Source of the DNA: an uncultured Spartobacteria bacterium
GTDB taxonomy: Bacteria; Verrucomicrobiota; Verrucomicrobiia; Chthoniobacterales; UBA6821
DNA length: 36,380 nucleotides
Reading direction: 5' to 3'
Assembly (NCBI GenBank): GCA_903868795.1
Contig: CAIPWR010000056.1
Location: 1-36,380, forward strand
Positions within the stretch are counted from its first letter, which is position 1. Every line of letters starts with the position of its first letter. Positions 1 to 36,380 of this stretch are shown one piece after another. Made by a program: the position numbers and the translations under genes. The notes under the pieces are model-generated. The model did not search any database. It had not been told where the DNA came from and was given only the letters and a program-made list of their open reading frames with translations.

Positions 1-136
1 CAGAACCTTCCAGCTTTTGAGCATTCATCCTTTTGAGAAAGTTCCTATCCATGAGCTACTTACAGAAACCGACTTCAAATCTTACATGCCTCACAAAAAT
101 AACCAATTGATGCTGTGGGACTTATAACCGGACGCT
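1..136 (+). mobile_element. Right end of an insertion sequence (left window copy)
   Basis: The first ~136 bases hold the 3' tail of a transposase gene and the short non-coding tip that follows it (CCGGACGCT after the stop). The same segment recurs inverted at 36247-36380 with about 12 differences, the last ~40 bases being identical. Similarity stops at base 136/137, which marks the element end; a few matching bases after that (gtg) may belong to it too. The rest of the element lies outside the window, so target duplications cannot be tested. The neighbouring pseudopilin gene runs into this tip, which shows it was hit by the insertion. Confidence 0.75.
2..127 (+). CDS. Transposase, C-terminal fragment (IS4-like DDE type, tentative)
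   Basis: An open frame enters from the left edge and ends at TAA 125-127, giving 41 residues. The end reads ...NNQLMLWDL, and an earlier part reads LLSIHPFEKVPIHELL. Many IS4-type DDE transposases finish with a similar LF-EK-P block followed by a short NQL-L-x-L tail, so I assign it to that group from memory of the family; the catalytic core is not in the window. The protein at the other edge differs at only a handful of residues (S-V-H for S-I-H, EED-L for ETD-F, Q for H). Partial at the 5' end. Confidence 0.55.
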   Translation, partial: RTFQLLSIHPFEKVPIHELLTETDFKSYMPHKNNQLMLWDL

Positions 137-658
137 TGTGGGAATCGCGAGAAGTTTTGTGTAGCGATGAGAGGTTCGTCCTGACGCCGGAGCTGAAGCA
201 GGTGTTGCGACCAGAACCTCAACCGTCACCATTCCAGGGGTGGCGCGTTTCTGGCTCAGTGTCAGCCAGGCGAGGGCGGTGATCTCCGGCCCAAGAACGG
301 GATTGGTTGCTTCGATCTCGGAAATTAGACGTATCGGTTCGCATGATGCTCCATAGGCAACGCAGCAACTGGTCGATGATTGGGAATGGATACTTTCCCA
401 GACCGGGAGGCCGTTGCACATGGAGGTTGCTAAATGCAGGGATGAAGGATCCTTTCCGAAGGTGAGCCCCTCCATGATATCGGAGGCGATTAGCGTGGCC
501 TGGGTTTCCTCCTTGGCGTCGCGTTCTGTTTTGTGCGTGAAGGAGAAGAGGGCAATCAGAGCAAATGCCGTGACGGAAAAAACGCCCAGCGCTACCAGGA
601 TTTCCGCAAGCGTGAAGGCCTGTAAGTGAAGTCGTGAGCCGCTATTCCTTTTTCTCAT
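122..658 (-). CDS. Type IV pilin-like pseudopilin (Verru_Chthon cassette B-like), 3' end replaced by an IS
   Basis: The 178-residue product starts with a short basic leader and a class III prepilin signal: cleavage is expected after Ala14, before FTLAEILVAL, with the conserved Glu at +5 and a single hydrophobic helix to about residue 40. Ala instead of Gly at -1 is unusual. This would make it a PilD-processed minor pilin or type II secretion-like pseudopilin. The ~180-residue size and the position 9 bp after another pseudopilin gene fit the four-gene Verru_Chthon pilin cassettes known in Verrucomicrobiota, here most like protein B; that assignment is inference. The last codons, S-V-R-L-stop, are read from the insertion sequence tip (122-136), so the original C-terminus is lost and the length of the missing part is unknown. 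The cassette partners C and A are not in the window. Confidence 0.7.
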   Translation of the reverse strand: MRKRNSGSRLHLQAFTLAEILVALGVFSVTAFALIALFSFTHKTERDAKEETQATLIASDIMEGLTFGKDPSSLHLATSMCNGLPVWESIHSQSSTSCCVAYGASCEPIRLISEIEATNPVLGPEITALAWLTLSQKRATPGMVTVEVLVATPASAPASGRTSHRYTKLLAIPTSVRL

Positions 659-667
659 GGCAGGTGC

Positions 668-1357
668 TCAGAGATTGCTCACGTTGGCTCGACCGCTCCC
701 TCGCGACAGCTCGATCGAGGAGGGGAGTGGTCCTTTTTCATTCTTAAGGCGCAGGGAAAGACTTGGGCCTCCTTGTTGGGGAATCCCGATTCTTCCGGAG
801 CGCTGGAACATTACTCCTCCCAACGAGATCCCTTTGGAGGGGGATCCACCCAGTGCTGCTGCGATGACGTCTGCCGGCAGGTTCTGGTCCATGAGGGTCC
901 TTTCTCCTGTCTGGAAGATGATTCCCCGTGGAAGCAACGTCCAGTTGCCGAGTGGCACAAGGGATTGAAGGGGCGAATCCTCCCTTCCGCTCCGACTCAC
1001 GATGCGAAGCGAGCCTTTGTTCAGTGCATCTTCATTTCTCAATACCACCCAGACCTCTTTTTTGCCTGAGACTGCTGCCAAACGCGCCTGTTCCAGTGTT
1101 CCCATGGCAAGGCTCATGGCTGCATTGTTCGCATGAGATCGGGTGATGGCCCTCCATGCCGGGAGAGCAAGCGAGACGAGAGCCGCGATCACCGCCAAGA
1201 CGACAAGCAGCTCCGTCAGGGTGACTCCTGAACGGGTGGAGTTTTTTGGACAATGGGTGGACACGGCGCAGAAGGGTGTCTGATTGTCTTGCTTCGAGCC
1301 ACTCCAAACTAGGGGATTTCGCTTACCATCTCTCCCGACAACCACGCCTCGTTTCAC
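668..1357 (-). CDS. GspH/FimT-like pseudopilin (Verru_Chthon cassette D-like)
   Basis: The product of up to 229 residues contains a prepilin methylation motif, G then VTLTELLVVLAVIAAL, with Glu at +5 and one hydrophobic helix, followed by a C-terminal domain rich in beta-strand-like segments of GspH/FimT size. The +1 residue is Val, where Phe or Met is usual. The start is uncertain: the GTG at 1357 leaves a 44-residue leader, much longer than normal, whereas a GTG at 1264 gives a leader of about 13 residues. No ATG precedes the motif. The gene sits 9 bp after crcB and 9 bp before the truncated pseudopilin gene, all on the minus strand. Likely exported and processed by a prepilin peptidase not seen here. 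Confidence 0.7.
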   Translation of the reverse strand: MKRGVVVGRDGKRNPLVWSGSKQDNQTPFCAVSTHCPKNSTRSGVTLTELLVVLAVIAALVSLALPAWRAITRSHANNAAMSLAMGTLEQARLAAVSGKKEVWVVLRNEDALNKGSLRIVSRSGREDSPLQSLVPLGNWTLLPRGIIFQTGERTLMDQNLPADVIAAALGGSPSKGISLGGVMFQRSGRIGIPQQGGPSLSLRLKNEKGPLPSSIELSRGSGRANVSNL

Positions 1358-1366
1358 CGGATGACT

Positions 1367-1777
1367 TTATTGGCAGGCCCTGATGATTGAAAAACCAAGC
1401 CAGATCCCGGTCACACATAGAAGAACCGACAGGAGCACATTCAGGAATGCCCCGGTCCAGTTTCCCTGCTCCATGAGCAGGAAGGTCTGAAGACTGAATG
1501 AGGAGAAGGTCGTGTAGCCACCCATAACCCCGATCATGAGAAAGGTGCGCGTTGCCGGCGAAAAGATCAGCTTGCCGGGTTCGGTTTCCCCATAGCCGGC
1601 GATCAGGCCCATGATGAGAGCCCCCGTGACATTTACCGCCACTGTGCCGAAGGGGAACTGACTACCCATCCAGCGGGTAATGAGGTCCGTCATTCCGGCA
1701 CGGGCGACCGAGCCCAAGGCTCCGCCGATGCCGACGAGCATGTAAGGATGCCTCAGGAGTTGCTGAAGAAACGACAT
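1367..1777 (-). CDS. crcB: Fluoride ion channel CrcB/FluC
   Basis: A 136-residue, four-helix membrane protein of the usual FluC length. Family signatures are clear: GGALGSVARAG near residues 18-28, GTVAVNVTGALIMG near 44-57 and GVMGGYTTFSSFS near 83-95, the last containing the Phe/Thr/Ser-lined pore segment. FluC works as an antiparallel homodimer that expels fluoride from the cytoplasm. It begins with ATG and no Shine-Dalgarno sequence. I looked in the ~115 bp upstream for a fluoride riboswitch and did not find one, though a 7-bp hairpin is present at about 1832-1856. Followed within 9 bp by pseudopilin genes, probably by chance of packing rather than function. Confidence 0.93.
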   Translation of the reverse strand: MSFLQQLLRHPYMLVGIGGALGSVARAGMTDLITRWMGSQFPFGTVAVNVTGALIMGLIAGYGETEPGKLIFSPATRTFLMIGVMGGYTTFSSFSLQTFLLMEQGNWTGAFLNVLLSVLLCVTGIWLGFSIIRACQ

Positions 1778-1893
1778 TGCGTGATCAAACAGGAATCGAG
1801 TGTCCGTTAAAAGACGGAAACATTCCCAACCCGAAAGGTTCTTAGAAGCTTTCGGCTTTCCGATGATTGTCTGCCTCTGATATTGATGGATTC

Positions 1894-2457
1894 ATGCACA
1901 TTACTCCCCGAACACTCCTTCTCCTGACATCGCTGATCTGTGCCTCAAACTTGGTTGCGCAGGATTTCCCAACCACAAAGATTGCGAAGATGGACGCGGC
2001 CTCGTACCTCCAGCCTCTTCCTGAGAACAGGGCCGTTCGTCTCAAGGTGATCGCCGGCGACTTTGCCGCCCATCCCGACGCCGCGGTCGGAAAATATTCC
2101 GGCAAGCGCATCACCGTGATTGGTCGCGTCTCCGCCCTCAGCCAAGGAAGCGGAGAGAACAAAGTTCTGGTTGTCACCATGCAGGATTCTTCCGGGAACC
2201 TTCTCGCAGTGAAGGCTAATTTTCTCTACGGATCGATTCCCGCCAATTCGGAGATCCAAATTTCCCAGGATGGCTCCTCAGCCACCATTCTCCATCGTGA
2301 TCGTAGCGGAAACATCCTCTCGCAGGACACCTACCTCTCCGTCGACCAGAAGGTCGCCATCAAGGGGGATTTCAAGGAGGTCAAGGTCGGAGACATTGTC
2401 CTCACGGCCTGCAAGCTGGAATCCAAGGAGAAGCTCCATCAGTTGGAGATTAAGTAA
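1894..2457 (+). CDS. Secreted OB-fold protein (tRNA_anti-like family)
   Basis: The 187-residue product begins MHITPRTLLLLTSLICAS, a signal peptide probably cut after about Ala20. I prefer the ATG at 1894 over the in-frame TTG at 1867 because it puts the signal peptide at the very N-terminus. The mature part has DAAVGKYSGKRITVIGRVSAL (written here from about residue 60), a pattern of the small OB-fold domains annotated tRNA_anti-like, in which an Ala-rich helix and a K-Y-x-G-K turn precede the first strand. Despite the family name no nucleic acid role is shown for the secreted members. Divergent from crcB and upstream of rhlE. Function unknown; periplasmic location likely. Confidence 0.6.
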   Translation: MHITPRTLLLLTSLICASNLVAQDFPTTKIAKMDAASYLQPLPENRAVRLKVIAGDFAAHPDAAVGKYSGKRITVIGRVSALSQGSGENKVLVVTMQDSSGNLLAVKANFLYGSIPANSEIQISQDGSSATILHRDRSGNILSQDTYLSVDQKVAIKGDFKEVKVGDIVLTACKLESKEKLHQLEIK

Positions 2458-2549
2458 CGCACACCTCAGCCACACCGTTGGCTTGGAAGAGTGGAGGCGG
2501 TTTTCCCGTTTAAGCTTTTCCATGGGGGCTTTTCTCCCTTTGATCGGGA

Positions 2550-3896
2550 ATGCCCTTTCGCTCACTCGGCCTAGATGCCGCTATTCTCACTGCCGTTCAG
2601 GAGACCGGATACACCGAACCAACCCCTATTCAGGCAGCGGCGATCCCCTTCGTGCTGCAGCGCAGGGATCTGATTGGCATCGCCCAGACCGGTACCGGCA
2701 AGACCGCCGCATTCACCCTGCCGATTCTTTCACTGCTAGCCAGTTCTCCCTCCAAGGGGATCCGCGCCCTGATCATTGCTCCGACTCGTGAACTGGTCGT
2801 TCAGATCGAGGAGAATGTCCGGGCCTATGCCAAGCATATGCCGCTTACCGTGGCGACGATCTATGGAGGGGTCAGTGAGCGTCCCCAGATCAAGGCACTG
2901 GAGCAGGGAGCCGATCTCGTCGTTGCTACGCCGGGACGCCTTCTTGACCTGATCCGTGGCAGGGAAAAGGCCTTCGCCCACATCGAGTTCCTCGTGCTCG
3001 ATGAAGCCGACCGGATGCTCGATATGGGATTTGTCCCGGCGATCCGCCAGATTGTAAAACTTCTCCCGCGCAAGCGTCAGACTCTCTTCTTCTCCGCCAC
3101 GCTCTCCCGTGAGATCGAGAAGCTGACCGGTGAGTTTCTGCAGGAGCCCGAGACGGTTGAGATAGGGCGTCGGTCGAATCCCGCCGACACTGTCACCCAG
3201 TCGGTCTATGAAATTCCCCAGCATCTCAAGCCGGGTCTCCTTCTCCATCTGCTTCAGAATGGTGCTCTCAACATGGTGCTCGTTTTCACCCGTACAAAGC
3301 ATGGAGCCGACCGTATTGCCCGGCGCCTTGAGCAGGCGGGCATCACAACGGGAACCATCCATTCCAATCGCTCCCAGAACCAGCGCCTCCGCGCCCTTAA
3401 TGAATTCCGCGATGGAAAGATTCGCGTTCTTGTGGCCACGGATATCGCTGCCCGAGGCATCGATGTCGATGGGATCACGCATGTCGTTAACTACGACTTC
3501 CCACCTCACCATGAGGACTACGTCCACCGCATTGGTCGCACGGGTCGAGCCAAGGCGGTGGGCGAGGCGATCAGTTTCGTCTCCAAGGAGGACGACGATG
3601 CCCTGCGTGCCCTTGAACGCTTCACCCGCAGGGGTATCCCTCGTGTGAAAGCCGAGGGATTCGATGACAAGGCCCCCGCTCCTCCGCGTGATAGGGGTGC
3701 TGGAGGTAATCGTCGTCCGCCGCGTAGACCTGGTGAAGTGCGTGCTCCTCGTTCCTCCGGAGGTCGTAATCAAGGCCAGTCCCGTCGACGCGATGGAGGT
3801 GCAGGTGGTGCAGGAGGAGGTTCTGACTCAGGCCAGCAATCAGCCAGTGGCAAGAAGGGTGGCATCGGCCGCTTCTTCGGCTTCGGCGGTCGCTAA
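2550..3896 (+). CDS. rhlE: DEAD-box ATP-dependent RNA helicase, RhlE type
   Basis: 448 residues with the full motif set: Q motif GYTEPTPIQ (20-28), motif I AQTGTGKT (45-52), Ia PTREL (78-82), Ib TPGR (127-130), II DEAD (151-154), III SAT (182-184), IV VLVFTR, V TDIAARGID, VI HRIGRTGR (326-333). The start MPFRSLGLD matches the usual RhlE N-terminus. After about residue 375 comes a low-complexity Arg/Gly/Ser/Pro tail ending GIGRFFGFGGR, as in RhlE/CsdA-type helicases, probably an RNA-binding tail. Expected role: ATP-dependent unwinding of short RNA duplexes in ribosome assembly and mRNA decay. It stands alone, convergent with the next gene, with a long hairpin 30 bp after its stop. Confidence 0.93.
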   Translation: MPFRSLGLDAAILTAVQETGYTEPTPIQAAAIPFVLQRRDLIGIAQTGTGKTAAFTLPILSLLASSPSKGIRALIIAPTRELVVQIEENVRAYAKHMPLTVATIYGGVSERPQIKALEQGADLVVATPGRLLDLIRGREKAFAHIEFLVLDEADRMLDMGFVPAIRQIVKLLPRKRQTLFFSATLSREIEKLTGEFLQEPETVEIGRRSNPADTVTQSVYEIPQHLKPGLLLHLLQNGALNMVLVFTRTKHGADRIARRLEQAGITTGTIHSNRSQNQRLRALNEFRDGKIRVLVATDIAARGIDVDGITHVVNYDFPPHHEDYVHRIGRTGRAKAVGEAISFVSKEDDDALRALERFTRRGIPRVKAEGFDDKAPAPPRDRGAGGNRRPPRRPGEVRAPRSSGGRNQGQSRRRDGGAGGAGGGSDSGQQSASGKKGGIGRFFGFGGR

Positions 3897-3910
3897 TCAA
3901 TCACACACGT

Positions 3911-3968
3911 GGGCAATTTTTAGGCCCGAACAACCTTCAGGTTGTTCGGCTTCAGTCTTTGGGCGAGC
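3911..3968 (+). terminator. Hairpin between convergent rhlE and 3968-4558, and possible third copy of the 3' element
   Basis: CCGAACAACC (3926-3935) and GGTTGTTCGG (3940-3949) form a perfect 10-bp stem with a TTCA loop. No run of T follows on either strand, so if it is a terminator it is not a classic one. It is preceded by GGGC...GCCC (3911-3927) and followed by CTTCAGTCTTTGGGC, which matches the last part of the repeat found after nusG and nrdB (see 18584 and 27459). Confidence 0.55.
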
Positions 3969-4558
3969 TAGTGCGCTCCCTGCAGGACGATCTCGGTGAC
4001 GCTGGGTTGCTGTGAGGTCTTGCCCGGATAGATCTCGTCGATGGTGAGTTCGATCAGATCACCCTGATTGAGCATGATATCCTCGAAGTGGAAGTCTTGC
4101 CAACGCCAGGTATCCGCGAGATGAAAGCGGGCGATCGCTTTGTGATTTACGCTGAGGGTCATGGTCTTCACTCGGGCATAGGCGCGGAATTCCTCGAGCG
4201 TTCGGATTACTCCATTGGCAATGTTGATTCCGTAGAAAGGGGTGTCTCGGCAATCCTTGGGGAGTTTCTTGGGAATGTGGAATTGGATGATTTCTCCCGG
4301 TCCAGAAGTCGGAGAAATCCATGCGGTCGTAGCATCATCATCGCAGAGTTCGGAAGCCGGCTTCAGCGTGGAGATTGAGTTCCCCGCAAGTGTCTCCCAG
4401 AAGAAGGCGCAACGGAGCGAGCACCCTCCCATCAGTTCCTGGAGAACGGGATCTCCCACCTTCGGTTTTAGCAGGGGGAGCGAGTCGGCGTGAACAGATG
4501 ATGAGATCGCAACAAGAGCTAGGAGGCTCCATGCTGCGCGGACGGATTTCAGGCGCAC
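3968..4558 (-). CDS. Secreted discoidin-like protein (NADase-type glycan-binding fold)
   Basis: 196 residues with a GTG start and a signal peptide (hydrophobic LLALVAISSSVHA, cut near residue 25). The body has DDDATTAWISPTSGPGEIIQF, a later INIANGVIRTLEEFRAYARVK and a C-terminal LIELTIDEIYPG-VTEIVL. This order, Asp-x-x-x-x-TaW, GE-I-x-F, then a N-G-x-x--Y--RVK strand, is characteristic of the discoidin-like domains called NADase-type glycan-binding, found in many secreted bacterial proteins. Expected to bind a sugar or surface ligand outside the cytoplasm; there is no catalytic module. It follows the metal-binding protein gene by 14 bp on the same strand, so the two are probably co-transcribed. 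Two Cys at about residues 46 and 50 could form a disulfide. Confidence 0.6.
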   Translation of the reverse strand: MRLKSVRAAWSLLALVAISSSVHADSLPLLKPKVGDPVLQELMGGCSLRCAFFWETLAGNSISTLKPASELCDDDATTAWISPTSGPGEIIQFHIPKKLPKDCRDTPFYGINIANGVIRTLEEFRAYARVKTMTLSVNHKAIARFHLADTWRWQDFHFEDIMLNQGDLIELTIDEIYPGKTSQQPSVTEIVLQGAH

Positions 4559-4572
4559 GATTCGCTCAACCC

Positions 4573-5457
4573 TTATTTCAACCCATTCACGATGGCAGAC
4601 ACATTATGCCTCATCATCAAGTCGTAAGTGTTCCCTTCGGCCTCGCCGAGTCCGTCGGAGTAGAGTGAGGCGCCGGCCTTTGCGCCCGTCTCATCGGCTA
4701 TTTGCTGGACGGCTCGGGGATTCTCAATGGTCTCAAAGAAGATCGCCTTCACCCCCTGATCCTTGATGACACCGATGATCTCCTTCACATGCTGGGAGGA
4801 GGGATCCTCCGCGGTGCTCACACCCTTCACTGGATAGATGGTGAAGTCGTAGTCACGAGCGAAGTATCCGAGCGCATCGTGCGAGGTGATCAACTTCCTT
4901 CGGTCGTGGGGTAGTGAGGCGAGTTTTACCCGGATCCAGCGCTCAAGTTCATCGAGTTTGGCGAGATAGGCGGACGCGTTCTTATCGTAGCTGCTGGCAT
5001 TGGCAGGGTCGGCTTTCTCGAAGGCTTCCGCGACCACGCGGGTAGCTCCTTTCATGTTCTCCACGCTGTGCCACCAGTGGGGATCCTCCACCTTCTTCCC
5101 CTGCTCGGTCATCGTGAGTGAGGGGATATCCTTGCCCACGTTCACAAACTTGGCGGAGCCACCGGCGGCCTCCTCCAGTTTCGAGAGATAACCCTCCATC
5201 CCTTTGCCTGTCAGGAGCACGAGATTGGCGTCTGCGACTTTCTTCACATCACCAGGCGTCGGTTCGAACTCATGGGGATCGATGCCAGCCTTAATGATTC
5301 CCTCCACGTTCACGTGATTGCCCCCGATCTGCTTCGCAAGATCTGTCGTCACCGTTGAAAGGGAGGCCACGCGCAGGTCCGCGCGGGTGGACGACATGCC
5401 AACCAAGAGGATCATGAGCGAGGCTAGGAGCTTTCTGAAGTGACAAAATAATTTCAT
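4573..5457 (-). CDS. Metal ABC transporter substrate-binding protein (TroA/ZnuA, cluster A-I)
   Basis: 294 residues with a signal peptide (LLASLMILLVGMSSTRA). The cluster A-I fold signatures are present: GIDPHEFEPTPGDV (first His ligand), DPHWWHSVENM (second His), TSHDALGYFARDY (third His) and ASLYSDGLG (Asp). This His-His-His-Asp set is that of TroA/ZnuA-like zinc or manganese binders rather than the PsaA type, which has Glu at the third place. There is no His-rich acidic loop, which is often found in ZnuA. The permease and ATPase genes are not next to it, so the partner transporter must be elsewhere. A perfect 7-bp inverted repeat sits at the promoter (5476-5499), suggesting metal-dependent repression. 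Confidence 0.88.
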   Translation of the reverse strand: MKLFCHFRKLLASLMILLVGMSSTRADLRVASLSTVTTDLAKQIGGNHVNVEGIIKAGIDPHEFEPTPGDVKKVADANLVLLTGKGMEGYLSKLEEAAGGSAKFVNVGKDIPSLTMTEQGKKVEDPHWWHSVENMKGATRVVAEAFEKADPANASSYDKNASAYLAKLDELERWIRVKLASLPHDRRKLITSHDALGYFARDYDFTIYPVKGVSTAEDPSSQHVKEIIGVIKDQGVKAIFFETIENPRAVQQIADETGAKAGASLYSDGLGEAEGNTYDLMMRHNVSAIVNGLK

Positions 5458-5465
5458 GTCTGAAG

Positions 5466-5499
5466 TATTCTAATTTAGTCAAAAAGCACCCCTTGACTA
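5466..5499 (-). promoter_or_regulatory. Promoter and palindromic operator of the metal-binding protein gene
   Basis: TAGTCAA (5476-5482) and TTGACTA (5493-5499) form a perfect inverted repeat with a 10-bp spacer. On the minus strand a TAGAAT hexamer (5467-5472) follows directly and could be the -10 box, about 10-15 bp before the ATG at 5457. A repressor bound to the repeat would cover the -35 region. Mn- or Zn-sensing regulators (MntR/DtxR, Zur) often act this way, but the sequence alone does not say which. Confidence 0.4.
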
Positions 5500-5575
5500 T
5501 CAGTTAAGCGCTGACTCTGACAGATCTTTTTCCAGACGGGGCTGGATTCCTTTGGAGGATTCCTTTAACGAAACC

Positions 5576-6958
5576 ATGTCCATGCAATTCCGCTTTATCT
5601 CAATCATTCTGTTTTGTGGCCTGTTGGCAATAGATGGACTGCTTGCCGATCCGATCGATCTTTCCAATCCATTCAATATCCTCACCCAGCAACGACTCGC
5701 CGGAGAGTTCCTTGGCTACAGGCCGAAGGCTGAGACAAACGGTGTCGTTCTCTCGCTCCAGTCCGTCTCCGACCTGCTTGGCAATACCAAGGGCGGAGAA
5801 CTTCAGGGTGGCACCTACTCCGGACTCCTGAACTTTGGCCTCGCTGTCGATCTTCAGAAGGCGGTGGGCTGGGAGGGTGCTTCTCTCAAAAACACCTGGC
5901 TCTGGCTCTACGGAAATGATGTCTCGTCGAAATTCATCGGAAATTCCCTCACGGCAAGCAGTATCGCCGGCCGGCCAGCCTTCCGGTGCTACGAACTCTG
6001 GCTTCAGCAGAATCTGCTCCATGATGCCATCTCCCTACGCGGTGGCATGATACCCGTCGACACCGAGTTCATGGTTTCCGACACGGCAAATCTTTTTGTC
6101 AACAGCACCTTCGGCCCTCCCGCTGTGTTCACCATGAACATGCCCAACGGCGGTCCCACCTATCCGATGGCGACTCCCGGACTCCGCTTGGCGCTTCAGC
6201 CCAGCTCATGGCTCACCCTCCGAAGCGCCTTCACCCAGGGGAATCCCTTTTCACAGCAGGACAACAAATACGGCTTTGACTGGAACTTCGGTCAGGCCGG
6301 GGGACTCCTCAATATCAACGAAGCCGAAGCCGACTGGTGCAAGGATGCCTCCTCGAAAGGATTGCCCGGCTATGCCAAGGCAGGTTTCTGGTTCCAGACC
6401 GGACAGGGGCAGCAGGGTGGGGAGGAGCAGTTTAATTTTGGATCTCCAAACTCCAGCGCCTACAACAACGGCTTCTACGGCATCATCGATCAGAAGCTCT
6501 ATGTCGTTCAGGAAAAAGCCTCTGCTTCCCCCGATAAGAATGGTGACTCAGGAAAGGCCCCTGTATCTCCCGAAGCCTCCCAGGCATCCTCCTGCAGCTG
6601 CTCCTCGAAAGGACTCTCCTCCTTCGCCCGCATCGGATTTTCTCCAGATCAGAGCAGCATCGTCGGCTTCTACACCGACATGGGCCTCACCTACACCGGA
6701 CTGATCCCGACACGCGATGCCGATAAGCTCGGGGTTGCCTTTGGTTTTGCGCAGATGGGTTGTCAATGTAAGCAGAGCTATCAGGATAATGGCGCCCCCG
6801 GTTGCGGTTATGAGTCCGTGGCCGAATTGACTTACTCGATGCGTCTAGCCCCTGCGATCGCCATCCAGCCTGATCTCCAGTACATCATGCACCCTGGCGG
6901 AACCCAGCAGAATGGGAATGCTCTCGTGGTGGGGATGCGTGCTGTGGTGGATTTTTAA
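5576..6958 (+). CDS. OprB-family outer-membrane porin
   Basis: 460 residues from the ATG at 5576; the next ATG at 5582 is equally possible, and a TTG at 5552 would add residues before the signal peptide. The signal peptide is FRFISIILFCGLLAIDGLLA. The body has the OprB (carbohydrate-selective porin) pattern: GGTYSGLLNFGLAVDLQKAVGWEG, LRGGMIPVDTEFMVSD, FVNSTFGPP, many alternating strands, and a closing Val-Val-Asp-Phe with the C-terminal Phe typical of outer-membrane barrels. Residues around 325-350 are a Ser/Pro-rich insertion with a Cys-Ser-Cys-Ser-Ser cluster, which is odd for a barrel strand and probably a loop. The natural substrate is unknown. Divergent from the metal-binding protein gene. 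Confidence 0.8.
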   Translation: MSMQFRFISIILFCGLLAIDGLLADPIDLSNPFNILTQQRLAGEFLGYRPKAETNGVVLSLQSVSDLLGNTKGGELQGGTYSGLLNFGLAVDLQKAVGWEGASLKNTWLWLYGNDVSSKFIGNSLTASSIAGRPAFRCYELWLQQNLLHDAISLRGGMIPVDTEFMVSDTANLFVNSTFGPPAVFTMNMPNGGPTYPMATPGLRLALQPSSWLTLRSAFTQGNPFSQQDNKYGFDWNFGQAGGLLNINEAEADWCKDASSKGLPGYAKAGFWFQTGQGQQGGEEQFNFGSPNSSAYNNGFYGIIDQKLYVVQEKASASPDKNGDSGKAPVSPEASQASSCSCSSKGLSSFARIGFSPDQSSIVGFYTDMGLTYTGLIPTRDADKLGVAFGFAQMGCQCKQSYQDNGAPGCGYESVAELTYSMRLAPAIAIQPDLQYIMHPGGTQQNGNALVVGMRAVVDF

Positions 6959-6980
6959 GCAGAGAGCAGTTATCCTCTGC
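6959..6980 (+). other. Hairpin filling the gap between the porin and methyltransferase genes
   Basis: GCAGAG (6959-6964) and CTCTGC (6975-6980) pair across a 10-nt loop. The stem begins right after the porin stop and ends two bases before the ATG at 6983, so it could act as a weak terminator or hide the start site of the methyltransferase. Confidence 0.4.
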
Positions 6981-6982
6981 GG

Positions 6983-7726
6983 ATGGAACTTCAGGACGTC
7001 ATGAAAAGGAGTGACCGCGATGCCGCGGATGTCCGCGAATTCTTCAATGGCTGGTCGCTTTACCGACGAATCGTCGATCATGATTACCTCTACCATCGCT
7101 CGGCCAGGGAAGCGCTTACAGCATGGCTGGATGCGTGGGTGAAGGATGCCAATCGTTCGTTCAGTTTCCTCGATCTCGGATGCGGCGATGCCGCATTTAG
7201 CACCGGTGTCTTGAAAGGAAGAAACGTGGCTGCCTACACAGGGATGGATCTCTCCCCCGTTGCCCTCGATCTGGCCCGCGAGAACACCGCTGAAATCGCC
7301 GCGCCCGTCGCCCTGATGCCGGGTGATTTTATGTTGGAAATCGGAAAGCTTCCTGCCGCCTACGACATCGTCTACATTGGACTCTCGCTGCATCATCTCT
7401 CCCGTCAGGAGAAGGAATACTTTTTCAGCGAACTCCGCCGCAAAATCGCTCCGGGAGGTGCCGTTCTGATCTTTGACCCAGTTCTCACTCCCGGTGAGTC
7501 CCGCGAATCCTACATGGGTCGCTGGGTCGATTATGCCGAGTGGTCATGGAAGGCACTTTCAGTGGAGGAGATCGCGGGGGCAGTCCAGCATGTCACCAGC
7601 TCTGATTTTCCCGAAGAGGTGGCCACCTTGAACAGGATGGCTGTCGGGTCGGGATTCCGTCCGGCAGAGATTCTCTTTATGGATCACACCGACTTCTACG
7701 CCCTCATGGCCTTCCAGTTGGCGTAG
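6983..7726 (+). CDS. Class I SAM-dependent methyltransferase
   Basis: 247 residues. The SAM-binding motif I FLDLGCGDAAFS lies at about residues 58-69, motif II YTGMDLSPVALDLA at about 81-94, an acidic PGDF stretch near 113, and motif IV YDIVYIGLSLHHLS at about 125-138, followed by LRRKIAPGGAVLIFDPVL (post-motif). This is the Methyltransf_11/25 type Rossmann fold of ordinary length. The substrate cannot be read from the sequence: the His-His in motif IV is common in small-molecule and lipid methyltransferases. It lies 24 bp after the porin and 55 bp before the channel gene, all co-directional, so a shared transcript is possible, but no common function is apparent. Confidence 0.8.
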   Translation: MELQDVMKRSDRDAADVREFFNGWSLYRRIVDHDYLYHRSAREALTAWLDAWVKDANRSFSFLDLGCGDAAFSTGVLKGRNVAAYTGMDLSPVALDLARENTAEIAAPVALMPGDFMLEIGKLPAAYDIVYIGLSLHHLSRQEKEYFFSELRRKIAPGGAVLIFDPVLTPGESRESYMGRWVDYAEWSWKALSVEEIAGAVQHVTSSDFPEEVATLNRMAVGSGFRPAEILFMDHTDFYALMAFQLA

Positions 7727-7781
7727 CTGCATCTCCAAGGAAGACTTTCGCTTTGATTGGCCAAGCAATTAGGGATCAGCG

Positions 7782-8810
7782 ATGCAACTCATGAAGCTCT
7801 CTAGGTTTTTACTGCTGGCTGGCGTTCTTTTTCTACTCCTCCCGGGATCCCTCAATGCGGATTCGACGAAAAAAACAGCAACCGCCTCTCCCGTGTTGTC
7901 TCCCGGTCCGGAACTGGTGGAGGTCGGAGTCTGGCCCATGGTCATCTACAATCTCGATGTCCACTCGAATACCTACTACATGACCGCCTATGTCTGGTTC
8001 GTCTGGAGGGGAAATCTGGATCCGAGCGAAACAGCCGAGTTTACAAACAATGTGGAGTCGTGGGGTTTCACCCGGGTCAAGACCTATCCCAAGCCAATCA
8101 CCTTCCCAGACGGAAGCCACTATCAGTGCCTGCGAATCGAGGGACGTTTCTTCCAGCCCTTCAGTCTGAAGCGCTTTCCGCTGGAGCATCATACCGTCGC
8201 CCTTTCCATCGAGGACAACACCTATGCCGCCGACAAAATCCTCTATCGCTTTGATCAGAAAAATTCCGGCTTAGATAGTTCCTTGAATATCCCGGGATGG
8301 ACGATCAAGAAATGGACGGGAACGGCAGGCATTCATCACTACCCCACAAATCTGGGTGATTTGAGCCTCGGTTCTGGCGGTTCCGATTATGGGACGATCC
8401 AGTTTCAGGTTGAGGTCAGCAGGCCTGTAAACTTCTTCCTCTGGAAGATGATGCTGCCCGTTTTGATCATCCTTGTGGCCACATGGACGGCACTGCTGCT
8501 TCATCCCACGCAATTGGCTTCACGCGTTGCGTTGACCGGAACAGCCTTGCTGACAACGGTCTTTCTCGAGCAGGGATACTCTTCAAATCTCCCCGAGGTG
8601 AACTACCTCGTCCTGATGGACAAGATCTATGTGGTACTTTACCTCCTCATCATCGCCTCCCTGATTCAGGTGGTTATTCAGGGAGCGCTGGAAAAGAAAC
8701 ACCAGCTCAACGAATTCCGAAAAGCTCAGTTGCTAGACAAGATCAGCGTCGCTCTTCAGGCGGTCATCTTCATTCTCGCGCTTATCTTCATCAATGCTAC
8801 GACGCATTGA
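7782..8810 (+). CDS. Pentameric ligand-gated ion channel homologue (GLIC/ELIC-like, Cys-loop superfamily fold)
   Basis: 342 residues: signal peptide ([16 protein letters not shown], cut near residue 26), an extracellular beta-sandwich (about 45-213) and four membrane helices (M1 ~218-240, M2 ~247-264, M3 ~275-300, M4 ~319-337). Marker features are the F-P-L-E motif in the Cys-loop region (132-135), the aromatic-rich strands [16 protein letters not shown], the [17 protein letters not shown] entry to M1 with its conserved Pro, and the N-L-P turn in the M2-M3 loop (269-271). As in other bacterial members the two Cys of the eukaryotic Cys loop are missing; the domain has one Cys (116). Bacterial members open in response to protons (GLIC) or amines (ELIC); the ligand here is unknown. 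The M2 segment is Thr/Ala/Leu-rich, so ion selectivity is hard to predict. Confidence 0.85.
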
Positions 8811-8836
8811 AATGCGCTGAAAATAGGGGATCCCAC

Positions 8837-8910
8837 CGGAGTTGACGGGGCTCGAACCCGCAACCCCCGCCGTGACAGGGCGGTGCTCTGACCAATTGAG
8901 CTACAACTCC
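8837..8910 (-). tRNA. tRNA-Asp (GTC)
   Basis: On the minus strand the sequence folds into a complete cloverleaf: acceptor GGAGTTG/CAACTCC, D arm GCTC/GAGC, anticodon arm CCGCC-CTGTCAC-GGCGG with anticodon GTC, five-base variable loop, and T arm with loop TTCGAGC. Discriminator base is G, as is usual for tRNA-Asp. The 3' CCA is not encoded. Lies alone between the channel gene and the ubiD-type gene, in the opposite orientation. Confidence 0.95.
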
Positions 8911-9022
8911 AGGGATTTCTCGGAGAACTCCGAGGGGTTGTAATCATCCACGCATTCGCGTTTGGGGCAATCTTTTTTGTGACTTTCCTGCAGTTGCGAG
9001 TCATTCTCCCATTTATATCGCC

Positions 9023-10492
9023 ATGGCTTATCCATCCTATGCCGCCTTCCTGAAGGCTCTTGAAGAAGCCGGAGAACTCCGGCGCATCACCGAACCCGTG
9101 GCCACGGAACTCCAGATCACGGAGCTTGCCGATCGCGAGATGAAGTCGCCGGAGGGAGGGAAGGCGCTGCTCTTCGAGAAGCCGACAATCAACGGCAAGA
9201 TCTCCGCTTTTCCCGTGGCGATCAATGCCCTGGGATCGAAGCGTCGTATGGCGATGGCTCTCGGACTCGACTCTGTCGATGAGCTGGCTGGTCAACTTGA
9301 GTTCCTGATGAAGGCCAAACCGCCGAAGAGCTTTGCCGATGCCATGAAGCTCCTGCGTAACGGGATCGACCTGATTCATGCACGCCCCCGCACGGTGAAG
9401 AGTGCCCCTTGCCACGAGGTCATCAATCGCATCGGTGAGGGGAATGCAGGTGAGCTCTTCTCCCTCGACCAGCTCCCGATCCTCAAGTGCTGGCCTCAGG
9501 ATGGAGGCCGATTCATCACGCTGCCGACTGTTTATACTAAGGATCCCGATACAGGTGAGAGGAATGTCGGCATGTACCGCATCCAGATTTACGATGGCCA
9601 GACCACCGGGATGCACTGGCAGGTTCACAAGGTCGGGGCCCGTCACGGGAAGCGCTACTACGAGCGAGGGGAGAAGATGCCGGTGGCCATCTGCCTCGGT
9701 GGAGACCCTGCCTTCACCCTGGCGGCCACGGCTCCGCTGCCTGATGGAATTGATGAGATTCTCTTTGCCGGATTCGCCCGTAAGAAGTCGGTCGATCTCG
9801 TCAAGTGCGTGACCCAGCCGCTGGAGGTGCCGGCCGAGAGTGACTTTGTCATCGAGGGATATGTTCAGCCCGGCGAGATGCGTCCCGAAGGGCCCTTCGG
9901 CGACCATACGGGATTCTATACGCCGGTGGATGACTATCCTGTTTTCCATGTGACGGCGATCACCCACCGCAAGGACGCGATCTACCCGTGCACCATCGTC
10001 GGGGTCCCCCCGATGGAGGATTTCTACATGGGGGAGGCAAGCGTCCGGATCTTCTTGCCGATCTTCAAGATGAATTTCCCGGAGATCGTCGATATGGCGC
10101 TTCCGGCCGAGGGAACTTTCCACAACCTCGTCTTTGTTTCGATCAAGAAGCAGTACCCTTGGCAGGCCTTTAAGGTCATGCACGGCCTTTGGGGAATGGG
10201 ACAGATGATGTTTGCGAAATACATCGTCGTGGTGGATCACGACTGCGATGTGCAGAACACCTCGGAAGTCCTCTTCCGATGGATGGCGAATACCGATCCT
10301 CAGCGCGATAGCATCCTGACCAAGAACCCGCTGGATAGTCTCGACCATGCCCCGACTGTTCCCAACATGGGTGGTCACATGGGCTTCGATGCCACCAAAA
10401 AAATCCCCGGAGAGGGCTACACCCGTGGTTGGCCGGATCTCGTGACCATGGATCCCGCAACAAAAGCCTGGGCGGATGGCTTTAGGGGATAG
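9023..10492 (+). CDS. UbiD-family decarboxylase (prenylated-FMN dependent)
   Basis: 489 residues, the usual UbiD length. Family features: MYRIQIYDGQTTGMHWQ with the catalytic Arg region near residue 188, EGPFGDHTGFYTP near residue 292 with the catalytic Glu/Asp pair, and a C-terminal domain with LWGMGQMMFAKYIVVVDHDCDVQN and the Gly-x-x-Asp-Ala-T-K-K segment. Such enzymes decarboxylate aromatic or alpha,beta-unsaturated acids in ubiquinone, menaquinone (futalosine route) or other pathways, using prenyl-FMN made by a UbiX partner. No ubiX gene is in the window. Verrucomicrobia commonly make menaquinone, so a role there is plausible but not shown. No Shine-Dalgarno sequence before the ATG. Confidence 0.88.
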   Translation: MAYPSYAAFLKALEEAGELRRITEPVATELQITELADREMKSPEGGKALLFEKPTINGKISAFPVAINALGSKRRMAMALGLDSVDELAGQLEFLMKAKPPKSFADAMKLLRNGIDLIHARPRTVKSAPCHEVINRIGEGNAGELFSLDQLPILKCWPQDGGRFITLPTVYTKDPDTGERNVGMYRIQIYDGQTTGMHWQVHKVGARHGKRYYERGEKMPVAICLGGDPAFTLAATAPLPDGIDEILFAGFARKKSVDLVKCVTQPLEVPAESDFVIEGYVQPGEMRPEGPFGDHTGFYTPVDDYPVFHVTAITHRKDAIYPCTIVGVPPMEDFYMGEASVRIFLPIFKMNFPEIVDMALPAEGTFHNLVFVSIKKQYPWQAFKVMHGLWGMGQMMFAKYIVVVDHDCDVQNTSEVLFRWMANTDPQRDSILTKNPLDSLDHAPTVPNMGGHMGFDATKKIPGEGYTRGWPDLVTMDPATKAWADGFRG

Positions 10493-10505
10493 GGAAAGAT
10501 TTTCC

Positions 10506-10645
10506 CGCAGAGGCGCAGAGGCGCGGAGAAAGAAAGGAGTTTCTATGGGAGCGGGACCATCAAGGCCATGAAGAGTTGATGGGAGGGGTTTGTCATGAAT
10601 CTTTTGATTCCCTCTCTGCCTTCTCCGCGCTTCTGCGCGATAAAT
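10506..10645. repeat. Inverted pair of CGCAGAG-type dispersed repeats
   Basis: CGCAGAGGCGCAGAGGCGCG followed by GAGAAAG (10506-10532) is matched in inverse by TTCTCCGCGCTTCTGCGCGA followed by TAAAT (10621-10645). They face each other across ~88 bp in the gap between the convergent ubiD-type and squalene synthase-like genes, so the transcript would form a long stem-loop. A third copy lies at 13812-13848. This short GC-rich repeat is widespread in bacterial intergenic DNA and here probably acts as a bidirectional 3' end. The 160-bp gap holds nothing else I recognise. Confidence 0.7.
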
Positions 10646-10652
10646 TCTGCAG

Positions 10653-11516
10653 TCAGTTTCGTGCACTCATGACTCGGATCAGGATCAGGATCTTGTGGAT
10701 CGTGCTGACCTGGTATCGCTTGGCAAGGACATCGTAGCGGTCGCGGTGCATCTGGAGCAGAAGATCGCGGTAGATGGCGCTCATGAATCGGGCCGGGCGC
10801 ATTAGTCGCCGCTGATTGGCAGTCATCTCGGACCAGGCGAGTTCTGACTTCGCGAAGTACGAATCAGCCCGCTCGGCTTGGTGATTCAGAAGATGGGTCA
10901 TCTGGGGTGAGGGGATGGATCCTAGAACCTCGCTTTCTCGGACTCCGAAGCGCTCCAGATCCTCTTGTGGGAGATAGATTCTGCCCATAGCCGCATCCTC
11001 GGCGACATCTCTCAGTATATTGGTGAGTTGCAGGGCGATCCCGAGTTGTTCGGAGTAGCACTTTACGTTTTTTCCCTGGGCTCCAAAGATCCGTGCACTG
11101 AGAAGACCCACGGCTGAGGCAACGCGACGGCAGTAGATTACGAGATCCGCGAAGGTCGCATAGCGGTTCCTCTCTGTGTCCATCATCATGCCAAGAACGA
11201 TCTCGCAAAGGAGGCTACGATCCAGATTGTGCTTCCAGATTATGGCCGCGAAATCTTCGGGCAGGTCCTCATCGGTATCTTTTTTATTCTGTAGCGCCAG
11301 CAACCAAGCCTCCAGGGCTTTCTGCTTCTGAGGTAGCTCAAGTGACTGGTTGTCTGCGATATCATCCACCAGTCGGCACCAGGCAGCGAAGAGTAGTGCA
11401 TCCGATCGCCGATCACTGGGTAGCAAGAGCAGTGCCGGGATCAGGTTGGAAGAGGGACGACGCACTGATCCCTGGAGCTTGCGTGGGATGCTGAGCAGGT
11501 CGGCAGGTGATTTCAT
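10653..11516 (-). CDS. Squalene/phytoene synthase family protein (HpnD/CrtB-like)
   Basis: 287 residues. Both Asp-rich prenyl diphosphate-binding motifs are seen: WCRLVDDIADN near residues 46-56 and LTNILRDVAEDAAMGRIYLP near 164-183. YCRRVASAVGLLSARIFG is the conserved helix before the second motif. The family condenses two prenyl diphosphates head-to-head, FPP to presqualene diphosphate or squalene (HpnD, HpnC) or GGPP to phytoene (CrtB). The size and the simple one-domain form suit either. No hopanoid or carotenoid genes adjoin it, so the product remains open. Convergent with the ubiD-type gene and divergent from pgsA, with only ~80 bp between the two starts. Confidence 0.85.
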   Translation of the reverse strand: MKSPADLLSIPRKLQGSVRRPSSNLIPALLLLPSDRRSDALLFAAWCRLVDDIADNQSLELPQKQKALEAWLLALQNKKDTDEDLPEDFAAIIWKHNLDRSLLCEIVLGMMMDTERNRYATFADLVIYCRRVASAVGLLSARIFGAQGKNVKCYSEQLGIALQLTNILRDVAEDAAMGRIYLPQEDLERFGVRESEVLGSIPSPQMTHLLNHQAERADSYFAKSELAWSEMTANQRRLMRPARFMSAIYRDLLLQMHRDRYDVLAKRYQVSTIHKILILIRVMSARN

Positions 11517-11598
11517 GGAGACGAGAAGTATCCCTACCCCTCCTAAGACAATCTTTCAGCTTTTAACTTTTTGCTCCGCCACGGAAAGTGAAGTAAGC

Positions 11599-12198
11599 AT
11601 GACGCTCCCGAACCAGATCACCATTGCCCGGATCCTCCTGATTCCGGTCTTTGTCGTGCTGGCGATCTATTATGGAAAGACCGCCGCCGCGGCTCATCCC
11701 GACGAGAATTTGAGATTCGCCACGATTGCGGTCTTTCTTGTTGCCGCCCTTAGTGACGGGATCGACGGGTGGCTTGCCCGTCGCTATCACCTGAAGTCCC
11801 GACTGGGTGCTATCCTTGATCCCATCGCTGACAAGGGACTGATGCTGACGGCAATCATCACCCTGAGTGTCACCAAGTGGCCTTATGAACTTCCTGTCTG
11901 GTACCCGGTGCTCGTGATCGCCCGTGATGTCATCATTGTTGTCGGATGCGCCGTCCTGCGTCTCCTGAACGATCATCTGGAGGTGAGACCCTCGCAACTC
12001 GGAAAGATCTCCACCTTCCTCCAGATGCTGACGGTCGCGGTCGTCATGTTGCAATGGAGTCACTGCGATCCCGTGGTATGGATCTCCGGAGTAATCACGC
12101 TTCTGAGCGGCATCGGCTACGTCGCCGCCGGAATCAGGCAACTACAGGATGGCGGTCACACCGTTCCCGTGAAACCCTCAGATCAGCCCGCTCCTTGA
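11599..12198 (+). CDS. pgsA: CDP-diacylglycerol-glycerol-3-phosphate 3-phosphatidyltransferase
   Basis: 199 residues from the ATG at 11599; an upstream in-frame extension to 11350 overlaps the divergent synthase gene and has no family counterpart. The start MTLPNQITIARILLIPVF is the classic PgsA N-terminus. The CDP-alcohol phosphatidyltransferase signature is intact: SDGIDGWLARRYHLKSRLGA followed by ILDPIADK (DG-x2-AR-x8-G-x3-D-x3-D). Several membrane helices follow. The enzyme makes phosphatidylglycerol phosphate, the committed step to phosphatidylglycerol and cardiolipin, in the inner membrane. 25 bp before der and probably co-transcribed with it. Confidence 0.93.
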   Translation: MTLPNQITIARILLIPVFVVLAIYYGKTAAAAHPDENLRFATIAVFLVAALSDGIDGWLARRYHLKSRLGAILDPIADKGLMLTAIITLSVTKWPYELPVWYPVLVIARDVIIVVGCAVLRLLNDHLEVRPSQLGKISTFLQMLTVAVVMLQWSHCDPVVWISGVITLLSGIGYVAAGIRQLQDGGHTVPVKPSDQPAP

Positions 12199-12223
12199 GC
12201 CGCGGCGAATACTTTATTTTTTC

Positions 12224-13795
12224 ATGAGACGTGTCGCCATCATCGGTCGCCCCAATGTGGGTAAATCCTCCCTCTTCAATCGTCTCATGGGGAGGAGGGT
12301 CGCCATCGTTCATGACCAACCCGGAGTGACTCGCGATCGTCTGGCCGGGATCTGCAGGAATGGCCCGGCGCCCTTCGAAATCATTGACACCGGAGGCATC
12401 GGCGATGCGCCGGATCCTGATTTTGCAGAGGCCACCCATGTGGCGGCTCAGGCGGCGATCGCTAGTGCCGACCTGCTTCTCTTTGTGGTGGATGGACGGG
12501 CGGGTTTGACGCCGCTCGATCGGGAGTTGGCCCGCATGCTTCGTTCCGGCGGTCGACCCCTCATCCTGATCATCAACAAGATCGATCAGGAGATGCATGA
12601 GTCGCTGGTTGCGGATTTTTTCCAACTCGGTTTTCCCGAGGTGCTGACGATCAGCGCCGCCCATGGGCGCGGTACCCATGATCTGCTTGAGAAGATCGGT
12701 GAAAAGCTCGGCGAAATCGGAGTACTGGGAGACGATGAGAATGCCGAAGAGGGCTCCGCTCCACGACTGGCGATCGTCGGCCGTCCCAACGTGGGCAAAT
12801 CCTCCCTCCTGAATCGTCTTCTTGGCGAGGAGCGTAGCATTGTGAGCAATATCGCCGGAACCACCCGTGATGCGCTTGATGTGAAATGCGAACTCGGCGG
12901 ATCACCCTACGTTCTGGTCGATACTGCGGGACTCCGCCATCGCTCGCGACCCGACACCTCGGTGGAGATTTTCAGCGCCATGCGATCCGAGGAGGCGATC
13001 CGCCGCGCCGATGCCGGCCTGCTCGTGATCGATGGCCAGAGCGGCGTCACTGCTCAGGACAAGCGTATTGCGGGAATGCTGCAAGAGTCTCAGAAAGCCT
13101 GCATCATCCTGCTGAATAAATGGGATCTTGTCCGCAAGGACGATGGAGGCCGCGCCTCGCAGGGTGATCAGTCGGAGGTGATCCGGAAAGACCTCTTCTT
13201 CCTTGATTACGCTCCAGTGGTTTGCATCTCGGCCAAGACAGGCCAGGGATTCAGTAGGATTTTTTCAGCCCTGAAGAGCGTCCGGGAGCAAGCCGAGACT
13301 CGGATTCCGACCGGCGAGTTGAATCGTTTCTTCCGCGATATCTTTGAACAGCATCCCCCTCCGACAAAGTCAGGAAAGCGCTTCAAACTCTTGTACGCGA
13401 CCCAGGTGGTTCCCGAGGTGCATCGTCCCTTCTATCCGCCCGAGTTCCTGCTCTTTGTCAACGACCCCGACCTGATCATCGACTCCTACCGCGAGTATCT
13501 CTTTAACCAGTTCCGTGAGCGCTGGCCCTATCCCGGCCTGCCGATCCGTCTTCGCATGAAGGGGCGCGACTCCCGCGAAGTGCAGGATCGTAAAAAGGAG
13601 AGTCGTGCAGCGACTGATGCCGCCCTAACGGAGCATGAGGAAGGCATGGTGCCTGAAAAGAAGCCAAAGGCACCTCGCCGCCCTCCGGTGAAGGCGGTGC
13701 CTCGTCCCCGACGCGCTCCCTCGCACAAGCCGCAGACGCGTCTTGGCGGGAAGAAAACCGCGGCTCCCCGCAAGGGAAGGGCTCCACGGCGTTAG
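12224..13795 (+). CDS. der: Ribosome-associated GTPase Der (EngA)
   Basis: 523 residues with two tandem GTPase domains: the first with GRPNVGKS (8-15), a DTGG switch and NKID; the second beginning near residue 185 with GRPNVGKSS, DTAGLR and NKWDLV. A KH-like domain follows (about 365-445, containing RFKLLYATQVVPEVHRPF and FLLFVNDPDL). This double-G layout is unique to Der, needed for 50S subunit assembly. The last ~75 residues form a Lys/Arg/Pro-rich tail (RRPPVKAVPRPRRAPSHK, ending RKGRAPRR) longer than in the E. coli protein, likely an rRNA-binding extension. Starts with ATG and no Shine-Dalgarno sequence. Confidence 0.96.
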   Translation: MRRVAIIGRPNVGKSSLFNRLMGRRVAIVHDQPGVTRDRLAGICRNGPAPFEIIDTGGIGDAPDPDFAEATHVAAQAAIASADLLLFVVDGRAGLTPLDRELARMLRSGGRPLILIINKIDQEMHESLVADFFQLGFPEVLTISAAHGRGTHDLLEKIGEKLGEIGVLGDDENAEEGSAPRLAIVGRPNVGKSSLLNRLLGEERSIVSNIAGTTRDALDVKCELGGSPYVLVDTAGLRHRSRPDTSVEIFSAMRSEEAIRRADAGLLVIDGQSGVTAQDKRIAGMLQESQKACIILLNKWDLVRKDDGGRASQGDQSEVIRKDLFFLDYAPVVCISAKTGQGFSRIFSALKSVREQAETRIPTGELNRFFRDIFEQHPPPTKSGKRFKLLYATQVVPEVHRPFYPPEFLLFVNDPDLIIDSYREYLFNQFRERWPYPGLPIRLRMKGRDSREVQDRKKESRAATDAALTEHEEGMVPEKKPKAPRRPPVKAVPRPRRAPSHKPQTRLGGKKTAAPRKGRAPRR

Positions 13796-13811
13796 GGCTG
13801 TTCAATCGGTG

Positions 13812-13848
13812 ATTTATCGCGCTGAGACGCTGAGGCGCGGAGAAAGAG
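13812..13848 (+). repeat. Third copy of the CGCAGAG-type dispersed repeat
   Basis: ATTTATCGCGCTGAGACGCT followed by GAGGCGCGGAGAAAG lies just after the der stop. It matches the inverse copy at 10621-10645 (ATTTATCGCGCAGAA...GCGCGGAGAA) and the direct copy at 10506-10532. The rest of the 290-bp gap before 14086 shows no gene that I can support. Confidence 0.65.
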
Positions 13849-14085
13849 GCAAAGAACACATGAATCCATGGGTCTGAAGTTGTTTTTGTCACCTCGAGGG
13901 CTCTTCATAAGGCCACCGTCCATATAAAATCTAATTTACCCTGTGACTCTGCGTTTGCTAGCCGGGCCGTTGCTAAGCATCCGTTACGGCTGTGGGAGAA
14001 TATTCTTTCACACTCCCCAATCAGTATGACCGTTGAGAAGTTGAGTCGTTGACAGGTTCAGTCGCTCCCGATACTTCAATTCACC

Positions 14086-14265
14086 ATGAAGAGCTTTCCT
14101 TTTCCCGCCGAGCCCTCCGAGAAGCAGAATGTCATTGAGGGCGCTATCGGTCGCTGGCTTGTCGTTGTCTTGCCAGTCGTGCTGATCGGTCATCTCTTGG
14201 GTGCCCTTGCCGTCGTCGCCGCGCTGATGTCGGCCAACTTCAATATCCTGAACTGGTTCGAGTGA
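14086..14265 (+). CDS. Small single-pass membrane protein (hypothetical)
   Basis: A 59-residue reading frame, ATG 14086 to TGA 14263-14265. It has a polar N-terminus (KSFPFPAEPSEKQNVIEGAI), then one hydrophobic segment of about 28 residues (WLVVVLPVVLIGHLLGALAV and on), and ends NFNILNWFE. The hydrophobic helix flanked by polar ends and the third-position G/C preference like that of neighbours argue for a real gene; the lack of any ribosome-binding signal is normal here. I do not recognise the family. It stands between der (+) and the BrkB-type gene (-). Confidence 0.5.
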   Translation: MKSFPFPAEPSEKQNVIEGAIGRWLVVVLPVVLIGHLLGALAVVAALMSANFNILNWFE

Positions 14266-14270
14266 CAGTT

Positions 14271-14405
14271 GTGGGGGATCGGGAATAGGTAATCGGGCAT
14301 CGGGAGGGGGGAGACTTGACTTCGACACCGAACTCAATCCAGTAAGAGGTTATCCCCAGAACCAATCACCGATACCCCATCCCCCACGCCGTCGCTTGCG
14401 ACGGC
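14271..14405. repeat. Imperfect inverted repeat plus hairpin before the BrkB-type gene end
   Basis: GTGGGGGATCGGGAATAGGT with AATCGG (14271-14296) is mirrored by CCAATCACCGATACCCCATC with CCCCAC (14362-14387), about 20 of 26 positions pairing. Directly next to it GCCGTCGC/GCGACGGC (14388-14405) forms an 8-bp hairpin with a TT loop that touches the stop codon of the minus-strand gene. The G-rich arm (ATCGGG-like units) resembles dispersed intergenic repeats. Likely 3'-end function for both converging genes. Confidence 0.55.
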
Positions 14406-15376
14406 TAAGGCTCCGGATGTTCCGCGATTGTCTGGTTTGAACCGATCTGGCTGTTGTTAACGTAGGCATGACCATGGAGGTGGGCCATCGCGGCGCAGAG
14501 GCAACCTCCTCCGATGATGATCACCCCGGCGATATAGACCCAGAGCAATAAGAACATCATGCTCCCCATCGTCCCATAGATGGCGTTGTAGTTGATGAGT
14601 TTTGGAACAATGTTGACGAAGAAAGCCTGTCCCACTTGGAGGAGGATGGCCACTAGCAGCGCTGGGATCCAGATCTGCACGAACCTGATCTTGTGACGCG
14701 GGGCGAGCATGAAAAGGATGGTGAAACAGTAAAAGAGCACCAAGGTGCCGCCGATATAACGGCTAAAATCCACGACGGCCAGCGCGTGGGCGACATCGAA
14801 CATCGGGAAGTGCTCATTGATCATCCCCTCCAGTGAGTGCAAGAGACGCGCAACTCCCTGCAGGATCGCCGGGACGACCGTGCCGAGGAGGAGAGCGCCT
14901 GACATGGCGAGGATCATCAGCAGATTCTTCACCGGCATCTGCCACCAGGGGAGGCGGCGCGTTCCCCAAGCATGATTGATCGAGAGGACGAGCGAGTGAA
15001 AGAAACGCAAGGAGGCCCAGGTCAGGATCAAGATGGAGAAAATACTCACACTGCCGCGTGCTTTTTCCAGACCTTGCACCATGTTCCAGAGCAGCGTTTG
15101 CTGATCCTCCCCAATGGGAACGAAGCGGTGGATGGTTGCCGTGGCCGTGTCTCCAGGGAAGAAATAGGAACCGATGGTCAGCAGGAGCGCAACGAGTGGT
15201 ACGAGCGAGAAAAGTGCGTAGTAGGCGAACGCCGCCGCATTCTCCCCGCCGCTAATCCGAGCGTAGATCGTCAAGGTTTCGCGGCTCAGTCGCCAGAGAT
15301 GCCTCGATGCCAAGAAGAGTGAGAACTTCAGGTTTTTTCGTCCGTGTTTTTGCACGTGACCGTCTGCTGTCGTCAT
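14405..15376 (-). CDS. YihY/virulence factor BrkB family membrane protein
   Basis: 323 residues with about six membrane helices. Family signatures are the early GGENAAAFAYYALFSLVPLVALLLTIG (shown by its GENAAAFAYYALFSLVPL core, residues ~44-61), FFHSLVLSINHAWG, and the C-terminal YNAIYGTMGSMMFLLLWVYI (~262-281) typical of YihY proteins. The family was once annotated as RNase BN by mistake; its true role is unknown, with transport or envelope functions suggested. The N-terminal 25 residues are basic and cytoplasmic. It lies 14 bp after pdxH on the same strand, so the two may share a transcript. Confidence 0.88.
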   Translation of the reverse strand: MTTADGHVQKHGRKNLKFSLFLASRHLWRLSRETLTIYARISGGENAAAFAYYALFSLVPLVALLLTIGSYFFPGDTATATIHRFVPIGEDQQTLLWNMVQGLEKARGSVSIFSILILTWASLRFFHSLVLSINHAWGTRRLPWWQMPVKNLLMILAMSGALLLGTVVPAILQGVARLLHSLEGMINEHFPMFDVAHALAVVDFSRYIGGTLVLFYCFTILFMLAPRHKIRFVQIWIPALLVAILLQVGQAFFVNIVPKLINYNAIYGTMGSMMFLLLWVYIAGVIIIGGGCLCAAMAHLHGHAYVNNSQIGSNQTIAEHPEP

Positions 15377-15390
15377 GGAGAGAGGAGTTG

Positions 15391-16077
15391 CTACGGACTC
15401 AGTCGTTCAATGATCCACTCCGTGCCTTCGGATGCATTGCCCCCGGCTGTGCGACGATAACGGAACCGATCGTGAAGCCTATTTGGCCTGCCCTGCCAGA
15501 ATTCAATATGTTTAGGGGTGACCAGATAGCCGCTCCAGAACTCTGGCGTGGGAACTTCCGTTCCCTCAAAGCGCTTTTCCAATTCCACCGCCCGTTGATC
15601 CAGCGTCTCACGGTCGGGAAGGACACTGCTCTGACGCGAGGCCCAGGCGCCGATCCTGCTTCCTCGTGGCCGGCTTGCAAAGTACGCCTCCGTCTCGGAT
15701 CGGGGAAGGAGCGAAGCGGTACCATTGATCTGGATCTGTCGTTCAAGTGGCTCCCAGTAGAAGAGCAGAGAGACGGAGTTGTTGGCGGCAATCTGGGAAG
15801 CCTTTCGGCTTCCTGTATTGGTGAAGAAACGGAATCCGGTCTCACCATATCCCTTCAGCAGGACGATGCGTGAGGTGACCTCCCCCTCCGGGGAGCAGGT
15901 GGAGAGAACCATGGCGGTCGATTCCAGAATGGCGGGGCAGGCCGCGGCCTCATCAAGCCAGGTATGAAATTGAACAAACGGATCTCGGGCCAAGTTGGCG
16001 CTCCGCAACTCGTCATGATGGTAGTCCCGCCGAAACGAGGCCACGTCAAGAAGGTCCGGGCGTTCGTTTTTTTCCAT
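15391..16077 (-). CDS. pdxH: Pyridoxamine 5'-phosphate oxidase
   Basis: 228 residues from the ATG at 16077, which gives the standard PdxH start (a reading frame back to 16164 exists but would run into the promoter region of tuf). FMN-binding segments SRIVLLKGYGETGFRFFTN and SRKASQIAANNSVSLLFYW, the QIQINGTA strand, and the C-terminal signature EFWQGRPNRLHDRFRYRR are all present. It oxidises pyridoxamine or pyridoxine phosphate to pyridoxal 5'-phosphate in the cytoplasm as an FMN homodimer. The closing WIIERLSP is the usual end. Confidence 0.95.
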   Translation of the reverse strand: MEKNERPDLLDVASFRRDYHHDELRSANLARDPFVQFHTWLDEAAACPAILESTAMVLSTCSPEGEVTSRIVLLKGYGETGFRFFTNTGSRKASQIAANNSVSLLFYWEPLERQIQINGTASLLPRSETEAYFASRPRGSRIGAWASRQSSVLPDRETLDQRAVELEKRFEGTEVPTPEFWSGYLVTPKHIEFWQGRPNRLHDRFRYRRTAGGNASEGTEWIIERLSP

Positions 16078-16138
16078 GATTTGATCATGCACGATGGAGA
16101 GGGAGGGAGGCACCCATAAAATTGCCCGCAAATTGCTT

Positions 16139-16167
16139 TTGACAGAAGAACGCGGGCAAAGCATTCT
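16139..16167 (+). promoter_or_regulatory. Candidate promoter of the tRNA-Thr/tuf/tRNA-Trp/secE/nusG unit
   Basis: A perfect -35 hexamer TTGACA (16139-16144), a 17-bp spacer and CATTCT (16162-16167) as a weak -10. It is the best sigma-70-type match in the 243-bp gap between the divergent pdxH gene and tRNA-Thr. The -10 fits the consensus poorly. Confidence 0.45.
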
Positions 16168-16300
16168 GATCGTCCGCTTTTTTCAGGAAAGCATCGTCGT
16201 GTCGCGTCCCTATGAAACGGACGCCGCGTCGGTTGGAGCTTTCAAGAAGTCTGCGGAATCGATCCGGCTCGTCCGGGTCTCTGTTCTTTCAACAACTTGG

Positions 16301-16316
16301 CCGGTCTTCGGACCGG
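16301..16316 (+). other. UUCG-capped hairpin just before tRNA-Thr
   Basis: CCGGTC (16301-16306) and GACCGG (16311-16316) form a perfect stem closed by the very stable TTCG tetraloop, ending 4 nt before the tRNA 5' end. It could insulate tRNA folding or guide 5' processing. Confidence 0.5.
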
Positions 16317-16320
16317 ACAG

Positions 16321-16396
<76 letters not shown>

Positions 16397-16445
16397 GAGG
16401 AACGAATCACCAAACAAAAAACAACCACCAGCACAACCCAACACT

Positions 16446-17630
16446 ATGGCAAAAGAAGCCTTCAAACGCGAAAAAGATCACGTGAACATCGGTACGATCG
16501 GACACGTTGACCACGGCAAGACCACCCTCACCGCTGCCATCACCACCGTGTTGGCGAAGACCGGCAAAGCTCAGGCCCGCGCCTACGATCAGATCGATGC
16601 GGCTCCCGAGGAAAAGGCCCGCGGTATCACCATTTCCACCGCTCACGTCGAGTACGAGAGCGAGAAGCGCCACTACGCGCACGTCGACTGCCCGGGACAC
16701 GCCGATTACGTCAAGAACATGATCACCGGTGCCGCCCAGATGGACGGAGCGATCCTCGTCGTCAGCGCCGCTGACGGTCCGATGCCTCAGACCCGTGAGC
16801 ACATCCTGCTTGCCCGTCAGGTCGGCGTTCCTTCGCTGGTCGTTTTCATGAACAAGGTTGACCTTGTTGACGATCCAGAGCTTCTCGACCTCGTCGAGAT
16901 GGAGGTCCGCGATCTTCTTAAGTCCTACGACTTCCCTGGTGACGAGATTCCCATCGTCAAGGGCAGCGCCAAGAAGGCCCTCGAGGGAGACCCCGAGCAG
17001 GAGAAGAACATCCTCGCCCTCATCGAGGCCGTCGATTCCTACATCCCGATGCCTGAGCGTCCGAAGGATCAGCCTTTCCTCCTCCCCGTTGAGGACGTGT
17101 TCAACATCGAAGGTCGTGGCACCGTTGCTACCGGCCGCGTCGAGCGTGGTATTCTCAAGAAGGGTGAGGAAGTCGAGATCGTTGGTCTCCGCGACACCCA
17201 GAAGACCACCGTCACCGATATCGAAATGTTCCGTAAGCTCCTCGACACCGCAGAGGCCGGCGACAACGTCGGAATTCTCCTCCGTGGCGTGAAGAAGGAC
17301 GACATCGAGCGTGGCCAGGTCATCGCCAAGGTCGGTTCGATCAAGCCCCACAAGAAGTTCAAGGCCGAGATCTACGTCCTCAGCAAGGAGGAAGGCGGTC
17401 GCCACACCCCGTTCTTCACGAACTATCGTCCCCAGTTCTACTTCCGTACGACCGACGTCACGGGTTCCGTCAAGCTCCCCGAGGGAGTCGAGATGGTCAT
17501 GCCCGGTGACAACGTCGCCATCGAGGTCGAACTCGGTAGCCCGATCGCTATGGAGAAGACAATCCGCTTTGCAATCCGCGAAGGTGGCCGTACCGTCGGT
17601 GCGGGTCGTGTCTCCGAGATCATCGAATAA
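16446..17630 (+). CDS. tuf: Translation elongation factor Tu
   Basis: 394 residues, the full EF-Tu length. G1 GHVDHGKT (about 20-27), the switch I region with RGITI, G3 DCPGHADY, G4 NKVDLV, and the domain 2/3 segments VATGRVERG and FRTTDVTG are all intact. It delivers aminoacyl-tRNA to the ribosome. The gene lies between tRNA-Thr and tRNA-Trp. The 49-bp leader is CA-rich (ACCAAACAAAAAACAACC) with no Shine-Dalgarno sequence, even though this must be one of the most translated genes. Codon use is strongly biased to C- and G-ending codons, in line with high expression. Confidence 0.98.
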
Positions 17631-17646
17631 CACATCGCAAGAGCCT

Positions 17647-17719
17647 AGGCCAGTAGCTCAATTGGTAGAGTAGCGGTCTCCAAAACCGTTTGTTGGGGGT
17701 TCGAGTCCCTCCTGGCCTG
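17647..17719 (+). tRNA. tRNA-Trp (CCA)
   Basis: Cloverleaf with acceptor AGGCCAG/CTGGCCT, D arm GCTC/GAGT, anticodon arm GCGGT-CTCCAAA-ACCGT with anticodon CCA, T loop TTCGAGT and discriminator G. The 3' CCA is not encoded. Position between tuf and secE is the common bacterial order. Confidence 0.95.
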
Positions 17720-17762
17720 CTCTGCATCCTTCGTTCATTTCCGCACATCCTTTTCCCGTCTT

Positions 17763-17978
17763 ATGGCAAATAAATTTGGTTCCTACTTCGGTGAGGTGCG
17801 TGCGGAATTGGCGAAGGTCCAGTGGCCTTGGGACGACAGTGAGCGTGGGTTCCGCAAATACAAGGAGCTCTGGGATTCCACGTTGGTCGTTATCATCGCC
17901 ATGCTTCTCGTCGGCGGTTACATCTCCTTTTTCGATTTCATCACCATCAATGTGGTCGGATTCCTGACCAAGCCCTAA
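17763..17978 (+). CDS. secE: Preprotein translocase subunit SecE
   Basis: 71 residues: an amphipathic N-terminal helix with the SecE signature EVRAELAKVQWP, then WDSTLVVIIAMLLVGGYISF, the single conserved membrane helix. It clamps SecY in the SecYEG channel. Short single-helix form, as in most non-enteric bacteria. Lies between tRNA-Trp and nusG, 39 bp before the latter. Confidence 0.95.
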   Translation: MANKFGSYFGEVRAELAKVQWPWDDSERGFRKYKELWDSTLVVIIAMLLVGGYISFFDFITINVVGFLTKP

Positions 17979-18017
17979 CCGGCACACCCCCAGTTTTTTT
18001 TACCCAATTATCCGATC

Positions 18018-18581
18018 ATGGCATTAGCCCCGAAAGACCAGTGGTTCGTCGTTCACGTTCTCTCCGGACAGGAGAAGAAAGTCCACGACAATATCGTCAA
18101 GAGAATCCCCACCGAGGAACTCGGCGACCATGTCTTCGAGGTCTTGATCCCGACCGAGCGTGTCCAGGAGATCAAGCGCGGCAAGAAGACCGAGACGACG
18201 CGCAAGTTCTTCCCCGGTTACCTGATCGTCAACATGCATCTCCTTGATGAGAACAACGAACTCATCGACAAGACCTGGTACTTCATCAAGGACACCACGG
18301 GTGTCATCGGATTCGCGGGCACCAAGGATAAGCCCATCCCGATGCGCAAGAAAGAGGTCGATGGAATGCTCGCCCAGATGAAGGAGCGCGAGGACACCGT
18401 TTCCGCCAAGATCATTTACGAAGTCGGTGACAAAGTGAAGGTGGCCGATGGCCCCTTCCAGAACCAGCAGGGTATCGTCGAGGAAGTCGACCCCGAGCGC
18501 GGAAAACTCCGCGTCAGTGTCAGCATCTTCGGACGCGACACACCTGTGGAGTTGGAGTACTGGCAGGTCGAAAAAGCGTAG
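18018..18581 (+). CDS. nusG: Transcription termination/antitermination factor NusG
   Basis: 187 residues: NGN domain (about 7-125) beginning WFVVHVLSGQEKKV, with RKFFPGYLIV and TTGVIGFAG; then the KOW domain (about 130-185) with VGDKVKVADGPFQNQQGIVEEVDPERGKLRV. NusG binds RNA polymerase and links it to Rho or to the ribosome. In most bacteria nusG is followed by rplK, rplA, rplJ, rplL and rpoBC; here a structured repeat and a terminator follow instead. Confidence 0.97.
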   Translation: MALAPKDQWFVVHVLSGQEKKVHDNIVKRIPTEELGDHVFEVLIPTERVQEIKRGKKTETTRKFFPGYLIVNMHLLDENNELIDKTWYFIKDTTGVIGFAGTKDKPIPMRKKEVDGMLAQMKEREDTVSAKIIYEVGDKVKVADGPFQNQQGIVEEVDPERGKLRVSVSIFGRDTPVELEYWQVEKA

Positions 18582-18583
18582 TG

Positions 18584-18668
18584 ACTGGGGCTTTTGCCCT
18601 TGGACTGCGTTCTCATCTCTTGCGCTATTTCCATTTAGCGCTTCAGTCTTCGAGCCTTGTCCAAGGCC
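18584..18668 (+). repeat. Structured 3' element, copy A (after nusG)
   Basis: Starts 2 bp after the nusG stop. Parts in order: hairpin GGGC-TTTT-GCCC (18588-18599); arm CCTTGGAC (18598-18605); GTTCTCATC; hairpin GCGCTA/TAGCGC (18622-18641) with an 8-nt loop; CTTCAGTCTTCGAGC; closing arm GTCCAAGG (18659-18666). The two outer arms pair perfectly over 8 bp, an alternative to the first hairpin. A second copy with pair-preserving changes follows nrdB. Confidence 0.7.
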
Positions 18669-18726
18669 AAAATACCAGCGTCACTACCCACTGATGCGCC
18701 GCCCAAGACACGGCGTTCGCTCTTTC

Positions 18727-18765
18727 AAAAAAGCCCCTCTTCAGCAACGGAGCGGGGTTTTTTTT
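18727..18765 (+). terminator. Rho-independent terminator of the tuf-nusG unit
   Basis: GCCCC and GGGG arms (18733-18737 and 18753-18757) enclose a loop that can add a short CTC/GAG stem, followed by eight T (18758-18765). A run of A before the stem makes it usable from the minus strand as well. Confidence 0.75.
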
Positions 18766-18804
18766 GTTGCCCCGGATGGATGGCTGCATCCCGTCCCTCA
18801 AACC

Positions 18805-18843
18805 TAGCAGCCCAATAGCCTAATAGTCTTCAGCCTAACAGCC
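18805..18843. repeat. TTAGGCT-type short repeat, copy 1
   Basis: AGCCCAATAGCCTAATAGTC followed by TTCAGCCTAACAGCC is built from AGCCTAA-like units. A related segment lies at 30571-30602; both sit at the 3' side of a minus-strand gene in a convergent gap. Confidence 0.5.
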
Positions 18844-18853
18844 TCCTTCCGTC

Positions 18854-19120
18854 CTACCTCGGCAGGTCAGAGAGCATCTTCTTGGCAAGGAGTAGGTCGC
18901 TGTAGGGAGTTCGCTTCCGCTGGTACTTACGCTCCAGTACATCAATCAGTGACTCGACATCGGCGGCTGGCGGCTTGGTCTTTTTATTATCGTAGTAGGT
19001 CCAGCGTTCTTCATCAGATCTCTTGCTCTGGAAGCGGAACAGACTGGCTTCCTTGATGACACGGATCTCCCGCTTCACCCCGTCTTCATCGCGAACCGTC
19101 CATTCATGGTTTCCTCTCAT
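18854..19120 (-). CDS. Small conserved hypothetical protein
   Basis: 88 residues from ATG 19120 (a GTG at 19141 would add seven). It starts MRGNHEWTVRDEDGVKREIRV, has a basic, aromatic middle (FRFQSKRSDEERWTYYDNKK) and a helical end with VESLIDVLERKYQRKRTPYSDLLLAKKML. No membrane segment or signal peptide, so cytoplasmic. I recall similar short proteins (MRG-x-x-EW start, YxRRR near the C-terminus) in other Verrucomicrobia, but no function is known. Its start codon shares bases with that of the divergent CPBP gene. Confidence 0.65.
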   Translation of the reverse strand: MRGNHEWTVRDEDGVKREIRVIKEASLFRFQSKRSDEERWTYYDNKKTKPPAADVESLIDVLERKYQRKRTPYSDLLLAKKMLSDLPR

Positions 19121-20096
19121 GGCTTGTGCTGATAGCTTCACTCGCGTGCGTTCGCTCGGGAAGATCTTTCTCTACCTTCTGCTCGTCTTAATCGTCGGGT
19201 CTCTTGCTGCACCCATTGCCTGGCATTTGATCCAGATGCTTCCGCCGGATCTTCTGCGAGGTCTTATCGGCACGTTGCAAGGGATGCCCTTCCATCGCTA
19301 TCTTTCACGCAGTCTGCAGGTCGCTGCTATTATGCTGCTCTGGCCGCTACTTCGATCGCTTCGCGTTCGCTCCCTTGGAGAATTGGGTTTGTTTGGAAAC
19401 ACTCGTCCCATAAGGGATCTTGGAATCGGAATCTTTGCGGGTCTATTCTGTATTATCCTACTCGATACTGCATCACTTTACTCCGGAGCCTTTACTCCAT
19501 TTCCTTGGTGGCGCCTGGCGTTGTTCGGGTCTTTTTTTCGGCTCCTTCTGACGGCGGTCATGGTTGCCATTTTGGAGGAGTTTCTCTTCCGGGGCATCCT
19601 CCTCGGATTTCTACGCCAAGTGACGACTCCAACATTGGCCATTATCTTTTCAGCAATCTTCTTTTCCGGGGTTCATTTTTTAAACCTTCCGGCGGTGGCT
19701 GCCGGAGATACTTCGCCTCTCTGGTACTCCGGCATTTCGCTTTTAGGATCCGTTGGAAGTTCTTTCCCTCCCTGGCCTGTTTTTGCTTGGGCATTCGCGA
19801 CACTGCTAGCTGCGGGGATCATTCTTGGCTGGATGACGGTACGGACAGGATCACTCGTTGCGGCAATCGGACTCCATGGAAGCTGGATCCTTGGCCAACA
19901 GGCTTTCAATCTTTCCGCCTATTTTCAGGTAAAGCCCCCCGAGACGCTCCTTCCCTTCTTTGGCCCCCCTCAGTGCCATGGCATGGTTCCTGTGGGACTC
20001 ATTCCAATGGGGGCGCTGATTCTCGCGGGCATCCTGGCTGGAATCCTGCTGAGGGAACGTCCCCGTCCGGTGCTTTATCCGCAGCGTCGTGACTGA
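19119..20096 (+). CDS. CPBP family intramembrane glutamic endopeptidase
   Basis: 325 residues from ATG 19119 (GTG 19146 is an alternative that would avoid overlap with the divergent start). Eight or so membrane helices. The CPBP/Rce1 motifs are ILEEFLFRGILLGFL (EE-x3-R), FSAIFFSGVHFLN (conserved His) and GLHGSWILGQQ (second His). Members cleave CAAX-type or other membrane substrates, or protect producers of bacteriocins; the substrate here is unknown. Its last codons overlap the comF start by 8 bp, so translation is likely coupled. Confidence 0.85.
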   Translation: MACADSFTRVRSLGKIFLYLLLVLIVGSLAAPIAWHLIQMLPPDLLRGLIGTLQGMPFHRYLSRSLQVAAIMLLWPLLRSLRVRSLGELGLFGNTRPIRDLGIGIFAGLFCIILLDTASLYSGAFTPFPWWRLALFGSFFRLLLTAVMVAILEEFLFRGILLGFLRQVTTPTLAIIFSAIFFSGVHFLNLPAVAAGDTSPLWYSGISLLGSVGSSFPPWPVFAWAFATLLAAGIILGWMTVRTGSLVAAIGLHGSWILGQQAFNLSAYFQVKPPETLLPFFGPPQCHGMVPVGLIPMGALILAGILAGILLRERPRPVLYPQRRD

Positions 20097-20838
20097 TTCT
20101 CTGCTCCTTAGGACCGGAACGTCAGTTATAAGGCCCCTGTTGAGCCTTCTTTATCCAGCTCATTGTGCTTCTTGTGGATGCAGCTTATTGAAGAAAGGGG
20201 AGGAGCGGATCAATCATGATCACTATCTCTGCAAAGAGTGCCGAGGTGGAGTCCTGCCGCCGACAGAACATCTATGCTCGATGTGTTCGCATCCGATGGT
20301 GGGTATGTCGTCATGTACCAACTGTGATGGTCGTCAATGGCATCTCACCAGTATTGTGGCTGCCTGCCGCTACGAGGGAGTCGGAGGGGAACTGATCAAG
20401 CGCTTCAAATATGGGCGGGATCGTACGCTAGCCCCAGTGCTTGGTGATCTCCTGATCAAGGCATTGAGCGATCACCGGATTGCAGGGAAAAAGTTCGATG
20501 CGATTGTTCCAGTACCACTTCATCCCTTGCGAGAGCGGGAGCGCGAATTCAATCAGTCCGCCCTTCTTGCGGCGAGGCTCGGAAGAGATCTCAAAGTACC
20601 TGTCAAAGATTTGTTGCATCGGACCAGGGATACGGCTCCCCAGGCTGGGCTTGATCGTGTCGGTAGGATGAAGAATCTGGAAGGAGCCTTCGAGGTGAGC
20701 AAGATGACCTGTGAAGGTCATTGCGTTCTTCTGGTTGACGATGTCACGACAACCGGGGCGACTCTCGACGCCTGCGCTGCTGTTCTCAGGGAAGCGGGAG
20801 TCGCGGAGGTATTTGCCATGGTGGTCGCGAGGGATTGA
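20089..20838 (+). CDS. comF: ComF family phosphoribosyltransferase-like protein
   Basis: 249 residues, GTG start overlapping the CPBP stop. An N-terminal Cys-rich zinc module has CASC, CKEC, CSMC and CTNC pairs (about residues 26-80). A type I phosphoribosyltransferase domain follows, with AIVPVPLHPLREREREFNQS and the PRPP loop VLLVDDVTTTGATLDA (about 214-229). ComF proteins take part in DNA uptake and in restart of replication forks; the enzymatic activity is not settled. Spacing to accD is about 50 bp. Confidence 0.9.
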   Translation: MTDSLLLRTGTSVIRPLLSLLYPAHCASCGCSLLKKGEERINHDHYLCKECRGGVLPPTEHLCSMCSHPMVGMSSCTNCDGRQWHLTSIVAACRYEGVGGELIKRFKYGRDRTLAPVLGDLLIKALSDHRIAGKKFDAIVPVPLHPLREREREFNQSALLAARLGRDLKVPVKDLLHRTRDTAPQAGLDRVGRMKNLEGAFEVSKMTCEGHCVLLVDDVTTTGATLDACAAVLREAGVAEVFAMVVARD

Positions 20839-20889
20839 TCCCCCATCAGGCTTCCCATCCACCGCTGATTTGTTGCAGAATTGTAACCC

Positions 20890-21732
20890 ATGACCATTTT
20901 CAAAAAGCCGACGCTCAAGTTTTCGGGAAAAAATCGGCGAGAGATGCCCGAAGGTCTTTGGACCAAGTGCCCCGGATGTTCCGAGATGGTTCACCATCTC
21001 GCCGTTGAGGAGAATCTGCGCGTCTGCCCTAAGTGCGGCCATCATTTCGCCATGGGGGCTCATGAGAGGATCTCGACACTGGTTGACGAAGGAACCTTTG
21101 AAGAGACGGATGCCGCGATGTCGGCGGTTGATCCGCTCGGCTTCAAAGGTGTCGCCACCTACGAGGATCGTCTCAAGACCTATCGTGAAAAGACAGGACT
21201 CGTCGACGCCGTGATCACGGGGGCGGGGGACATGGGTGGACATTCCGTCGGACTGGCGGTGATGGATTTTTCGTTCCTGGCGGCCACCATGGGATCTGTT
21301 GTGGGTGAGAAGATCACCCGGATCATCGAGGCATCCACCAAGGCCAAGCGTCCGGTGATCATCGTCTGCGCCTCGGGCGGAGCCCGTATGTACGAGGGAA
21401 TGCTTTCCCTCATGCAGATGGCCAAAACAAGCGGGGCCCTGGCCCGACACAGCGAGGCGGGGCTTCCCTATATCGCTGTCCTGACGAATCCCACTACCGC
21501 AGGCGTCATGGCCAGTTTTGCCACGCTCGGTGACATCGCGCTGGCGGAACCAAAGGCGATGATTGGATTTGCCGGTCCACGCGTGATTCGCGAGACAACG
21601 CATCAGGAGCTTCCCGAGGGATTCCAGACTGCCGAGTTCTTGCTTGAGCATGGCCTGATCGACGAGATCGTCCCTCGTGCCAAAATGCGTGAGACCATCA
21701 TCACGATCATCGGGAACCTCATGGGAAAGTAG
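20890..21732 (+). CDS. accD: Acetyl-CoA carboxylase carboxyltransferase subunit beta
   Basis: 280 residues. The zinc ribbon CPGC...CPKCGHH (about 26-50) marks AccD, followed by the crotonase-like core with SVGLAVMDFSFLAATMGSVVGEKI, CASGGARMYEGMLSLMQM and NPTTAGVMASFATLGD. With AccA (not in the window) it transfers the carboxyl group from biotin to acetyl-CoA, the first step of fatty acid synthesis. Followed by folC, an order also seen in Proteobacteria. Confidence 0.97.
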   Translation: MTIFKKPTLKFSGKNRREMPEGLWTKCPGCSEMVHHLAVEENLRVCPKCGHHFAMGAHERISTLVDEGTFEETDAAMSAVDPLGFKGVATYEDRLKTYREKTGLVDAVITGAGDMGGHSVGLAVMDFSFLAATMGSVVGEKITRIIEASTKAKRPVIIVCASGGARMYEGMLSLMQMAKTSGALARHSEAGLPYIAVLTNPTTAGVMASFATLGDIALAEPKAMIGFAGPRVIRETTHQELPEGFQTAEFLLEHGLIDEIVPRAKMRETIITIIGNLMGK

Positions 21733-21750
21733 GGGGTGAGGGAATGCACT

Positions 21751-21766
21751 CCTGATATCAATCAGG
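21751..21766 (+). terminator. Hairpin after accD
   Basis: CCTGAT/ATCAGG with a four-base loop, 19 bp after the accD stop. No T-run follows, so it may stabilise the 3' end rather than terminate. Confidence 0.35.
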
Positions 21767-21891
21767 CAAGGTGACCATTATTTCTCTCCCTCTGTTTCTG
21801 AGTTCTATATTCGAGATTCAGCCTGCGTTCTCTTTGGGCCGATCAGAACTTAATTTGGAACTCATGAACTCAGAAATCCGAAGAAGGCTTC

Positions 21892-23151
21892 ATGATGGAT
21901 TCATTATTTGAGGAACGTCCCCTTGATTGGCTTATGGCCACGCAGTCCCGAGGCGTGCATCCGGGGCTGCATCGGATGGAACGCCTGCTGGCGGCGCTAG
22001 GGAATCCCGAGAAGAGGCTGCGTTGCCTCCATGTGGCCGGAACCAATGGCAAGGGCTCCATCTGCGCTGTTGCCGAATCTCTCCTCCGGAGCATGGGGCT
22101 CCGCACCGGTCTCTACACGTCACCGCATCTGGTGCAATTCTCTGAACGGATCAGGATTAACGGGGAGAATGCTGCTGATGCCACGATCGATGAAGCAATC
22201 ACACGGCTACGGAAGATCACAGAGTCATGGATTGAGGTGGATCAGCCCACCTTTTTCGAGTTGGTGACAGCCTTGGCTTTCGATCTCTTTGATCGTGAAG
22301 GGTGTGAGGTGGTGGTTGTGGAAACAGGCCTTGGTGGCCGCCTTGATGCCACCAACATGGCTCCCAAGATTGCTTGCGCGATAACACCCATTGCACTTGA
22401 TCACTCGGAGTGGCTTGGGGAAACGCTTGCCGAGATCGCCCGGGAGAAGGCGGGGATCCTGCGGGAAGGAGTGCCCGCCGTCATTGCTCCTCAGGTGGAC
22501 GAGTCAGCCGCGGCCTTGTCGGCTGTTGCAGAGAAGGTTGGCGCGCCTTGTGAGTGGGTTCAAGCACCGCTGCCTGTGGAAATTCCGCTCGGCCTTCACG
22601 GATCTCATCAGCGTTGGAATGCCGCGGTGGCTCTCGCGATGATCAGGGGGGCCGGATTCGATCCCTCACCCGAGGCGCTTGCAACCGGTTTGCGTGAGGT
22701 TTGCTGGCCCGGACGCTTCCAGCGGTTTGACTTTCACGGCGTGGAACTGATCCTGGATGGGGCTCATAATCTCCACGCCATCCGTCAGCTTGCGGTCACC
22801 TGGAGTGAGGTGTATGGAGAACGTCCCTTCCGGCTGATCTTCGGGGCGCTTGCGGATAAGGATCCCAAGGCGATGCTTTCCGAGTTAATGCCGATGGCCT
22901 CGCAGGTTTCACTCGTTCCGGTGGCCTCTCCGCGATCGCTCGACCCCTCGAAAATCGCTGATGGAGAGAGTGTCGCCGGTTGTTCACATCCCGTCCCCAA
23001 GGTCTATGGTTCACTTTTGGAGGCTCTGAAGGGTATTCAGCAGCATGATTCTGACTCGGAAGCCCCGATTCTACTGACCGGATCGCTCTTTCTGGTCGGG
23101 GAGGCTCTTTCCTTGCTTTCAGGCGAGGTCTTCCTGCCGCGCAGTCAGTAG
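21892..23151 (+). CDS. folC: Bifunctional folylpolyglutamate synthase/dihydrofolate synthase
   Basis: 419 residues. N-terminal Mur-ligase-like domain with the P-loop AGTNGKGSICA (about 49-59), the SPHLVQFSERIRINGE segment, VVVETGLGGRLDATN and AITPIALDHSEWLGETLAEIA-REKAGI. The C-terminal domain has LDGAHNLHAIRQL and IFGALADKDPKAML. All are standard FolC features; the enzyme adds glutamate to dihydropteroate and then to folates in the cytoplasm. Preceded by two possible ATG codons in tandem. Confidence 0.96.
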   Translation: MMDSLFEERPLDWLMATQSRGVHPGLHRMERLLAALGNPEKRLRCLHVAGTNGKGSICAVAESLLRSMGLRTGLYTSPHLVQFSERIRINGENAADATIDEAITRLRKITESWIEVDQPTFFELVTALAFDLFDREGCEVVVVETGLGGRLDATNMAPKIACAITPIALDHSEWLGETLAEIAREKAGILREGVPAVIAPQVDESAAALSAVAEKVGAPCEWVQAPLPVEIPLGLHGSHQRWNAAVALAMIRGAGFDPSPEALATGLREVCWPGRFQRFDFHGVELILDGAHNLHAIRQLAVTWSEVYGERPFRLIFGALADKDPKAMLSELMPMASQVSLVPVASPRSLDPSKIADGESVAGCSHPVPKVYGSLLEALKGIQQHDSDSEAPILLTGSLFLVGEALSLLSGEVFLPRSQ

Positions 23152-23168
23152 GGGAGAGCCCCCCGAAG

Positions 23169-23195
23169 TGCCCAGAGGTGGGGCAATCTTTTTCC
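23169..23195 (+). terminator. Rho-independent terminator after folC
   Basis: TGCCC (23169-23173) and GGGCA (23181-23185) form a short stem, followed by ATCTTTTT. Placed 18 bp after the folC stop. Confidence 0.6.
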
Positions 23196-23328
23196 AAGGT
23201 TTAGTTATTCACAAAGCTTTCTTGTGCTTGCTGGGGGGATTCCGGGGCTCGAAAATCATTGTTCGAACCCCATTTTTTCGCCCCCTCAAAAGAGAAAAAA
23301 GAAAAAGAAGAAATATTTACAAATCTCG

Positions 23329-23358
23329 TTGACCCGATGTCGCTGTCTGACCTACAAA
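23329..23358 (+). promoter_or_regulatory. Candidate nrdA promoter
   Basis: TTGACC (23329-23334) and TACAAA (23353-23358) spaced by 18 bp, lying before the NrdR box and 43 bp before the ATG. An AG-rich stretch (about 23290-23312) lies upstream of it. Confidence 0.4.
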
Positions 23359-23380
23359 TTGCGGTCGTCCGATCCACGAT

Positions 23381-23396
23381 ACACAACATATAGTGT
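23381..23396 (+). promoter_or_regulatory. NrdR box upstream of nrdA
   Basis: ACACAACATATAGTGT matches the known NrdR consensus ACACWATATATWGTGT at 15 of 16 positions. It ends 4 bp before the nrdA ATG at 23401 and after the likely promoter, where a bound repressor would block transcription. NrdR senses ATP/dATP and represses ribonucleotide reductase genes. A second box, usual at about three helical turns, is not clear here. Confidence 0.8.
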
Positions 23397-23400
23397 TTTT

Positions 23401-26286
23401 ATGGACCTTTTCCCAAAAACCCCTAAGCCTCTCCCTAAATCCATGGAACCACTCTCCGGCCAACTCTCCCTGAGCGGAGTCGACCCCCTTCAAGGTCGTG
23501 AATTCACCGTTCGCAAGCGCGATGGTCGTAGCGAGCCCTTCAATGAGGAGCGAATTCGCCTTGCCGTCGAAAGCGCCTTCAAGGCAGATCGGGATATTCC
23601 CAGCGACTATTCGCTCTCCCCAGAGGATCAGGCCGCGGCTCTTTCCGTGACATCCGCTGTCGTCCAGCGCCTCCTCAGTCGTGCCGCCCGTGGCGAAGAA
23701 CTCGAGATCGAGCGTGTCCAGGATGCCGTGGAGGAGGCTCTCATGGTGCAGGGCCACGTCCAGGTGGCTCGCCGGTACATCATTTATCGTGAGGATCGCC
23801 GCAAGGCCCGTGCCCTGCGCGGAGACCGCGATCTTTCCGGTCATGTTCAGGCAGAGCTTCATGTCACCCTCCGTGACGGAAGCAAGGAGATCCTGGAGCC
23901 CCAGCGTATCCGCCGCACCCTGATCCGTGCCTGCCGCGGGTTTGAGGACCGCTGCGAGGCCCGTGAGATGGCCGATGAGACAATGAGGAGTCTTTACGAC
24001 GGTGTCCGCATCGATGAGATCGAGAAGGCGATGATCTTCGCCGCCAAGTCCCGCATCGAGCAGGATCCTGCCTACGGCTACGTCACCGCGCGCCTCCTTC
24101 TCAATGTGATCTACGGCGAGACGCTTCCCGGATTCGAACACTACCACGATGTCACCGTTGCCCACGCGACACGGTTCAAGGCCTACCTCGAGGAGGGGAT
24201 CGCTGCTGGCCGTCTCGCCCCCGCGCTTCTGGAGTTTGATTTGGAGAAGATCGCCGCCGCCCTCAGGCCCGAGCGTGACCTCCTGTTCAATTACATGGGA
24301 CTGCAGACCATCTATGATCGCTACCTGATCCACATCGGTGGTCGCCGTATCGAGTCGCCCCAGTTCTTCTGGATGCGCGTCTGCCTTGGCCTCGCGCTCA
24401 ATGAGGGGAGCCAGAAGAACGAGCGGGCCATCGAGTTCTACGAACTCCTCTCGAGCTTCCTCTTCACCTCCTCCACGCCGACCCTCTTCAATAGCGGCAC
24501 CCTGCATCCGCAGCTCAGCTCCTGCTACTTGACGACGGTCATGGACGACCTCGACCATATTTTCAAGTGCATCAGCGACGATGCCAAGCTCTCCAAGTGG
24601 GCAGGCGGCCTCGGTAACGACTGGACCAACGTCCGCGCCACCGGCTCACTCATTAAGGGCACCAATGGCGAGAGCCAAGGGGTCATTCCTTTCCTCAAGG
24701 TGGCCAACGACACCGCCGTCGCCGTCAACCAGGGCGGCAAGCGCAAGGGGGCGATGTGCGCCTACCTTGAGACCTGGCACCTCGATATCGAGGACTTCCT
24801 CGAGCTTCGCAAGAACGTGGGCGATGAACGCCGCCGCACCCACGACATGAATACAGCCAACTGGATTCCCGACCTCTTCATGAAGCGGGTCAAGGAGAAC
24901 GGCCAGTGGACCCTCTTCAGTCCAAGCGATGTCTCCGACCTGCACGACCTCTACGGCCGCGCCTTCGAGGAGCGCTACTGCGAGTACGAGGCGATGGCGG
25001 ATCGCGGCGAGATCGCCCTCTTCAAGCGGGTCGAGGCAGCCGTCATCTGGCGCAAGATCCTCTCCATGGTGTTCGAGACAGGCCATCCTTGGATCACCTT
25101 CAAGGATCCCTCCAACCTCCGTTCACCACAGGATCACCAGGGTGTCGTCCATAGCTCCAACCTCTGCACCGAGATTCTCCTGAATACTTCCGCCGAGGAG
25201 ACCGCCGTCTGCAACCTTGGCTCCATCGGGCTTCCCCTTCATGTCACTGAGAACGGTCTTGATCTGGCCCTTCTGGAGAAGACCATCCGGACCGCCATGC
25301 GGATGCTCGATAACGTCATCGACATCAACTACTACCCGACCCCCGAGGCCAAGAACGCGAACCTCCGTCACCGCCCCGTCGGACTCGGGCTCATGGGATT
25401 CCAAGACGCCCTTTACAAGCTCAAGATCAGCTACGCGAGCAACGAGGCCGTCACCTTTGCCGACACCAGCATGGAGGCGATCTCCTACTTCGCCATCCTG
25501 GCCTCCACGGAGCTTGCCGCCGAGCGCGGTGCCTACGAGAGCTACAAGGGATCGAAGTGGGATCGCGGTCTTCTGCCGATCGACACCATCGACCTCCTCG
25601 AGCAGGAGCGTGGGATGCCCGTGAGCATGGATCGTACTTCCACTCTAGATTGGAATGTCATCCGCGCCGCCGTCCGGAAGCATGGCATGCGCAACAGCAA
25701 CACCATGGCAATCGCCCCGACCGCCACGATCTCCAACATCACCGGTGTCTCCCAGTCGATCGAGCCAACCTTCAAGAACCTCTTTGCCAAGGGCAATCTG
25801 AGCGGTGACTTCACCGTCATCAACAGCTACCTCGTCGAGGATCTCAAGGCGCTCGGTATCTGGGATCGCAAGATGCTCGAGGAGCTCAAGTACAAGGATG
25901 GCTCCATCCTCGGTATCGACCGCATTCCCGAGAATATCCGCGAGATCTACCGCACTGCTTTCGAGGTCGAGCCGGGCTGGTACATCGAGTGTGCGAGTCG
26001 CCGCCAGAAGTGGATCGACATGGGTCAGTCCCTGAATCTCTACATCGCCGCCCCGAGTGGAAAGAGACTCAACGACATGTATCTCCACGCCTGGGAGTCT
26101 GGTCTTAAGACCACCTACTACCTGCGTGCCACGGCCGCCTCCACGGTCGAGCAGAGTACCAGTCAGGCCCGTCCGAACTGGGTCAACCAGCCGAAGGCAA
26201 AGCAAAAGGAATTCACCCCCGAGCAGGCAGCTGCCTGTAGCATCGAGGCGATGCGCAACGGCGGCGAGTGCGAAGCCTGCCAATAA
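23401..26286 (+). CDS. nrdA: Ribonucleoside-diphosphate reductase alpha subunit (class I, two ATP-cones)
   Basis: 961 residues from ATG 23401, just after the NrdR box; a frame open to 23224 would run through the promoter. Two ATP-cone domains lead: the first (about 36-135) with [20 protein letters not shown], the second (about 152-235) with [19 protein letters not shown]. The barrel holds the active-site Cys in LSSCYL (375), NLCTEI (Asn587, Cys589, Glu591), AVCNLGSI (Cys604), the paired Tyr in TTYYLRA, and a C-terminal Cys-Glu-Ala-Cys pair for thioredoxin reduction. It reduces ribonucleotides to deoxyribonucleotides with NrdB. Two cones and a long N-terminus recall the chlamydial enzyme; dATP/ATP switching of activity is expected. 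Confidence 0.96.
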
Positions 26287-26393
26287 GCATCACTTCCAAG
26301 ATTCCCCACCCCAACCCGTCGTATCAACCCAACACCACCACCAACGCTGGAATAAACGACAGTCCTCCTGTAACCTTAACCTACTAAAACACC

Positions 26394-27455
26394 ATGTCCT
26401 GCTGCTCCTCCTCCGATAGACCCGCCACCTTCCACGACCTCACCAAGCGGATCGATCCCGATCAGAAACGCCTGGTGAACTGCAAGCAGGTCGATGTGAA
26501 TCAACTCATGCCCCTGAAGTACACCTGGGCCTGGGATTATTACACCAAGGGATGCGCCAACCACTGGATGCCGAATGAGATCCCGATGCAGCGCGACATC
26601 GAGCTCTGGAAGTCCAATAAGCTCACTGCCGAGGAGCGTCAGGTCATCATGCGGAATCTTGGTTTCTTCAGCACGGCGGAGAGCCTTGTGGGGAACAACA
26701 TCGTGCTCGCGATCTTCAAGCACGTCACCAACCCCGAGGCCCGTCAGTACATGCTGCGTCAGGCTTTCGAAGAGGCGATCCACACCCACACCTTCCAGTA
26801 CATCGTCGAGAGCCTCTCGCTTGATCAGCGCGAGATCTTCAACATGTACCATGAGGTCAACTCCATCCACGACAAGGATGCCTTCGAGATGACCCTCACT
26901 GCCTCCATTATGGAGGAGGGCTTCTCCACCGACACCACCGAGGGTCTTCAGAAGTTCATCAAGAATCTTGTCGGCTTCTACGTCATCATGGAGGGAATCT
27001 TCTTCTATAGCGGTTTCGTGATGCTCCTCTCCTTCAAGCGCCAGAACAAGATGGTCGGCATCGGCCAGCAGTTCGAGTACATCATGCGCGACGAGTCGAT
27101 CCACCTGAACTTCGGTATCGATCTCATCAACGGCATCCGCGAGGAGAATCCCGAGGCTTGGACTCCGGAGCTCGAGGCCGAGGTCCGCGCCATGATCCTC
27201 AAAGCCGTGGAGCTTGAGATCGCCTACGCTCAGGACTGCATGCCCCGCGGTATCCTCGGACTGAATGCCGGACTTTTCCGCGAGTATGTCCAGTACATCG
27301 CCGATCGTCGCTTCGACCGCCTTCACATGCCCCAGGAATTCGGTAGTCAGAATCCCTTCCCATGGATGAGCGAGGTGGCCGACCTCTCCAAGGAAGCCAA
27401 CTTCTTCGAGACCAAGGTGACGGCGTATCAGAACGCCGGCGCTCTCGAGTGGTAA
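26394..27455 (+). CDS. nrdB: Ribonucleoside-diphosphate reductase beta subunit, class Ic type (Phe at the radical site)
   Basis: 353 residues. The metal site is Glu96 (STAESL), Glu127 and His130 (FEEAIH), Glu200 (VIMEGIF), Glu234 and His237 (RDESIH). At the position of the radical Tyr (four residues after His130) there is Phe134 (IHTHTF). Glu as first ligand and Phe for Tyr are the marks of class Ic, known from Chlamydia trachomatis, which uses a Mn/Fe cofactor instead of a tyrosyl radical. Spacings between ligands equal those of the chlamydial protein as I recall them (89-120-123-127-193-227-230). The C-terminal Tyr for radical transfer is present (VTAYQNAG). The 107-bp leader from nrdA is CA-rich without a Shine-Dalgarno sequence. 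Confidence 0.95.
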
Positions 27456-27458
27456 TTT

Positions 27459-27545
27459 GACTTGGGCTTTTGTCCCTGGGCGTTGTTCTCATCCCTAGCG
27501 CTATATCAACGATAGCGCTTTGGTCTTCGGGCTTGGCCCAAGAAC
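27459..27545 (+). repeat. Structured 3' element, copy B (after nrdB)
   Basis: Begins about 3 bp after the nrdB stop. Parts match copy A in order: GGGC-TTTT-GTCC (27464-27475), CTGGGC (27476-27481), GTTCTCATC, hairpin AGCGCTA/TAGCGCT (27497-27519) with a 9-nt loop, CTTTGGTCTTCGGGC, closing GCCCAAG (27536-27542). Compared with copy A, GGAC/GTCC became GGGC/GCCC, keeping the pairs. CTTGGGC at 27461-27467 can also pair perfectly with the closing arm. Confidence 0.7.
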
Positions 27546-27578
27546 AAAATCCACGGCTTCAAAGCTGATTTTTCAATA

Positions 27579-27622
27579 GGATTTCCTCCCCGAGACCCCG
27601 TGGTTTTGCCATGGGGAAATCC
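27579..27622. other. Nested palindrome between nrdB and the toxin-antitoxin genes
   Basis: Outer arms GGATTTCC (27579-27586) and GGAAATCC (27615-27622) pair perfectly; inside them CCCCGTGG (27596-27603) and CCATGGGG (27609-27616) form an 8-bp stem with a TTTTG loop. The two stems share bases at 27615-27616, so they are alternatives or a slightly trimmed nest. Confidence 0.5.
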
Positions 27623-27632
27623 ACCCAGAGGC

Positions 27633-27658
27633 AGCCCGCAATCGTAAGATTGTGGGCT
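27633..27658 (+). terminator. Hairpin downstream of nrdB
   Basis: AGCCCGCAATC (27633-27643) and GATTGTGGGCT (27648-27658) form an 11-bp stem (one G-T pair) with a GTAA loop, followed by GTTCCTTTG. Strong stem with a poor T-tract; probably the 3' boundary of the nrdAB transcript. Confidence 0.5.
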
Positions 27659-27735
27659 GTTCCTTTGAGGTTCTCAGATACAAGGGCGCCACCGCTTACT
27701 GGGAAGGAAATGGAATGGGCAATCCTTGCGGAAAT

Positions 27736-27755
27736 ACTGATATTCAGTAATACTG
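27736..27755 (+). promoter_or_regulatory. Palindromic operator of the toxin-antitoxin pair
   Basis: ACTGA-TAT-TCAGT (27736-27748) is a perfect palindrome, followed by a further TACTG half-site (27751-27755), ending 5 bp before the antitoxin ATG. AbrB-type antitoxins usually bind such repeats to control their own operon. Confidence 0.5.
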
Positions 27756-27760
27756 CAAAT

Positions 27761-28006
27761 ATGACAAAGACCATTTCAGTCAGTGAACGGGGTACGCTTA
27801 CCTTGCCTAAAGAAGCTAGAAAGAGCCTTGGTATCCCCCAGGGAGGGCAATTGATTGTCGAGATGGACGAAGAGGGAGCTGTCACCCTACGGGCGGGGGC
27901 GCTCATGCCACTGGAAATCTATTCCAAGGCAAGGCTTGCGGAGTTTCAGCAGATGAATGAGGTGCCACTTGCCGGGAGGAAACTCCGCTGGAGTAAGAAA
28001 CGGTGA
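27761..28006 (+). CDS. AbrB/SpoVT-type antitoxin (VapB-like)
   Basis: 81 residues from ATG 27761. The N-terminal swapped-hairpin DNA-binding domain is plain: TISVSERGTLTLPKEARKSLG and then IPQGGQLIVEMDEEGAVTLR (about residues 3-45). The C-terminal half (PLEIYSKARLAEFQQMNE) is the likely toxin-binding arm, ending in a basic GRKLRWSKKR. It overlaps the PIN toxin gene by four bases (GTGA), as in typical toxin-antitoxin pairs, and a palindrome lies in its promoter. The upstream frame to 27611 is non-coding by context. Confidence 0.85.
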   Translation: MTKTISVSERGTLTLPKEARKSLGIPQGGQLIVEMDEEGAVTLRAGALMPLEIYSKARLAEFQQMNEVPLAGRKLRWSKKR

Positions 28007-28419
28007 GAGTCTTCCTTGATGCGAATATTCTCTTCTCCGCCTCTCTACCCAAGAGTCATCTCGCTCTCTTTCTGGAGGGATTGGCAGAGCAAGCCGATCT
28101 GTTGAGTAATCTCTATGCGTGCGAAGAAGCCGCAAGAAATCTGACAGCCAAGTTTCCGAAGAGCCTACCTGCTTTTCAAAAGCTCTGCCGAGTGATCGAA
28201 CTCGTTCCCATGGGGATCTTCGATCCCGGGGTGGAGATTGCGGTGAAGGATCAGCCCATTCTCTGCGGAGCCATTGCTGCTGAGGCAGATTATCTTCTGA
28301 CAGGAGATAAAAAGGACTTCGGCCATCTCTTCGGAAGGTGCGTAAGTGGAGTTACCGTGGTCAGCGTGGAGCTTCTGCTGAGAGAACTGGTTGATCAGGG
28401 AATGCTGAAGGAACCTTAG
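28003..28419 (+). CDS. PIN-domain toxin (VapC-like ribonuclease)
   Basis: 138 residues with a GTG start inside the antitoxin stop. The PIN fold is shown by VFLDANILFSAS (Asp6), the ACEEAARN segment (Glu41/Glu42), and AEADYLLTGDKKDFGHL (Asp96, Asp102, Asp105). These acidic residues bind Mg/Mn for RNA cleavage. The YLLTGDKKDF form is that of the COG1569/PIN_3-like branch rather than classical VapC. With the AbrB-type antitoxin it should form a type II module; the RNA target is unknown. Confidence 0.85.
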   Translation: MRVFLDANILFSASLPKSHLALFLEGLAEQADLLSNLYACEEAARNLTAKFPKSLPAFQKLCRVIELVPMGIFDPGVEIAVKDQPILCGAIAAEADYLLTGDKKDFGHLFGRCVSGVTVVSVELLLRELVDQGMLKEP

Positions 28420-28480
28420 AGAATCAATTCCAACTAGGAATCAGCCACTTCCTTTCATCCCGTTGATCTCTTTCATCCCT

Positions 28481-30535
28481 GTGAAATTCATTCCATTTTT
28501 TCTTATCTTTGGAGGGGTTCTTTGCATCGCCCAAGAGCCCAAGGAAATAACCATCTCGATCGACACCAACCACTCGATCGGGAGCTTTGATCCCCGTCAC
28601 GCCTTCGGTGCTGGAATCGATGGGCATGAGCAGGGAGATTGCCAGAGGATGCTTTCGCCGGAGAATGTGAAGCGGATGCTGGGTGCCGGATTGGGCCCGG
28701 TTTCTTACCGCCTGCGGACCGAGCTGGGTGTCGAGGCTTGGCATTGGAATCCCAGGGGAGTCTGGAGTGATTCGGTTCATCATCAAGGTTACTGGACCTC
28801 GGATTCCAAGCCCGATCCGAATCATCCCATCCTGCTTTCCTACGGCTACAGACTGCCACGGCGTGGCGACACGCTGGATGAGGCGAATGATGACGGCTAC
28901 TCGCGGCTCGACGATGGCGATCCGAAGACCTTCTGGAAGAGCAATCCTTACCTCTGCAAGCCTTTCACCGGTGAACCGGATTCACGCCATCCCCAGTGGG
29001 TGGTACTTGATTTCGGAAAGCCTGTGCCGATCAATGCGGTCGATATCCTCTGGGGGGAACCCTATGCGAAGCGGTTTCAAGTCGAGTATGCAACCAAGGG
29101 GCGAACCTATTACGGTGGCCATCCTTGGAATGTCTGGCATCGATTTGACGGTGGCTCGGTGAGCAAGGGTAGGGGAGGGGAGCAGTTCCTGAAGTTCGGC
29201 CGCTCGGTTCGTGCCCGCTATCTTCGGATCTGGATGACGGAGAGTTCGGGGACTGCGCTCCCCGGAGCAACCGATCCCCGCGATGCCATGGGGTATGCGA
29301 TCCGTGAGATCAGGGCGGGGGAGGCAGGTAAGCTTGATTTCGATGATCATGTCCTCCACCGACCAGACAAGACGCAGACCCTCTGCTATGTCTCCTCCAC
29401 CGATCCATGGCATCGAGCCTGCGATCGGGATCCCAAGACTGAACAACCCGGGATCGACCTGTTGGCCCGATGCGGCATCACCCGGGGGCTACCCCTCATG
29501 ATGGCGCTCCCGGTACTTTATGATACTCCGGAGAACGCGGTGGAACTAGCTGCCTATCTGAAGCGCTCGGGCATTCCAGTCAGTCGTTACGAACTGGGTG
29601 AGGAGCCCGATGGTCAGCGGATTGATCCTAAGGATTTCGGGGCACTCTATGCCCAGGTCAGCCGGGGGGTGAGAAAAGTCGTGCCCGATGCCATGATGGG
29701 TGGTCCCAGCTTTGTGACGCTCGATGTGGAGCCGGGTGATGACCAGACCTACCGCTTTGACAAGCGCTGGTGGATCCGGGATTTCCTGAGTGAGCTCAAG
29801 CATAGGAACCAGTTGCGCGACTTTCGCTTCCTCTCCTTCGAGTGGTATCCCTTCGATGAAGTAGATGGGATAGAGTCTCAACAGCATCCCAAGGCTTCTG
29901 GGATGCTCGGGCGTACCATGCGCTCCTTGCGTCACTTTCACCTCCCCATCGTGATTGGGGAATACAACTACTCGGTCTTCCCTTGCCGTCAGGAGGTCGA
30001 TCTGGCCGGTGCATTCCTCAATGCCGAGACTGCTGCCCAGTTTCTTTGCGGGGGAGGGGATGCCGCTTTCTACTATGGCTACGAACCAAATAAGCTCGAT
30101 GGCAGTAGTGGCTCCTGGGGAAATCAGCTCATGCTCTTGGAGCGTAAGGGCGGAACGGTGCCCGTGGCCACCTACCAAGCGCTGTGTTTGATGAATCATC
30201 AGTGGCTAAATTCCAGCGGTGGAGTGCACGTCATCCTTCCGGTGCAGATACATAAGAACGGAGGCGGCTTACTCAGCGCCTTCGCAGTGAAAAGTCCCGA
30301 TGGAGAAATCTCCCTACTGGTGATCAACAAGGATGCAAAGCATCCGGCAACGATTTCCATCAAAGGAAATGCCCGTGGGTTTCATACGCTCACCAGCTAT
30401 TCCTCCGCACAGTATTCTTGGCATGCCGATGGGGCAAACGGACATCCTTCCCATAATCTGCCTCCCTCAACCAGGGCTCTCCCGTCCGATCAACCGATCA
30501 CTATTCCACCTGGGTCTCTGTCCGTCTTGAGGTGA
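28481..30535 (+). CDS. Secreted glycoside hydrolase-like protein with inserted discoidin domain
   Basis: 684 residues from GTG 28481, which puts a signal peptide (KFIPFFLIFGGVLCIAQ) at the N-terminus; a TTG at 28463 would add six residues. An F5/8C-like discoidin domain interrupts the front part (about 135-270): YSRLDDGDPKTFWKSN, WVVLDFGKPVPINAVDI and the closing ARYLRIWMTES. The rest looks like a clan GH-A barrel: YELGEEPDGQ carries the probable acid/base (Glu375) and HLPIVIGEYNYS the probable nucleophile (Glu494). A C-terminal beta domain ends the protein (LLVINKDAKHPATISIKG). GH39/GH51/GH79-type proteins have this plan, but I cannot name the family. Likely degrades plant or algal polysaccharide outside the cytoplasm. 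Confidence 0.7.
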   Translation: MKFIPFFLIFGGVLCIAQEPKEITISIDTNHSIGSFDPRHAFGAGIDGHEQGDCQRMLSPENVKRMLGAGLGPVSYRLRTELGVEAWHWNPRGVWSDSVHHQGYWTSDSKPDPNHPILLSYGYRLPRRGDTLDEANDDGYSRLDDGDPKTFWKSNPYLCKPFTGEPDSRHPQWVVLDFGKPVPINAVDILWGEPYAKRFQVEYATKGRTYYGGHPWNVWHRFDGGSVSKGRGGEQFLKFGRSVRARYLRIWMTESSGTALPGATDPRDAMGYAIREIRAGEAGKLDFDDHVLHRPDKTQTLCYVSSTDPWHRACDRDPKTEQPGIDLLARCGITRGLPLMMALPVLYDTPENAVELAAYLKRSGIPVSRYELGEEPDGQRIDPKDFGALYAQVSRGVRKVVPDAMMGGPSFVTLDVEPGDDQTYRFDKRWWIRDFLSELKHRNQLRDFRFLSFEWYPFDEVDGIESQQHPKASGMLGRTMRSLRHFHLPIVIGEYNYSVFPCRQEVDLAGAFLNAETAAQFLCGGGDAAFYYGYEPNKLDGSSGSWGNQLMLLERKGGTVPVATYQALCLMNHQWLNSSGGVHVILPVQIHKNGGGLLSAFAVKSPDGEISLLVINKDAKHPATISIKGNARGFHTLTSYSSAQYSWHADGANGHPSHNLPPSTRALPSDQPITIPPGSLSVLR

Positions 30536-30562
30536 ATGGAGCCGATGCTCCCAATGTTGTTT

Positions 30563-30602
30563 GGCTGATTACCTAACAGTCTAAAAGACTTCAGCCTAAT
30601 GG
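30563..30602. repeat. TTAGGCT-type short repeat, copy 2, in a stem-loop
   Basis: GGCTGA (30563-30568) pairs with TCAGCC (30591-30596), and inside it AGTCT/AGACT (30578-30590) forms a second stem. The part CCTAACAGTCT...CTTCAGCCTAA resembles 18805-18843. It fills the gap between two convergent genes and probably acts as a shared 3' end. Confidence 0.5.
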
Positions 30603-30614
30603 ACTCGCATTGAT

Positions 30615-31160
30615 TCAGCGCAGAAATGTCCAACTGATCACTCCTGCCGCGCCCATCATCAGGACAGGGTTAATCTTGGTGAAGAGCATCAGGGCGAGGG
30701 CCACCAACCCCATGAGTGCCGTCGGCACCGAGTGAATCGAGGTCTTCGCGATGATCCAGGTCGCAGCGAGGATCAGGCCGGTGGAGACCGGCATCATGGC
30801 GCGCTCCACGGTATGCCGCCATGGGGACTCCTTCCACTCGTCCCAGAACTTGCTGACGACAAAGACCAGAATCGAGCTCGGCAGGAACATCGCGATTGTT
30901 GCGATCAGTGCACCTAGGAGGGCGACGGCCGTGCCGTAGGGGAGGCAGGCCTTCAGGCCGACCAACGAGACCACCATCATCGAGGGGCCGGGAGCGGCCA
31001 TGCTGATCGAGAAGAGATCGACGAACTGCTGGTTGCTCATCCAGTGATACTCCCCGACCGAGGCCTGATGCATCGAGGGGAGCACCACCTTCCCTCCACC
31101 GAAGGCTGAGATCGAGAGTGCCGAAAAGAGGCCGGCCAGTTGGAGGAGGGTCTTGATCAT
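30615..31160 (-). CDS. chrA: Chromate transporter, short form (second half-subunit)
   Basis: 181 residues, five or six membrane helices. The CHR domain signature is SAFGGGKVVLPSMHQ (about 18-32), followed by QQFVDLFSISMAAPGPSMMV with the conserved Pro-Gly-Pro. It is half the size of the two-domain ChrA proteins and is encoded together with a second CHR gene, overlapping it by four bases. Such pairs (Chr1N/Chr1C-like) work together, with the halves in opposite membrane orientation. Named for chromate efflux; the natural role may be another oxyanion. Confidence 0.88.
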   Translation of the reverse strand: MIKTLLQLAGLFSALSISAFGGGKVVLPSMHQASVGEYHWMSNQQFVDLFSISMAAPGPSMMVVSLVGLKACLPYGTAVALLGALIATIAMFLPSSILVFVVSKFWDEWKESPWRHTVERAMMPVSTGLILAATWIIAKTSIHSVPTALMGLVALALMLFTKINPVLMMGAAGVISWTFLR

Positions 31161-31765
31161 GGTTTAGTGCTTTCTACCGCCCCCTCTTGCACGGGACGGG
31201 GACGATGCCACCAGATGGCCAGCGGTGCCATGATCAGGATCACATAAGGGACATGGAGATGAGCGAAGCGGACGAGCGCAAAAGTGAGCAGAATCAGGAC
31301 GATGTCGAAGACCCCTCGGATGGCCTTCTGACCCGCCTCAAAAACCATACTGGCCATCAGTCCGCAGGCGGTGGCCGTGATTCCGGCGAGTACGGCCCGT
31401 GTGTCGGTGGTTTTACCCGCATGGAAGTAGAGAAATCCAAGGATGCAAACCAGAATAAAGGGGGGTATCAGGATCGATGTGAGGGCCACCACTGCACCGA
31501 GGGGGCCGCGTAAATGATTGCCGATATAGATTGAGAGGCCGGCCACATTCGCTCCCGGCAGGATCTGGACAAGGGCGAGTCCCGGCAGGAACTCCTCGTC
31601 GGTCAGCCACTGCTTCTGGCCCACGACCAGCCTGCGGATGTAGGCGGTCAGCCCCCCCCCGAAGCTTGTGATTCCGATGAATCCGAAGAGACCGGCAATC
31701 TCGATCAGAGAAACCCGCTTTCGGGGTCTTCCCTGATCGTTAGGATTTGGGGCTTCCCCCGGCAT
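31157..31765 (-). CDS. chrA: Chromate transporter, short form (first half-subunit)
   Basis: 202 residues. A basic, polar N-terminus is followed by IAGLFGFIGITSFGGGLTAYI (CHR signature, about 22-42) and EEFLPGLALVQILPGANVAGLSIYIG (Pro-Gly-Ala in place of Pro-Gly-Pro). About five helices follow, then a charged tail. First gene of the Chr pair; its ATG at 31765 lies inside the last 26 bases of the phospholipase D-like gene, so translation of all three is probably linked. Confidence 0.88.
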   Translation of the reverse strand: MPGEAPNPNDQGRPRKRVSLIEIAGLFGFIGITSFGGGLTAYIRRLVVGQKQWLTDEEFLPGLALVQILPGANVAGLSIYIGNHLRGPLGAVVALTSILIPPFILVCILGFLYFHAGKTTDTRAVLAGITATACGLMASMVFEAGQKAIRGVFDIVLILLTFALVRFAHLHVPYVILIMAPLAIWWHRPRPVQEGAVESTKP

Positions 31766-32759
31766 TGCCTTCCTTCTGCTCGGCCAGCACCTTGGCCGCG
31801 TGCTTTTCGCGATCGGCCTGGATGCCGGCGTCGGTGAGGTCCATTCTCTTGGAGGTCTCCCAGTCCGACTCGAAGATCTTCACCAGACGCTTGATCAGGT
31901 CGGGATCGCTGAAACGGATGCCGAGCTCGCGGCGCTCGTTGAAGCACTTCGGATAGATATTGAAGGAGCTCAGGAGCGCACGGTGCTTGTCGGCCAGGAT
32001 CAGCTTTGCATGGAGGTGGATGCCATGGAGCTTGTGGACATTGATTCCGAGATCCTCGAGCAGGCGGAGTCCCGCGACCCCCTCCAGGATGTAGAAGTCC
32101 CGTAGCGAATGCACCGGAAGGGCCGTGGCATGCACCTTCACATCGCGTTTCATCTTCGCACGGACGAGGGCCTCGATCACCGGCGTGTCGACATACTTTT
32201 CATGCTGGATGTAGAGCGACTTCTCCGCTCCATCGATGAAATTGATCACCTCCTGGCGGGAGCGACCGACGCTCCAGATCAGGTTCGAGACCGCCGGCGG
32301 GACGAAATCCTCGCGGTTCCAATCCGCCTCGAAGCAACCCGCCACCTCCGCGACCTCCTCGGGATCGTTCGTCACCAGACCATAGTCGCGGGTCAGCCCG
32401 AAGTACTTCGGGGCCCAGTTCAGCGACATGATGAAGGCCTGTTTGCCATCGACGACCATCGACTTCTCATGGGTGATCGGATACTTGGGGTTGGTCTCCT
32501 TCACATTCACCTTCGCGTTCTTGAAGAGCTCGAACGCCTCGTCATTGTCATGTTCCCCGGTGAATCGGGAGGGGTTGAGCATCACGCGGACCTTCACGCC
32601 GCGCTTGTGGGCCGCGATCACCGCCTCGATCAGGACGGGATCCGTGAACTGGAACATCTTGATGTCGAGCGAGTGCTTGGCGGTCTCGATGGTGCCGAGG
32701 ATCGGGGCGATCCCGTCATCAGGTTGAACGATCAGGCTGTGAACGGCGTCTTGGAACAT
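31740..32759 (-). CDS. Phospholipase D-like protein (two HKD motifs)
   Basis: 339 residues from ATG 32759; an open frame to 32900 would cross the Pho-box-like site and is not like the family. Two HxKxxxxD motifs are present: THEKSMVVDGKQAF (~99-112) and LHAKLILADKHRALLSS (~252-268), each followed by the usual S-x-N (SLNW, SSFN) strand. This is the PLD superfamily layout shared by cardiolipin synthases, phospholipases and some nucleases. There is no signal peptide or membrane helix, unlike bacterial cardiolipin synthases, so a cytoplasmic phosphodiesterase is more likely. The C-terminus is charged (DREKHAAKVLAEQKEG). Heads an overlapping operon with the two chromate-transporter halves. Confidence 0.8.
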   Translation of the reverse strand: MFQDAVHSLIVQPDDGIAPILGTIETAKHSLDIKMFQFTDPVLIEAVIAAHKRGVKVRVMLNPSRFTGEHDNDEAFELFKNAKVNVKETNPKYPITHEKSMVVDGKQAFIMSLNWAPKYFGLTRDYGLVTNDPEEVAEVAGCFEADWNREDFVPPAVSNLIWSVGRSRQEVINFIDGAEKSLYIQHEKYVDTPVIEALVRAKMKRDVKVHATALPVHSLRDFYILEGVAGLRLLEDLGINVHKLHGIHLHAKLILADKHRALLSSFNIYPKCFNERRELGIRFSDPDLIKRLVKIFESDWETSKRMDLTDAGIQADREKHAAKVLAEQKEGNAGGSPKS

Positions 32760-32880
32760 GACTCTGATTTGAGCGGATTCAGAATCCGTGTCAATCAGAC
32801 ATCCTGGATCATGAACCCCTCGTTCAGAAGTCTTCTGAAGGCGACAAGGAACCGTTTCCGGCATAGGGGGGGCTCTCGGA

Positions 32881-32899
32881 TTGTGACAAACTTGTGACA
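32881..32899 (-). promoter_or_regulatory. Pho-box-like direct repeat
   Basis: TTGTGACA occurs twice (32881-32888 and 32892-32899), an 11-bp period. On the minus strand it reads TGTCACAAGTTTGTCAC, close to the PhoB consensus CTGTCATAWAWCTGTCAY, with both TGTCA cores exact. It lies in the 458-bp region between the divergent phospholipase D-like operon and the PstS-like gene and could serve either. GGTCAT repeats at 32905 and 32922 follow on the plus strand. Confidence 0.5.
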
Positions 32900-32900
32900 T

Positions 32901-33217
32901 TAAAGGTCATGACGATTTCAGGGTCATTGGGCATAGTCGCCACAGTTTCGCACCAGCGGAACGGATTGTTCTACCTGCAAACCCTGATTCCATAAGCTTC
33001 CAGAGCCTGTCGGTGTGATTCACACCGTCTCCCTCGGAAAACAAAAATCAGAAGTACCGGGCCGAACAGAAAGCAACCGCCTGTCAAAAAAACCTTCAAC
33101 CCCAATCCAGCAACCAATCCGAAGAGGATCGCATCACCAAAGCAGCGAGACTCTTCACCCGTCAGTCCAAACACAAACAACTGTCAGTCCTAATCAACCA
33201 AACCCAAACCCAACAAA
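32901..33217 (+). other. 317-bp leader region before the PstS-like gene
   Basis: No gene is supported here. The part nearest the start (about 33085-33217) is rich in A and C and poor in G and T (for example CAACCAAACCCAAACCCAAC), with no Shine-Dalgarno sequence and little ability to fold. It looks like a long unstructured 5' untranslated region, matching the shorter CA-rich leaders of tuf and nrdB. Confidence 0.5.
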
Positions 33218-34975
33218 ATGAAAAAAACCATGCTAGTAGCCGCTCTTGCGGCCCTTGCGATCGGTTCGGCTCAAGCCGAAGTGATCTACATCACCGGTTC
33301 CACGGCCTTCCGTGCCGCTGCGAATTGTGCCATCGATGCCTACGTGAATACCCAGAACGGTTCCAACACGCTTGGTTCCTGCGTACAGGCAAGCACTGCA
33401 TCTGCAGTCAGCACTGCTTCTGGATTGGGTGGCGCATCGGCCGTCCTCTGGAAATTGAACAACGGCAACTACATCTCGGCCTACTGGTTCGGATCCGAAG
33501 CCGGTGTGCAGTCGATCGCGGGACCGATCTCAGCCACTTCAAGTAACTCCTCGGTGACCAACACCATCCTGTACACCAATGCAGTCAAGCCAACAGTGGC
33601 TACGATTGCCCAGGGTGTGGCCGGTACGCCAACTTGCGTGTACACCAATACACCAGTCGCAACCTATGTGGTAGGCTCTACCTCCAGCAAGCAGACTAAC
33701 AGTGGAATCGTCAGCACGATCTGGACGGTTACTAAGACTTCGCTCTTCGCCACTGGCACACAGCCCGCTGTTCTGCCATTCCTGAGCACGAATGCTTCCA
33801 GTAACAACATCTCCACCACGGGTGTGACGATCGGTGCAGCGTACGCAGGCACCCTTTCGGGTAATTGGACCCAGGCTGTTGCTCACGTTGCCTTCGCCGA
33901 CAACTACCAGAGCTCCTCAGCGTTCTCTGCAGGTGCCCGTGTTGCTTTCAACATTTGCAGCAACAACGTCTGCACGAATGCCATCACCAACACCGTGACC
34001 AACTCCTATGTCGCAGCTCTTAGTGACTATCAGGTCGCTGCGATCGGATTCTCATGGCTTGCAACTCCCGGATCGGGAATTACCTCCCTCTCCAAGACCC
34101 AGGCTACTCACCTTCTCACGAATGGTGCCATCAACGCCTATGAGCTGAATGGTCGGCTCTCCGACACCAACGGAATCTTCGTTGCCGTTGGCCGTAACAC
34201 CGACTCCGGAACCCGTGTCAATGCGATGGCCCAATCAGGTCTTGGCTACAACCCCGGCTTCAATCCAACCAATGGTATTGTGACCAACACCGCGAAGCAG
34301 TGGCTTGTGATCGACACGAACACGACCTACACCATGTTCGACGGGGTTTCGATCATCACCAACTCCAGCACGACGAAGGCACTTGTGACCACATACCCTC
34401 AGGAAGTGGTCGACGGTATCCTTGATGCCGCCGGAACCGGTGGACGCTCCTCTGGTGGTGATGTCTGTGCCAAGATGATCGCTGTTCCTGCCAATCGCCT
34501 CCCGACCAACAGCGTTGGTGGTAGCACCTACGTCATCGGCTACGCAAGTTGGAATGATGCAGTTGCCAAGGGAGTGCTCACGGGTGCCATCACGCCAGTA
34601 GCCTACACAGGAACGGGAACCAAGCCCTTCCAGTGCGACAATGAGTCGATCAAGGCGGGAAACTATCCCTTCTACACCATTGAGCACCTGCTTGTGGCTC
34701 CGTCCGCATCCAGCGCTGCCCAGAGCGCAGCTGCAACCATCGCCTCGAACCTCCGCGCCTATAGCACCGCGACACTCCAGTCGACCTATGGTCTCTATGG
34801 AATTGTCGGTTTCGGGGACAGCACCAATGGTGTCGCCGGTCCTAGCAACCTTGATGGTTACAACATCACCCAGTGCATCAGCCGCGCTGCCGGTGTTGAC
34901 GCAGGTACGGTCACGAAGGTCTCTGGTGGACCTGCTGCGACTGCCGCCGCGAGCACCACGCTCATCAACTACTAA
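33218..34975 (+). CDS. PstS-like periplasmic substrate-binding protein, enlarged
   Basis: 585 residues with a signal peptide (MKKTMLVAALAALAIGSAQA). The mature protein begins EVIYITGSTAFRAAANCAID, the counterpart of the first anion-binding loop in PstS-type proteins (I-x-ITGS/A-x-x). VGRNTDSGTRVNAMAQ (about 325-340) matches the R-x-D-x-SGTR loop that holds phosphate. Ordinary PstS has ~330 residues; the extra ~250 are Ser/Thr/Asn-rich segments (VTNTILYTNAV, CSNNVCTNAITNTV), possibly beta-rich insertions. No lipobox and no C-terminal anchor. I infer binding of phosphate or a related oxyanion, in keeping with the Pho-box-like site upstream. Transporter permease genes are not adjacent. Two strong hairpins follow the stop. 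Confidence 0.65.
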   Translation: MKKTMLVAALAALAIGSAQAEVIYITGSTAFRAAANCAIDAYVNTQNGSNTLGSCVQASTASAVSTASGLGGASAVLWKLNNGNYISAYWFGSEAGVQSIAGPISATSSNSSVTNTILYTNAVKPTVATIAQGVAGTPTCVYTNTPVATYVVGSTSSKQTNSGIVSTIWTVTKTSLFATGTQPAVLPFLSTNASSNNISTTGVTIGAAYAGTLSGNWTQAVAHVAFADNYQSSSAFSAGARVAFNICSNNVCTNAITNTVTNSYVAALSDYQVAAIGFSWLATPGSGITSLSKTQATHLLTNGAINAYELNGRLSDTNGIFVAVGRNTDSGTRVNAMAQSGLGYNPGFNPTNGIVTNTAKQWLVIDTNTTYTMFDGVSIITNSSTTKALVTTYPQEVVDGILDAAGTGGRSSGGDVCAKMIAVPANRLPTNSVGGSTYVIGYASWNDAVAKGVLTGAITPVAYTGTGTKPFQCDNESIKAGNYPFYTIEHLLVAPSASSAAQSAAATIASNLRAYSTATLQSTYGLYGIVGFGDSTNGVAGPSNLDGYNITQCISRAAGVDAGTVTKVSGGPAATAAASTTLINY

Positions 34976-34990
34976 GAGTAGCTAAAATTA

Positions 34991-35060
34991 CGAATCCCCC
35001 GGGTGACCGGGGGTTCGCAAAATCTGAACAGGCCGGCAGGTAAACTGCCGGCCTGTTTCA
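34991..35060 (+). terminator. Double-hairpin terminator after the PstS-like gene
   Basis: First stem: CGAATCCCCCGG (34991-35002) with CCGGGGGTTCG (35007-35017), GTGA loop, one bulge. Second stem: AACAGGCCGGCAG (35027-35039) with CTGCCGGCCTGTT (35045-35057), 13 perfect pairs, followed by TCATTGT after a TTT. A tandem of this strength fits a highly expressed gene. Confidence 0.85.
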
Positions 35061-35189
35061 TTGTAGACGCGCTCGATGTTCCAAAATCAGTGATTAACGC
35101 GGAAGATGAGTGAGTGGAGTTTTCCGTGAAAGGATCTATCATCAGAATGAAATGCTAGTTGCTCCTACGCATCGAAACAGACAACTCCC

Positions 35190-35936
35190 ATGACCAGAAT
35201 ACGATGGCACATCGGCTTAGCCTTCATCGGGGTTATGATTATTTCCGTGAACCTGATCCATCTCTGGATGCAGGAACAGGGGCATCCGGACTCCGATGTG
35301 ATGATGCCTGCGACGGTAAAGAGCTGCCCTGCATCGCCGCAGAAGGTTGTCTCTGGAACTCCTATGGGAGGGATTGAACCATCCCTGCCGAGCCCCGATC
35401 CAAGCGTAAAAAACCATTCGCTTGAATCGCCCTCTTCCTCCCCCTCCTTTTTTTCAATGCCACCAGTGGCTTCCACGCAAAGCTCTGGAAAATTTGCCTC
35501 CTCGAAGCCCTCTCCGCTGATGGAGGAGGTGATCGAGATTCAGGAACCAGCCCCGACTCCTGAGCCGATCACCATCCCTGCCGCCCTCGGTAATCCCGTT
35601 GTGAGGGCCAATCTCTCACCCGAGCAACAGTCAATGCTCGATCATGCGGCCTCGAATTTCAACGCTGCGATTCAGAACAGCGGCATGAGTCCCTACGCAC
35701 CCGGATATGCCGATCTCTGGCGTCAGGCGACCATGAATGCCGATGATGCCTTTCGCTCCAAGTACGGGGATGCCACACTCAATGCCCTCAAGGGGATCCC
35801 GGAGACTCAACCGACACCCGAGCCGACACCGACTCCCCTGAGTCCCGAGGATGACGCCTATCGGTCGCGCTATGGCGATGATGCCCTGCTCTTCAAGCAA
35901 GCCGAGGATCAGGAAAAAAAAGCAACTGGGAAGTAG
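35190..35936 (+). CDS. Membrane-anchored proline-rich hypothetical protein with a duplicated motif
   Basis: 248 residues. An N-terminal helix (IGLAFIGVMIISVNLIHLWM, residues 8-27) is followed by a long Pro/Ser-rich stretch (about 45-130) that ends in EPAPTPEPI. A helical segment follows (LSPEQQSMLDHAASNFNAAI). Two copies of one motif close the protein: DDAFRSKYGDATLNALK (~186-202) and DDAYRSRYGDDALLFKQ (~222-238), linked by a TPEPTPTP spacer. No enzyme motif is seen. The plan, anchor plus stiff spacer plus small modules, suggests an envelope-spanning or scaffold protein, but I do not recognise it. Preceded by a 133-bp gap after the terminator; possibly an independent transcript. Confidence 0.65.
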   Translation: MTRIRWHIGLAFIGVMIISVNLIHLWMQEQGHPDSDVMMPATVKSCPASPQKVVSGTPMGGIEPSLPSPDPSVKNHSLESPSSSPSFFSMPPVASTQSSGKFASSKPSPLMEEVIEIQEPAPTPEPITIPAALGNPVVRANLSPEQQSMLDHAASNFNAAIQNSGMSPYAPGYADLWRQATMNADDAFRSKYGDATLNALKGIPETQPTPEPTPTPLSPEDDAYRSRYGDDALLFKQAEDQEKKATGK

Positions 35937-36246
35937 ATGGTTTGTACAAGAAGGTATTATCCCAGATCTTGCGATAGCGGGGAGTGAACAGAATTGAAAC
36001 TCTCACCTGAAAGGAGAGCCTCTGCCGAGTTAAAATGTGAAAGCGTTAGAACGTTAAAAAGTGGAAAATGTCTCAGAGAGCGCCTCTTACGGGTCTTACA
36101 CTTGTATCCTTGTAATCCATCCCCCCATTCTCGTCGACGTCTCTTTTTGCAAATTTGGGGTTAAAAACACTTTGATCCATTCTATTTGTCGAGTTGCTGG
36201 AGAATTCTAAAGAGAGTTGGAACAGCAATACGCATAAGAAATCACT
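35937..36246. other. 310-bp gap before the right insertion sequence
   Basis: No convincing gene, RNA or terminator. It is more AT-rich than the rest of the window and has stops in all frames. Probably the intergenic remnant into which the right insertion sequence copy landed. Confidence 0.5.
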
Positions 36247-36380
36247 AGCGTCCGGTTATAAGTCCCACAGCATCAATTGGTTATTTTTTTGAGGCATATA
36301 AGATTTGAGGTCTTCTTCTGTAAGTAGTTCATGGATAGGCACCTTCTCAAACGGATGAACACTCAAAAGCTGGAAGGTTC
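36247..36380 (-). mobile_element. End of an insertion sequence (right window copy)
   Basis: Inverse of bases 1-136 with about 12 differences. The tip on the plus strand reads AGCGTCCGG next to the stop of the transposase gene. Copies are similar but not identical, so two separate insertions (or one old duplication) exist. The element continues past the window edge. Confidence 0.75.
36256..36380 (-). CDS. Transposase, C-terminal fragment (second copy)
   Basis: Reads in from the right edge and stops at 36256-36258, giving 41 complete codons. The end KNNQLMLWDL equals that of the left copy; the differing residues are I to V, T-D-F to E-D-L and H to Q. Several of the nucleotide changes are silent, which suggests both copies were kept under selection for function after they split. 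Partial at the 5' end. Confidence 0.55.
   Translation of the reverse strand, partial: TFQLLSVHPFEKVPIHELLTEEDLKSYMPQKNNQLMLWDL

Follow-up and report, generated by a model that had tools for sequence, protein, structure and literature searches.

A loop-A-less pentameric ligand-gated ion channel homologue encoded at an accessory site in a genus of uncultured Spartobacteria

Only a small number of bacterial pentameric ligand-gated ion channels (pLGICs) have been studied, and a gene in the genome of an uncultured Spartobacteria bacterium raised the question of how far a comparison with GLIC and ELIC would hold, that is, which kind of pLGIC was encoded, what could open it and which ions it may conduct. 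The window, meaning the whole stretch of 36,380 nucleotides that was analysed, had been credited in a preliminary description with a channel gene of this family. The reading frame was found exactly as placed, on the forward strand from an ATG to a stop codon, with the following features:

7782–8810, + strand: pLGIC subunit gene, 342 aa
7782–7859, + strand: probable signal peptide, residues 1–26
7911–8420, + strand: periplasmic beta-sandwich domain, approximately residues 44–213, without the hWxP/loop-A segment
8175–8186, + strand: Pro-loop FPLE at the Cys/Pro-loop position, residues 132–135, with R214 as predicted partner
8421–8423, + strand: pre-M1 Arg214
8427–8501, + strand: M1 helix, residues 216–240, with kink proline P226 (model and alignment)
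8517–8585, + strand: M2 pore helix from -2' to 20', residues 246–268 (A-2', S-1', R0', A2', T6', L9', F13', Q16', S20')
8586–8594, + strand: N-L-P of the M2-M3 loop, residues 269–271
8595–8696, + strand: M3 helix, residues 272–305 (AlphaFold2 model)
8712–8804, + strand: M4 helix, residues 311–341, after a short M3-M4 link (AlphaFold2 model)

Judged from its sequence, the protein is a bacterial pLGIC and a member of the pLGIC/Pro-loop receptor superfamily, as had been proposed. Among curated profiles it matched TIGR00860 (LIC, E 6.9e-17) and NF033918 (LGIC_1, E 9.8e-8), both under the curated cut-offs, and the Pfam Neur_chan models gave only 14.1 and 12.3 bits, also under their cut-offs. A genome search with PF02931 gave zero matches, even in the host genome that holds the channel gene, therefore this model is blind to the branch seen in the window. 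A phmmer search of the PDB with the channel protein retrieved GLIC and chimeras of GLIC with glycine or GABA-A receptor pore domains over residues 36–330, with a best E of 4e-18. The host genome held no second match to the protein, and this single copy suits a homopentamer.

The superfamily marks compared were the conserved residues in Table 1 of Jaiteh et al. 2016 (PMC4795631), where the proline of the [F/Y]PxD Pro-loop is the sole residue absolutely conserved in the superfamily and Glu takes the Asp position in 3% (PMC4795631). In the channel this loop reads F132, P133, L134 and E135, so that the proline was kept and Asp was replaced by Glu; E135 was fixed in the clade, and Asp stood in all 34 bacterial rows outside it. 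The beta9 aromatic W160, pre-M1 R192, P204 of M1 and P247 of the M2-M3 loop of GLIC were all kept, as W173, R214, P226 and P271, together with the basic 0' residue (R248) and Leu 9' (L257) of M2, which are common though non-universal marks. C116 was the sole Cys in the protein, and the disulfide pair that flanks the loop in animal receptors was absent.

The AlphaFold2 monomer model was of low confidence (mean pLDDT 53.5), with beta-sandwich strands and four C-terminal helices, and a second prediction with the mature chain alone gave no improvement (mean pLDDT 50.1). With the low-confidence model, Foldseek returned GLIC and glycine receptor structures at E ~1e-16 (4x5t, E 1.9e-16), and the VIA fold comparison gave Z 15 with an rmsd of 8.2 over 206 residues. 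The sandwich, the four helices, F-P-L-E at the Cys-loop position and the N-L-P turn between M2 and M3, all named in the preliminary description, were thus recovered, and the signal peptide is graded as probable from a hydrophobic N-terminus that formed a helix at residues 3–18 in the model. The channel is a new member of the family, ordinary in kind, and no unusual system.

The same description had credited the protein with the complete plan of GLIC/ELIC-like channels, which held for the kind of protein and failed for its extracellular domain, since the hWxP/loop-A segment was absent and loop C was longer with a different motif; of the walls that normally bound the ligand pocket, one is lacking and another extended. 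According to Tasneem et al. (PMC549065), the hWxP motif, located in loop A before strand 4, places GLIC, ELIC and a handful of others alongside the animal receptors and apart from the rest. The stretch from W72 to beta5 contained no WxP in the window protein or its orthologues, and it was 39 residues long in the window protein versus 50–61 in full-length channels of the hWxP type. Loop C was about 7–10 residues longer and carried a [ST]x[LF]G(D) motif:

8328–8390, + strand: extended loop C, residues 183–203, with the conserved motif at 8346–8360

Two architectures appeared among 51 distinct sequences, of which one was GLIC and the other 50 came from bacterial genomes and plasmids. One had WxP (loop A) with a short loop C, 26–35 residues from W173 to R214; the other, which included the window clade, had no WxP, and its loop C of 40–45 residues contained [ST]x[LFYMR]G, in most cases with D as the next residue. 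WxP alone was found in 24 sequences and the loop-C motif alone in 25, among them the members of the window clade and a duplicate of the window protein taken from a start farther upstream. One sequence had neither and one had both, so the two were mutually exclusive in 49/51; the sequences counted are related to each other, and the pattern could stem from a single event or a few. The sequence with neither (L018) was an N-terminally cut fragment, and in the one with both (L082) the match, SYYG, lay within an otherwise short loop C and is probably a chance match. The motif had been defined on the first alignment rows, before the later sequences were fetched, and the distant L085, fetched later, obeyed the rule with no WxP, a long loop C and, by eye, DTNFGIPD. 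When seven members of the hWxP-less class were aligned, the loop-C glycine (G192 of the window protein) was one of seven invariant columns. The hWxP split itself is already known from Tasneem et al. (PMC549065), and no mention of a loop-C element matching the loss of hWxP was found in the available portions of that paper or of Jaiteh et al. (PMC4795631).

The protein probably works in the inner membrane as a homopentameric ligand-gated ion channel, and it belongs to the bacterial pLGIC class without the hWxP (loop A) segment. ELIC, the amine-gated channel of Erwinia, shares its fold and is homologous to it over the pore domain and the lower part of the extracellular domain; ELIC belongs to the hWxP group (PMC549065), and the window protein has no loop-A segment. 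Alike in the extracellular domain were stand-alone hWxP-less channels (L017, L023, L026, L043, L047 and L050) with a long loop C and [ST]x[LFY]G, yet these lacked the M1 kink proline and had Phe at 9', whereas the window clade keeps a canonical pore domain. Absence of hWxP and of the M1 kink proline, with Phe or Ile at 9', was likewise observed in L034 and L037; both of these and L026 were encoded in congeners of the host. PDB searches with the stand-alone L050 and with L029, which is fused to a binding-protein domain, gave matches confined to the pore region and the lower part of the extracellular domain, and the only chains to which the window profile aligned over its full length were of the GLIC type. 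No close relative was returned for any of these three class members, therefore no solved structure of the loop-A-less extracellular type was found by these sequence searches.

The fused relatives raise another possibility for ligand capture. PBP-I-fused bacterial pLGICs are an architecture described by Tasneem et al. (PMC549065), and three hWxP-less proteins of Verrucomicrobiota genomes G022, G138 and G507 (L029, L031 and L040; open frames of 773, 763 and 723 aa) had a PBP-like N-terminal part before a loop-A-less pLGIC. They shared the loop-A-less extracellular domain, the loop-C motif and the M1 proline with the window protein, in which the binding-protein part is missing. If this domain had been lost, a periplasmic binding protein encoded elsewhere could capture the ligand for the channel, and separate PBP genes do adjoin bacterial pLGICs (Tasneem et al., PMC549065). 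The genes around the channel were as follows:

5552–6958, + strand: OprB-family porin, second upstream neighbour; the true start may be slightly downstream
6983–7726, + strand: class I SAM methyltransferase, upstream neighbour
8836–8911, - strand: tRNA-Asp (gtc), on the far side of the channel presence/absence site
9023–10492, + strand: UbiD-family decarboxylase, anchor of the conserved locus

ZnuA, of the zinc-uptake family, was the sole binding protein in the vicinity; its gene lay past the porin and methyltransferase genes and on the other strand. Only about 17 residues separated the signal peptide from the sandwich. In a midpoint-rooted tree of 36 sequences, the deep branches of which were uncertain, the window clade formed a long branch (1.34 changes per site, support 100/100), isolated outside the GLIC-type group and not united with the PBP-fused channels. 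A separate capturing protein is therefore considered unlikely, and binding by the channel itself is preferred.

A zinc/Zur link via the divergent znuA gene, prompted by an invariant His pair of the channel, was also considered and rejected, because in relatives a further gene separates znuA from the porin, and because the repeats that by eye resemble Fur/Zur sites are located at znuA and none at the porin. The extra gene lay within L001:1634-3860, was absent from 5400–5600 of the window, and was FTR1-like by eye in L001, with another gene in L002 and L006; the Fur/Zur-like repeats at znuA in relatives read TAATGATAATGATAA. Adjoining znuA in the window and conserved in L001, L002 and L006 was a reading frame for an exported-looking protein (3968–4558, - strand) with an F5/8-type C domain and a Pfam NADase_transloc match (PF25302, 1e-13). 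Farther away, a MazE-like antitoxin frame overlapped a PIN-domain-like frame by a few bases (27611–28419, + strand), possibly a toxin-antitoxin pair, and two short adjacent chromate-transporter genes formed a split ChrA pair (30615–31765, - strand).

The methyltransferase and porin named as neighbours in the preliminary description were both present upstream on the + strand. One operon with the OprB porin and the methyltransferase, for example a solute-uptake module, would be in keeping with their common strand, the gaps of 24 and 55 bases and an order kept in several congeners. The porin, methyltransferase, tRNA-Asp and ubiD genes nevertheless lay in the same order with the channel absent between them in G098, G044 and G110, the methyltransferase there standing beside tRNA-Asp, and in L006 no methyltransferase match occurred between porin and channel. 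Such an operon is accordingly quite improbable, and the neighbours tell little about channel function because their arrangement persists in congeners without the channel.

For the same reason, namely that the locus order persists channel-free in these three genomes, the channel is an accessory gene at this locus, gained or lost, around which the gene order was kept in congeners that have it. G036 (channel present) and G110 (channel absent) were close sisters in the ubiD tree, which fits a recent loss or gain. The orthologues, at 57–91% identity, were confined as far as found to a single genus of uncultured Spartobacteria, in 9/16 of its sampled genomes, with the reading frame intact in all. 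A search of viral contigs and phages for relatives of the channel gave none, and a plasmid search gave distant relatives only, in Azospirillum and Streptomyces; on the plasmid of Streptomyces sp. HUAS 14-6 (NZ_CP106796.1) an hWxP-less pLGIC (L052) was annotated as hypothetical protein. No paper was found in a literature search on Spartobacteria channels.

The channel might still be proton-gated and cation-selective, working exactly like GLIC. The Gloeobacter violaceus channel is the closest solved bacterial homologue over the full length (E ~1e-14) and has in common with the window protein the fold, the Pro-loop, the core coupling residues, the pre-M1 Arg, the M1 proline and the NLP M2-M3 loop. 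It differs in that the window protein has no hWxP/loop A, a longer loop C and none of the proton-sensing residues. E35 is the key proton sensor of GLIC, and E26, D32, E222, H235, E243 and H277 affect activation (Nemecz et al. 2017, PMC5760087). E26, D32, E35, D86, D88, E181, E222, H235, E243 and H277 of GLIC corresponded to V, V, N, R, T, Y, A, T, S and G in the window protein, with N63, A246, T259 and S267 as the equivalents of E35, E222, H235 and E243, which matter in GLIC (PMC5760087), E222 being also its -2' acid. Neither an acid nor a His was left at the ten positions, and the replacements were nearly all fixed in the orthologues, so GLIC-type proton gating appears unlikely, and a channel working like GLIC in full very unlikely. 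In place of protons, a small ligand may be bound by H185 and H186, both invariant, and TNLGD in loop C, which are candidate residues by conservation and position alone; the clade is small and made up of close relatives, and fixed residues may partly reflect shared ancestry.

The pore was also unlike that of GLIC. The acidic ring at -2'/-1' was absent from M2, the sole M2 acid, at 15', was replaced by Gln in four orthologues, and no acid stood at -2' or 19', with Leu 9' and Phe 13' versus Ile and Ala in GLIC; Phe 13' was specific to the clade among the rows compared. The M2 lining had been called different from GLIC, which it is, but an acid was also missing at -2'/-1' in 19/34 other bacterial rows, so that this trait was rejected as unique to the window channel. 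The transmembrane half alone matched glycine receptors best in the PDB (3e-8), with GLIC and ELIC behind (~1e-5). A GLIC-GlyR chimera was likewise the top match of one control bacterial channel, and ELIC was preferred by a second; with these controls, a glycine-receptor-like pore as a unique trait was weakened.

The alpha glycine receptor, an animal chloride-selective channel, was the best pore-domain match among solved structures and shared the acid-free -2'/-1', Arg 0', Thr 6', Leu 9' and an Asp in early M3. Against it, the window protein had no Cys-loop cysteine pair, Ala-Ser versus Pro-Ala before Arg 0', Phe 13', a very short M3-M4 link and no hWxP. An anion-selectivity motif with no acid at -1'/-2' and A-[R/K] has been described, which is generally insufficient to settle selectivity in prokaryotes (PMC4795631); the filter region of the window channel, A-S-R, has no acid but Ser instead of Ala at -1'. 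Because the acidic ring is absent, an anion-conducting or weakly selective pore would be more likely than a strongly cation-selective one, and the chances of anion or weak selectivity, and of true anion selectivity, are put at about even.

A decaying or non-conducting homologue would agree with the patchy presence in the genus and the empty sites, and the F13' ring could obstruct the pore. Such decay is highly improbable, as pairwise dN/dS between orthologues was 0.07–0.21, the frame was intact everywhere and the coupling residues were conserved; in addition, the GLIC mutant A237F, with Phe at the same position, was crystallised (3lsv), which shows folding and not conduction. The gene is best described as functional, being under purifying selection by these comparisons. 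A chemotaxis receptor steering flagellar swimming, a role proposed in general for bacterial pLGICs by Tasneem et al. (PMC549065) and supported by one MCP-like gene in the host genome, is disfavoured to the point of being hardly credible, with flagellin in 0/7 and MCP in 2/7 of the channel-bearing genomes, which are incomplete, while control genomes matched both families.

For the preferred ligand-gated channel, five copies would form the pentamer, and a small periplasmic ligand would bind between subunits in a pocket predicted to consist mainly of the long loop C, with His185-His186 and TNLGD. The signal could then pass from the E135-R214 pair to the Pro-loop and on to the NLP M2-M3 loop, and L9' and F13' might form the hydrophobic gate at which M2 opens. 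It is a tentative and rather doubtful further step that deletion of loop A, an extended loop C with [ST]x[LF]GD in its place and a glycine-receptor-like acid-free pore together make up a bacterial anion channel for a ligand class unlike that of GLIC and ELIC.

According to Jaiteh et al. (PMC4795631), none of the pLGICs of single-celled organisms has a known biological role, and anion-conducting bacterial members were predicted by Tasneem et al. (PMC549065). The solved structures found by sequence include GLIC, ELIC, DeCLIC, sTeLIC and animal receptors, and none covers the loop-A-less extracellular domain. The window channel is a compact sample of this structurally unstudied pLGIC branch and, being small, single-domain and signal-peptide-bearing with an intact pore domain, a practical target for expression. 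It could teach how the pocket of a pLGIC functions when loop A is missing, and whether anion conductors of this family are in use among bacteria.
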